64,000 bases of DNA from Antedon mediterranea (taxonomy: Eukaryota > Echinodermata > Crinoidea > Comatulida > Antedonidae), in the NCBI RefSeq assembly GCF_964355755.1, contig NC_092670.1:1327001-1391000 (forward strand), read 5' to 3'. This document shows positions 1-64,000 of the stretch, one piece after another. Below the pieces are notes generated by a model, which was not told where the DNA came from, ran no database searches, and worked only from the letters and a program-made list of their open reading frames with translations. Within the stretch, counting starts at the first letter, position 1; the number at the start of each line of letters is the position of its first letter. The translations under genes were made by a program, and so were the position numbers.

Positions 1-3000
1 AGAATTCCCAATTATTTATTGGTGCGTCGTCTGTTACAAAGTAAACTTCTCCACCCTGTGAAAAAAAAACAATGTGAAGTAAAGAATATAATGACAAAGT
101 TGGTTGTAAATGAGACTAGCAATTGATGTCAACAAAACTGTGGCATTATGTAAATGAGACTAGCAATTGATGTCAACAAAACTGTGGCATTATGTAAATG
201 AGACTAGCAATTGATGTCAACAAAACTGTGGCATTATGTAAATGAGACTAGCAATTGATGTCAACAAAACTGTGGCATTATGTAAATGAGACTAGCAATT
301 GATGTCAACAAAACTGTGGCATTATGTAAATGAGACTAGCAATTGATGTCAACAAAACAGTGGCATTATGTAAATGAGACTAGCAATTGATGTCAACAAA
401 ACTGTGGCATTATGTAAATGAGACTAGCAATTGATGTCAACAAAACTGTGGCATTATGTAAATGAGACTAGCAATTGATGTCAACAAAACTGTGGCATTA
501 TGTAAATGAGACTAGCAATTGATGTCAACAAAACTGTGGCATTATGTAAATGAGACTAGCAATTGATGTCAACAAAACTGTGGCATTATGAATGAGACTA
601 GCAATTGATGTCAACAAAACTGTGGCATTATGAAAATGAGACTAGCAATTGATGTCAACAAAACTGTGGCATTATGTTTATTTATAACATAACACAGTAC
701 ATCATTTTGGGAAAGAATGAAAAAGAGGTTGTTTTACTTTTAGCATGAAGTAAGTATTTAGGTTATACTTATACTTACAGACACATGTTTTTTCTTTTGT
801 GTTAGCGCATCTCCCGCTAAAATATGGCTGCTAACAAGATTGTCAATATGAATGAAATCAACTAATGCCGTTAGCCCTCCTATTGTACAGCGAACTAGAC
901 CAGCTTGCATCATATTCTAAAATAATAATTGTAGTTGTAACGAAGATCAGTATAAGTTCAAATTACCAAAATGCAAGCAACAACTTACGGGTGTATGCAT
1001 TAATATTTTGTATGCAAATGAAACCTAAACTTAATGACATGCTTCTGGTAGGGTGCTTGTTGGACGAGTAAAACTTCAATAAGTAAGACCAAAATGTATT
1101 AAGCTCAGTCTACACTCAATCAAACTTTATGTGACAAACAAATGTGATGTGACCATATATGGACATGATGATGTCATATCACTAACAATTTGGTCACATC
1201 ACACTTTTTTTGTCAAACTGATGGTGTAGACAGAGATTTAGGTTAGATCAATTTGCATGAAAAAAAATGGCAAAACTTTGTTTGACTTTGAATGTTGGCA
1301 TAATAATTCATTGCTTCAATGTATTACTGAACATTGTTTGTGTACCAACCACAATTCTTGGAAAGTGTCTTCTCTCACCAACCCCATATATTCCAGGTGG
1401 TCGCAACGCACATGTATGTAAAACAGCACCTCCTACAAATACAAGTACATTTAGTTTAAATCACATAATCATAAACTTTATCGCCATTTGATTTAACAAA
1501 TTGAATTTTAACAGTTATATATAAAAGCTATCATTATAAAATGGACACAGACAATCAGTGAAAACACAAAAAATATAAAAAATTTAAATAGGCACATTTT
1601 GTGTTTGTGAAAATGAAAACATTTGTAATTTGATTTACCTTTCGTTATTGTGCCATTGGCTTTTAGAATTTTGTTTTCTGAAATACATTTTGTTCTTGAA
1701 TAATCATCTGTAAACTAATAACGAATGTATTAGTGATTTATACTACTTATAGTAAGCTCTGTCTACACTATCAAACTAGTTTGACAAAAAAAGCGTGATA
1801 TGCCCAAATATGGTAGTGATATCTTCAAATATGGTAGATATGTCCATACACGGGCACCTCACATTTTGTTTTGGTCACATAAAGTTTAATAGTGAAAACA
1901 GACCTTTAAGTTGGTGGAGTATGGAACAAAAGAATACACTACAGTATTTAAAACATTGCTGGTAGGCCTACAATAAATAATTACAGTACATTGTAAAGAC
2001 AGAAGGCTCAGATGCTAATTTAATAGGTTGTTAAGTTTTAAAAAAGGGAATAAACAAAGAGATACTCAGATAATAGGTTTTCAGTTTAAATAGAGATAGA
2101 TGGAACAGTAAGAAGATTTGGTGGTAGGCTTAACAGATAAGATAGTTATATTGTAAACTAGATGGCTCAGATACCAGAGGAATTTTTCTGTTTTACTGGG
2201 CTTTATTTTTAATGTATATATATATATACTTTTTATAAATGTTGTATTTTTTATTGTTTGTTATGTACAATTTGGACTCCATTGGAAACGGGCTGGTTTT
2301 TCCGGCCTAATGGGTGTTCCTGATGCTCGTTATTTTGTCTTTTGTCTGTTTGTTATTTTAATGTTGAGCATCAAATAAATTCAATCAATCAAAAAAACTC
2401 AACAGTTATGAGTAGTTTAGAAAAAGAAGATTCAATGCAATCAGAAGCCAAGATAGTAGAATATTGGTTACAGCGTCAGACCAAGCTATTTCTACCCTTA
2501 CTGATGTCAAGATAGTAGAATATTGGTTACAGCGTCAGACCAAGCTATTTCTACCCTTACTGATGTCAATGGTAATGTAGGACACGTTTCTTCTGTAGCA
2601 TTTATTATTTCTTGGCCTCCAAACACAACAGCGGTCGTGCTTGTATACACAAGACGTGGAACATCATGCAAATAGCAACCTATAAATTGTGTAAAAACAT
2701 GATCATTTGATGCATTTCTATGTGGATCACATTATTGATTGGTTATATGGTGTTTAGTAAAATTGCATATTATTATACTGCACATGTTATGGAATTAAAG
2801 AGAAAACAATGTTATCTTAAGTTTACAGATTGACCTACAGATGACCTGTGAGCTATGAAAGAGGAAAAAAGTTTGCACCTACTTTCTCCTGTGTGCTTTT
2901 GCTTAGACTTTTGTTGTTACACAATCATTTTTATTTATTTTGTTTTCTTTGGGTGGGTAAGCCTTCTCAGTAATATTAATGAAACTGCGATGGGCACCCT

Positions 3001-6000
3001 ACCCGACCCTTTATTACTCATGATGTGAGCTATTTTGACTACACCCACACAGGAAGGAAAAGCATTAGTACATGAGTAACATTCTAACACTTAATAATGT
3101 AATGCAAAAAATGTAAAATCATTTACCTTCTATAACATTATCTGTTCCACCAACATTAATACTTTCTATAAATTTTGTTGGCTTTAGCTTAAAAAAAAAA
3201 CAAACATGGTTTTGTTAGTAGAAATACAATATGATAGTAATTATAATAACGTCTGAAATATAGAAATATAATACATGATGGTATACTATATCTCTGCTAT
3301 ATTAGAACCACTGGTACCCTCTCAAATACATTCTTAAATCTTATTAATTTTAAATCTAATTTTACTGGGTGTATATGTTATGCGCGATTTGAACGATTTG
3401 CGCAATTTAAAATTGCGCAAAGAATTCCTTGCGCAATTTGAAATTGCGCAAAGAATTCTTGCGCAATTTGAAATTGCGCACGGATTTTCTTGCGCAATAT
3501 TAAATTGCGCAATCAACTTGCGCAATATCAAATTGCGCAAGAAAATCCTTGCGCAATTTCAAATTGCGCTGCACAATTTGTAAAATTGTCAAATTGCGCA
3601 GCAGAATTCTACCAGAATGCGTGCTAACGTCGACGATCGGTTAACAATAATAATTTATTCGAAACTAATAACTCAAAATGAAACATAATAAATGCGAAGA
3701 TAACATGTGTATAATACACAACATAAATGGCATACACAATTAAATAATATTATCACTCTCATTGTAACTTAAAATAAATCAAAATAAATGTAAAAATAAC
3801 AAAAATTAATGTAGTCTAGTAAATACACAACATAGTCTACCGCCACCAACGGTTAGACTTGCTATCAAAACATAGCCAGTAGTAGGAAGGCTAGAGTAGT
3901 ATTAGCCGCCCGCCGTGCACGTGCCCGCCGGGAACTCCACCTTTGTGGTCCTTTGTCGGGTCTTCGACGGTATGCTAACAATAACAATATTTTCACTACT
4001 ATAAAAAATAAGGAAATGCGATATTATCTTTAATTTTGAATCATTCTTAGAAATTACTATAAAAATATGGGTGTGCATGATTTCACAATCTGTCGAAAAA
4101 AACCTTGCGCAATTTGCAGACTACTTGCGCAATTTAATACGTTGCTTGCGCAATTTGAAACAGATTTTTCAATTCAAATTGCGCAAGGAATTCTTTGCGC
4201 AATTTTAAATTGCGCAAATCGTTCAAATCGCGCATAACATATATATTGTACTGTAATTTGCTTTTTTTTCTTAAAGCCTTGTCTACACTATCAAACTTTA
4301 TGCGAGAAAAAAATGTGATGTGCGCGATGGACATATGATGTCATTATCACCACCATATTTGGGCACATCACACTTTTTTGTAAAAAATAGTTTGATAGTG
4401 TAGACAGAGATTTAGAATATTTGGAGCAGTTGGTAACTATGGCAACAGCAAAATAGAAGAAGATACTCAACAATATGCACTGTTAATGCGAGAGATTTAC
4501 CATTTAATAAAACACACAAGTATTTACCATTTCATAGCCAGACATTCCATATGATGCAATGTGGAATATACAACTTTTACCTTTACATAATTCTTGGACA
4601 AATGTCTTATCACATATGTCACCCTGGAAAAAAAAAGCACAACACACTTACATTTTTTTTAGAATAATGTAATTTTATTTATTTTTTTTTTTTTATTTTA
4701 TTTAATTTTCAGGCAAACATACATGACAACACAGCGGTGCAGCACCCTGAGGATTGCCATGAGTGCAAAGCACTATCGAGATGGCTCTCCATATACTGCA
4801 CTAGAACATATAAGACAAACATATACACAAGATGCTCTACATAGACAAAGACTTATTATTAAGTCTTTGGGAGTGGAGTTGTAAATTGTCATGAGAAAAA
4901 AACCCTGACATATGACAGGACTTGAACCCAGGACCCTTAGATTGGTAGCCAAGCATCATAACCACCAAGCCACAGCTCCACTAATTAGCTATTATCAGCA
5001 TTTTATCAGTGACATTTAAGCCATGGAATCCATTGAAAAAAGTGTTAATTACATATATTTGTTCTTACATATTTGTTCTTGTCTAATGCTTAAATTGTAA
5101 TTACTATTTGTGTTCAAATTGTATTTATTTTGGATGCTAAACAAATAAATAAAAAAAAAACTTTACCTGAACAAATTTAATTTCAACAGAATTGTAATCT
5201 TCGATAGGTGGTTGAATATCAGTGAGGGTCACATGGGCTCCTAGCATATTAAGGGCACGGCCTAAATGAATGCCAAAATATCCCGCACCGCCCGTTACAA
5301 GAACATCTACGTCTTTAAATGATGATGCATCAAGATTTCTGTATTTTTAAAGTAAATATTATTGAAAAATTTATAACATTAAATCATTATTTTTTCCTAA
5401 TTTTCAATAGGTGCCTAAAAACATGACACAATTATTAATTATTATACAGCAGTATATTAATCACTGTAAGTAACATGTAAATTAAATATTTTTTTATTTT
5501 ATTTTATTCAATCAAAGCCAACAGCGATAAATACCACCACATACAACTAAACAGGTTTGAAACATAAAACAATACAACATCAAAAAACGGTTAACAATAA
5601 AATACAGATAAAAATATATACCGTATATATATAAAAACATAGATAAGCATGCCATATTCAGTTTCAATTTAAAATGTATATTGATCAATAAAAATTAGTA
5701 ACAAAACAGTGCATTATTAATAGTATACTGGCTATCTTAGTTAGGCATTAAATTACAGTAAACAAAATTATTGATTACAAATACTTGTGTCGAAGCATGG
5801 AAGTAGATACATTACAACAAATTTACCCAAATTAATATAACAATGTTGGTTAGGGGGCGGGGGGGGGAGGAAGGGTCTATATCTCATGTCATGGCTATAA
5901 TTTACAGTACGGACGTGACAGAGGTGAGTGGGGGAAATCACTTTGACTGAAGTGAAGCCCTCTTGTTGTTAGGTGGGCCAAAGTCTAACTTTACAAACCA

Positions 6001-6208
6001 GCTAGCTAGTACTACTACTACCTAGGCCTAGTAGATAGCCTAGCCTACAGGCCTGGCCTATAGGCTATAGTATAGGGCCCTAGCTAGTTAGGACCTAGCC
6101 TAACGAATCTTTCTGTGGATTTTAATTACAAAGATAGATAATTGAGTTAATATAGGCCTACCTGATAGAATTTCTAGCACGAGCACAATGAATGTTCTCT
6201 GATACCAT
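1..6208 (-). CDS. SDR42E1: SDR42E1-like short-chain dehydrogenase/reductase (partial, C-terminus off window)
   Basis: NAD(P)-dependent extended short-chain dehydrogenase of the 3-beta-HSD/SDR42E type, likely ER membrane-associated as in the family. Exons in coding order: 6162-6208 (ATG at 6208), 5167-5338, 4528-4623, 3127-3187, 2561-2679, 1639-1714, 1350-1432, 779-916 and 1-55, continuing off the left edge. All phases agree and give about 282 residues. Visible motifs are the Rossmann glycine motif VTGGAGYFG, HIASYGMSG, VPRLVYTST, the catalytic YxxxK as DYSRTK, LRPPGIYGVGERRHFPRIV and FIHIDNLV. These follow the order and spacing I remember for human SDR42E1. One donor (GTG|gttggt at 1350) is weak, and the acceptor at 1714 was chosen over a nearer one because only it keeps phase. 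The C-terminal membrane part is not in the window. SDR42E2 or a 3-beta-HSD paralogue is the alternative name. Confidence 0.9.
105..676. repeat. 44-bp minisatellite, about 13 copies, in last visible SDR42E1-like intron
   Basis: Head-to-tail units of 44 bp containing TAAATGAGACTAGCAATTG and TGTGGCATTA, nearly identical. One unit has ACAG for ACTG near 357, one lacks two bases near 590, and one has TGAAAATG. It lies between exons 1-55 and 779-916. There is no unique spacer between copies, so it is a satellite and not a CRISPR array. Confidence 0.97.
1101..1240. mobile_element. MITE family A copy 1
   Basis: Short inverted-repeat element with ends resembling AGCTCTGTCTACACTATC. The interior contains tgtgatgtg...atatggacat...gatgtcatatcac...catcacac. 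No coding capacity. Same family as the copies at 1754, 4272, 9255, 33455, 38182 and 52065. Confidence 0.8.
1754..1909. mobile_element. MITE family A copy 2
   Basis: Left end AAGCTCTGTCTACACTATC followed by aaactagtttgacaaaaa. The right end is eroded (agtgaaaacagacctt). The interior carries the duplicated block atatggtagtgatat. It sits in an intron of the SDR42E1-like gene. Confidence 0.8.
2200..2397 (+). mobile_element. Non-LTR retrotransposon 3' end-like sequence
   Basis: A run with TTGGAAACGGGCTGG and GGGTGTTCCTGATGC, ending in a short (TCAA)n-like tail (aattcaatcaatcaaa). The terminal microsatellite-like tail and lack of inverted ends resemble a truncated LINE or SINE 3' end. The family is not identified. 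It is intronic in the SDR42E1-like gene. Confidence 0.45.
2450..2569. repeat. 59-bp perfect tandem duplication spanning a splice donor
   Basis: Two copies (2450-2508, 2509-2567) of a unit that contains the last bases of exon 2561-2679 and its donor (ACATCA|gtaaggg on the coding strand). The intron therefore carries a second identical donor 59 nt downstream. Using it would add 59 nt and shift the frame. Confidence 0.9.
3378..4237. mobile_element. Inverted-repeat element with GCGCAA palindromes
   Basis: About 65-bp terminal inverted repeats begin TTATGCGCGATTTGAACG and appear reversed at 4170-4237. Next to the left end (3405-3600) are several short palindromes of the type TTGCGCAATTTGAAATTGCG. 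The interior contains a GC-rich patch near 3900-3970. No transposase coding was seen, so it is probably non-autonomous. It is intronic in the SDR42E1-like gene. Confidence 0.8.
4272..4415. mobile_element. MITE family A copy 3
   Basis: Inverted ends AAAGCCTTGTCTACACTATC and GATAGTGTAGACAGAGATTT. The interior has tgtgatgtg and gggcacatcacac. It is intronic in the SDR42E1-like gene. Confidence 0.85.
4675..4985 (-). mobile_element. tRNA-derived SINE (family 1)
   Basis: On the minus strand the head carries a tRNA-like A box (TGGCTTGGTGGTTA) and a B box (GGTTCAAGTCC near 4925). A shared body (ACTCCACTCCCAAAGACTT, TGTAGAGCATCTTGTG) follows, then an A-rich tail, seen here as poly-T at 4675-4700. The same body and B box occur on the plus strand at 59560-59730. 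Promoter boxes plus A tail define a pol III SINE. Confidence 0.75.
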
Positions 6209-8160
6209 AATCTTGTTAGATCCCGACAAAAGCCTGGTGTTGATGGTGTACGTGTAGATGTTTCACGTGCAGTAGTGTGAACTGTCATTAGCCTAACTTT
6301 TTAACAATGGCGATACACTTGACTGAGCAATTATTATATAACTTACGCGCTAACACAATTAGATATGCATGAGTACCTTTCTGTTATGAAACACATGGTC
6401 TTCTGTCTTTACACAATATTACAATACAAAAAAAAGCAACATTTGGTTTTATTTATAAAACGTATTAATTAAACAGTATTAATAACTACAGTAATTTAAA
6501 TTTATGTTAAATTACTTAATAAACTTAAAGATATATTGTCCCCCTAAAAAAATATTTTTTTAAATTTTTTTGTTGAATATGTTATTTTAATGTCACATAA
6601 TAATTAATAGTTATTATTCACTCTCACAAAAAATTGGGTCTGAAAAAAATTTATTTACCTGAGAAAAATGTAATTTAAAGCAAAAAATGGTCAAATTGTC
6701 TGGAAGACAATGAGTTTTTGGGTAATTTAACTGTTTATTTTGTCTTTTTATAGGTGAAATAATTTTTTCCCCCCGTTTTCTTTCTTATGGAAGTGAACAA
6801 CTTCATTAAAACTGCAAAATGGCCTATTCAAAGTCCGATTTAAAAAATCTTTATTTTTCATAATTTTGGGGGACAATACATATCTTTAAGGATCCCAAGA
6901 AGCTATTATAAGCTTTTTCGGCTATGCTGGAAAATCTTTTTTTAATGTACTTTTTATTTGTAATGTCAGTAATTAATGTTATCACTTTGTATGTATTTTT
7001 TATAATGATTTTCCAAAAAAATTCACATTAATTTTTAATTAATTCCTCAAATTGTTTGTTTTTTTAATGATTTCCACACAAAATTAATAAAGATAATTAT
7101 ATTACAATAAACATACTAAATATCAAATTAAATGATAACCAGGACAATTAGACAATCTGAGTCTCTCTATGGTTTTAGTCTGATAACACCATGGGGTACG
7201 TCAGCACAATAAAAAAAAAAAAAAAATTGTGTTAAAGGCCAGGTGCAGGCAAAAAATTTCTATTGATCATACATTCCAATAATCATCGATCTATAGTTTC
7301 CCCTATGTTTCATAATTTTTGGGATTTTATTTGTGTTACACGAGCTTGTTGAAAATAAACACTTTCTTATCAGTGGAGGGATAGTTCAAATTACACAGTA
7401 AAATCTCTATTCTTTTGTACACAAATTTTGTAAATAGACAGGCATTTTAAAAAGCTATGAAAACTAAACAGTGTGGTAAAAAATGTTATCAGATGACTAA
7501 ATATAGGTAATATAACTTGAATATTACATTTCTGGTATTTTTATTCAACTTCAGATTTTTATTTTCATGCTATGGCAAAAATTATCCACCTTATATCCAC
7601 CATCTTTTTTCACCTTCTAGGGAATCACCAGCCATATTATTACATTAGGTTAACTACCTAACTACTGAAAAAAAGTCTTTCTGGTTTTTATGAAAGAATT
7701 TTGCCAAATTTTGTATTTGACCATATTAAGGGAAATTCATGTTTTTTCGTCTTGATTTCTGTTACAAATATTTGATTTATGTACAATTAACCAAAAATGT
7801 TATTAAAAATTCATGCCTGTACCTGAGCTTTAAAATACTGAAGTAGGCCTACTTTGAACAATGATGCTCATATTCCTCTCACGTTTTACTATTGTTTTCA
7901 AATTCAATTCTTCCTGAAAGATGACTTGTATAACAAGTGAGTGATTTTAGATTGCAAATATACACACAACTCCTAAAGACAACAACATTCACAGCTGTCC
8001 AGCTCCTAAAAATGTATTTTTATGCTATTTGCCGTGTCTACCATGGCCGTAGAGGGCATACTATGTGCCATGAGCATAGTATGGCCGATTTCAAATGCAT
8101 AATAATAAATATTCGTTGACATCTTTTCAGTTGAATTCACAAAACTCGCTACCCACTTCA
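6209..8160. other. Intergenic region between SDR42E1-like 5' end and YARS2 3' end
   Basis: No supportable gene. It contains promoter-proximal sequence of the SDR42E1-like gene, the family C inverted-repeat element at 6529-6893, an A tract at 7211-7226, and a repeat-like AT-rich stretch at 7230-7820 that begins GTTAAAGGCCAGGTGCAGGC. Short open frames here show no family resemblance. Confidence 0.5.
6529..6893. mobile_element. MITE family C (about 360 bp, ends AAAGATATATTGTCCCC)
   Basis: Inverted ends AAAGATATATTGTCCCCCT and GGGGGACAATACATATCTTT. The interior is AT-rich, with TTTTTGTTGAATATG and TGTCACATAATAATT. Related copies lie at 29312-29560, 30560-30832, 51340-51645 and 51640-51900. No coding. 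Confidence 0.8.
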
Positions 8161-11100
8161 TCAAATCCATTTGACAATATAATAATTTTTTTTTCCTGTA
8201 ATAAAAACACAAAATTATTAATAAATTATAGGCAATTTTGATGAATGATGACCAAATATAATCCAGTGTCAATATGGTATAATTTACTGTACAATTTACA
8301 GAAACGTACCAACTCTTATAAATGTGAGGTTATTTTGTAGTATGTGTTCTCCTTCTAATAAAACTTGGTTTGGGTTGGTCACTCTATTGTTGTTGATGTA
8401 CAGACCACCATCTCGGATAAGTTTTTCACCTTTACCTGCGAGTACAACAAACTTAGTTTAAATCAAATGGTTAAATTAGAACTCATTAACAAATAATCAA
8501 AATGTTACCTTGTATACACAGTATTAAATACACATGTCAAAATTAAAATATAAATGTTATCAAAACTTACCCCCAGTGGGAAGGCACTTAACCTTCTCTA
8601 CCATATCAAATATGCTGATTCCAGGTTCTAGTATAATCTGTGAAATAAAAGCTCCTTTAAATAGTTCCTCAGCCTCTTTTTCATTGAGCACTTCCAAAGC
8701 TCTGATTCCAGAACTTCCATACAAAGCCTCTGTTAACCTTTTGGCCTTTGATAGACCTTCCTCTGGGGAGATATCAACAAAGAACAAAACAACAATAAAC
8801 TATCATCACTGACAACATAATCAACAGCAATCATAATTTTCATTATTGACCACACACCATCACCAACCAGTAGTTGTATCAGTTTTATCAGTGTTATAGC
8901 TAACCTCACCATTATCAATGTCCCTATGTCATCATACATAGTCCCACCACTCTATCTATATCTATAGTATGTCTACCTAAACAAGTTACTGACCTCCATG
9001 CACCAAAAGTGAGACCTGCTCAGCAAGCTTTTTCTGTGCTTGCCGTTTTGATGGATGTGACTGGTGTTTCTGCATTATGCTTCCTATCTCATCTAAGCTT
9101 AAAAATGTAAATAACTCCAGGTACTTCCTCATAAGTGAATCAGGTAGTTGTACAAAGTACTGCAAAAGAAATAAGAATTCTTAAACACTGAACGATGTTC
9201 TGTGCATTAAAGAGTTTCTTACAATTACAGGATTCTAGGTTTAAATCTTTGGTGCTAAAGTCTACACATCAAACTAGTTTGCTATGATGTGCCCAAACAT
9301 GGTAGTGATATGCCCAAATATGGTAATGATATGACATGATTATGTCCATATATGGGCACATCACATTTTTTGTCACATAATGTTTGATAGTGTAGACAAA
9401 GCTTTAGATACACTGAAGAATGGTATCAACTTTTTGTAATCCATTGTGAAAAAGAAAGGAATGTAGATTACGAATTTGGGAAATCCCATCTACACAAAAT
9501 GATTCTTTAGTTTAGGAGGAAGGACTAAATATCTAATCAGCTTATGTCACTTACCTGATACAAGTCAAATTCTGATGTGTTCTGAGAATTTAGCCAGACA
9601 GCGTTGCCTGCTGTTTTACCAAGTTTGTCACCTGAAGAAGTGGTAACTAATGGGAGAGCTATACCATAAACTGAGGGGCCATGCAGCCTGTCAATAAGCT
9701 CATAACCTGTACAAATATTACCCATTTGATCCATGCCTCCTAACTGAAAAGGAAAATGTAGCTTTATTAAAGGTACAGTAACTAATACAAATTGTATTCA
9801 CAGTTTTATTCCCATAATATACTACAGTAGCTATACATGTTTAGCTGTGAAAACTCATAACCCACAAGCAACTTCCACTTATTGCATGCTACTGTGACTT
9901 TTATTTACCACCTGTTAAGTTATTATTAGTTTTGATAAAACTACAAATGTACCTGAATTCTGCAACCATACTGGCGATGCAAGTGCAGGAAGTCATATGC
10001 TTGGAAAGCTTGGTAAGAGAACTCGCTAAAATTCAAACCGGCTGGGCTTTCCAATCGTGATTTGACACTAAAAAGACAAACACCTTCAATGTCAGCGGGG
10101 TTTGACTACCTGTACATATCGTGTAGTGTTAACAACATACATTTTGAAAACATTTAGAGGAACACAAACCTTTTTCTTCCAAGCATTGTACCCATTCGTA
10201 GATGGCGTCCTATACTTGATAAAAACTCTACTACATTTTTTCCCTCATACCATGATGAATTATTTAGGATTCTATAATAAATAAATAATTAATTTGAATG
10301 TTAAACAATTTAAAACAAAACTAAATTTGTATAGATAATTCAAACCGGTATTATACTTAAACCGGTACTAGAAATCCATTAAAAATGTTTAAGATTTTAC
10401 TTTTATATTTAACAGGTTACATCTCAGCAATATAAACTGGGGCTAAAAGGCTAAACATTCCACAGTTTGAGGTTGGATTCCCAGATAGCAGTGGCTGTCC
10501 TTGATTTCTGTTACACTAGTATTGAACTTTAACCTAATTGCTGTATATTTTGTAATAATTTTTGTAAATTAATCATACTTCATTGGTTTAAGATCTTTTT
10601 TTGATTTCCAAATATACAACTCATGATTTTCAAATATAGTCTTTAAATTGTTCTCAATAGCATCCACGTTTTGTGCAACTTGGTCAACAGACAATGGATC
10701 TCGTTCTTTGCTCTTTCCGCTTGGGTCACCGATAGATGCTGTTGCTCCTCCAATCTGTAAAATAAAATTATCAACAGTCAACTTTTTGGAAACCAAATTT
10801 TGATAATGATATACCTCAATGATGAGAATATGTTGATGCTAGTGTTGTGGTTGTCCCTGTTTCGTTTCTTTGTTTTAAAATGTTACAATATTACTTTATT
10901 GTGTTGTGCTTGAAATGAAATAAATATCAATATCAAAAAGGATGATGACAATTGTTTTGATATTAAACGTTTATTTTGTGTGTAACTATAATACTCACTA
11001 ATGCAATACCATTGTGTCCAGCTCGTTGGCAGTGAATTAGGCCAATAATAGCCAGAAGGTTGCCAATATGGAGACTAGAAGCCGTTGGGTCAAATCCGCA

Positions 11101-13856
11101 ATAGATAGTCTGAGGGGAACTTGTCAACACCTTTGCTAATTCATCACTACAAAAGTTGTAAAACATTTGTTTCTAAACATTATATATTTTCTTTTTGTTT
11201 TGCTGATGAAAATTAAAACAAACTTTCTGGCACTTTAAATATTCATTGACATTGAAGGTAATGTTAATTTACATTGCCGTTTAGTATTCACATTTGGATT
11301 AGTTTATTATTTAATTAAGTCTTAAAAGTCTTACGTTGAGTTTGGAAAAATATCTTGAATAAGACCTCGTTGATGGAGTGTTAGTATATTTGATGATGGC
11401 TTTGTCTTGGGCAGAGTTTTGCTAAAGTATCTTTTGTGAAACCTAAAATAAACCAGAAAAATAAAAAAATAAATTTACTTTCAGATATATACCCTTTCTT
11501 ATTAAAAAATGTGTTATTAACTTTAGACTATGGATTTTATTTTCTACTATTATTGGCATTTCTAATTAAGCACCCTTGGCAACATGAGACAATTGGTTAT
11601 TTTCCTTGGCTGAGATGCAGTACAACATACTATTATTAAATTATGGAGGAGTTAACTTACTTTTTAATGTTATGGCCCATGGGGTGAATGATTAATTTAT
11701 GTAGATTATAGTAGACTATTAGGTCACAGTGCATTTCGGCCGCCGGTTATGGAACGCCCACATTCATGAAACTCCAAAAAGGACAAAATATGGCATGATC
11801 ATTTCGGCCGCCAGGTATGGCGCGCCAAATTGAAATAGCCAGAAATAACTCTTTAACTGTACAGTATTACAGTGAAAAAAAATAACTTTATCAAGTCTAT
11901 GGAACGCCACAGACAACTATGGTCATTTAAACTAGAGATCAGTTGTGCAATGGGCTAAATACATTTTGTTTTTGCCGTAGGCATAGATTTAAAGTTATAT
12001 TAGTTACGGTATTTTACCGTCTGAATATTTTGGTCAAAATGAATATTGATTTAATGTTTATTTTTTTATTTATTTTACAAGTCCCGAAGATGCGTGTGCT
12101 TTGTAAAAATGTGTTTCTTTTAATATGAATCAAGTCAAGTGTTTTTGACTGGCACATAAAAAAAACTTCAGCATATCATTAATATTCACTGTAGTGATGG
12201 CAATGTGCACGCTATAATATCGCTGCTGTTTCTGGAATTGAAGACCGCCGATTCGGCTTAATAATACAGTATTTAGGCCTAGTAAAATATTAACATTTTA
12301 ACACACATGGCGTGTCATACATATTCAAGAATAATTACAATTCTGGCGGCCGAAATTAACAATACATATTTTGTCTTTTTTTGGCGTTTCATAAATTTGG
12401 CAATTCCATAACCGGCAGCCGAAATGACTGGCGGCCGAAATGATCAGACACCGACTATTATAGGGTTGATTAGGAAGCATTACTAGCCAGTTCCCCCGTC
12501 GCACCATAGCATGTAATGTGGTGTACAGGATCGATCGTTTTAGTAGTCCTACTACTACAGGCCACCCCTAGTCTACAGGCCCACTTAAGTCACTAGTCTA
12601 CAGTGTACTGGCTGCAGTGTGCTAGATGGCCTCTCTCTAGCCTATTTTTAGGCCTAGGCTAGGCGGTAGCCGATCGCTCCGGCCGCGCTTCACTCCGGCC
12701 GCCGTATCAGTTTAGTGCGATGGTATGCCGCTATTCAATTTGACTTCCTGTGCAAAGGGGCCGTTAGTATGGAGCGCCCATATCTACGTTTTCTATACTG
12801 TTCAGTGTTACTGTTATAACAAATTCTTGGTGAATTTAAATGGAACTAGGCCTAGTTGAATATTTATTAGCAACAATTTTACTTTTTTCATTAACAATAA
12901 CATTCAAAGAAGTTGGAACTGCTTTTTTTTTCAAACTAAACTTAACTTAATTAAATTCAATAATAAACTAATAATCAAATACCCATCTAATTAATGCTTG
13001 AATAACACTATTTAATTTCTTTCTATGTACATTTATTTTTATAGCTTTACATTTATTAACATTAAAAATTTGTTAAAACCCTTATTTTTATAACACTTTA
13101 TCTTGCCAGTACCCATACTTACTAATTATAGTTAATAACAATATGTAAAATATTAATTTATTTATTTCAAATAATCAATTATTATTGATGTTGTTATAGT
13201 TAATAACAATATTTACAATATTAATTTATTTCAAATAATCAAATATCGTGTAATTAATGTTACCTGGAATTGTATCAAGAATTATATTATTTTTGTACAG
13301 TCCAATTTACAATGATTTTATATTTTAATTTATATATGATAACAATAATATGACATATAGGGTACATTGCAATAAATTACATTAATTAATAACATTACAA
13401 TTAATATACTAGCCTATAATTACATTTAATTGGATACAACACATAAATTATTTTGTTTTAGCATTAGACCTAACTTAAAACACTTGCGATGTTGTTGTGA
13501 TCCTGAAAGAGAAAAAATATACTGTATGATTACAAATATTTATTTTGATTCTCTACAAAAAAACGTGTCTCGGTTGTAAAATACTCATTGGGCGCTCCAT
13601 AGCTGCGGCCGGAATGAATCGCGGCCGGAATGAATCGCGGCCGGAGTGATCTGTATTCGGCTAGGCTAGCTGGGCTTATATTATAGGCTAAATTAAAGGA
13701 GGACAGGGAAACTGAGCGCCCGGAATAGTGTGCAACTTGTATATTTATCATTAATATATTGTTTTATAACAATACAAACCTCAATTCTAAACAATTTATT
13801 TGTCTGTTTCCAATCCTGGGCAACCTCACCAAAATGCATTTATGAACTGTCGCCAT
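8161..13856 (-). CDS. YARS2: Mitochondrial tyrosyl-tRNA synthetase
   Basis: Class I aminoacyl-tRNA synthetase that charges mitochondrial tRNA-Tyr. Exons in coding order: 13780-13856, 11335-11442, 10999-11146, 10579-10754, 10170-10271, 9953-10067, 9555-9743, 8994-9159, 8571-8762, 8310-8435 and 8161-8195 (stop at 8161). They total 1,434 nt, or 477 aa, equal to the length I recall for human YARS2. The basic N-terminus suits a mitochondrial presequence. Visible motifs: [18 protein letters not shown] (HIGH-like HIGN), [16 protein letters not shown], the tyrosine/tRNA pocket stretch [24 protein letters not shown] (KMSKS-type loop) and a C-terminal S4-like segment with [15 protein letters not shown], ending YYIVKWI. 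Long intron 1 (11443-13779) holds two GGCCG-rich inverted-repeat elements. The start lies 395 bp from the start of LDAF1 on the other strand. Confidence 0.96.
9255..9407. mobile_element. MITE family A copy 4
   Basis: Ends CTAAAGTCTACACATCAAAC and TTTGATAGTGTAGACAAAGC around the family interior (atatggtagtgatatgccc). It is intronic in YARS2, between exons 8994-9159 and 9555-9743. Confidence 0.8.
11725..12448. mobile_element. Inverted-repeat element with CATTTCGGCCGCC ends
   Basis: The left side has two CATTTCGGCCGCC motifs (near 11732 and 11801) with GGACAAAATATGGC between them. The right side has the reversed motifs GGCGGCCGAAAT near 12343 and 12431, with ACATATTTTGTC between. The mirrored arrangement shows a foldback or compound MITE inside YARS2 intron 1. 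No transposase is visible. Confidence 0.7.
12676..13655. mobile_element. Second GGCCG inverted-repeat element
   Basis: The left end has CTCCGGCCGCGC, TCACTCCGGCCGCC and TATGGAGCGCCCA (near 12770). The right end has the reversed set TGGGCGCTCCATA (near 13590), GCGGCCGGAATGAATC twice and GCGGCCGGAGTGATC. The interior is strongly AT-rich. It is in YARS2 intron 1 and related in end sequence to the preceding element. Confidence 0.65.
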
Positions 13857-14251
13857 GCTTGTTTTGTGTGAACCAAAGAATATATATCACGTGTGAACTC
13901 AATCGTTGACATCAAGAAGTTCACTTTATAGACGAAACTATTATTATATAATAGGTAAAATATTCTGAAAGAATCACTTTCTGTATTTGAATGAATAATA
14001 ATGCGTTGTCAATAATTATTTTAAATAATTTTTTGTTATTATAATTTAGCTTTTAAAATAATGTATACTATTTTTTTTAACAGTGTTTTACCAATTTGTT
14101 TAAACCTAACTATTGAAATTACCCTATAATAAAAATGAATGGTTCTTGTATGATGAAATTTATAACAAGGGGAATACCCAGGTGATGTTTTGCATAAAAC
14201 TGATTGTTGTGGCGAAATAGGCTACTGAACAGTATTACTTGCCCTTGTTCA
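13857..14251. promoter_or_regulatory. Probable bidirectional promoter, YARS2 / LDAF1
   Basis: The 395 bp lie between the divergent start codons of YARS2 (13856, minus) and LDAF1 (14252, plus). No TATA box is clearly placed. The assignment rests on geometry alone, and the element boundaries are not resolved. Confidence 0.5.
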
Positions 14252-15318
14252 ATGGCTAGTATAGACAAGGAAAGTCGTAAGTACGACATTGTTTTTTGAC
14301 TAAATTGTGGGCTACAAGAATGAGGAGAATGAAACAAATTATGCTAGCCTTATTAGACTAGATGGGGAGAGGGGGGGAGAGAGAGTGTCCTAGTAGTAGT
14401 AGGCCTAGTTTAGTTTATAGTGTAGTGCTACTTCTTTGTAAGTTGTAGTAGTAGTAGCCTATTAGTAGGCCTACTGTACACTTTCATTGGGCCTACAAAT
14501 AGTAGCAGAGAAACGAGCTAAAAAGCGTGTAGGCCTAACAGGCAATGAGACGTAACCTTGGCCTACAGTCTGCTTTGTTACTACAAGTTTTAAGAAAATA
14601 AGTAAGATTTAAGAAAATAAGTAAATAAAAGATTTGATTTTAATCCTATTCATATTGAAATTAATGGCCCCTTTAGGCCTATATACTGTATAATTATTAT
14701 ATAATAATACTTTATTCTTGCAGGTGGTACTAACATGATGGGTGCTGCTTCTGACAGATTGGCTGCCATCAAAATGTCCACAATCAAACAGATTGCGAGA
14801 TGGATAGAAGTTTTCAAGCTTCGAGAATGGATTGACTGCCTGAAGGTGTGGGCAATGGTGCATCCATTCCTTGCAGTGTTTGCCATTGTCTTTCTCCTTT
14901 CAACTTCTGTACCCGTTATGATCTTCCTAAGCTTTACCGGATGTGTGCTCTTGTTCGGAATCATCAGTTTTGCCTTCATTGAAGGTAAAATGCAATATTT
15001 AATTGGTTTTAATCATCATTTTCATCAGTGTAGTACTCACCATTTCGTTTATCATATTCTTTCCTAGGCCTAATATTAACAACCAGTACAGCCATACTGC
15101 TCACATCTGTAGGCTTTGTGGCCACTGCTGCCCTTGGCTTCACCGGCTTCATCATAAGCTGCTACTTCGTTCTCCAGCTTGGCTATCGCTTCCTTGATGT
15201 TGCAACCGAGAAAGTTAGACACGGATACAACGGAGTTGCCACGTGGTACAAACCTGATGTTTCACATAAAATCGAAGAATCGCAGAGTGAAGTTGAAGAC
15301 CTAAAGGTTAAAGATTGA
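14252..15318 (+). CDS. LDAF1: Lipid droplet assembly factor 1 / promethin
   Basis: Promethin-family ER/lipid-droplet membrane protein; in animals it partners seipin at droplet formation sites. Exons 14252-14276, 14724-14984 and 15068-15318 total 537 nt (178 aa; the human protein is slightly shorter). The first exon reads M-A-S-I-D-K-E-S and joins in phase (C|GT). Around residues 46-63 an amphipathic LREWIDCLKVW leads into HPFLAVFAIVFLLSTSVPV. Two hydrophobic hairpins follow, the second encoded by exon 3 (LILTTSTAILLTSVGF, then TGFIISCYFVLQLGYRF), with a charged C-terminus. The HP....VP pattern and two-hairpin layout match the family. An AATAAA lies at 15512. A related gene follows at 17652 on the same strand. 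Confidence 0.88.
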
Positions 15319-17651
15319 CGGTGGTGGCACCCTGTAGATAAAGATCAAGGCTTTCAGAAAGATGTTTACTTCAGCTCCCATCAAGAGATTAATTGGTTAG
15401 AAGAAAACATATTGCTTAGAGTTGCTGTTGTCAGTATTTTCATGTTTGTTGTTGTTTCACCATTCCTTCATTTTCTTACTGTGGTTTATTAATTTATCAA
15501 GGTTCAAGTTAAATAAAGAGTCATTTACTCTCCTCCTTGAGCAGTATTATAACAACAAATACTATATTATAAATATAATAGTATTACTGTATTAGTATAC
15601 AAGACATTATAAATACTGTATTATTTATTTTTTGTAATGCATGTTTTTTTAACAAAAATCATTATTGTATGAATAAACAATTTCTAAAGCTTCGCTACAG
15701 GGATGTCATAAGAATTTTGATCCAAAACAAATTTATTTTTAAAAATATGAAGTTAATGTATGGATCATTAAATTCTTTAAAAAATTAATAAGCTGTTTTG
15801 TGTGCTTAGTTGAAAAAAAAAATTGGGGTGATAAAATCACCAGTAATTGCTAACAGAAGTACTGTAAATAAACACACATTGGTGGCTAAAACTTGTGAAT
15901 ACTAGTATTTTGTTTTGTAATATTGAGACAACCTGTCACTGGTATTATTGAAAGTCAGTATGCCTCCAACAATAAGATTAAGAAGTTATAAACAAATAAA
16001 TGTAGGCTAATTAATATAATGCTGCTAATGCACGATGGAATTCCATGACAGCATGAGTGTGATCATCATAAGTTACAAATAAAAAAACGTAATATTTATT
16101 AAATTTAATTAAAAAACATAAATCTAGCATTTAAACCGTACATCGGTTGTTTGTGTGAGCACGTGTTCATCTAGATTTCGCGCGCTTCCATTTCTGACCA
16201 ATCACAAGTTGGGAGAGTGTTTAGAGATGACACTACGTAACTAATTAACCAACCCAAGTCATGGCGGCCCCGACGTACAACAGCATCAGCACTGCACTTT
16301 ACCTAGCCTTCTGTACGTGTTTCTGTTTATTAATTTCAGTGGTCTTTGGTAGGTATTCTGGGCAGAAGAAATTAATATTGTTTAGGTGCGAGTCGAGTGC
16401 AGACCATCTAATAAAAGCATAGGCCTTCATCTTGCGGCCTTAATATCCTATTATATCTGAGCTGGCTAGCTAGCCAGCTAGGCAGTACAGTAACAGCTGG
16501 GCTAGGCTACCTGGCCATACTTATATAGTATTTTTGGAAACTTTAGTAACTTCCTCTACATTCCTAAATGTGCTAAATTTCCAATGTGTGATACTGCCCT
16601 CGGCAGATAATTGAACATAATCTTTTGCTCTGCTCTGGCCTTCAAACAATCACCAGTCATCAAAAGTATTTGATAACATTATCTTCCATTAACAGCCTAA
16701 TTGGATCATTATAGGATGTATTTGGCAGAAATTAAGTGCCCGATTTCCTGACTGGCACTGACAGTCTTTGAATTGTATTATTATAAACCCAATTTCAATA
16801 ATAGAAAGAAGCTTTTTATACATATTTAAAAATCTTTTTTCTTTCCGTTTAAAAAAAAAAAGTATACAATTATCATATATCAATGACCACCAACAATGGC
16901 TATCCCCCACGATATTATTATTATCAGGCCAATTTATAATGTGAGATAGTAATAGGGGCGATCGTAGCCATGAGTATAACTTCGGTTGTGAGGGAGATCA
17001 AGTAAAAATTCTTCAGATGCATTATTGATATATACTTTACTTTCTTTTTTTGAAGAATCTTAAATAATTAAGATGGAGATAATCTAGTAATCATAATGGT
17101 ATGTGTTCTTTCAAAAAGTAGTAAACCTGACTATCTTTATTTAGAAATTCTGATTCATTAAGACCCCTAAAATCCTGTTGGCAAGGTGATTTCATATTCT
17201 CATGATTGTTACTAGTTAGCAGTGGCGGATCCATGTTATTTAAATAAGATGCGGACGCCTTAAATATAGTAAAATTAAATGGTGAACCCAAAAAGTATTC
17301 GATATACATTGTATTGCTAAAACATGGTATGGTTTATAAATAGAAACAAAAAGTATAGTGGAATACAAGATATTAGATCTGCAATCGTTGAAAGTGCTGA
17401 AGATTCCTAATTAAATCATCATGTAGCAATAAAGAACCTGCAAACTTGAAACATTGGCTGGCAATGAAAAGCGAGATTTAACAAATTAAAGGCGAATGAG
17501 TCATCATACACTATCACAAAACATGCATCCTGCTCAAAGTTAGAAAACCATCCGGCGGAGAGAAGGCTGCTAGCAAGTGAATTAACAACTTGTTTTCCTT
17601 TTTCAATTTGTATCCGCTGTACCAAAACACTGTTTGCACTCCACGTCAGCG
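15319..17651. other. LDAF1 3' region and intergenic sequence
   Basis: Holds the LDAF1 3' UTR with AATAAA at 15512 and 15672. A promoter-like patch at 16140-16260 has GACCAATCAC and CGCGCG, followed by a candidate first exon at 16261. The AT-rich sequence after it has no recognisable gene. The minus-strand open frame at 17419-17721 shows no family similarity. Confidence 0.5.
16261..16348 (+). other. Candidate first coding exon with signal-anchor-like segment
   Basis: ATGGCGGCC start directly below a CCAAT-containing, CpG-bearing stretch. The encoded peptide begins MAAPTYNSIS and continues into a hydrophobic run (ALYLAFCTCFCLLISVVF), then a good donor (TTTG|gtaggt, phase 1). No downstream exon in phase was found before 18240, so this may be a small membrane-protein gene I could not complete or a chance frame in a 5' leader. 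Function not assigned. Confidence 0.3.
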
Positions 17652-19664
17652 ATGGCGATGGACAAAGAGAAGCTGTTCGCTTCTTGCAATCCAACCCTTG
17701 TAAGTATTCTAAACTGTACAATTCATTTTCACTTAGTGTAGCCTAGCTGGCTAGCTGTTTTTTGTTGTTGTTTTAGAGTATTGTAGGCTTATTTAGCTAA
17801 ATCTCGCAAATAATTACTTACAATTATTTATTTAAGTACAGTACGGTATGGTACTACTTGTAATCATTAAAAAAATCGGAATATTCAGATTTTTGATACA
17901 AATTCATATTAGTTTTTGTTTGTTTGACAGTATACATCACTGTAATTTGTTTTTAAAAGAGTTGGGTAACTGCTATGATACAGTCTTTTTAAAAGTTGTA
18001 TTTAAGTTAAAATAAATCCTTAGTCATAACAATTGTATAAGTCGAGGCCACAAATCGGTATGATGTCAAATTAAAGTTTGTTGAAATTAAATCAATAATT
18101 TGTTTATTAGCTTTACATTTAATGTAATCAACTTTAATATAGATTTAAGATTCTCAAAAGGAAGAAGAAAAGTTATGAGTTTAGAACTATTCAAAATTCA
18201 CAATCCTTTTATCAATAACATTTTACAATTTCCTTTTAGATGAGGGGCCTGACATCCGCCACGTCCGTTGCAGTGGCCCCATTAAAATTCCGAATCCGGA
18301 TGGATTATCATGGGATTGACACCTCAGTATCCGTGTGGAATAACTTAAAAGCGTGGGTAAAGAATCATCCGGTTTATTCTAGTTGTCTTGCTGTACTCTG
18401 TGGGATAAATGTCATCCCGGTTTTATCATTTGCTGCTGCTTATGTGACAATTAAGATTACGATGCGAATTGGAACTTCTCTACTCCAAGGTACAGTGTAT
18501 AAGTAGTCATAGTGTCTCCCTTTCACATTGCTTAAGCATGAATTGACCAATCACAAGCGATGGCTTATTCGCTTGTGATTGCTAACTGTCTATAACTTCG
18601 CTTGTCATTGGTTAAAACGCTTGCGTTGCATTTACGTCCTTGCGTTACGGTCTAGTGGGAACCAAGCTTTAGTTTACACACACTAGAGCATTTTTTCTGG
18701 TGTGTACTTTTCTAGTACAGGTGATGTGAAAGGAAAATCAAATCAAAACTATAGAGGTATTAATTATACAACTAGGGAGTCAACTCAACAGGTCAAAGTG
18801 ATCCAACATGGATACAACCATCGATTACTTCATTCCTGTTCAAGTTGTATATAAATACTTCTGTATGACTAGCACTCGATTATTTTTTGCTTCTGTTCTG
18901 GTTGCTTCAGAAACAAATATAAATTCTGTAACTTATTTTGATATCTATTTTAAGAACAATATATGGTCATGTGGGCGTTGCCTCATCTTAAAATATACAT
19001 TCACCTCGAAGTGCATATAATTTCGCTTTTTAAGACACCAATCTGATTTTTACTTATTCTGTTTGATTAAAATTAAAGACAACGTTTCTTTACAGGTGTG
19101 AAACGATTGCTTGGCTTCCAAACTAAAACTACTAAATTTGAGAAGGAATACCATCTTTCACATGTCAACCAACAGATGAGTGAATACTGGGGGCGCTTTC
19201 GCATCGTACCAAGCTCACAAAGGGATAAGAAGGTTGTTAGTCTCTACAACGATGTTGCTGATTTTCAAATGTTAGAAGAATGCACGAAAATGCTACAAGC
19301 GAATGATAACACCGAAGTCTATAGCTATCTTTCCGGTGTTAGTAATACTGGAGATGCAGACTCTGCGATTGCAGATTTGTATACAGAAAAAGAAGGCAGT
19401 ACGGAACATCCAGATTTAATTTGCGGGTTGGATCCGAAACAAGTAAATCCAAGCGATATTGTCCCAGTGACTGATGGGAATGATGAAACAGAGACGGTAG
19501 ACAGCGGTGAAGTAACTGCAAGCGAATCAATGTCTTCTATGGTGGAATCAACAACGTCACTCGAGCAAAGATTATCACGAGATGGATTAAATAAAGGAAA
19601 AAGCAAGAGAAAAAAGAGGAAAAGAATCTCATGGCCATTTTTGAAGAAAAAACAAGTACCATAG
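17652..19664 (+). CDS. Promethin-related protein with divergent charged C-terminal tail
   Basis: Exons 17652-17699, 18240-18489 and 19096-19664 total 867 nt (288 aa), all in phase. Exon 2 encodes VWNNLKAWVKNHPVY and one hydrophobic segment (SSCLAVLCGINVIPVLSFAA). Over 49 residues ending at the exon boundary it aligns without gaps to LDAF1 exon 2, with 11 identities including the LK.W...HP and PV..F positions. The split Gly codon at the exon end has the same phase 1 as LDAF1. Exon 3 is unrelated to the LDAF1 second hairpin: it is hydrophilic, acidic in the middle, Ser/Thr-rich, and ends in a basic patch (KGKSKRKKRKRISWPFLKKK). I infer a tandem duplicate that kept the first hairpin. The role is unknown, possibly ER or lipid-droplet attachment. 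Confidence 0.75.
18536..18675. mobile_element. MITE family B, truncated copy
   Basis: Shares GAATTGACCAATCACAAGCG, GATGGCTTATTCGCTTG and TTGGTTAAAACGCTTGCGTT with the fuller copy at 41930-42105, and ends in TAGTGGGAACCAAGCTTTA. The left inverted end is missing. It is intronic in the promethin-related gene. Confidence 0.8.
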
Positions 19665-20924
19665 TTCCAATACATGTGCAAGGTTAAAATGTTACTAAAC
19701 ATGATCTGCACCATGGCTCATAAAGCAAAGTACTGTACAAATTGGTCGGATTTTATGGTGAATTTTATTGTTGAAATATCCTTAATAAATAATACTGTAC
19801 TGGCAGTAAAGTACTGTAAACCAAAAATATTTGAAAAAGAGATGCATAGAAAAAATATGAACTTGAATTACACAATTGTACAATAAAAAGAAAGCAATAA
19901 ATGAAATGTTATGAAATAAAATTACTGTAGTGTCTTTCTATGATTATGATTTAAAGATTCCAAAAAAGATTAGTGTTTGATTATCAAATCTATCTGGAAT
20001 CTTAAGACAGATAACAAAACATATTGCTTAAATTTAAGTTTATCTTTACTTTGAGATAGAAGTAAGTCAACTCTCCTAATACCAGACATATTTAAACTGG
20101 AAAGTCTATTCAGAACGTGTTTTTAATGGTAAAAATTAAATTAGGACCTTTTGGCACTCAAGAGAATTTCCAGATAGTCCGGTACAGGTAAAGTTGACGT
20201 ATAAGATATGATGCAGTATAATATACTGTACTTAATCTGACTGCAGGATCTGAGCTAAGCCCATCAGGACAAGAATCTGAGCTAAGCCCATCAGGACGAG
20301 AATCTGAGATGATAAGATTCCAATCCTGACAATTGTTGAGGTATCAAGGTAGCATCTTTTGGAATGCATTGTATCATAGTACTGTATGTACTGTTTGTAG
20401 TTTATTGCGCTTCCATACAATGATATAGCACGTTTTGCAAAATATTTGTAACATATTATTTTCAAGGATTTAAAAAGTGGCAAATATTGCAATACATATT
20501 GAAACAATGATATAAGCCCAAAACTGCTTTATTCCATCACTAAGCCAAAATCTTATAATACCCTTTTGACATTTCTTCCAAGTCTTGGAATACTTAAAAG
20601 CACCAACTTTTAAATTCATCTTTTGATTAAAATAATATTAATAAATTTAATTTCATTGTTCAAACTTTTGTCACAAAAGGTAATACATTCATGTTAAACC
20701 ATCTTCTACTGTATTATGAAAAATTATGTACCTTAATTAAGTACCGTACTAATAAATGATATTTATAAAAATTACTAAATAATATCATTATTTTAATATA
20801 AATTTATGTGAAATGCATGGTATAAAACAATAATATATAAAAATAATTTTAATAAGTATATCAAAATATGTACATTTCTGTATATAAAATAAGCAGTAAA
20901 AAAGAAAACAAATTACATACATTT
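19665..20924. other. Convergent 3' region between promethin-related gene and CCNF
   Basis: Two genes end tail-to-tail here. AATAAA signals for the plus-strand gene lie at about 19883-19900 and near 19915. A short tandem duplication (ATCTGAGCTAAGCCCATCAG) sits at 20248-20310. The rest is AT-rich with no gene seen. Confidence 0.55.
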
Positions 20925-23900
20925 TTACATTCGTAGATTCTGTATATGTTTATGGTTTGGACTTAGTGACTCACGCTTTGGCTCAACATGATGTGTACGG
21001 TTTCGCAAATGGTACACACGTTTGTGTACGCTCACAAGCGCTGGTCGACTCCTTCTGAGTCCTAATTTTCCCCCACCGCCGATGGTAAAACTATGACCTT
21101 TTTGTTTTGTGCCACACGGAGACAAGTAACCACTATTGGTTTCACATATGCGCATATTTGGATGGACGGTTCGCTCATTGTTGGAATGTACTGAGTTGTA
21201 GGACATACCACCGCTATTTTCAGTATCTCTCGATGGTAGTTGTAAATTCTTCAAGTTATTGGTTACATTTATATTTGTATCTATCTTCTCATTACTAATA
21301 ATGTCTGACAGTGCTTCCTTGTTTTCTTGCACCATTAAAAAATCTGAAAAGAAAAGTTTAAATGGTTAGAAAAAAAAGAGAAGAAAGAGAGAAAGTGAAT
21401 TGTTTTTTTTTAAATTTGTTATTTATTTATACTAGGTAACCTCTTCAGTCACAGACCCATCTCCCAGAGGGCCCAGTTATGATCAGTGGCTGTGTATGTA
21501 CTAGTACACCGAGGTACCCCCCACCCTACTTGTCTCAAAAGATGTATTGGGTTCTTTAAGACTGCACATGAGCTAGATTTGTACACTGGACCTATGGTTT
21601 ATACTCCTTATCCGAGAAGACTCGTTCTACCACCAGAACCACGAAGCGAGTGAGCCTCGAACCCTTGTCGATGGTATGGCTTGTCATGCTTTTTTATATT
21701 TTCTGTATGTTCGTCTTATTCTATGTAAAATTCAATCTCTGTTTACTTAGATTGTAATAAAGATTATTTGAATTTAAAGGCTACGTAATTACGGTTCTAC
21801 TGTCTTAACCGCTCGACCACTCGCTCACTGAAAGTATATATTAAACAATAAAAAAAAAACACCACATATTAACCATAATGTACCATGACACCTACCTTCA
21901 TGAACTAACTCCCCATCACTTTCTTCATCCCCTTCATACCCAGAATTTATCGAACAAAAACTTTGGTTATTTGGATTTTCAGCAATTTTTTCAATCCCGG
22001 GGACAGAGGTTGGAGTGACAGCACGTGGATAAAAATCTGTTTCTTTGTCATCATTAATATCGGCTGGCTTAGCTTTTGATGAGGGAGACATCAGGAATGA
22101 TTCCATAGCTGGTGACTTCTGATGTTCTTTGGTATTGGGCGATGATTGTGATTCAGCACCAAGCATGTCACACAGCACAGCATATGGAATACTCTGTGAT
22201 AAAAAAATAACATGTAAAGAACGGACTAGTCAACTTGCCAATTACATTAAAAAGTCATGTATTAAGATTTGAACCAAAGACCCTGTGGTTGTCAAACAAG
22301 TATGGTGATGTTTTCATGTTCTGCAATTATATATTTTTAAATACAATACTATGTCAAAATAAATTAAATGAAAAAAAAAATTAAATGACCATGCAACACA
22401 GTTCCCCCGAGTCTAAATAAATCATTATTGCTTAGAATCGATGGCAACACCTTGGTGGTAGGTAGAAAATGTTATATGAAAAATATTAGTGGTGACCGCA
22501 CCCAACCTCTACTCCATCAATCATTAAAGGTAAACCAGCTTTTAGAGAATGTTTACCTGAAATTTGCTAACTTCACTTAGTTCTGTGACAGCGTAACGTT
22601 CCTTTACAGCTACTAACTTGACTTCACGGTGGTCTGTCAGTGGACTACCTGAAAAACTGAGCAAATACTAATCTTTTAAAATACATATGAAAAGGAACTA
22701 TTTTAGCTTTTATTTTTTAGATAAAAATTATTTAAATATCATTTTTTCACTACCTTGGCTTGAGCAAAAAAAAAAAATGTTTTTCCTCATTGTTAAAGCC
22801 AGTACCACAAAATAGGACCAACTGTAACTTACCAGTTCCTATGCAGGTTAAGTGTGGTCTTCTCTAGATCTTTGATATCAAAGCCTGTAGACTGTAGCAT
22901 TGTCATAGTCCAGGGGGATTCTGTAAATAACAAGTTAAGATGTGACTACTTACTGCCACTACAACATTTATTAATTTGGACAACTAGGCAGTTTAAGAGA
23001 CTTATTTCTAAGATAAAACTACTTACCAGCATTGAATAACAGTCTTGTGAGGTATATAGCACATGATGCTATCTTAGCTGGCGACACTGATCCAAATGCT
23101 GAATATAGTAGAGATGTTTCACATATATACATTGCCATGTCCTTTGTCTTCTTGTCGGCAGACACCATTTGACAGAGAAGGTTGAGGTAGTCGACTGCAG
23201 TTAATACCTGAAGAATGAAGTTACATTATATTATCATTATTATTTATAATTATACTGCAAAATCAAAATGTATGTATTTAACTAAATAAACCAGATATAA
23301 ATGAAAACATTTCATATACCGATTATGAATTTTATTATTATTACACTTGTACAGTATTTATATTTATAAGATAGTTTGAAATAATAATATTTAACCTGCC
23401 TATTTCAGTACTCTACATTCCTGAGTGATATCCACAAACAGATAAAACATAAAACACATAAAAACTGAGTGGTTGTTCATCTATCTGTCTTTGCATATTA
23501 TAGTTACACAATCTCTCAAAATGTATTCAATTAGTCCAGATTTTTCTAACAAGTTTTCATTAAGTCATCACAAAAAAAAACCAAAACATACCCGTAAATT
23601 TCCATGCAGCGTAGCGACAATATCTCCCAGCATTCTTACAACATCCTCATATTGATATGTGCCGTCAGTTAGCCAAGCAGCCTCTCGTATTGTAATGATA
23701 TCCTTCTCTAGTAATCTAATCCATAATAAAACTAGATTCAGTGCGATGCCAGAGGTTCATTTGCGGTTTAATATTATACAAATAATGAATATATGAGTTG
23801 GATGGTAAGAATATTTCATTAGTTTGAAAGATTCAATTAGGTAGAACTAATACCGAATGGCAAGTGATGCGTAACTAACCAATCAAATTGCAAGAATACA

Positions 23901-26900
23901 GTCAGTATATATTATATAATAATACTGTATATTATAACATAAGAACTTACAACTTAGAAACCATGAAAAGTACAGTATGTACAAAAAAAATACCTTGCAC
24001 ATACGACCATTCCTGCAATTCCTACCAACTGCAGATCGGCTCGCGTGATTGGACGCATCATGAGGTAGCGGTCAATGGAGCATATTGTAGTGTGTAAAGT
24101 TAACGATGAGTAGTCTTTCATTCCAGTCACTTCAATTAACCAATCCACAAGAATATGTCTGGAAAAAAGAAAGAATATATAGACTTAAGATAATGTATTT
24201 GGTTCAATGGTGGTTTGCTGGACAACACATTAGCCAAAGAAACTTATCTGAAAACCACAGGGCTGTTGAAATAGGTTGAAGAGAACAAATGACCATCAAC
24301 TTTTGTCATCAATTTCATGTATATGTTTTGAGTCTAAACTTTTGGAAAAATCGATCAATTTTTTTAACTGGTATTTTACCCAGAGGTACTTATCTCACTG
24401 TAAGACCCTTTATTTTGCATGTGACAACACCCAGGGCCTTACTTAACGAGCCACTAACCTCATCTCACTGTAAGACCCTTTATTTTTCATGTGACAACAC
24501 CCAGGGCCTTACTTAATGAGCCACTAACCTCATCTCACTGTTAAGACCTTTTTGTAGTTTGTAGATATTGTGATTGTTTGATGGGATGGACGATTGAAAG
24601 AATTGTCTTAAAGTTGAGGCTACTTGTTGAGATGGCAGTCCTCCGTAGAAACCTTTGCAATATGTGGAATATAATTCAAGCTGAAAAACACAGGTAAGCA
24701 AACAATTATCAGTGATGTACTGATATTAAGTATCAATATATTGTTTCTTTATGCTAGAGTGTCAGTATATATAGACAATCCATCATACTTTTTTTTATAT
24801 CATTCGAAATAAGAAAAACAACCCACACTGGTGCTCAAGAAAGTATATACTAATATTTAATAAATGAGTTGGTTTTAATATCTTACCTTTGCGTCAATAC
24901 TTCTGCCAGATGCTATTTCACGTAGGCTTCTAATTGACTGTAAACTAACAGATTCTAGGGAATCCTGTAAAAATAAGTAATTTAAGAGTTTATCTACATA
25001 CAGACTCAGATATAAATTAGTTTTTATTTATTTAACTTTATTTTACCAGGGTAGCTCTAACTGATTTACTACAGCAGTACAGCTGACTTGAAGAGGCTCC
25101 TTTAATTTAGCTATTAAAAGAAACATTTTTTTCTATCAAGTTTTTAAAAGCCTTGCATCCAACCTTATCTCAAGCCACCACTAACTCCCATTATGTAACC
25201 ACCATAAATTTGAAAACCGTTTGTTTTTGCAATTACTAAAGGACTTGATTATGTTTGAGTACAGTATAGCTGTTCATACCAAACTAGATTGAGATGTCTT
25301 CCAGAGAGCATAGGCAGCATCACTAGAACCAGCATGGCATGCCTTCTCAAGCCAGGGCCTTGTAATTGTCTCTACCTCGTCCTCCTCTGATAAGCTATGT
25401 GTCTTGGCAATACACATTAGTACTGATGGATGGTTATTATTCTATAAATAAGTATATTACATAATAAGTGTGTGTGTGTGGGGGATACCTCTAATACCAG
25501 TGGTGTGTTACAAAGAACATGATACACAAACTGGTAATATTGCAGTTATTAATTTCATATAAAAAATTAATTATGTCATCATCTACAAAGTATAGTCATG
25601 TCTCGGGTCCATTGTATAGTCACCACTAGATATACTTCTATGAATGAATGATTAGTAGTTGGAAACATGAACGCTAGTTGATCAAATCCAATACAGCTTT
25701 GATTTTATGATCATTTTGGTAATTATCCGCTGTACACTTGTAAACATACAAACTCATTGATTAGAGTATATTTGAGCCTTGGTAATGTCTTCATTCAGGA
25801 ATTGTTGTATTACCTTGTTGTCGTCACACAAGTCTTGCATACTAGTAAGTACGCAGGCCTTGCAACAAGCACCATTTGTATTCCACGGCGGACGAATAAA
25901 CAGCCACATGAACGTTGAAGCTAACTTTGAATACTGCTCAGCTTTACAAAAGTACTTAGCTGCCACTCGGCCGTTATATTCAGTATCCTTCCTCCCACTG
26001 TCTGTTACTGCTGTAGTGAACAATGACAAAAACCAGAAAAAATGTTTTGAATGAACTGATTGTTGCATGCATAAGGTTCTACACAATACCCATTTCAAAC
26101 ATGCAAGAGTGAATGAAAATTTCAAGAGTGAATGAGAATTTCAAGAGTGAATGGGAATTTCAAGAGTGAATGGGAATTGCAAGAGTGAATGAGAATTGCA
26201 AGAGTGAATGAGAATTGCAAGAGTGAATGAGAATTGCAAGAGTGAATGAGAATTGCAAGAGTGAATGGGAATTTCAAGAGTGAATGGGAATTTCAAGAGT
26301 GAATGGGAATTTCAAGAGTGAATGAAAATTGCAAGAGTGAATGAAAATTGCAAGAGTGAATGAAAATTTCAAGAGTGAATGGGAATTGCAAGAGTGAATG
26401 GGAATTGCAAGAGTGAATGGGAATTGCAAGAGTGAATGGGAATTGCAAGAGTGAATGAGAATTGCAAGAGTGAATGAGAATTGCAAGAGTGAATGGGAAT
26501 TGCAAGAGTGAATGGGAATTGCAAGAGTGAATGGGAATTGCAAGAGTGAATGAGAATTGCAAGAGTGAATGAGAATTGCAAGAGTGAATGAGAATTGCAA
26601 GAGTGAATGAGAATTTCAAGAGTGAATGAGAATTGCAAGAGTGAATGGGAATTGCAAGAGTGAATGGGAATTGCAAGAGTGAATGGGAATTGCAAGAGTG
26701 AATGAGAATTGCAAGAGTGAATGGGAATTGCAAGAGTGAATGGGAATTGCAAGAGTGAATGGGAATTGCAAGAGTGAATGGGAATTGCAAGAGTGAATGA
26801 GAATTGCAAGAGTGAATGAGAATTGCAAGAGTGAATGGGAATTGCAAGAGTGAATGGGAATTGCAAGAGTTAATGAGAATTGCAAGAGTGAATGGGAATT

Positions 26901-28025
26901 GCAAGAGTGAATGAGAACTTCAAGAGTGAATGGGAATTGCAAGAGTGAATGAGAATTTTAAGAGTGAATGGGAATTTCAATCTAAATTGTTTAGTTATTA
27001 TTATTTAACTTACGTCCTTCATAGTATAAATAAGCAACACCCAACTTGATCAATGCTTCAATATTGCCTTCATCGGCAGCCCTACAAAAATCAAGCAATT
27101 TAGCATTAAAATTTAGAATAATTTACAATAGCTAAGGAGTGGGTGAAATAGGAAAGTGTGGGAAGCCCACGGCATGTAGCTTAGTATATGCCTATGATTT
27201 AATATTAGTAGCCTACCATCACATATTGTACAAAGGAAGCCAAAACGTTTTAAAATTGTTATATACACTGGTAATAGATTTCATGTTTTGTATTTGAATA
27301 TTAATTATTATATTATTAGTACAGTAATATACAGTACCTTTCAAAAAGCTTGAAGTTATTGCCAGATGGCCATTCACCAATAAAAGTTGCCATTTTCCAT
27401 AAAGTAGAACTCGTGTCTACAAGCTCTTTGAAGCGTGGATGCACCTACAAAATAAAACAACATAAGAATTATATTGTTAAAACCTAAAAAAATAAATGCC
27501 ACACTAAAAGAGGGAAAAGGCAACAATACATTTCTTTTTAAATAGTTTATTTATTAAATAGTATTCTACCTGTCTCATTTTAATTAAATCCTTGCATGGT
27601 AACCCTTTCAAAATAAGTAACAGTAACTCATCAGGTAATGAGAGAAATCCTTCTTGACGACGACACAAACGAAGCTGACGTAACGGTACTCTGTTTGAAA
27701 TCAAATCTGGAAATACATAAAATAAACGTAGGCTATACTATATAATTTATAAAGCAATTAAAATTGTATTTAACCTAGGCCTAGACCAATTTGAGCCTAG
27801 CTAGAGGCTTGTTCTGAAAACGGTTGACTCAACCGTCATTGCACCCACCACTCTCGCTTGTCTCGACTGCCTAGCCTAACTAAATAGGCCTACCAACCTA
27901 CCAGCAGTACCACAGGTACCACCTAGAGCGCTCGAGGCTAGCTTTTTGAATACATTATTATTAGACCTAGGCATGTTCATGACTTTCTTACCAAACTATA
28001 TCGACCTGAGAATCATACCTTTCAT
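20925..28025 (-). CDS. CCNF: Cyclin F (F-box cyclin, SCF substrate receptor)
   Basis: Substrate-recognition subunit of an SCF ubiquitin ligase controlling cell-cycle proteins. Exons: 28019-28025, 27570-27706, 27338-27444, 27014-27081, 25814-26010, 25280-25441, 24887-24964, 24529-24680, 23994-24158, 23592-23715, 23027-23207, 22833-22920, 22557-22656, 21896-22193 and 20925-21343. Total 2,283 nt, 760 aa (human about 786). F-box at residues about 22-55 (FLSLPDELLLLILKGLP). Sel1-like stretch with LASTFMWLFIRPPW. Cyclin box from about residue 300 (MRHILVDWLIEVTGMKDY, then LVGIAGMVVCAR), with a second fold containing CAIYLTRLLF and the LHRNCFSG segment. PEST-like acidic tail with SGYEGDEESDGE. The N-terminus before the F-box is shorter than in human. 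Exon 1 carries only seven coding bases. The gene is head-to-head with HID1. Confidence 0.96.
21575..21835 (-). mobile_element. tRNA-derived SINE (family 2), interrupted
   Basis: Reading the minus strand, the head has GAGTGGTCGAGCGGTTAAGA, like a Ser/Leu tRNA 5' half with an A box. The B-box side has GGGTTCGAGGCTCAC and continues into GTGGTTCTGGTGGTAGAACG. About 110 bp of AT-rich sequence (21670-21780) separates the two halves, suggesting an insertion. It lies in a CCNF intron. Confidence 0.6.
24392..24540. repeat. 70-bp tandem duplication spanning a CCNF splice donor
   Basis: Units start at 24392 and 24462, and the next unit start at 24532 lies within exon 24529-24680. Each unit carries the coding-strand end AGTGAGAT(G/A)AG plus the donor GTTAGTGGCTC. 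The intron therefore holds one near-perfect decoy copy of the exon end and donor 70 nt downstream. Using it would shift the frame. Confidence 0.9.
26101..26985. repeat. 19-bp minisatellite, about 46 copies, in CCNF intron
   Basis: Units of CAAGAGTGAATGRGAATTK with variation mainly at two sites (GAGAA/GGGAA and TTGC/TTTC). It lies between exons 25814-26010 and 27014-27081. On the CCNF coding strand it reads open in all three frames because 19 nt rotates the frame and no unit contains a stop, giving apparent peptides of up to about 200 residues. These are by-products of the repeat and not genes. Confidence 0.97.
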
Positions 28026-28338
28026 ATCGCTCCTTTTTTCTGCTTGATGAGAATAATATACCTAGTTATTCAGGCCCTAAAATATAAACTACGAGTCTTT
28101 TGAATTTGTCTAAACCGAAACCCCGGTTAAATCCAATCGGCCGTTGTAATTTATGCACATGTGTTTTTACATCCGCTAAGACATCTGATTGGTCTATTCA
28201 AGTTAAGTACCGCCTCTTTTTGCCTAATTTAGTGAATGAGTTCAAAGGTTATTTTTAATACGACACGATAGAGCCCTCTATCGTTAACCTTTAATATTTT
28301 CACAACATCGCAAAAATCATCATCTGTTTGCATTGAAA
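28026..28338. promoter_or_regulatory. Probable bidirectional promoter, CCNF / HID1
   Basis: 313 bp separate the CCNF ATG (28025, minus) from the HID1 ATG (28339, plus). It contains GGTTAAATCCAATCGG and GATTGGTCTATTC, inverted-CCAAT-type motifs near 28130 and 28188. No TATA box is clear. Paired CCAAT motifs are common in cell-cycle promoters such as cyclins. The function is inferred. Confidence 0.55.
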
Positions 28339-31300
28339 ATGGGAGGTACAGATTCAAAGCTAAATTTCCGAAAAGCTGTTGTTCAACTTACAACAAAGAC
28401 TCAAGTAAGTATTATATCTATCTTTTCTGTCATTTAAGCCGAAAATAGTAACAAATTATTTGATAAATTGACTGTAATAAAATGTGGTTGATTAAACATT
28501 ACCTTTCTAGTAGGCTATACGACGTGGGTTGATGATGTGACGTGTCTGTACTGTCCAGTGGAGTGGTGGTAGAGTAGTAGTAGGCTTGAGTAGTTTAGGA
28601 GTAGTAGGCTAGAGTAGTTAGGAGTAGGCTAGCACAGGCGTAGAGAGACTTCTGACTAGGCCTGCATCCCGAGAAGGCCTTTGTATGTATGTAAATTCCA
28701 GGACCAGTGTTGTAGAGTTTTATTTATCGTGTCTATTTTATTTGTAGGCAAACTTGTATGTAAACAAATTGATCGGATCGATCCAATTGGAGCCATCCAA
28801 TTGATCTGCCTAGACTAGAAACCTAATTCTATAAAAGTCTATTTTAAAATAGTAGTTACGTTTAAAACTTATACAGGCCTAGGGAGTAGGCCTATTTCTA
28901 TACTATAATATTTATTATTTAACATTTTCAGGATTAAAATATTAACAAGCCAAGTACAATTACAATACAGCTTTTACTTAAATTTAAAAAAACAAGAAAT
29001 TCCTTTAAAAACATTAACATTTTGTTAATGTTCATCTGATCTCTAGCCTGTTGAAGCCGGCGATGATGCATTTTGGGATCAGTTTTGGGTAGATTCCGTA
29101 GCAAGTGTAAGTGACGTGTTTGCCTTGATACCAGCTGCCGAGATCAGAGCTCTAAGAGAAGAATCACCTACAAACTTGGCAACTTTATGCTATAAAGTAA
29201 GCATTCAAGGAATGAAATAAACCTTGTGTTTAGAATAAGATAAGATTCTTTATCTCACTTGGAGAAAATATATGAAACATGACTTTACTACCCTTTTCCC
29301 TATGCAAGATACAGTATATTGTCCGCTTAAAAATAAATCTTAAAACAATTTTTGTTGAAATATGTCATTTTATTTTCACATAATGATTATCCACATTGAC
29401 CAAAATTTGGATCTAAACTATTTATTTAACTGAAAAATTATTATTTTTTTTTTTTTTTATGTAAGTAATTAACTTTATTAAAACTATAAAATAAACTATT
29501 CAAAGTCTGATTTAGTTAATCTTCATTTTTCATGTTTTTGGGGACAATACATCTTTGTGGTTTTTATTTTAATTGTTGTTATTGTGATCTTTTTTACAGG
29601 CTGTGGAGAAGCTTGTAACAGCAGCTGAGTCTGGCTGTTCGTCTCCCAATGATCAACACATTGTCCTCAACTGTGTCAGACTGCTCACAAGAATTCTGCC
29701 ATACATCTTTGAAGATCCAGACTGGAGAGGTTTTTTTTGGTCTACTCTGCCTGGACAATCAGTTAGTATCAGTAAAATTACTGCTGTAATTATAATAAAA
29801 TTACTCTGTAAAAAAATGGTTCCATTACTGAATTCTGAATGCAAGACAATTCAAACCATAGAATAATAATTATTTTTATGATTTATTTTTTTGTTTTCAA
29901 TTATAGAGTGATGAAGAAACGCAGCCTCTAGCCCAGTCTTTACTCAACTCTGTGTCAGATCTTCTCTTTTGTCCAGATTTCACCGTCTCTTCTCATAAAA
30001 AACCTGGACCAGTAAGTAACTATACTTCATAATCATCTTTATTGCAATCAATATATAAAAAAATATAGGATTGGATATTAATACAATTTACTACATAAAA
30101 TAATAAATAAAAACAAAAACGATGAAATAAAAATAGATACTTTCATTGTCACAAACAACCAAAAACAAAGCCGGGTATAGTCAAGGAAAAGGCAATTGGA
30201 CATGAATTGCATAATTTAAATAAAAAATGTTACTTCAGAATACTGCAGTAATTGTTTATATGTCTTCTATTTGCAGGATAATCATGAAGATCTTCAGTCT
30301 ATTGATAGCTGTGAGTATATTTGGGAAGCTGGTGTCGGATTTGCCAACACGCCCCCTCGTTATGCCCAGTACGACTTAATTCGATGTGAACTTCTTAAAC
30401 TGCTTCTTACGTGCTTTTCAGAAACTATGTATCTACCACCAATCAGTAAGTATATTCTAAATATAAAGTACTTTATATAAATCCTTTGCCGTTATTAAAT
30501 AGACATCGTACTGTGAAGATATCTGAACTGCCGCAAATATAGGTTAACATGAACAAGACGTTGAATAGGTCATTTTGCAGGTTTAATCAAGTTATTGACT
30601 TTCATAAAAAAAAACCATAACAAAATTTGTCACTTATAAAAAGACAAAATAAACAGTTAAATTCAACCAAAAACCTATTCTAGTCAATTTGACTATTTTA
30701 AAATTACAGTTTACCAATTTTTGGTCAAAGTGAATATTATGGTATAGAAACTATTATGCGACATTAAACTGGCATATCCAACAAAATAAATGCAAAACAA
30801 AGTTTTCAGGGGGAAAATATATCTTTTAAAAGCATACTTTTATAATACAATTTGTCATTAATATTCTTTTTTGCAGGTGATGCACACAATCAGCCAAATC
30901 TATGGATATCCTATTTCTGCTCAGCTGAAAACAGACATGCTCTACCACTCTTTACATCCCTACTTAATGTTGTGTGTGCTTATGATCCAATTGGTTATGG
31001 GGTGCCTTACAACCATCTCATGTTTGCAGATTATCGAGAACCGCTGGTAGAGGTGGCATCGCAGGTTTTGTGTGTTACATTGGACCATGAAGGCCCACCA
31101 GCATCACCGGTATCAGTTGATGGTACGGGTACTGGTGCTACGTTAGAGGGATCTCATGAGGTGAGTATAGTGTTTAGTGGCAAAAATGTAAAGATACTAT
31201 GAACTACAGCACCATTTAATGATGTGCTTTTTTAGTGTCTCCTCACTCAAGTATAACAACTGTATTTATCAAAATCCTGAATTAGATATCTTTTATTGTA

Positions 31301-34300
31301 CCTAGTTAACACTGCTGCCAATCTATAGATTTTTATAGATTAGATCAACTTTTAGGCTTTTCTTGTTCTTGTTGTTGTATGTGTTTTATATTTATATCTA
31401 TATTTTCATCCTGTAATTGGTGTATACACTGTTGGCTACCATAAACCTCTTGGTTTATGTTTTTATTACAGAGTGGTCCAGACAACTTGTTTGTGAATTA
31501 TTTATCCAGAATCCACAGAGAAGAGGACTTCTATTTTATTTTACATGGTTTAACAAGACTTTTGAACAATCCCTTAATACAGGTATTTATTTCATTATTG
31601 TATCTATAGAACCCTATTGGTTAGTCACCCCAGCTGTCTTGGATGATTAACAATTTGTAGATTTGATACAATTTTATTAGAGATATAAGATTTTACTAAA
31701 TATAATATTAGTAGGACTACTTGAAAGATTTTTAATTGAGATTTTCAATTTCTCTCATGGGTTAACTTTGTTTACTGATTTGATGATTGTATTTACCAAC
31801 TGTTTTTCTTTTAGACATATTTGCCAGGCTCCACAAAGAAGGTTGCCTTCCACCAAGAGCTACTGGTTCTTTTCTGGAAGATGTGTGACCACAACAAAAA
31901 GTTTCTCTTTTATGTGCTCAAAAGCAGTGATGTACTGGATGTTCTGGTGCCAATCCTGTATCATTTGAATGATGCCAGAGCTGATCAATGTAAGCGGTTA
32001 AATCTCCACATATAATTTGTAAAATTCAAATGCTACAGTACTGCTCCCAACCAGTCATCCATTCAGTATATTAGTAGTGATGTATAAAGTCTCTAGTCTA
32101 TCTGGTGAGGACTACATAACCTCAACTTGTTATAAAATTTAAATGTTCAATTTAAAATAGCGTGAATGCATGGCGTCTCTCAGCGCTATACAATCAACAG
32201 AAAGAAAAAAAAAGAAAAAAATTAATGTCAAGTATATGATGTTGACATAAACATTACAATTGATGATGTGGCAGAAAACATAAGCATGTAATTGTCTAAT
32301 CATTTTCTTCCTTTTTTTACAGCAAGAGTTGGTCTGATGCACATAGGTGTTTTTATACTACTCTTACTGAGTGGTGAGCGTAATTTTGGTGTCCGTCTCA
32401 ACAAACCCTACAGTGTACGGGTTCCGATGGACATCCCTGTATTCACTGGCACGCATGCTGATTTTCTCATTATTGTAAGTAAGGAATGTTATAATAATTT
32501 GTAATACGTCGTGAGGTGTTTTCCTGATTAATCGTACGATCAAAACGGTACTGGGTATGATCAACTAGCGTTCATGTTCCCACCTAATTATCCATTCATA
32601 GAAGTACTGATGAAGATATCAATCTGTGGTGACAATAGAATGGACACGAGACCTGATTATCTTTAACTTTTAAATAATAGAAAAGTTTTGACAAATTTGT
32701 TAGATTAGAAATGTAAGTTGTATGATAAACAGTACTGGGTATGATCAACTAGTGTTCATGTTCCCACCTATTAGTGCTGGCCCAAAATATCTGACTTATA
32801 TGTAGGAAAGTCTGGAAATTAGGTCTGGGAGAGTTACTAGTGTGTTCTTGGTGTCCAAGTCTGTTTTCATCATTTGTTTGTCATTGTTTCTAGGTATTCC
32901 ATAAGATCATTACGTCTGGTCATCCAAGACTGCAGCCATTGTTTGACTGCCTCCTTACAATTATTGTCAATGGTAAGTATGAATAGTTAGTTAGTTAATC
33001 CTCTGTTATCCCAATTGGGACCACAAATCTTGTTGTTTCAGTAACAAAGAGATTTTACTAGTTAGCCGGGTGCTCTATGAATGACAAGGGCCAAAATGAA
33101 CCAGAGTGCCTGGGTAACCCCTTACTCCTATTTTAAAAGAAAATAAAAGATTTTCTTCCTTTTTTTGGTTATCTTAGCATATTTTATGGATAATTTTTTT
33201 GTGTAAAGAGCTTAGAAACATTGTATTAGGCACTACCATTATTATTATTATTAAATATTTACACTGGCCCCCAGATTAAGTCTTTATCTATGAAGACATA
33301 TTCTACCACCAGAACTATAATGTGTAAGGAGTGCATTGACCTTTGCTTATTTAATGGCTATGGTTTGTGGTGCCCATGCCCTTTAAACCTCTTGACATAA
33401 TACGAAGTATGAATATTACTATACTATAACAGTTGTAATCCCAGGTTTGGACACTTTTAGAGTGCACTATCAAACATGTTGTGACAAAAAAAAAAGTGAT
33501 ATGCCCATATATGGACATAATTATGTCATATCACTACCATATTTAAGTATACCATAAATCATTTAACTAACATTAAGTTGTTTGTGTTCCAGTTTCACCG
33601 TATCTAAAAAGTCTGTCAATGGTATCAGCCAATAAGCTGCTTCATCTGCTGGAAGCCTTCTCAACCCCCTGGTTTCTCTTCTCCAACCCAGCAAACCACC
33701 ATCTTGTTTTCTTTCTCTTGGAGGTATTCAACAACATTATTCAATACCAGTTTGATGGTAAGTATATTTTTTCTTCATTTTTGTTTTCCTAATAAATTGT
33801 TGTGATATCCTTTTTACTTATTCAGATGTTACTAGCCTTTACTGGATAAGTTTCTTTATATTGATGTTTTCAGTTTTCTTATGCTTTTCTTTTTATCCAC
33901 AGGAAACTCAAATTTAGTGTACACAATCATTAGAAAGAGAAATGTATTTCACCAATTAGCTAACTTGCCTACTGACCAATCATCAATCAATAAAGCACTC
34001 GCTAAACGAGGACGTAAAATGACGCATACACCCTCAACGGAGCAGGAACCACAGACAATGGAGGGCGCTATACCTCCTATTGATGCAGAACCAGGGACGT
34101 TAAAGGCGTCATTGGCTGCTACTCCAGGTATGCTATATAGGTGTTATTACTAATGAAAATTTCAAAATATTAAATCTATAAATTTGAAATAAATAGTTAC
34201 TGTTGTTGTGGTAACTGGTTTTGCTTTCTCAATGATATGGTATGCAAATAACATCAGCACCACCACCTGATTTCAGAGGCAACATATCTTGACAAATCTC

Positions 34301-37300
34301 TATTAATAGTTTTAGGTCAAGTGGAAGCCATTGTAAGTATGTAAATAGACCATTTTAGCTTGCCGTTTCCTCAGTAGCAGTACAGAAAATGATTTTATTA
34401 TATTATTTAATGACAGGTGTTGAGTCAATGACTGAGAAATCCAAGCTAGCAGGCCCAGGGCAAGCCATGGTGGCTGCAGGCAATGCTCAAGGCATCCAGC
34501 CTACAACATCACAGCAAGCATCTTTACCATCTCAGGTAGTATACTATTGTATTTTCTTTTTATTCATATAATTTATTTGTATAAATATTAATAGCTTTGT
34601 TACATTTTTCGTATTGACACCAAATGCCATAGAATGTGACTAGATTTTTATAAAAAATAATATAACTGCAATCCCTTTCCATTATTTGTTTATTTATTTT
34701 AATATAATTATATACTCTTTTTTCAGACTGCCCCTGTTAGTGACACTGAGAGTTCAGTAGCTGACGATAGCAAGGCCTCGCCCACTAAACCAGGCTCGAC
34801 TCTAGCAGGAAACGTGGCGTCTATGACGCTTGACGATGGGCAGTCAAGTCATGTGAGAAGGGCGCCCTCTGTAACAAGTACAACCAGTGGTACTACGATG
34901 GGCGACTGGAAACCTACGACTGAATGGGTAAGTTTTTAATGTACTTACTAATGATGAAATTAATTATAAAAAAGAAGTTGCTTTAGAATAGTAACTTCCT
35001 TTTTTAATTATAGTCTTGTCCAACTGATACACAAAGCAAAATAGACACTTCTTCGCATTGTTTTGAACATTAAACATAATCATATTTCCCACCATTTCTA
35101 TTATAAAAATCCGCTATAAATTGTTCAATTCAATCAGTAATATGTAACAAACATCAGTGATATGATAATCTAAAATATTTTGTTCTTAGGTGCAAACATG
35201 GAAACAGAAGCTGCCTCTTCAGACCATCATGAGACTGTTACAAGTGCTTGTACCACAAGTTGAGAAAATCTGCATTGATAAGTAAGTTACTAAATATACT
35301 ATATACATTGAACTATGTCCTTAAGCTCAATCCTGGCCTAGGTTCAGAAATTTTAAATTAATAAGCCAAATTCAGTCATTTAAGAACAGATAGATTTAAA
35401 CGGTGGCTGTCAATACGGAAACTGTGTAGCAAGATTGTCAAACTGTATAAGAAACTATACAGATTTGTTTTAGGTAGGCTGGTGGGGTGTGGCAGTTTCT
35501 AACTAGCGGAGAGTCATTGGAAAACTTTAATAACATTTCAAAGAAACCTAATAGTATTATAGTCATTTTCTCTTCTTTTTTTAACAGAGGGTTAACAGAT
35601 GAAAGTGAAATTTTGAAATTTCTTCAGCATGGTACACTTGTCGGTCTTCTACCGGTTCCTCATCCAATATTGATTCGGAAATATCAAGCGAACAGCGGCA
35701 CACAGATGTGGTTTAGGACCTACATGTGGGGGATCATTTATCTCAGGTTAGTAATGTATAACATTATTTGTTTTGTTTTGTACCAAGTTTGCCAATGATG
35801 ATGACATTATCTTGTTTTCAATAAGTTTTGAATCTGTGGCCGTATTCATCAATCACACTTAGGCTAAGTTAAAGGCACATTCCCTAAGTTTTTGATCTAA
35901 TTTAAGTTCACAAACTGCATTTTATGTAAATTTAAATAATTTATTGACCTATTGCGATAATTTTTTTGTCTTTCAATGCTAAAAATGGGAAATATTACTA
36001 TTAGTTGATTCTAATAATGTAATATATTATTTCATTTTTCTTCTGGGATGCACCCACTTTCGATCAATCGCAAAAGCAAAACAAATGGAAGAACCGATAC
36101 TTTTCAACAGAAATTCCGGGTCTTCCCCAATTTGTATTATTAACATATTCTGCTAAAAAAGAAAGACAATTAATACAGCAACTAGACAACGCCAGACAAG
36201 GCCTATAGCTAGCGTATGATGTACAGCAACTAGACAACGCCAGACAAGGCCTATAGCTAGCGTATGATGTTTGTACATGTCATTGTTTACCAGCTAGGTC
36301 TACAAAACTAAGCCTAGCTAGGCTTGATCTAAAGACTCCATGAGAAGTAATTTGACACGAGCTACTTGCATTGTTTTTCTCTTTTTATCGTAATTAACCA
36401 TAAAACAGAAGTTTAATTCTGAGACCTGTAATTTTAAATTGTTCAATTTTTGAGTGTGTAATGTACTTCTTTTTAGGAACGTGGATCCCCCTATTTGGTA
36501 TGACACAGGCGTCAAGCTGTTTGAAGTACAAAGGGTTAAAGATATTAGTTGAATATAGTTTTTAACAATTCTATTAATATTATACAGATGAATGAATTGA
36601 TTTTATGTCTATAGTCATACTATGCCTATATATAGGCATAGTATGACTATATATAGTCATACTCTGCCTATATATAGGCATAGCCTTGACTATATATAGG
36701 CATAGTATGACTATATATAGGCATAGTATGACTATATATAGTCATACTCTGCCTATATGCCTATATATAGGCAGAGTATGACTATATATAGTCATACTAT
36801 GCCTATATATAGTCATACTATGCCTATATATAGTCATATAGGCATAGTCTTGACTATATATAGTCATACTCTGCCTATATATAGGCATAGTATGACTATA
36901 TATAGTCATACTATGCCTATATATAGGCATAGTCTTGACTATATACAGTATAGTCATACTATGCCTTGTCTTGACTATTGAATCCAATTGTATTCATATA
37001 GAATATTAATATACAAATAATGAATGTTTATGAGTGTAATGGTACAAATAATGGCACGAGGTGAATGATGAAAGGTTATATTTCAACGAGGCGATGAGCC
37101 GAGTTGAAATATCCTTTCATCATTCACCAAGTGCCATTATTTGTACCATTACACGAATACAAAACATTCATTATTTGTTTTATATAACATCTAAATAAAT
37201 TCTAGTTATTTGAATCAAATAAAAGGTAGCCCTAGCCAAAGTTTACTACATTTCATTCACACACATTTGATTAAAAACATTAACATTTCGTTTTAAATAA

Positions 37301-39098
37301 TTTTATATTTAATGTTATATTTATATGGATTTCGTAAACACACCTACTTTTGTGTTAATTATGTCAACAAACGACCAAATAATCCTAGGCCTAGCAAGGC
37401 TAAAACGCCTAGGCTAGGCCTAGCCTAATAATAGCATGGCCTAGGCTAGACCTAGTAGCCTAGTACTAGCTTGGCTGAAAGGCAAAACTTCGACAGACAA
37501 TTGGAACTTATCTAAGCTAATTATGGTTTTTCCAACAATTCCACGTCCTGTAGGGATGTCCCCATTAATTAATCAAAATCCTAAAAACGATCTAAAGCTA
37601 ATTTAAATGCCTTTTTGAATGAAATTAGTACATAATGTCCAAATCGTACACAAATATCTGCTGCTGTTGCATATCTCGAGGTGGTGTTTACAAATGAAAC
37701 TCAGACCAGACGACAGGTGGCGCTGTTGTATTTCACAGTACATAGCCATATCATAGGATAATTTGTGTACTAGATTTTTTTTCATCCGCGAGACGTTTTT
37801 TTTTTCGTACACAAAAATGTTTCAAAAAGTACTATTTAACGATCGTTGAATAGTGCGTACTATTGCACGCCATGTGACCCACATTCGTCCAATCAAATGA
37901 CAGGAATTTATTTAGGTGTTATATAATAAGTGTTATTTGATGAATAGCAATAACTTTCATACTAATTTCTTTTTTTTTATTCAAACAATTTTAATTATAT
38001 TTTTGAAAATCATGTTACGTCAATGAATAAAACAGATTCGTAAGCAGGTTTATGTGCTTAACAAAACACCTGTGAAAGTAAAATATAAATTTATTTATTT
38101 ATTTAAAAACATAAAATTACAAATTAAAAATGTATCTATTCCTGTTGGTGAAATTGGTAAAAAATACTTAGCTATTAATGTTCTGAAGTCTACACTATCA
38201 AAAAAAAGTGTGATGTGCCCAAATATGGTGGTGATATGGCCAAATAGGGTAGTGATATGACATCATCATGTCCATATATGGACACATCACATTTTTTTGT
38301 CACATAAAGTATGATAGTGTAGACAGAGTCTTGGTATATCAGTTTCTAGGATACATGAAGATGATATTTTTAAAAAAAGTTTGACACTTTTTACCAAGCT
38401 GGATTACAAATGGCTGCTGAAAACAAATCTGCAATAGTGCCATGGAGTTTGAGTTTATAAGTCATTTATATTTTGATTTATAATTTATTCATTGGCATCA
38501 CAGATTGCAATTTTACTTTATTTATTTGGTATTCTATTTTTTATTAACAACTTTTTCAAAATGTTTGATATGAACTCTAATTTAATCAAAGAGTATTAAC
38601 TATTTGTAATATTGTAATTGTATATAATTTTAATTATTGGTTCAAATGGAATATGTAATATACTAGATCTTTTTTATTATAATAATATGATTTGATTTGT
38701 TTTTACTGTAATTTTACATTATATAATCATATTTAAATGTTGCTAGCATTTTATGATAATGTTGGCTGTATTGTATTATTCTAGTTGAAATAATTAAACA
38801 AAATAAAACATTTTTTTTCTGATTGTTTTATTATATGCAAACAAGCTATGTTTAGATTATGTTTTGATTTCATTAAAATACAACTTCACCGCCTACTTTA
38901 GCCTATACATACAGTATAACCTTCCTAATTGTTTTATTTTCAGCTTTTCAATGACATTATAAATGTATACCTATTAACAAAAAATTCTCTTTTTCTCATT
39001 TTTCTCTATTCCAACATCTAAAAATGTTGAGCAGAAACTTGGATCCCCCGATATGGTTTGATACTGATGTGAAACTCTTTGAAATTCAACGCGTGTAA
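28339..39098 (+). CDS. HID1: HID1 domain-containing protein (Golgi / dense-core vesicle trafficking)
   Basis: HID1 is an N-myristoylated peripheral Golgi protein needed for dense-core vesicle and secretory cargo sorting. Exons: 28339-28404, 29047-29196, 29600-29761, 29907-30011, 30277-30445, 30877-31160, 31472-31582, 31815-31989, 32323-32474, 32894-32972, 33593-33757, 33903-34127, 34417-34535, 34727-34927, 35190-35281 and 35588-35746, then 36477-36552 or 39035-39098. The N-terminus MGGTDSKLNFRKA carries Gly2 and Ser6, fitting myristoylation. Further identity to the human protein is clear: LPYIFEDPDWRGFFWST, SCEYIWEAGVGFA, AENRHALPLFTSLLN, RVGLMHIGVFILLLLSGERN and HGTLVGLLPVPHPILIRK. The variable Ser/Pro linker (exons 33903-34927) is the usual divergent region. 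Length is 825 aa with the distal last exon or 829 aa with the proximal one (human 788). Confidence 0.97.
29312..29560. mobile_element. MITE family C, internally shortened copy
   Basis: Left end GTATATTGTCCGCTTAAAAA and right end TTTTTGGGGACAATACATC, with TTTTTGTTGAAATATGTC inside. It is in HID1 intron 2. Confidence 0.7.
30560..30832. mobile_element. MITE family C, reversed and eroded copy
   Basis: Contains AATAGGTCATTTTGCAG, CACTTATAAAAAGACAAAAT and a right end GGGGGAAAATATATCTTTTA. These match the family C interior in the orientation seen at 51340-51645. It is in a HID1 intron. Confidence 0.6.
32540..32790. repeat. Dispersed repeat, two local copies
   Basis: TACTGGGTATGATCAACTAG followed by GTTCATGTTCCCACCTA occurs twice (near 32548 and 32731). 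Related reversed sequence lies at 25590-25700 (GGAAACATGAACGCTAGTTG). The family is unknown. It is intronic in HID1. Confidence 0.55.
33455..33550. mobile_element. MITE family A copy 5 (right half lost)
   Basis: GTGCACTATCAAACATGTTG followed by gtgatatgcccatatatgg and atgtcatatcactacc matches the family. The terminal inverted end on the right is absent. It is in a HID1 intron. Confidence 0.65.
36160..36272. repeat. About 48-bp tandem duplication upstream of HID1 proximal terminal exon
   Basis: ACAGCAACTAGACAACGCCA through AGCTAGCGTATGATGT is repeated twice in a row, ending about 200 bp before the acceptor of exon 36477-36552. Confidence 0.85.
36477..36552 (+). CDS. HID1: HID1 proximal alternative terminal exon
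   Basis: The acceptor TTTTTAG|GAACGTGG joins exon 35588-35746 in phase (CTC AG|G) to give R-N-V-D-P-P-I-W-Y-D-T-G-V-K-L-F-E-V-Q-R, then V-K-D-I-S and a stop. It is a paralogue of the distal exon at 39035-39098. Its extra five residues after the family's usual end and Gly for Asp are the main differences. Which exon is used is unknown. Confidence 0.8.
36612..36976. repeat. Palindromic TATGACTATATATAGTCATA / GCCTATATATAGGC satellite
   Basis: Irregular array of two short palindromic words, GACTATATATAGTC and GCCTATATATAGGC, joined by ATACT/ATAGT linkers. Nearly every segment is self-complementary at several registers. It lies between the two HID1 terminal exons, 60 bp after the proximal stop codon. 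Confidence 0.95.
37005..37190. mobile_element. Long perfect-type foldback hairpin
   Basis: Arms of about 80 bp: AAATAATGAATGTTT, GTAATGGTACAAATAATGGC and TGAATGATGAAAGG on the left are mirrored by CCTTTCATCATTCA, GCCATTATTTGTACCATTAC and AAACATTCATTATT on the right. The centre is CGAGGCGATGAGCCGAG. Probably a foldback or MITE-like element. Confidence 0.8.
38182..38332. mobile_element. MITE family A copy 6
   Basis: Ends TGAAGTCTACACTATC and GATAGTGTAGACAGAGTC around gtgtgatgtgcccaaatat and ccatatatggacacatcac. It lies in the intron between the twin HID1 terminal exons. Confidence 0.85.
39035..39098 (+). CDS. HID1: HID1 distal alternative terminal exon
   Basis: The acceptor TTGAGCAG|AAACTTGG joins exon 35588-35746 in phase (CTC AG|A) to give R-N-L-D-P-P-I-W-F-D-T-D-V-K-L-F-E-I-Q-R and V-stop. 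The ending is the one I recall for vertebrate HID1, so this is likely the ancestral last exon. Confidence 0.85.
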
Positions 39099-41760
39099 TA
39101 CTTTCATTTTTATTCCATGTTCATGCATGATCAATTCCATGTTTATATAGTATCTGCAACAAAACATCTAAATATATTGTGAATTTGTTTTATGTTACTT
39201 CTAGTTTTTTCTCAAAACTTGTTTTATTGCATGATGCAGCATCCAAGTCTATAAAGCCTAAAGATCTTAGTGAACATCTGTTTAAAAAAAATTGTTGTTG
39301 TAATAGTCAATGGAAGCTATCTCAATGCCAATATCTTTGTGAGCATGTGCAGATGTTTTGCTGTATTGGTTTGTTGTCTTCGGATGCTGCATTGTACAAC
39401 CAAACTATCAATAAGTACTCTAGCTAGTTCATCCTATTTTTTCTTTACTCAATGAAATATTTATACCCATATTACTATAAGATTACAATCATAAAGAAAT
39501 TAATATGGTGTTAATAATTACCAATATTATTCCTTTTTATAAATATCATTCATATAAAGACTGTTTTTGATCGAACCAATGTTTCTGGTATGAAAAACCA
39601 AGCACCCTTTAAAAAACAACTTCACTTTATTAAACAAAAACATTAACAGAAATGTTATCAAAGAATCCTGTTTTATTTATAAAATAATCGTTATTCAAAA
39701 GTTCACAAGTAATGCTCTGTCTACACTATCGTGGGCTTATAAAAGGTCCATGATCACAAATCACAATAAATATCCCAATAGCTTCATAAATTAATATTAA
39801 CTTAACATGATTATTGTTCATTACATAAACCCAATATATTATATTATGTTTATTTTTAATTCTGCATGTACTGTTTGTGTTTGTATGGTTTTGTTGATTT
39901 GTGTACTTGTTACAGACCAATCTATGAAGGTCATCACTTCTTAGCATACTATTACAGTATGGATGTGCTACTATAAACCCCTCAATTTGTAGTAATTTTC
40001 ATGCTTTATAGGTTTGGCTGTTGTCCTATGTTTAGCATCCATTAGGTTAAGCACCACACTTGTTATATATTATAGATAGTACTCTGGAAATGTATCCTTA
40101 AAAATTAGCTTTATCCTCCATCCAGCATGCTTTACCAAATATACCTGTGTGTTTCTATTAGACATTAAGAAATATAAGATTTTGGCCTTGTCTTTTGAAA
40201 ATGATAGCTGTGCTACAAATTGCACTCCTCAATACATTGAGGGGCTGCTGCTGTAGGTGTGCTGTTTGTATTTTGGTGTGTAGAAGTTTACCAAATTTAA
40301 GCGTGTTGTAAATCACACTCCTCAAGAGCAGTTTAGGAGTGATCACACTCCTCAAGAGCTCGCCTAAGTATGAAGATACTGTCCATACAAATAAAATAAA
40401 TACTTTTCTATATCTAAAAAAGTAGTTGTAGTTAAAAAAGTAAACCTTATCCTAACTCCATATTATTATAGCATTTATTATTGAGTATTAATCATCACTA
40501 TCACCTTTCTGTTGTAAATGTCTACATTGGTGTTTTGTTATAGATTTGTCGGATTCAAATATAACTATTTAAATAGGTTTGATTATGTATACAATGGTAA
40601 TCATGTATCAATATAAAATAATAAGCAAATTCAACATTTACGCTCTACAATGGCAAATTCTTTTGGCTGTGGCAGACTCATAAATTCAATACAAAAGGTA
40701 GACTAAATATTTAATAATGTGGCTCATAACCTGGGATTGTATTAGTGACTCACAGGTGTATGTAACTTATCCCATAGTTTATATTGTAAAACTCCTTTTA
40801 TCTGATATGTTGATATTTATTATGTGGCAGTTCACTTATTTTGTAAACAATGAGGATGTAAGAAAACAATATAGATTTTGAATGTCTTTTTCAGGACAAA
40901 ATCAAATGAACATCAATTCTAACCTTATACAATAGGCTAGAACACTACCAGCTGTTTCAATACCTTTTTTTCATAATAACTTTAAAAGTGAAGTGTTGAA
41001 ATTACTACAGTATAGTTTTTAAAGTGATCCTATTGAATAGTATTCATTACAATATAAGCCCATAGAAAGGCCCCAACAAAGTGTGAACATGATACAAGCA
41101 TAATACTATTTATCACATGTTCTTTTTGGACCAATTTCTGTGTCTCTCAATACTTTATTTTGATAATTTGTAAATACATTTAATTGGAGAAATTATTGTT
41201 TGGCTGCAATTATTCCATGGCAAAGCTTAGAGAAAGAAGTTGGTGCTATTGTTCTACTGGCAGTGTATATGATCCATGGTTTAATAATTTGCTACAATCA
41301 CACATTTGAAAGTTGGTTTACTGTGATATTTTTGTCTGTTTATCTTCTATAATTATTTGCTTATTTATTAAATTACTTTAAATGTATAAATAATAAACCT
41401 GATTAGTATTATTTATTGCTGAATAAATGTTAATTTAATGAATTTGTATTTCCAAAATCCATTTATTAAATGCCATTATGTGTAGGTAGGCCTACTTACA
41501 ATAGTTGTGCAAGAGTGCAAGCCGACTTTCAAACAACTGAGTTGAACTGAAACGAAGCAGTGTGTCAACATGGTTGCCTATGCTACATTTCCTTTCAGTT
41601 CTGGAAAATCATCAATTGCTCTTTTGTTAACATACTTTCTTTGAGTTATGGTAAATTCAGGTCACTTGCTTGGAGTGCTTATGGCAACACAGCTGAGATT
41701 AATGCTCACATAACTCCCATTTTTAGTTACCTACCAAGGAACATTAGATTAATTAACATG

Positions 41761-41843
41761 ATGACCAGGATTCCACAGTGCGGGCACCTACAGACATCTG
41801 GCAGTGAGAACCATCATAACATTCACATGTCCATAGTGGCCCG
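41761..41843 (-). pseudogene. Relic of the ankyrin exon at 56846-57091
   Basis: On the minus strand it reads G-H-V-N-V-M-M-V-L-T-A, then a stop within about four codons. The live exon at 56846-57091 reads NGHVNVMMVLTAMGM. At DNA level GGACATGTGAATGTTATGAT is identical, and weaker similarity continues through ATGTCTGT and ACTGT. No flanking exons or frame survive. It is a small dispersed duplicate. Confidence 0.7.
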
Positions 41844-41929
41844 AGGACACCAAAGTAGTAACTGTTTGTATAGTTTGGTAAAGATTTTTAAATATGGGAT
41901 CCTGTGGCCATATTCACCATTCACACTTA

Positions 41930-42105
41930 AGCGTGGTTCCCACTAGCGACGCAACGCAAGGACGTAACGCAACGCAAGTGAATTGACCAATCACAAGCGA
42001 TGGCTTATTCGCTTGTGATTGCTAACTGTCTATAACTTCGCTTGTCATTGGTTAAAACGCTTGCGTTGCGTTTACGTCTTTGCGTTACGTGAACCAAGCT
42101 TTTGC
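41930..42105. mobile_element. MITE family B, full copy
   Basis: Inverted ends AAGCGTGGTTCCCACTAGCG and ACGTGAACCAAGCTTTT with nested inverse words CGCAACGCAAG / CTTGCGTTGCG and GACCAATCACAAGCG / CGCTTGTCATTGGTT. No coding. A shorter copy lies at 18536. Confidence 0.85.
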
Positions 42106-43342
42106 CTAAGGGAAACAAGGCCATATACATGGCTGCAGTCACATGCTTATGTCGGTGTTTACCGACCAACCGACTGACAAAGTGAGCTGTAGTTATTAAG
42201 TAAAATACTTAATATTTAAGGGAAATATATTGCATAAGTGTGATTGGTCAATACGGCCACTGGTCCAGAGTGCCTCCAAAATTTAATGGAGTCTATGTGG
42301 TTAAGCGCTAACAAAAAAAAACACCCACAAAGCAATAAATATTACAAACAAAAATACAAAATCCTGTCCAATGGACTTTTATTGAATTACAACAAAACCA
42401 AATTCCATAAACCCACCACTTGTTAAAAAAAACTACAGTACCATGGCAACCTAACTATAAAGCCTGTACAAATTAACATTTAGGCACTTTGAGCACAAAC
42501 AGTAAATTACAATTACAGTATTTTTAAATGTACTAAATACATTGGACATTATTATAATGATAATTATTTTAAATGGAAAATAAACTCACTTTTGGCTATG
42601 AAGTTTAGAAATGAATATAAAGTGTGTAACTAAAAACATTACAAAAACAATGTAGCCTACAATCAGAAATTTGCATTTTTTTGGACAATACATTGAGGTT
42701 GAACATCGGCTGATGTTAAAGCAAAATGACAATCAGTAGACACATACTTTATATTAATCATCTGAACTTTTTTTAGAGAAAAAGTGTAATTCAACATTTT
42801 TTTTGGCAGTGGTCACATAGGAACTTCCCATACAGTTTGACCTGACAGTTGTGATTGTCAGTAAATTTTAAAAATTCCTTCTTGGTTTATCTACAGAGTA
42901 TACTACATGGTTTAGGTCATGTTTTAAGATTTAATATTAACATGTCCTAGTTTTCTATTAAACATTAGTCAGTATGAGTTATACCCTGTCGTACCCCATA
43001 TGAATGACATGCCCCGACCTGACCTTTCAAGTCAATGCTAATAGTATTTATTTCAATACCTTTGATGTTAAGTATTAAGTATATTTATTCCATTTATTTA
43101 TTCAACTTTGTTTTACAATGGTAGCTCTCAAAGCTGTACTACAGCAGTACAGCTGACTTGAAGTATTCATTTTGTTATGACTGTTGTATTTGGAGTTGTG
43201 CAACATTGTCTTTTTGTTTGTTTGCTGATTTAAATGTTTATTTGCTGTTAATGGTATCATAATTTTCATGAATGATTTATTGTTTGTACACCATCAAATA
43301 ACTCTTCTATCATAGAAGAACGATCAGTATTAGCTTTGCCAT

Positions 43343-45230
43343 TTAGTCGTCATAGAAAATATTGTCAAATAGTACTATAGTTCCTCTATCTGTACATTCT
43401 CTGGTCATATAATTCATTACATCATCTGATAGGTTGCAATTATTCATTTCCAGCTTCATCAGTTTTGGAGACATAATCAGAGACCATAATAAAGTATCAT
43501 CAATGTTTCTCAAATCATTATCACTTAAATAGAGACTTTGTAATTGAACTTCTCCATTTGAACACTCTCTGGCCATGTCATTCATTACATCACCTGATAA
43601 ATTGCAGTTACGCATTTCAAGCTTCCAGAGCTCGGAAAATAAATTTAACAAAGAACCGAGCAAAGTACCATCTATGTTGCTAAGATTATTACCACTAATA
43701 TTGAGCCATTCTAAGGCTAATCCACAATATGAACACTTGATTACATCACTTGGTAGAATGCAATTATTATGCATTACAATTTTATCATTTAGCTTAAAGG
43801 ACAAAATCATTAAGGAGCCCATGTTTATCATGTGATTGATTACATCACCTGATAGATTGCAATTTTGCATTACCAACTTCTTTAGCTTAGGAGACATATT
43901 CAGTAAAGAACCAAGTAAAGTACCATCAATGTTGCTGAGATTATTACCACTGATATTGAGGCCCAATAATGGTAATTGAACTCTTCTATTTGAACACTCT
44001 TTAATCATGTAGTTCACTGTATCATCTGATAGATTGCAATTACACATTTCAAGCATACTTAGCTCAGAAAACAAAATGAATAAAGAACTCAGTAGAGAAC
44101 CATCAATGGTGCTGAGATTATTATCACTGATAAACAGGTCAGCTATTCGTAATTGAACTCCTCTATTCAAACACGCTCTGATCATATCATTCAATACATT
44201 ACCTGATAGCTTGCAATTATTCATTTTAAGTACTCTTAGCTCAGAAAAGACACTTAATAAAGAACTTAGTAAAGAACCATCAATGGCGCTGAGATTATTA
44301 TCACTGATAAACAGGTCAGCTAATGCTAATTGAACTCCTCTGTTAGAATACTCTTTGATCATATCATTCATTACATCACCTGATAGCTTGCAATTATTCA
44401 TTTTAAGTACTCTTAGCTCAGAAAAGACACTTAATAAAGAACTTAGTAAAGAACCATCAATGATGCTGAGATTATTATCACTGATTAACAGGCTAGCTAA
44501 TGGTAATTGAACTCCACTATTCAAGCACTCTTTGATCATATCATTCATTACATCACCTGATAGCTTGCAATTATTCATTTTAAATTTCTTTAGCTCAGGT
44601 GACAAAATGAACAAAGAACCCAGTAAAGAACCATCAACATTGCTGAGATTATTATCATTGATTCTTAGCTGTTCTAATGCTAATTGAACTCCTCTATTTG
44701 AACACTCTCTGATCATGTCATTGAATACATCACCTGATAAATTACAGTTACTCATTTTAAGCCAACACATTATAGGAGACATAATCATCAAAGAACCCAG
44801 TAAAGAACCATCAACATTGCTGAGATTATTATCATTGATTCTTAGTTGTTCTAATGCTAATTTAACTCCTTTATTTGAACACTCTCTGATCATGTCATTG
44901 ACTGCATCACCTGATAAATTGCAGTTACTCATTTCAAGCCAATACATCCTAGGAGACATAATCATCAAAGAACCCAGTAAAGTACCATCAATGCTGTCCA
45001 AATTATTGTTGGAGATATTGAGCACCTGTAATACTAACTGACCACCTCTATTTGAACACTCTTTAATCATGTCATTCATTATGTGGCCTGATTGATTTTT
45101 AATCATAACATTGTCACAACTTGAATCAATGCTCAAAAGGTGTGCAATTACTCTTCCTTTGCCATCTAATGCCATATTACTACAAAATGTAGATAACATA
45201 TCATCATTATATTCCATAGAATGAAGTTTC
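43343..45230 (-). other. LRR-coding part of the NLR exon: nine 59-residue units
   Basis: Each unit has the form L.IS.NNLS.IDG(S/T)LL.SL...S.L..L.M.NC.LSGDV.NDMI.ECSN.GVQL.L, with two leucine-rich repeats per unit as in ribonuclease-inhibitor-like arrays. Units 4 and 5 are almost identical over SLLSVFSELRVLKMNNCKLS, indicating recent duplication or conversion. Unit 7 is irregular. The stop codon is at 43343. Confidence 0.9.
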
Positions 45231-48200
45231 CTAATTAGATGTATGAAATGAACATCATAATGTGTACAGGCCCGTATGCAGCATTTATAATGGGGGGGTG
45301 CGAGCGAAGCGAGCAACAATGGCTGGGGGCCAGGGGGCCGCCAAGGGCCCCCGTGGAAAAATTTGCGTTATTTGACGTTCTAAAGACTGATGTAAGACTC
45401 TCTGTTGTGGCTTGGGCTAGTTGAACGATGGACACCAGAACTTAACGCTTTCATGATGAGGCCAACTCAGCAGGGGTGGCGCCAGGATCTTCCCGACGCG
45501 GGGGCTACATTCCCCGACGAGGGGGCTATGCGAGCGAAGCGAGCATCACTAGGCTGAGGGCCAGGGGCCGCCAAGGGCCCCCGGTGGGGGTCCAGGGGGC
45601 GAGGCCCCCGGAAGCAACGCGTTCTAGCGTCATTTGAGGTCTTTTTAATCAGATTTAGGGTAGCCATTTTTTCCATTTTTTATAATGCATAAATAAAATA
45701 CTGCGTGCAAAAAAACGATGCGCGATGACGGTTTCAATCCATATTTTTCAATTTAAAAAATAAAAGTTCAAAGAAAATTTTGAAAAATAGAGTTGGAGGT
45801 CCCGGAAATTGGACTTATTATACTTCAAAACATGAACAAAAAATATATAAGTCCCTATCATGGGTTGTGACTGAGCTAAGAAATGTTTGAAAAATAGAGA
45901 TGTTAGGTCCCGGAAAATGTACTTCTTGTTCTTCGAAATATGACCAGCTTTATTGTTGGGGCTGAGCTAAGAAAATGTTTAAAACTAGAGCTGCAGGTCT
46001 TCAAAAAATTGCATTTTATACTTTGGAAACATCAGGCCTAGAGGCTTAAAAAACGCAAGCGTAGACCTTTTTCAGTCGGGGAAAAAAGTTTATTCCTCCC
46101 AGGTGTATGCATGCGTACCATCTGGACTTCCGAGTGGTGAGAAATTCATGACATACAGGATATTGAAATGTAATAACTATAGCTATAATGTTGGCTAAGC
46201 GAAAATGGCATGTTTTTTTGTTTAGTAATGGATGAAAAATTTATTTTAGGTGCCCCACGGTACAGAAGGTTACTTGTAAATTAAAAAATTGGTGAACAAA
46301 CGAACAATTAACATAATTCGTTTTTGCTGTAGTGTAGCGTACGTCGACGCAGTACACGACGTAACCGTCGGTAAACTTCGCCTGGAAAATAACACATTAC
46401 ACATTTTGGTCCCTGGATGAAACTTGATATCACGCGTCTCGACCCAACGTTGAACGATTCGTACAAAGGGATACCGCCAGACAAGTGCGTACCTAGCTAT
46501 TGTTTGGTAGTAAGTTAGATCGCTGGCAATAATGAATGCATATAAAGTGCATAATATCACTCTGACGTACTCTCACGGTCAATGAAACGTCACGGTTTTC
46601 TAGGCGCTGAAGCTAGCTACGAAGTGAACGCGAACGCTTTTACTGTATATTATATTCCCCCACAAAAAGTACACGTGTTTTCCCTGACGTTAAATTGTCT
46701 GTATTTCTCCAGCAAACACTTTACCGCGTACCGCGTACATGAAGCGCTAAGCTATTGCTTGTCGTCACATGATCGACTGCGCATGTTTTACATCGAGTTT
46801 GTAGTCAGTTCAGATTCCGTAATTTAATTACCGGTATTTTTTCATTTTATATTAGCATATTTTTGTTTGTATACCATTGATAATGTAAATTTTGTGTATA
46901 TATAATGATATTGTCTTTAGTTAAACAAGACAAGAAAAAATACCAACCGAGGAAATAGTGGACCTTTTGGGACTTGGGGGGGGGGGGGGTGCGTCTGCAC
47001 CCAACGCACCCCCCCTGGATACGGGCCTGGTGTATCTTCAGGACTAATAAACATTCGTATGGAGGCAGATATATTGTCAATATGTTGATGTAGTTTAGTA
47101 CATTTCATTTTAGCAATTAGTGTTTTGAGTACAGCATCCTCATGCTGTTTTTTAACAAACTCCAAATTTCTTGGTAGTGAGCGATATTTTGATATATTAT
47201 TTGTAATCCAATGATTTAAAAATATACCAGCTTTATCACCAAGAAAACCAACTGCAAACTCTCTTACAATTGCTAAGTGCTCACTTTCCCTTATTTCGTC
47301 CCATTCATTATCATTCAATGGTGTAAGTAATCGTGTTACACATTCAATACATTCATTTTCCATACCTTCATTTTCACATAATTTGGACAAGTAAAATCCT
47401 ACCAATGACTCTACTATCAACTTGTGCGGAGGCATGTAAATGCTGTCAAAGTTAGATTTTGAAATTGGTGCCTCTTCATAAACAAATCCAAGTTTTAAGG
47501 CTAGGTCAACTATATCTTTGTTATCTTTCAAATCACGTTTGTCTATTGAAAGTTGATTTACTTTCAAGCTCTTATACATGTATTTTCCTAACAAAATCAT
47601 AGCCTTTACATACTCCTCTGGAGCATCTTCAAGTTTAGAAATCTTTCTGTATTTTTCTTGTTTTTTGTTAAACTGATTTAAAATACAGCGAAATATTTCT
47701 TTGAAAAGGTCGGCTTTATTATGAGGAAGACTTTGATTTTCTTCCCAAAGAAGGCAGATTAAGAGGAGCAACATTGGATTTCTGCACATTGAGTATACAT
47801 CTGTATTTGGCAAAGTATACCTATCAATCCCCAATTCATCTATAAGAGATGTTCCCAATTCCGGTTTTCTAAAATAACTGAAGTGTTTGACAATATACTC
47901 TTTTATGCTCTGGCTATCAAACCCTTTAACTTTTACATGTACATTACACTTGTTAATGAATTCATCTATGTTCTCGGATCGTGATGTAAGTATCACAGTA
48001 CTCTTTGGTAGTATTTCCTTTGTAAACAGGCAAATTAAGCTCTTGTTACTAAATCTTAATTCATCTAACCCATCTAATAACAACACAATTTTATCATCGT
48101 GTATCAGTAGAAAATCTACTAAAGAATCTTTTGAAAGTTTTGTATGTCTACTAAAATCTTTCATATCCGTTTGTTTTTCGATGAGATCTAAAATGTCATC

Positions 48201-51200
48201 ATCTTTTTCTAAATCTCTTATATTTAAAAGAAATACTATTTTACCTTCAAAAAGTATTTTGCCAGTAGCCCAGTTTGATGCTAACCGTCTTAAAATAGTA
48301 GTTTTCCCAATACCACCCTGGCCCTCTATAAGTGTTTTACAATTTGGTGTTGATTTGATAATATCTGCAACATCTTGTAATGTTGTTGGTTTTGCTTCTT
48401 TTTTATCATTTTCTTTGAGTAGTTCCAAATCGGTAAACATCTGTGAAATGTCAACTTTGTATCTAGCTCTCATTATAGCTGGTGTAAATTGACTGGCCTC
48501 TTTGCACAATACGTTCTGTCTTTTAAGCAAATATTCTTCTATCTTTTCTAAATACAAAGAAATATATTTAATTGTAAATATCTATAAAAAATTTACCATA
48601 TATAAAACTGTGATTAATAACTTTTAATCAAATTTATGTATATCTATGTATAAGTGTTTTTATTTTTACTCAGAATGAATATGCAGTATTTCATTAAGTA
48701 GTACATTGTAATATCATCATTTAAATTGAAAATTATATTAAATATAATTTTTTTACATTTTCAACAATTTTTTTAATGTTACTTTATAGAGAGTCACAAT
48801 ATAAAAATGTTCAAACTAGTCACTAGGACAGATTAGATACACGCAGACATACAAGACACAAAGAACCTTGATAATTTACAGTAAACTGATAGAAGGAGAG
48901 GCCATCCTGCATTCTTTTTTACCACAGCTCTCCAAAACTGTCAACTTATACAATAGCTCACTACACTCATTCATCATCCTAATGAAATGTTTTGACTGTA
49001 AGCTCTAATAATCATTCTATTGATTTGGACACCAAAATCCAAAAGGTTAAGGTTTAAATCTATTTTAAATGTTTTATTTCTTTTTTAAAAAACATTCTTG
49101 AATTTAATTCAAATTGAATTGTAAAATTGGTAAATGTATATATGCAAACGTATTACTCACCTGTGTCTGAATTAAGGTCTTTTTGCAAGCTTTGTTCTTC
49201 TTCACTCTTGGTCAAGATATTCTTTTTAGACACACAGATAGTTTCCAATTCAACTGTGTAATAAATAAAGAAAACTGATTTTGAAAAGTTGTTCATTATC
49301 ATTCATCATAATGTTCTTCACATTAATCTGTCTAGTTTAATCTGTGAAACAAGAAGGTTATTGTTTGGACCATGAGCGCTTATTTTTTTATGCAGTCAAT
49401 TTCAATTACGGTGGGGAAAGCGAAAAAAGCAACAAAAAAAAAACAGTAAAACAATAGGGCATAGATGTACAATTGTTATTTCAAACATACGTTGATTTAT
49501 CAGCTTTTGACTTAAATCTTCTTCCCAAACATTGATCTCTTGAAATGCTTCCAAACAGGGTGGTATTACAGCATCTCTGGTTAATTTCACTGGAATCACC
49601 TTTGCCTGATCTAATGTGTTGTTGTCTAACATTTTCTGAATAGCTGTTGCCACAACATACTTGACCTGGTCATTCATGGATTCTGGTCCAAATCCCACTA
49701 CAACTTTCCTGCATTGGTGCATAAGTTTAATCATACTTTCGATTTTAAGTTGTCCAGGTTTCCCATCTTTTCTTGTGACACATGTAACGTTTGGTTTTAT
49801 TCTTTGTAGATCTTGTAAAACTTTATTTTCCCACTCTTTATTTTCGCTTATTATATAAAAATCATAGTTATTCACTGAAATTCAAAAATTCGCTTGGATC
49901 AGTATCTATGCCAATTCATTTCATTTCAAGATGAAAACGTTGGATTAATGGAATAAAAAAGAATGATAAATGAATAATTTAAATTTGTTGATTTGGCTGA
50001 CCATTTACTTCAATTCAACCTCGCCTCTTTAACAGTGTTATCAATCTTTTACCTCATGAAAATATTCTTCCCATCCAACTTGTAAACATTCATTATTTGT
50101 AATTATTATGCCACAAATTAGCAACTATAAATGTTGGTGTACAGCATTATCAATTCAATTATATTTATTATAAATATTATCAACACAGAAACTGAAAGTG
50201 TCTATTTTATAACATGCATAGATAGTAGGCCTACATTTGCAAATAACTTGCCTGCTTTTGTTTCAACACATTTTTGAAATTCTTGCTCTTTTTTTCTACT
50301 TGTCAGAACATCATCTTGTGTTGCTGAACAGTGGTCCTCTGATTTCTCTGTTTCTAAGATTAATAACCAAAAAATAAAATTGTCTATCGCATGACCTGGT
50401 CAATCTAAAGTAGCCTTCCATTTAAACACCAGTGAGGGGTCTATAAATGTTTGTTTTAATTCAATTAAAAATAATATTTTCTAATATTAAAATGATACAT
50501 TGTCATTTCTGAATTAGCTCACCTGTTTCAACACATTTCTGCAATCCTTCTTCATGACTTATTGGCACTTCTTCTGAGGATGAACAACAGTCCTTTGATT
50601 TCTCTGTTAATAATAACCAGCATTATTACTATTACTATTATGTTTACTATATCTTATCTACTGTCACACATCCTGTTTTTAATTATTTATATACAGGTTG
50701 TATTTCTTTTAATACCGGGTAAACTCTTCTGTACAAAAACTGGTCATTACAGTGAAAAATAAACATGGTCAAGATTACCATTAAAACTAAATCTAGTAGT
50801 AGAGGTCCCAAAAAACGGTTACACTACCCCTGATACTGATACTATTTTTAAGCTGGCAAATAAGAAAAACTTTTAAGATACAAGATAAAATTGTGAAAAT
50901 GCCTGTATTGTGAAGAATGAAGGAAGATTTACACTGTGGTTTTACTTTACCATAGATCTTGATAATCTGTTGGCATATATCTCCTTCCCAACCATTTAAC
51001 ACTTGTAATGTTTCCAGTGCTTGTGGTACCACAGCATCATTGGTTATTTTTACAGCAAGTAATCTTTTTTGTTGAAGTGTGTTGTTATCCAACAGTTTCT
51101 CAATAGCTCCTACTGCACTAAACTTGTCCTCTGATAAATGCCATGTAAACCCAACTATAATCATCTTGCATCTACTCATCGGTTCTATCAAATATTTCAT

Positions 51201-51948
51201 TTTAAATTTTCCATTTTTTCTCTTTCTGCTTAGACATTTCACTTCTGGGTTTTCATTTTGAAGGTCTTGTAAAGTTTTCTTTTCCCACTCTCTATCATTA
51301 CTTATGATGTAAAAATCATAGTCATGTTCTGAAAGAATCATTTAAGATATATTGTCCCCCAAAAACATGAAAAATGGAGATAAATACAATCAGACTTTAG
51401 TAAATAGGCCATTTTGCAGTTTAATAAAGTTATTCACTTCTGTAAAAAAAAAACCCAAAGCAATAGGATTTCACTTATAAAAAGACAAAAGAAACGGTTA
51501 TTTTTAACCATAAACCTTCTTTTTTGCTTTAAATTACATTTTTTAAGGTAAACAATTTTTTCTGATCCAGTTTTTTGTGAAAGTGAATACATATTACATG
51601 ACATTAAAATGGCATATTTTTAGGGGGGGGGGGGGGGACAATATAATCTTATATATTGTTGTCTTTCTGAAATAATTTGTTTAAATGTTTTTGTTGAATA
51701 TACCATTTTATTGTCACATAATATTTATTCACTTTAACCCAAAATTGGATTGAAAAAAAATGAAATGTAACCGTTTATTTATTTCTTTTTATAAGTGAAA
51801 ACATGCTTTTTAAAATTTTTGTAAAAAACTTGGTTAAGAAGCTGCAAAATTGCCTATGCAATGTCTTCTTTTATTAATAATTCATATTCGTTTCTTATTC
51901 ATAAAGACTTGATATTCCTTTTTTAAATACTATACCTGATTCTGCCAT
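43343..51948 (-). CDS. NLR-type receptor: TIR-like, TIR-like, NACHT, leucine-rich repeats (exon interrupted by transposon)
   Basis: Coding exons: 51936-51948 (ATG), 50951-51328, 50523-50603, 50252-50353, 49491-49874, 49161-49253 and 43343-48547, the last split by a transposon at 45267-47029. Domains: TIR-like 1 (residues about 5-130, YDFYIIS..EWE, IIVGF); two short linkers sharing EKSxDxCS and QKCVET; TIR-like 2 (about 192-320); a third linker; NACHT with Walker A GQGGIGKTT near residue 430, Walker B IVLLLDGLDEL and TSRSENI; then nine 59-residue leucine-rich units. With one target duplication removed, the interrupted exon reads through without a stop (1,495 aa). Cytosolic sensor by family inference, ligand unknown. 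One intron uses a GC donor (49875-50251). The TIR assignment is by pattern, and the catalytic glutamate of NADase TIRs is not evident. Confidence 0.88.
45267..47029. mobile_element. DNA transposon (1,763 bp) inserted in NLR coding exon; TSD GTGTA
   Basis: Terminal inverted repeats CAGGCCCGTATGCAG (45267-45281) and, reversed, CAGGCCCGTATCCAG (47015-47029) match at 14 of 15 bases. The element is flanked by GTGTA at 45262-45266 and 47030-47034. The left part holds two related GC-rich blocks (GCGAGCGAAGCGAGCA and GGCCGCCAAGGGCCCCC near 45301 and 45529), the second preceded by CAGGGGTGGCGCCAGGAT, which resembles another element's end. A poly-G run lies near 46977. No transposase was recognised, so it is likely non-autonomous. 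Superfamily not assigned; 5-bp duplications occur in some hAT-like groups. Confidence 0.9.
51340..51645. mobile_element. MITE family C copy
   Basis: Left end AAGATATATTGTCCCCCAAA, right end GGGGGGACAATATAATCTT with an expanded G run. The interior has GTAAATAGGCCATTTTGCAG and CACTTATAAAAAGACAAAAG. A second, head-to-tail or reversed related block follows at 51640-51900 (TATATTGTTGTCTTTCTG, TTTTTGTTGAATATACC). It lies in the first NLR intron. Confidence 0.7.
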
Positions 51949-52064
51949 GTTGTCACTACAATTTCTGGTTTATTTTCTGAAAGAAAAAATGACACTTTAG
52001 AAGTATTAGCTAAATATTTAAAATTATATCAATCATATGATAAAATAAATTCATTTAATATCCT

Positions 52065-52206
52065 AAAGCTCGGTGTACACTATCAAACTAGTTTGACAAA
52101 AAAGGTATGATTTGCCCAAATATAGTAGTGATATACCCAAATATACCTTCATCATGTCCATATATGGGCACATCACATTTTGTTTTTGTCACTTAAAGTG
52201 TAGAAA
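52065..52206. mobile_element. MITE family A copy 7
   Basis: Left end AAGCTCGGTGTACACTATC. The interior has gatttgcccaaatatagtag and ccatatatgggcacatcac. The right end is eroded (cacttaaagtgtag). Confidence 0.75.
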
Positions 52207-54239
52207 AAAACAAAAACTAGTTTCATTTTTAAAGATCAAAAGTATAGAGAGGTTTCACAATCAATATAATAGAATATTTGAAAATTCCTAGCATTTGTGC
52301 TTAGATAGCCTCCAATAAAACATTGACAATTGTATAATATGGTGATTGAATTATTAAAATATAGACGAGGCAAACCCATAAAGTAAAAATCAATTGGAAA
52401 AAGAAATCCAATTGAAAAACTTGTATTGGAAAGCAATTATAATGAAACAATGAATATACACCTATAATGCATCAAAACTAAATGCCATTATTTATAGATA
52501 CCTTGATTTTAATATATATACAAAGGCAAATTACTTATAAAATGACAATGTTGTGGGTATCAGTGGCTGGATCTCAATAAAGATACAAAATAAAATAAGC
52601 ACCGAACAAATGACAATGCTGTGGGTATCAGTGGCTGGATATCAATGAAGATACAAAATAAATAAGCAAAAAGCTAAATCAAAACAATAAAGTAAAACAG
52701 CCAGAAAAATTAGCAGAGCTTTCGGGCAACACCATCCCTTTGTCTGTGCAAGTGAGAGTACTTAGAAACAGTAGATGATTTTAATATTTAATATATATGT
52801 ATACAACAAAGTAGAAACTGCCTGAAAACAACATTGTTTAACAAAAATTACATCATCAAAACAAAATAATCTTTAGCTTTACTAACCTCAGTTCTTGGCC
52901 GTTGAAGACTATAACATTTTAGAAGCTTGAGTTTAATGTGTGGTAGTGAAACACAGCTTTTGTGTGAATAATTCTGTCTTCTTAATTTGATACTGTGTTA
53001 TTTACCACATTGCTGTTACCTTGTAACCCTTGCTTAAAATGGCTTCTTCAGTGTAGATTGATATCGTATGACTATTATACTTGTGACGTAGTCTACTAAA
53101 CAATCAAAATACTGTACTTTCAGTTTAAACGATGAATAGAGACTTTGTGTTATATTATAACAGATTTTCCAAAGACCTAATACAATATCTACAAAGAACA
53201 CCTAAAGTATCCATCATACAACAATACAGAATAGTTTTGAACCTGGGAGTTGTTGTAGTTTTGTAGACTGTTCATGTTGTGGTGTTTGGATCCGAGTATT
53301 CCATACACTAAATTTGATTAAATTATTAAAAAGTACATCTTTGTAGCAACAATTCATTTTCATTTATTGCTAGGATATACAGTATAATACATTTGTAAGA
53401 TGATTAAAATGAATAAAAAGAGATCGTAGAGAGATTGCTTGCAAGCCTAGTTTCAAGCTGATGCATTCTCACATCCTAACAGTTACTTATTTTGTTACTA
53501 TAATTGTAATGTTATTATTAATTTTTAAAATTCAAATAGCTTTTAATTTGCTATAAGTATATTTTCTGAAGAAGACTTTAAATAAATTAACACAATATTT
53601 TCTCCTTGCTATTATTATTATTTCACTTGAATATTCTACAACATTTGATAAGATTAAAATATTTTTGAACTTAATTTCTAGACATACTGTTATTATACTC
53701 ATGTTTAATTGTCCAAGTCAATGAACATCCGGCAATGCACCCACACCTAAAAATATATTAGTAAACTCTCTAAACTAAATTGGACATACACTGTACAATA
53801 ACACACAATTGATTTTTGGTTGTTCAATATTACACTGAAATATTTGCCTACATTTTAAAAAAGAATTTATCCTTATTTATTAAAAAAATATATCTAGATA
53901 TAAAAGTGTACTGTTGGATTATTCTTATTGGTATAAAAAATGTTTACATAGAATAATTAGCCATGGTCAGTGGTAAAGATGTATCACTTTTCACTCATAA
54001 CCTTACAACCAAATCCAGGGAGAAATCAAGAATTTTGGATACAGCGGGTACTGTACATACATACTTAATATAATTACTATTACTTGTACTACTATCAAGT
54101 GCGAGAATAATACAAAGCCTTTTTAATGGACATTCATTTTAACTCCATTAGAAATTCTCTTAAAAGCCCACATAGGGCCAAAAGTATTTGGTAAACGCTG
54201 TGCAGTTGACTATAGTCTGTAACCAATTCAGTATGTGTA

Positions 54240-54472
54240 ATTGCTGGCTCTTATCCTAGGCTCAACCTATAATAGGCAACACATTGCTGTGTACATCAAA
54301 ATTACTGTCTAAAAAGGTAATTCCTGAAGTTCTCATGCTGCCATAGGTTCTAGCAATGACACTTTGTATGCATCACTAGTATTGTAAATTGTAGGTCTTG
54401 TCCTAGGCTCAAGCAATCAGTGACACGTTGTGCTGTATCACTAGCTGTCCATCATAGTTCTTGTGTCTAGAC
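54240..54472 (-). repeat. Degenerate duplicate copies of the downstream gene's terminal exon
   Basis: ACTGTCTAAAAAGGTAATTC and CCTGAAGTTCTCATG at 54303-54337 repeat the live exon sequence ACTGTCTAAAAAGCTCATTC and CCTGAAGTGCTCATG at 54510-54545. CTAGGCTCAA...CACxTTGCTGT words occur three times between 54257 and 54500. The block sits in the 3' UTR. The duplicate lacks an acceptor in the right phase. Confidence 0.7.
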
Positions 54473-57400
54473 TCAAGCTGTTGGTGACACGTTGCTGTAT
54501 TCGTCACGAATACTGTCTAAAAAGCTCATTCCTGAAGTGCTCATGGTTGTCTGTTGCTGTTTGAAAGACTGCTGTCGTTTCTAATGTACAAATTAAACAT
54601 AATAAATGTAAAAAAAACAATTTAGCAAAATTTGTTGTCTGTCTATGTTACAATGTTGTCACTTGGTAATAATATTGAACTCAAAATGTACAGGAAATTA
54701 AATTTCAAACCTTGTTGGAAAATAAACGTATACTGTCAGACGGAAAGTCTTTATACTTCAAAGATTGGAGTCGGGCTATAAAACAATTGGGGACTTTTTG
54801 GTCTATAACAGAATTGTAAGTCTTAGAGATTTGATTCCCACATTATTAATAAAGCATAATGGGAAAATAGAATACTTCAAGCTCATGAATGACAGCTGCC
54901 AATCTCCCAAGTAAAATGGGAAACAGATTTTAAAAATAAGACTATGGGACAAAATATGGAATAATAAAGTCAAAGATATGAAACATATGGTATAAGTTGC
55001 GCAATTCAATTTTTTTTTACATTGCATACATGTAATAAAAGATTAAATATTTGGAAATTGTCTAAAACTAATATTTGAAATAGATATAAGAATATGCATG
55101 TAATCAGTATAAAGCAGTTACAAAATGAAATAATGTTAAAATTAAATTATTGGAATTCATAAAATAAGAAAAATATAAAACTAGTACAGGCTGTAGTGTA
55201 TATATACAGTATTATATAAACATTTAAGACTAAAGGTATAATGGAAATAATAACTATACTAGTAGTTAATAAAGTTATGTAATAATGTAATAAAGCAGTT
55301 GAATTAAGGTTAGGCATAACATATAATTGTAACACAGCTGCTATGATAGTATGCTATATATGAAATAATGTTTAACATAAAATCATACCTATATACATCA
55401 TAAAACTAGACAACAAACACTATGCCTATACTAAAACCAAAATATGATAGAAATAAATGTATTAGGGTAAAACATAGACTGAAACACACGGTCTCAAACA
55501 TATAAGTAAACAAACAAATATAAATGGCCAACATAGTAAGAACAGAATTTTAAGGTTTAGAAACAGTGGAATGAAAGAAATGTAATACAAGGCCAAAACA
55601 TAAAAAGTAACATATAATATAGAAACTATGTAAACTGATTCGTGAAGGTAAATAGATTTATTAATGTGTGTATGGATGTACTGTATATACTTGTAATGGA
55701 TGTAATATAAGGTCAAACCAAAAAAGAAACATACAAATTGTGTGTACTAATTTAAAATTTAATAAAGGTACGATTTGCTCTAAATGTAAAATGAATCAAA
55801 TCAGGAATGAGAAAAAAAAATGTTGTCACATGGTAGAGCTGTGTTCTGATCCCTTTGTGCAGAGGCAAAATGCAGAGGCCTTAAGTGGCCTTCCAACGGC
55901 TTTTTTGACATATTTAAATGCTTTTCTTTTCTTCCAGGCCCTGCTAACATAAGTCTCAGTGCCCCTGGTCAGGGCCAGTGAGCGCTCATAGCTGTTACAT
56001 TACTGCTTTTGTGACAACTTTTAACGTTTTTGCTAACCAAGTTATGGTGTTGGTTAACTAATTAAAGCAATTAAAACAAATAGCTAACTTACAAGCAAAG
56101 CTTCTCTATCTTCTCGTTCTTTCTTTTCACTTGAAGATGTTGATTTCTAAAAACACAAATAGACATTATTAACAAGTATGTTACACACATTGGATTTGTG
56201 TAACATGTAGTGTAATATGACATTTTTTGTGTAGAAGATCAGTATGTTTATGTTTATTGCCAACTTTAAGAATGCTAATAACTAAACTCTCTTGGCAATT
56301 TACCTAAATTGAAAATATACTGGATATATTTATGATGGTTCCCTAACAAACTATTTAATTAGTTAAGAAACAATTGACCACTGTGACTTACCACTGGACT
56401 AACTGACCATGGTGCATTATCCTGATCTGAAAGAGCATCGGAGTCTGTTTTTGATCTGAGCATGCTCAATGAACTGTCTTCTTTCTTTAATTCACGATTA
56501 CAAGATTTGAGAAAGGTAACTACATCTTCATGATCATATTCCTCAGCGATGGTTAAAGGAGTTCTGTCGTTAGTGTCGCGGACATCAATCATTGCACGGT
56601 TTGCTACTAGCCACTTGCATGATTCTAGTTGACCACTGCAAATACAAAGTATAAAATTAAATTAACACTGCAAAAATATTGATATTACTTTCAAAATTGC
56701 AAATGTATGCAGTATTTCAAAATGAAAAATCTATTCTTAAAAACTAAAATAATTTTGCAGAAAAACTAAGATCTTTATGTTTCCTGGTTCTTTTCTCACA
56801 CAGTACATAAAAAGAAAGAAATAATGACTTGAATAGTTCATTTACCTCATTGCTGACAGATGCAGAGGTGTCTGGCGGTCAACAGTTCGGGATCCCACAG
56901 ACATGCCCATGGCAGTCAAGACCATCATAACATTCACATGTCCATTTATAGCAGCCAGATGAAGACCAGTGTAACCAGTAGGAGTTTCTGCATTGATGTC
57001 TGCATCAGAAATTGTCAAAAACTTGACCACATCTAGCTGACCGTTTGCAGAGGAGGTTAATAGAGGTGTAAAGCCTTGTTCATCTTTGAGTCTGACAGGA
57101 AGAGATATAATCAACAGTGGAGGTGACAAAATAGTGCTATTCAAATATTGCATAAAAGTTCAGTGGGGTAAAGTTTGATTCTAAATTGGAAGCACCGAAA
57201 CAACGTAAGCGCAACACAGCCAATACCGTATTAAGCTTAAAGGCTGTGCAGTCAATTCAGGCAAAGTGATTTGTATTTAATGTTCTCAACCTTATCATTT
57301 GCTTATTATTTCTTTCTAGTTTCCAAACTCTTTAGAATTTGAGATAAAAGAAAAACACAATTTTCCAATCATAAATAAAGTTTTGTTTTATATACAATGA

Positions 57401-60400
57401 AATTAAAGATTTTAAACAGTATATTGAAGGTCATTTATTCTTTAAAATCGTTTTCTTAGGTACTAACAAAAAGTTTTAGATTTCTCAAAAAAACTTACTC
57501 TTTCAACTCTGGTTTAAGATTTAGCAATTGTTTAACTCTATTCAGATTTCCTTTCCTACAACACACATGAATGCTGTCACCAGAAAGCAATGCTTCCTCT
57601 TTTTGCCTTTCCTCCTCTTTTTTCAGTTCTTCTTCTTCCCTTTTTATTCGTTCTCTTTCCTCACGTGCATGAATACCAGCCTTAAATTACAGACATTGGA
57701 AATATTAATTAAAATTTATTTTAAAAAAAGAAATTCATTCTTCTTCTTTAAATTAAAGAGTTTTTAGTAATTTTAACTATTAGTAAATTTTAAAAAAGGA
57801 TAAAAACAAGATGACAATCAATCAGTTATACCTCAAATCCTGCCATGTAATCCCTTCTTTGACGTTCACTGTCACTAGACGGCGGTCGAGGTGTAAAATG
57901 ATCATCTTCTGAAACTTCTTCAATTTTTCTTAATGTTCTTGGTTGTTGAGGTAAAGACTCTGTTTGATACTGCACGCTGTCAACTGGTTGATGTTCAGAA
58001 GATCCACCAGTATCGCGATACCGACCATGACCACCACTCGAGCCAGTTTCTCTGCTGTGACCTCTTTGATCTTTGTTATTTCTAGAATTCTCTCCCTTCT
58101 CATCTTCACTATCACTGCCACTGGATGAACTATCACTACTTTCTCCAGAACTATCCGTGTCATCAGACTCGCTTCTTTCGTCTTGTTTTCCATCCACTTC
58201 ATCTTCACTCTCGCTCTCACTGGATGATGTACTCTCATTGCTCTGTTTTGTGCGACTATCACGACTTGTTTGGCTTCCTCTACTACCATCACTGTCATAA
58301 CCAGTGCTAGTGTTTTCAACGATTATCATTCTCTGCAGTCGTGGTTCTTCCTCAGCGTAAGTGTCACTATCAGCACTTCTCTCTACATAACTTGTTTGTG
58401 AGTCGGTTTCAGAATCTGAATCTGATGCATATAAATATAGAAATATTTATCCTTATTAAACCTTAGATATAATAATAATAATCACTTGTGAAAAGAGCAG
58501 AGGAATGTTTTTGCGATATCTTGATATTTTATAAAAACATTATTATTGGAAACTACTCACAAATTAGTTTATTATGAACCACAATTTGGAATTTAAAATC
58601 GTCTTTTCTCATCTTCTATAAGTGCGTGTTTCTTTTGTACTCAACTATCTTTGCTTTTACCTATATTACTACATGTCCAAATACTGTAGCACTGATGAAG
58701 GAACACATTGACACAGCAGGATAGGTTTTTAGAAGTTACATTATTTATTATAATTATCTAAATCATGTTTTTTTGTATAGGTTTCAAATGGCAAATCTTG
58801 GGGAAATTTGGTAACATTATGGCCAATTTTATTATTAGGATCTAAAAATGTGAAATTATGTAAACTAAATCTTCTTACCCATAGTGATGTTACCAACAGG
58901 TAAAGTTCTAGTTGTCTTGCCATCCTCATCCTGACCAGATAACCATTTATCACAGAGGAATTCGTACACCACATCATCTTGGAACTCTTTCACTTGCACC
59001 TTCTCTAAAAACCATCCACAACCTAAATAAATAAACCAGTTTATAGTTTGATATAAAAAATAAAACTCACACACAGTATAAAACAGACAAGACTTGTCAC
59101 CAAGCCTCACACACAGTATAAAACAGACAAGACTTGTCACCAAGCCTCACACACAGTATAAAACAGACAAGACTTGTCACCAAGCCTCACACACAGTATA
59201 AAACAGACAAGACTTGTCACCAAGCCTCCACTCACACACAGTATAAAACAGACAAGACTTGTCACCAAGCCTCACACACAGTATAAAACAGACAAGACTT
59301 GTCACCAAGCCTCACACACAGTATAAAACAGACAAGACTTGTCACCAAGCCTCCACTCTCCACGCAATTTCAACACATTGGATTATTCATAAATTTTACT
59401 CAGCTTCTTTGATGCTAATTCCTAAACATAAATGTGTAAAACTTACCCAGCTCTTTCCTGTCATGACCAATTTCAACACATTGCAATTTCCCCACAAAAA
59501 ATGATTCCACTTTAAAAACATCAACCTATACAAAAAGGAAAAGAATAGTTTCTGTTACGGTCTGTTGAGACAAAAAAGTGGGTTCAAGTCCTGTCATATG
59601 TCATTTTTTTTTCTTATGACAAATACAACTCCACTCCCAAAGACTTGTACAGTAATTGGACTTTGTTTATGTAGAGCATCTTGTGTATTGTTTGTCACCA
59701 TTAAGAAAGATAGTGAATGAATTCGCTTATGGTTTTCCTTGGCAATTTGCCTAAATATATAATTTAAAAAAAAAAATATTTAAATAAAAAAAAAACACAA
59801 ACCTGGCCTCTTTGAAACTTTGCTTTCTTGTTCTGACTTGTATCTCTTGGTTGCTTCAGCTTTATTTTCCCTGTATTGCCATTTTCACCAAATAATGTAA
59901 TAACAATATCTGCATGTGTACTTGCACCAAGCCTGTCACCAGTGTGAATTAGCAACTCGTAAATTGACCTACGGCCAGACTTGATCCTTGGCCCGTGTTT
60001 TAAGTGTTCGTAATCTTCATTTGCAGGAGGAGGATCTACTTGTACCCCTATTTCTGGAGAAGGAGAATCGGTCTGTGTCTCCTGATCAGGTGGTGTCTGC
60101 GCCTCTGTAGAAATCATTGTCTGCGTTGATATCTCAAGCTGCGTTTGTGTTGCCATTTCCGGCATAGTTTGTGTGGAAATGGTCGGTGGAATGGGCACAG
60201 TTTGGGTGGATATTGTCGGTGGAGGAGGTACAGTCTGGGTGGATATTGTTGGGGGTGGGGGCTTAGTTTGAGTAGATGATGTAACTGGTTGAGGTTTTGT
60301 TTGAATTGCCATATCTGCTTGGTAAGGGTCTGTCATGCTTTCTTCATTGTTGGATCTGCGTGTTTGGGTGTCTTTAGAATTTTCTTTCTCTACAGTTTGT

Positions 60401-63278
60401 GTGCTAATTTCACGACCTGTCTGTGTTGTGTTGTCGATGCTGTAAAGATCTGGATTGTCTGGCTTTGCCGTTGATTCCGTTTCCTCTTCTTCTTCCTCTT
60501 CATCATTGACATCAACTTGTGCCATCTGAATACTAATAAAAAATAATACTACTAGTAAACTTTCAGAACCAAAAAAGTGTCCTTTTAATAGTTTTAATAT
60601 ATTTGTTTGGATTATTACTTCTTAAAGTTTATCCTAATTGAAAGCTGTGCTGTTAAAGTTTGATCTAAAAACCTTGTATGTAAATATGAACAATCACTGC
60701 CTACCTCAACCATTCTGGAACCTGATTGGATGAATTAGCTTGATTCACTGCAGCCTGATTTATTGGTACAAGGATGTTCATTGGTTCATCTTCAGAAACT
60801 TCAGATTCTGATTCTGATGTATCATCATAATTCTGCGGAGTCTGATTATACAAGATTTAAATTACTGTACAGTATTGTCGCAAATATAAAACTTTAAACT
60901 GTTTACTATTAATTATTGTAATAAAATTCATGATTTTCAAATGTCATATCATCATCATAGTATATTCTAATCATAATATTCATTTTATAATCATCAAAGT
61001 ATAATATACACAGTACCAACCTTCTTAGAAATTCTGATTTTTCTTCCTGAGATATCATAACCAAACCTAGCTGAGCTTGGTTGTGATTGGTCCGTTAGAC
61101 CAACAGCTGACTTGGGGCGACTGTTCTTATGGTTGCCATTAACTTCCTGTCGCCGCATTCCATACGAGGATTTAGGTCGCGTTGGTGATCTTCTTTTTGA
61201 TTCCTCATTGCCATTTATACTTGGTAGACTGCTCCTGTTTCGACTATTATTCACTCTGTAAGCCTGATAAAGAGAAATAATGGTTAATGTTCTTGCTTTC
61301 AATCCTATGGTTCTGGGTTCAAAAATGATCTAATTGATCAGACTCAATTTAATTTTGTGGATTTTCTTTAATATATCGACATATAATTATATTACACACC
61401 CCTAAAAATCAGTGTTTGTCATGTCATTATAAAACAAAGCATAAACATAATTTGAGTGTATGTCATATATTCCAAAAACTCAATCAAAATACGCACCTTA
61501 GCTGAATACTTGGGGTTGTTCAGGTTATCTAATGGAACCGTTTCCTAAAAAAAAACATTAACATTTGTTAATCATTATAAAAAATCATCACATTCATTAT
61601 ACAAAATACATTGATTATAATTTATGTTTTTTCTTTTCACATAAAGGTTTATGTGAAAAGATTAATTTAGACTAGTGCACTTAGTATTTATGTGCAAATG
61701 TTTTGACAGGAATTCTTACTGTTGCCACTAGCAATCTTGTTGCATTGTTCACCAATCTGGTAGCCTCGCCCTTTGACAGCATTGGACCGTGCCGTGACCG
61801 TATTAACACCGGGCCACCTTTAAAGTTACCACGTCTTATAAAGGAAAAAAAATATTCTCTAGTTAGTTTAAAAATGAAATAAACTAGTGTGTTTATTTAT
61901 CCTTTCTTACTATGAAACGTCCAATTGTTAAGAGTTGCTAAACAATGTGGACATTGATTTCTAATTCTCAGTTGTTCAATTTTTTTTTAGTAGACTTACC
62001 GTTTTTTTGGTGATGATTTTGGTTTAGCAACGTTTGTGTAAGGACTCTGAAATGATAAAATTCAATCAATTTAAACAAACCAAATATTACGGAGCAAAAT
62101 GCATACTCTTTCTAATCTACTTAAGCAAAAAACCCTGGTAAGCAAGAGCAAAAACCACTTCTCAGAATTAAGTTAAGTAGTATTAAAGTTAGCTGAATTG
62201 GATACAATTTTGGTATGATACTACATATCAGGGCCGTAGCCACCAGTAGGTAAGTGACCACCTGACAACTTTTTCTGAGAGGCCTTTGACCACCCAGTGG
62301 CTTGAACAGAGATTGTTCCCTTTCCTTGTGAATACCGAACCCCTTTATTTAGTGTAACAACATCACTGCATATCATATAAATGCAGGTGAGTAGTGCAGC
62401 TGTTTCTGCTCTATTGCATTATAATGTACTTAGTGCTATTCTTGCAGTCGTTACAATGCTAATGCAGTACGAGACCTGCCTTATACAGTAATGTAATTCA
62501 ATGTTTAACTGAATAAAAAAATAACACTTACAATAGGATAGGTATTTATCATATATTGATCAACGTCTTTCCTAAAAGATGATAAAAATGTATTGAATAC
62601 AGTATATGCATTAAATAAATGTATTATTATACAGAAACATTGCAAGAGAGTGAATATGGTGACTTGCACAGGAAACCCAACAAGTGAAAAAATAAACTGG
62701 ATCTCTTTTTAAAATACTATATATCCTCGAGTATAATTCCACTGCAGGTCTATTGCACCTGCTTTATGTCTGATTTCACAAACAGGCATATACCCCAGTA
62801 TAGACTTTCTATTTGAATGTTAGCCTCATTTATAACCAGTTCTGATGAGTTTTTACAATAAATACTTACTAATGTTTTATTTTCCTCCGTCCCACCCACC
62901 AAAGTCGGCTCAATTTTGTGTTCTAGTAGGGTGGGATATATCAGAGGATATATGGTACCTTAATAACCATGTGTATTCCAATCTTATTGTTTTTCTATTC
63001 AGCAATATTATCATTTTATGATGCATGTGATCACAACTACAGTACTGTAGTGCTTTGAATGCTTTCCAAGCCTTTTTAATGGAAAGTAGTTTAAACATAA
63101 GTCTAAAAATATATACTAAGAAAAACCAGAAAATAGAATAATTATTTCACCTGATATCAGACTCCCTCTTTGTATTGGGTCTGCACGTCATATTATTCAG
63201 TTGACGACGAACACGAGTTTCTCTGAAGTAATGTTTCAAGGCTCTATCGTGCAAACCATCATACATTAATGTAGGTCT
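54473..63278 (-). CDS. Ankyrin-repeat and PLAT-domain protein with ERICH3-like N-terminus (5' end uncertain)
   Basis: Exons: 63151-63278, 62532-62571, 62000-62046, 61720-61834, 61497-61544, 61021-61263, 60705-60841, 59803-60532, 59447-59525, 58879-59022, 57832-58421, 57499-57680, 56846-57091, 56392-56635, 56093-56146 and 54473-54580. All phases close, giving 1,044 residues to the stop. Order: LHDRALKHYFRETRVRRQL, resembling the ERICH3 N-terminus; basic Ser/Pro linker; acidic region; STQT/proline repeats; PLAT domain (YELLIHTGDRLGASTHADI through CGWFLEKVQV); Ser/Asp/Glu-rich stretch; Glu/Arg coiled coil; about four ankyrin repeats; Gln/Ser tail. PLAT domains bind lipid or protein partners. ERICH3 relatives are ciliary, so a ciliary role is a guess. 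The start may be the in-frame ATG at 63266 or an exon off the window. Confidence 0.85.
59066..59353. repeat. 40-bp minisatellite, about 7 copies, in PLAT-coding region intron
   Basis: Units of CTCACACACAGTATAAAACA plus GACAAGACTTGTCACCAAGC; some unit joints carry an extra CCA. It lies between exons 58879-59022 and 59447-59525. The word ACAAGACTTGT is itself palindromic. Confidence 0.95.
59560..59730 (+). mobile_element. tRNA-derived SINE (family 1), truncated head
   Basis: B box GGTTCAAGTCC at 59582, then CTGTCATATGTC, ACTCCACTCCCAAAGACTT and TGTAGAGCATCTTGTGT, matching the copy at 4675-4985 in reverse orientation. The A-box half is missing. It is intronic. Confidence 0.75.
62225..62320. mobile_element. 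Fragment resembling a transposon end (CAGGGCCGTAGCCACC)
   Basis: CAGGGCCGTAGCCACCAGTA followed by GTGACCACCTGACAACTTTTT and GGCCTTTGACCACCCAGTGG. Ends beginning CAGGGxCGTAGC are typical of inverted-repeat DNA elements, but no partner end was located. Confidence 0.35.
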
Positions 63279-64000
63279 CTGAAAAAAATTAGTTGCATTT
63301 TTATATTTATAAATGTTTTATACAAAGTGTTTGAATGGTTTTCACCTTGTGCCTTGAGACAGTACATGGGTGAAAAGAAGAGGCAAAAGAAAGAAAGGTT
63401 ACAGTGGATGAAGAGGAAAAAAGAAGAAACTATCTATTAAATTATTTAATGTACAATTTTAACATATTTTTATTTAAGTTTGTTTCATAGTATTTATTAT
63501 CTGTTTTCTGTTTCATACTTTTGTTGTTGTTGGTTTTGCTGAAATAAAATAAACAACTTATTTTGAGCATTACTGCTGTGCAGTCTTTGAGTTTCTCTCT
63601 GCTTTCTCTTCAAATTAAAATAAGGGTGTACAATGCCAACTAAGTGAATAATAAATAATTTAATTGAAATACGTATTTCAATTAAATTATTTATTGTGTG
63701 TCACATTGTAATAAAGGTAAAGTTAATTACAATACAAGCGTTCGTTTCCATTTATGTTTTACTGTAAATAAAGAATGGTGGCAAAGCAGGTGGCAACCTC
63801 TTTGGCCAACCGCATTATCAATAATTTGCTTTGTAATTTTTATGATGGTGATTTAGTTGGTAAGTAGAGTTATTGTATTCATTTCCTCAATGGATTTACA
63901 AAAATTACAAAAGTTAGTGATACAAATCACATCCAGTGGATGTAAAAGAGAAGAAAAAACACCCACAATAAGAAGATACCATTCATATAAAAGGTAGGTC
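63279..64000. other. Right-edge region upstream of the ANK-PLAT gene
   Basis: AT-rich sequence with a short palindrome at 63645-63692 (TAATTTAATTGAAATACGTA and its complement), a possible plus-strand first exon at 63775, and no other gene. It may hold the promoter of the minus-strand gene. Confidence 0.45.
63775..63859 (+). other. Candidate first coding exon with amphipathic helix
   Basis: ATGGTGGCAAAGCAGG opens a frame encoding MVAKQVATSLANRIINNLL followed by CNFYDGDLV, ending at a consensus donor (TAGTTG|gtaagt, phase 1). The V..SLA.RIINNLL pattern looks like an amphipathic helix of the A-kinase anchoring type. The gene, if real, continues off the window head-to-head with the ANK-PLAT gene. 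Confidence 0.35.

Follow-up and report, generated by a model that had tools for sequence, protein, structure and literature searches.

A young non-autonomous transposon has very probably broken the NACHT-LRR exon of one TIR-TIR-NACHT-LRR receptor gene of Antedon mediterranea, and the resulting allele is likely to be null or to encode a product without LRRs. The locus was studied in a window of 64,000 nucleotides, which is the whole stretch of DNA analysed here. Direct reading of the sequence showed an element of 1,763 bp with the ends CAGGCCCGTAT...ATACGGGCCTG, flanked on each side by the direct repeat GTGTA and splitting the minus-strand exon that encodes the NACHT domain and the LRRs (Table 1). 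When the two flanks were joined by script, with the element and one GTGTA left out, a single minus-strand frame of 1,156 codons without any stop was obtained; on the two other frames of the joined exon, stops made up 12.6% of the codons. With the element present, the upstream frame reads 37 codons into it and ends at a stop at 46917–46919. The insertion follows residue 515 of this 554-residue frame, the final 37 residues of which are derived from the element. The original prediction had described the anatomy (length, inverted ends, and GTGTA duplication) correctly in every statement and to the base. Both the continuous frame that it expected after deletion of the element with one GTGTA and the stop about 37 codons inside the element were borne out, and the truncated TIR-TIR-NACHT product had been correctly predicted from the sequence.

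Table 1. Features of the disrupted receptor gene and of the inserted element (positions refer to the window).
Feature	Position	Strand	Evidence
LRRs and stop: remaining part of the exon, 3' of the insertion on the coding strand	43343..45261	-	LRR_4/LRR_1 matches; in frame with the NACHT part when the element is left out
Target-site duplication GTGTA, copy 1	45262..45266		Direct read; 5-bp duplications also in 25 of 30 other copies examined
Non-autonomous TIR DNA transposon in the exon, 1,763 bp	45267..47029	+	Genome copies, consensus comparison
Terminal inverted repeat, left arm (CAGGCCCGTATGCAG)	45267..45281	+	Inverted pair, 15 nt, 93% complementary
Terminal inverted repeat, right arm	47015..47029	-	Pairs with left arm
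Target-site duplication GTGTA, copy 2	47030..47034		Direct read
Stop-to-stop frame with NACHT module, last 37 codons from the element	46917..48581	-	PF05729, E 1.1e-21; internal splice acceptor placed by eye
Inferred small exon between TIR and NACHT exons, ends approximate	49163..49257	-	Open frame; acceptor ~49253 (6.8 bits), donor GTGAGT ~49160 (8.1 bits)
Open frame, TIR domain nearer NACHT	49405..49881	-	PF13676, E 1.1e-6; PF01582, E 4.8e-5
Open frame, second, more N-terminal TIR-like domain	50796..51341	-	46% identical to the other TIR over 128 residues; no Pfam match

The domain assignment of the host gene was confirmed by Pfam profile matches for the NACHT domain, the LRRs, and one TIR domain. 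Two TIR domains had been claimed; the one nearer to NACHT stood, and the second proved to be TIR-like by its identity to the first, with no profile match of its own. The gene resembles metazoan NLRs (NLRC4, NOD2, and NLRP3) and the expanded invertebrate NLR families in combining a STAND ATPase carrying Walker A and B motifs, a helical NACHT module, and C-terminal LRRs. Unlike in NLRC4, NOD2, and NLRP3, the effector part is not a CARD or pyrin domain but a pair of TIR domains, and the frame of the window copy has lost its LRRs. In the NACHT domain of this copy the Walker motifs are intact (A, GGIGKT; B, LLLDGLDE). The allele as assembled has no C-terminal LRRs in frame with this domain, whereas the paralogues have them, as does the reading frame obtained by omitting the element. 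The LRR part at 43827–45078 is built of 7.1 tandem 177-bp units, each corresponding to 59 codons and matching at 82%, which indicates that the sensor repeats of this gene were recently amplified as pairs of LRRs.

A structure model of the truncated product reached a mean pLDDT of 59.6, corresponding to moderate confidence, and its best structural matches were NLR structures. Residues 44–494 of the model aligned to residues 112–582 of NLRC4, 212–742 of NOD2, and 146–652 of NLRP3, a region that represents the NACHT-helical module. Taken together with the position of the insertion, this alignment places the cut after the helical module and before the LRRs, so that the module would be kept and the LRRs would be removed. 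Elsewhere in the window, an exon matching the Hid1/Dymeclin family (30846–31199, plus strand; PF12722, 3.1e-22) belongs to an unrelated conserved gene near the receptor. An open frame with a PLAT domain was observed at 59767–60621 on the minus strand (PF01477, 1.1e-5), and a 40-bp tandem array of about seven copies (59066–59353) adjoins it.

The genome of A. mediterranea contains at least 103 NACHT domains, all above the curated cut-off, and 83 scored candidate places were related to the host gene. All 20 of the closest paralogues that were read were open and collinear across the insertion point, with no intron there, which indicates that the uninterrupted exon represents the ancestral state. 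A search for an empty site elsewhere in the assembly revealed none at up to three mismatches. Pairwise dN/dS between the window gene and each of these 20 paralogues was 0.33–0.45, values that reflect the long history of the gene and not the time since the insertion.

The same comparison bears on the question of whether the gene had become a pseudogene by the time the element arrived, in which case the insertion would have been without effect. Three of the related places carry internal stops, so the family does include pseudogenes. However, the joined exon runs through its 1,156 codons without stops or frameshifts. A further 12 full exons of paralogues were aligned, and the window copy shares every residue that is invariant among them up to the insertion, the Walker A and B motifs included. 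Since the conserved residues are intact and the rest is stop-free, the exon appears to be without decay other than the insertion itself, and we consider a prior pseudogene quite unlikely.

The exact 11-base end motif of the element was found 300 times (145 + 155) in the 354-Mb genome, as compared with nine times (4 + 5) for a reversed control pattern. This search for further copies of the ends had been proposed together with the original prediction. At least 40 copies showed 93–99% identity across all or most of the length (40 of 1,325 candidates were scored), and an exact 5-bp duplication flanked 25 of 30 copies that were examined; the target sequences showed no strong consensus. The longest frame wholly within the element encodes 100 amino acids without a Pfam match, and the element is non-coding. 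Thus, it has the features of a non-autonomous TIR DNA transposon, namely 15-nt inverted arms common to many copies, a duplication of fixed 5-bp length, multiple copies, and no transposase of its own. Short forms of approximately 0.6–1 kb with identical ends occur in the same family (L045, L046, L047, and similar loci). At up to one mismatch, the right end alone occurred 473 times and the left end 148 times, a ratio of roughly three to one, and related families may share the right end.

The window copy differed from the consensus of 28 near-full-length copies by 6 substitutions in 1,753 bases, a distance biased low by the choice of these copies for their resemblance to the window copy. Three of the six substitutions were private, being present in none of the 27 other copies. 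More copies could only reduce the number of private changes; therefore, 3/1,753 (0.17%) is an upper estimate of the point changes since insertion, recurrent changes aside. These values indicate that the element is very young. No substitutions at all separated the copies within the sets L020/L022/L023, L024/L028, and L030/L031, which suggests that the family has been active recently. The genomic copies, their mostly 5-bp duplications, the at most three private substitutions, and the open paralogues thus give good support to the predicted recent insertion into a previously uninterrupted exon, the inserted element being a multi-copy TIR transposon.

Near-identical copies elsewhere in the genome are able to mislead assemblers, and the insertion might in principle be an artefact of assembly or of haplotype merging. 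Against this, the ends of the window copy are intact, it is flanked by a duplication of its own and carries substitutions that no other copy in the comparison has, and the locus lies inside a long chromosome-scale contig. An artefact is therefore extremely improbable.

We also explored whether the element prefers the neighbourhoods of NLR genes, and no preference was established on contigs C1–C3: four elements lay 25 kb or less from a listed NLR gene versus 0.92 in circular shifts, but without the window copy the number was three (p 0.07), and there was no excess at 50 or 100 kb.

To move by cut-and-paste, the element would have depended on a transposase provided by another locus of the genome. 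No autonomous partner or transposase was found for the family among the three hAT-adjacent copies and the long TIR-bounded copies examined. The search for the hAT dimerisation domain gave three matches within approximately 3 kb of an element end. As autonomous copies, L047 and L049 were rejected, the hAT gene lying outside the element in both, and in L048 pieces of hAT coding sequence lie within the element, splitting it between positions 332 and 328. The nested hAT piece of L048 is accompanied by a 5-bp AGGGG repeat but has no matching inverted ends. L039, L041, L042, and L082–L086 were likewise rejected, being nested insertions or compound copies. In L085, a nested piece at 650–3200 has two ends that are inverted copies of each other, and it contains frames such as FTDGCGSQCKNKYNF with no Pfam match; it is possibly another transposon.

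Classical hAT elements duplicate 8 bp of the target. The hAT5 group of hAT elements has 5-bp duplications (PMC12730594). The element in the window resembles non-autonomous TIR transposons with duplications of this length, such as those of hAT5, in its inverted ends beginning with CAG, its 5-bp duplications, its many near-identical non-coding copies, and the presence of shorter deletion forms. It differs from hAT5 in that no transposase could be linked to its family, so that membership in hAT is at most putative. The 5-bp duplication fits hAT5 and is not exclusive to this group; it provides a lead, not a classification.

An element located in an exon could also be removed from the transcript as a new, introner-like intron, which would leave the receptor functional. 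There are 43 in-frame GT-AG combinations around and inside the element, and the frame on the downstream side stays open as far as 45367, within the element. However, all of these pairs are weak: the best reached a total of 0.9 bits on a rough generic matrix, as compared with 8.1 bits for the donor and 6.8 bits for the acceptor of the neighbouring splice sites of the gene itself on the same crude scale. In addition, no listed pair restores the exact original junction, and the paralogues have no intron at this site (0/20). Splicing of the element as an intron is thus unlikely judging from the splice-site scores, and a receptor kept functional in this way has a very small probability.

The preferred explanation is the disruption of the gene by a young transposon. 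According to it, insertion into the NACHT-LRR exon duplicated GTGTA, and transcripts, if made, would end in the element or read through it. Three AATAAA signals are located within the element on the coding strand (46245, 46094, and 45954) and could end the transcript early. The allele would encode at most a TIR-TIR-NACHT protein without LRRs. Pathogen sensing by this copy would be lost, which would make the allele a null or a hypomorph, and the loss may be tolerated because many paralogues exist. The youth of the insertion makes it probable that it still segregates in the species.

The same features can be read as a gain, in which a stable TIR-TIR-NACHT protein without LRRs would act as a constitutive or decoy signaller. 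The entire NACHT module and both TIR domains are retained, and the AATAAA signals on the coding strand are compatible with a shortened transcript. Moreover, the stop falls in the apparent last coding exon, a position that may let the transcript escape exon-junction-dependent decay. Nevertheless, among the best-studied relatives, NLRP3 without its LRR is not constitutively active, and NOD1 and NOD2 without theirs lose their response (PMC11352923). By analogy with these receptors, removal of the LRRs alone would not be expected to activate the product, so loss of function appears likelier than a new signal, and a gained signalling form is unlikely. The more specific proposal that a segregating, expressed LRR-less TIR-TIR-NACHT isoform is kept by selection as a dominant regulator of the intact paralogues, either autoactive or as a decoy, is very improbable.

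The event is of a known kind, the breaking of one member of a large gene family by a transposon, and does not constitute a new biological system. It resembles transposon-disrupted alleles in large receptor families, where likewise a single gene of a multigene family carries a young insertion in a coding exon. There is no structural difference from such alleles; what is particular to this genome is the identity of the element family and of the host gene. In the literature searched on transposon-broken animal NLRs, nothing directly comparable was found.

In conclusion, the locus provides a base-exact and cleanly dated case in which a young transposon has probably deprived an innate immune receptor of its sensor part, the host being an animal whose NACHT repertoire is large. 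Should the insertion be segregating, carriers and non-carriers would provide a natural experiment: whether a single receptor out of a hundred matters could be seen, and also what a TIR-NACHT protein does without its LRRs. Mainly, the finding shows that the element family was recently active and suggests that single NLR copies are expendable.
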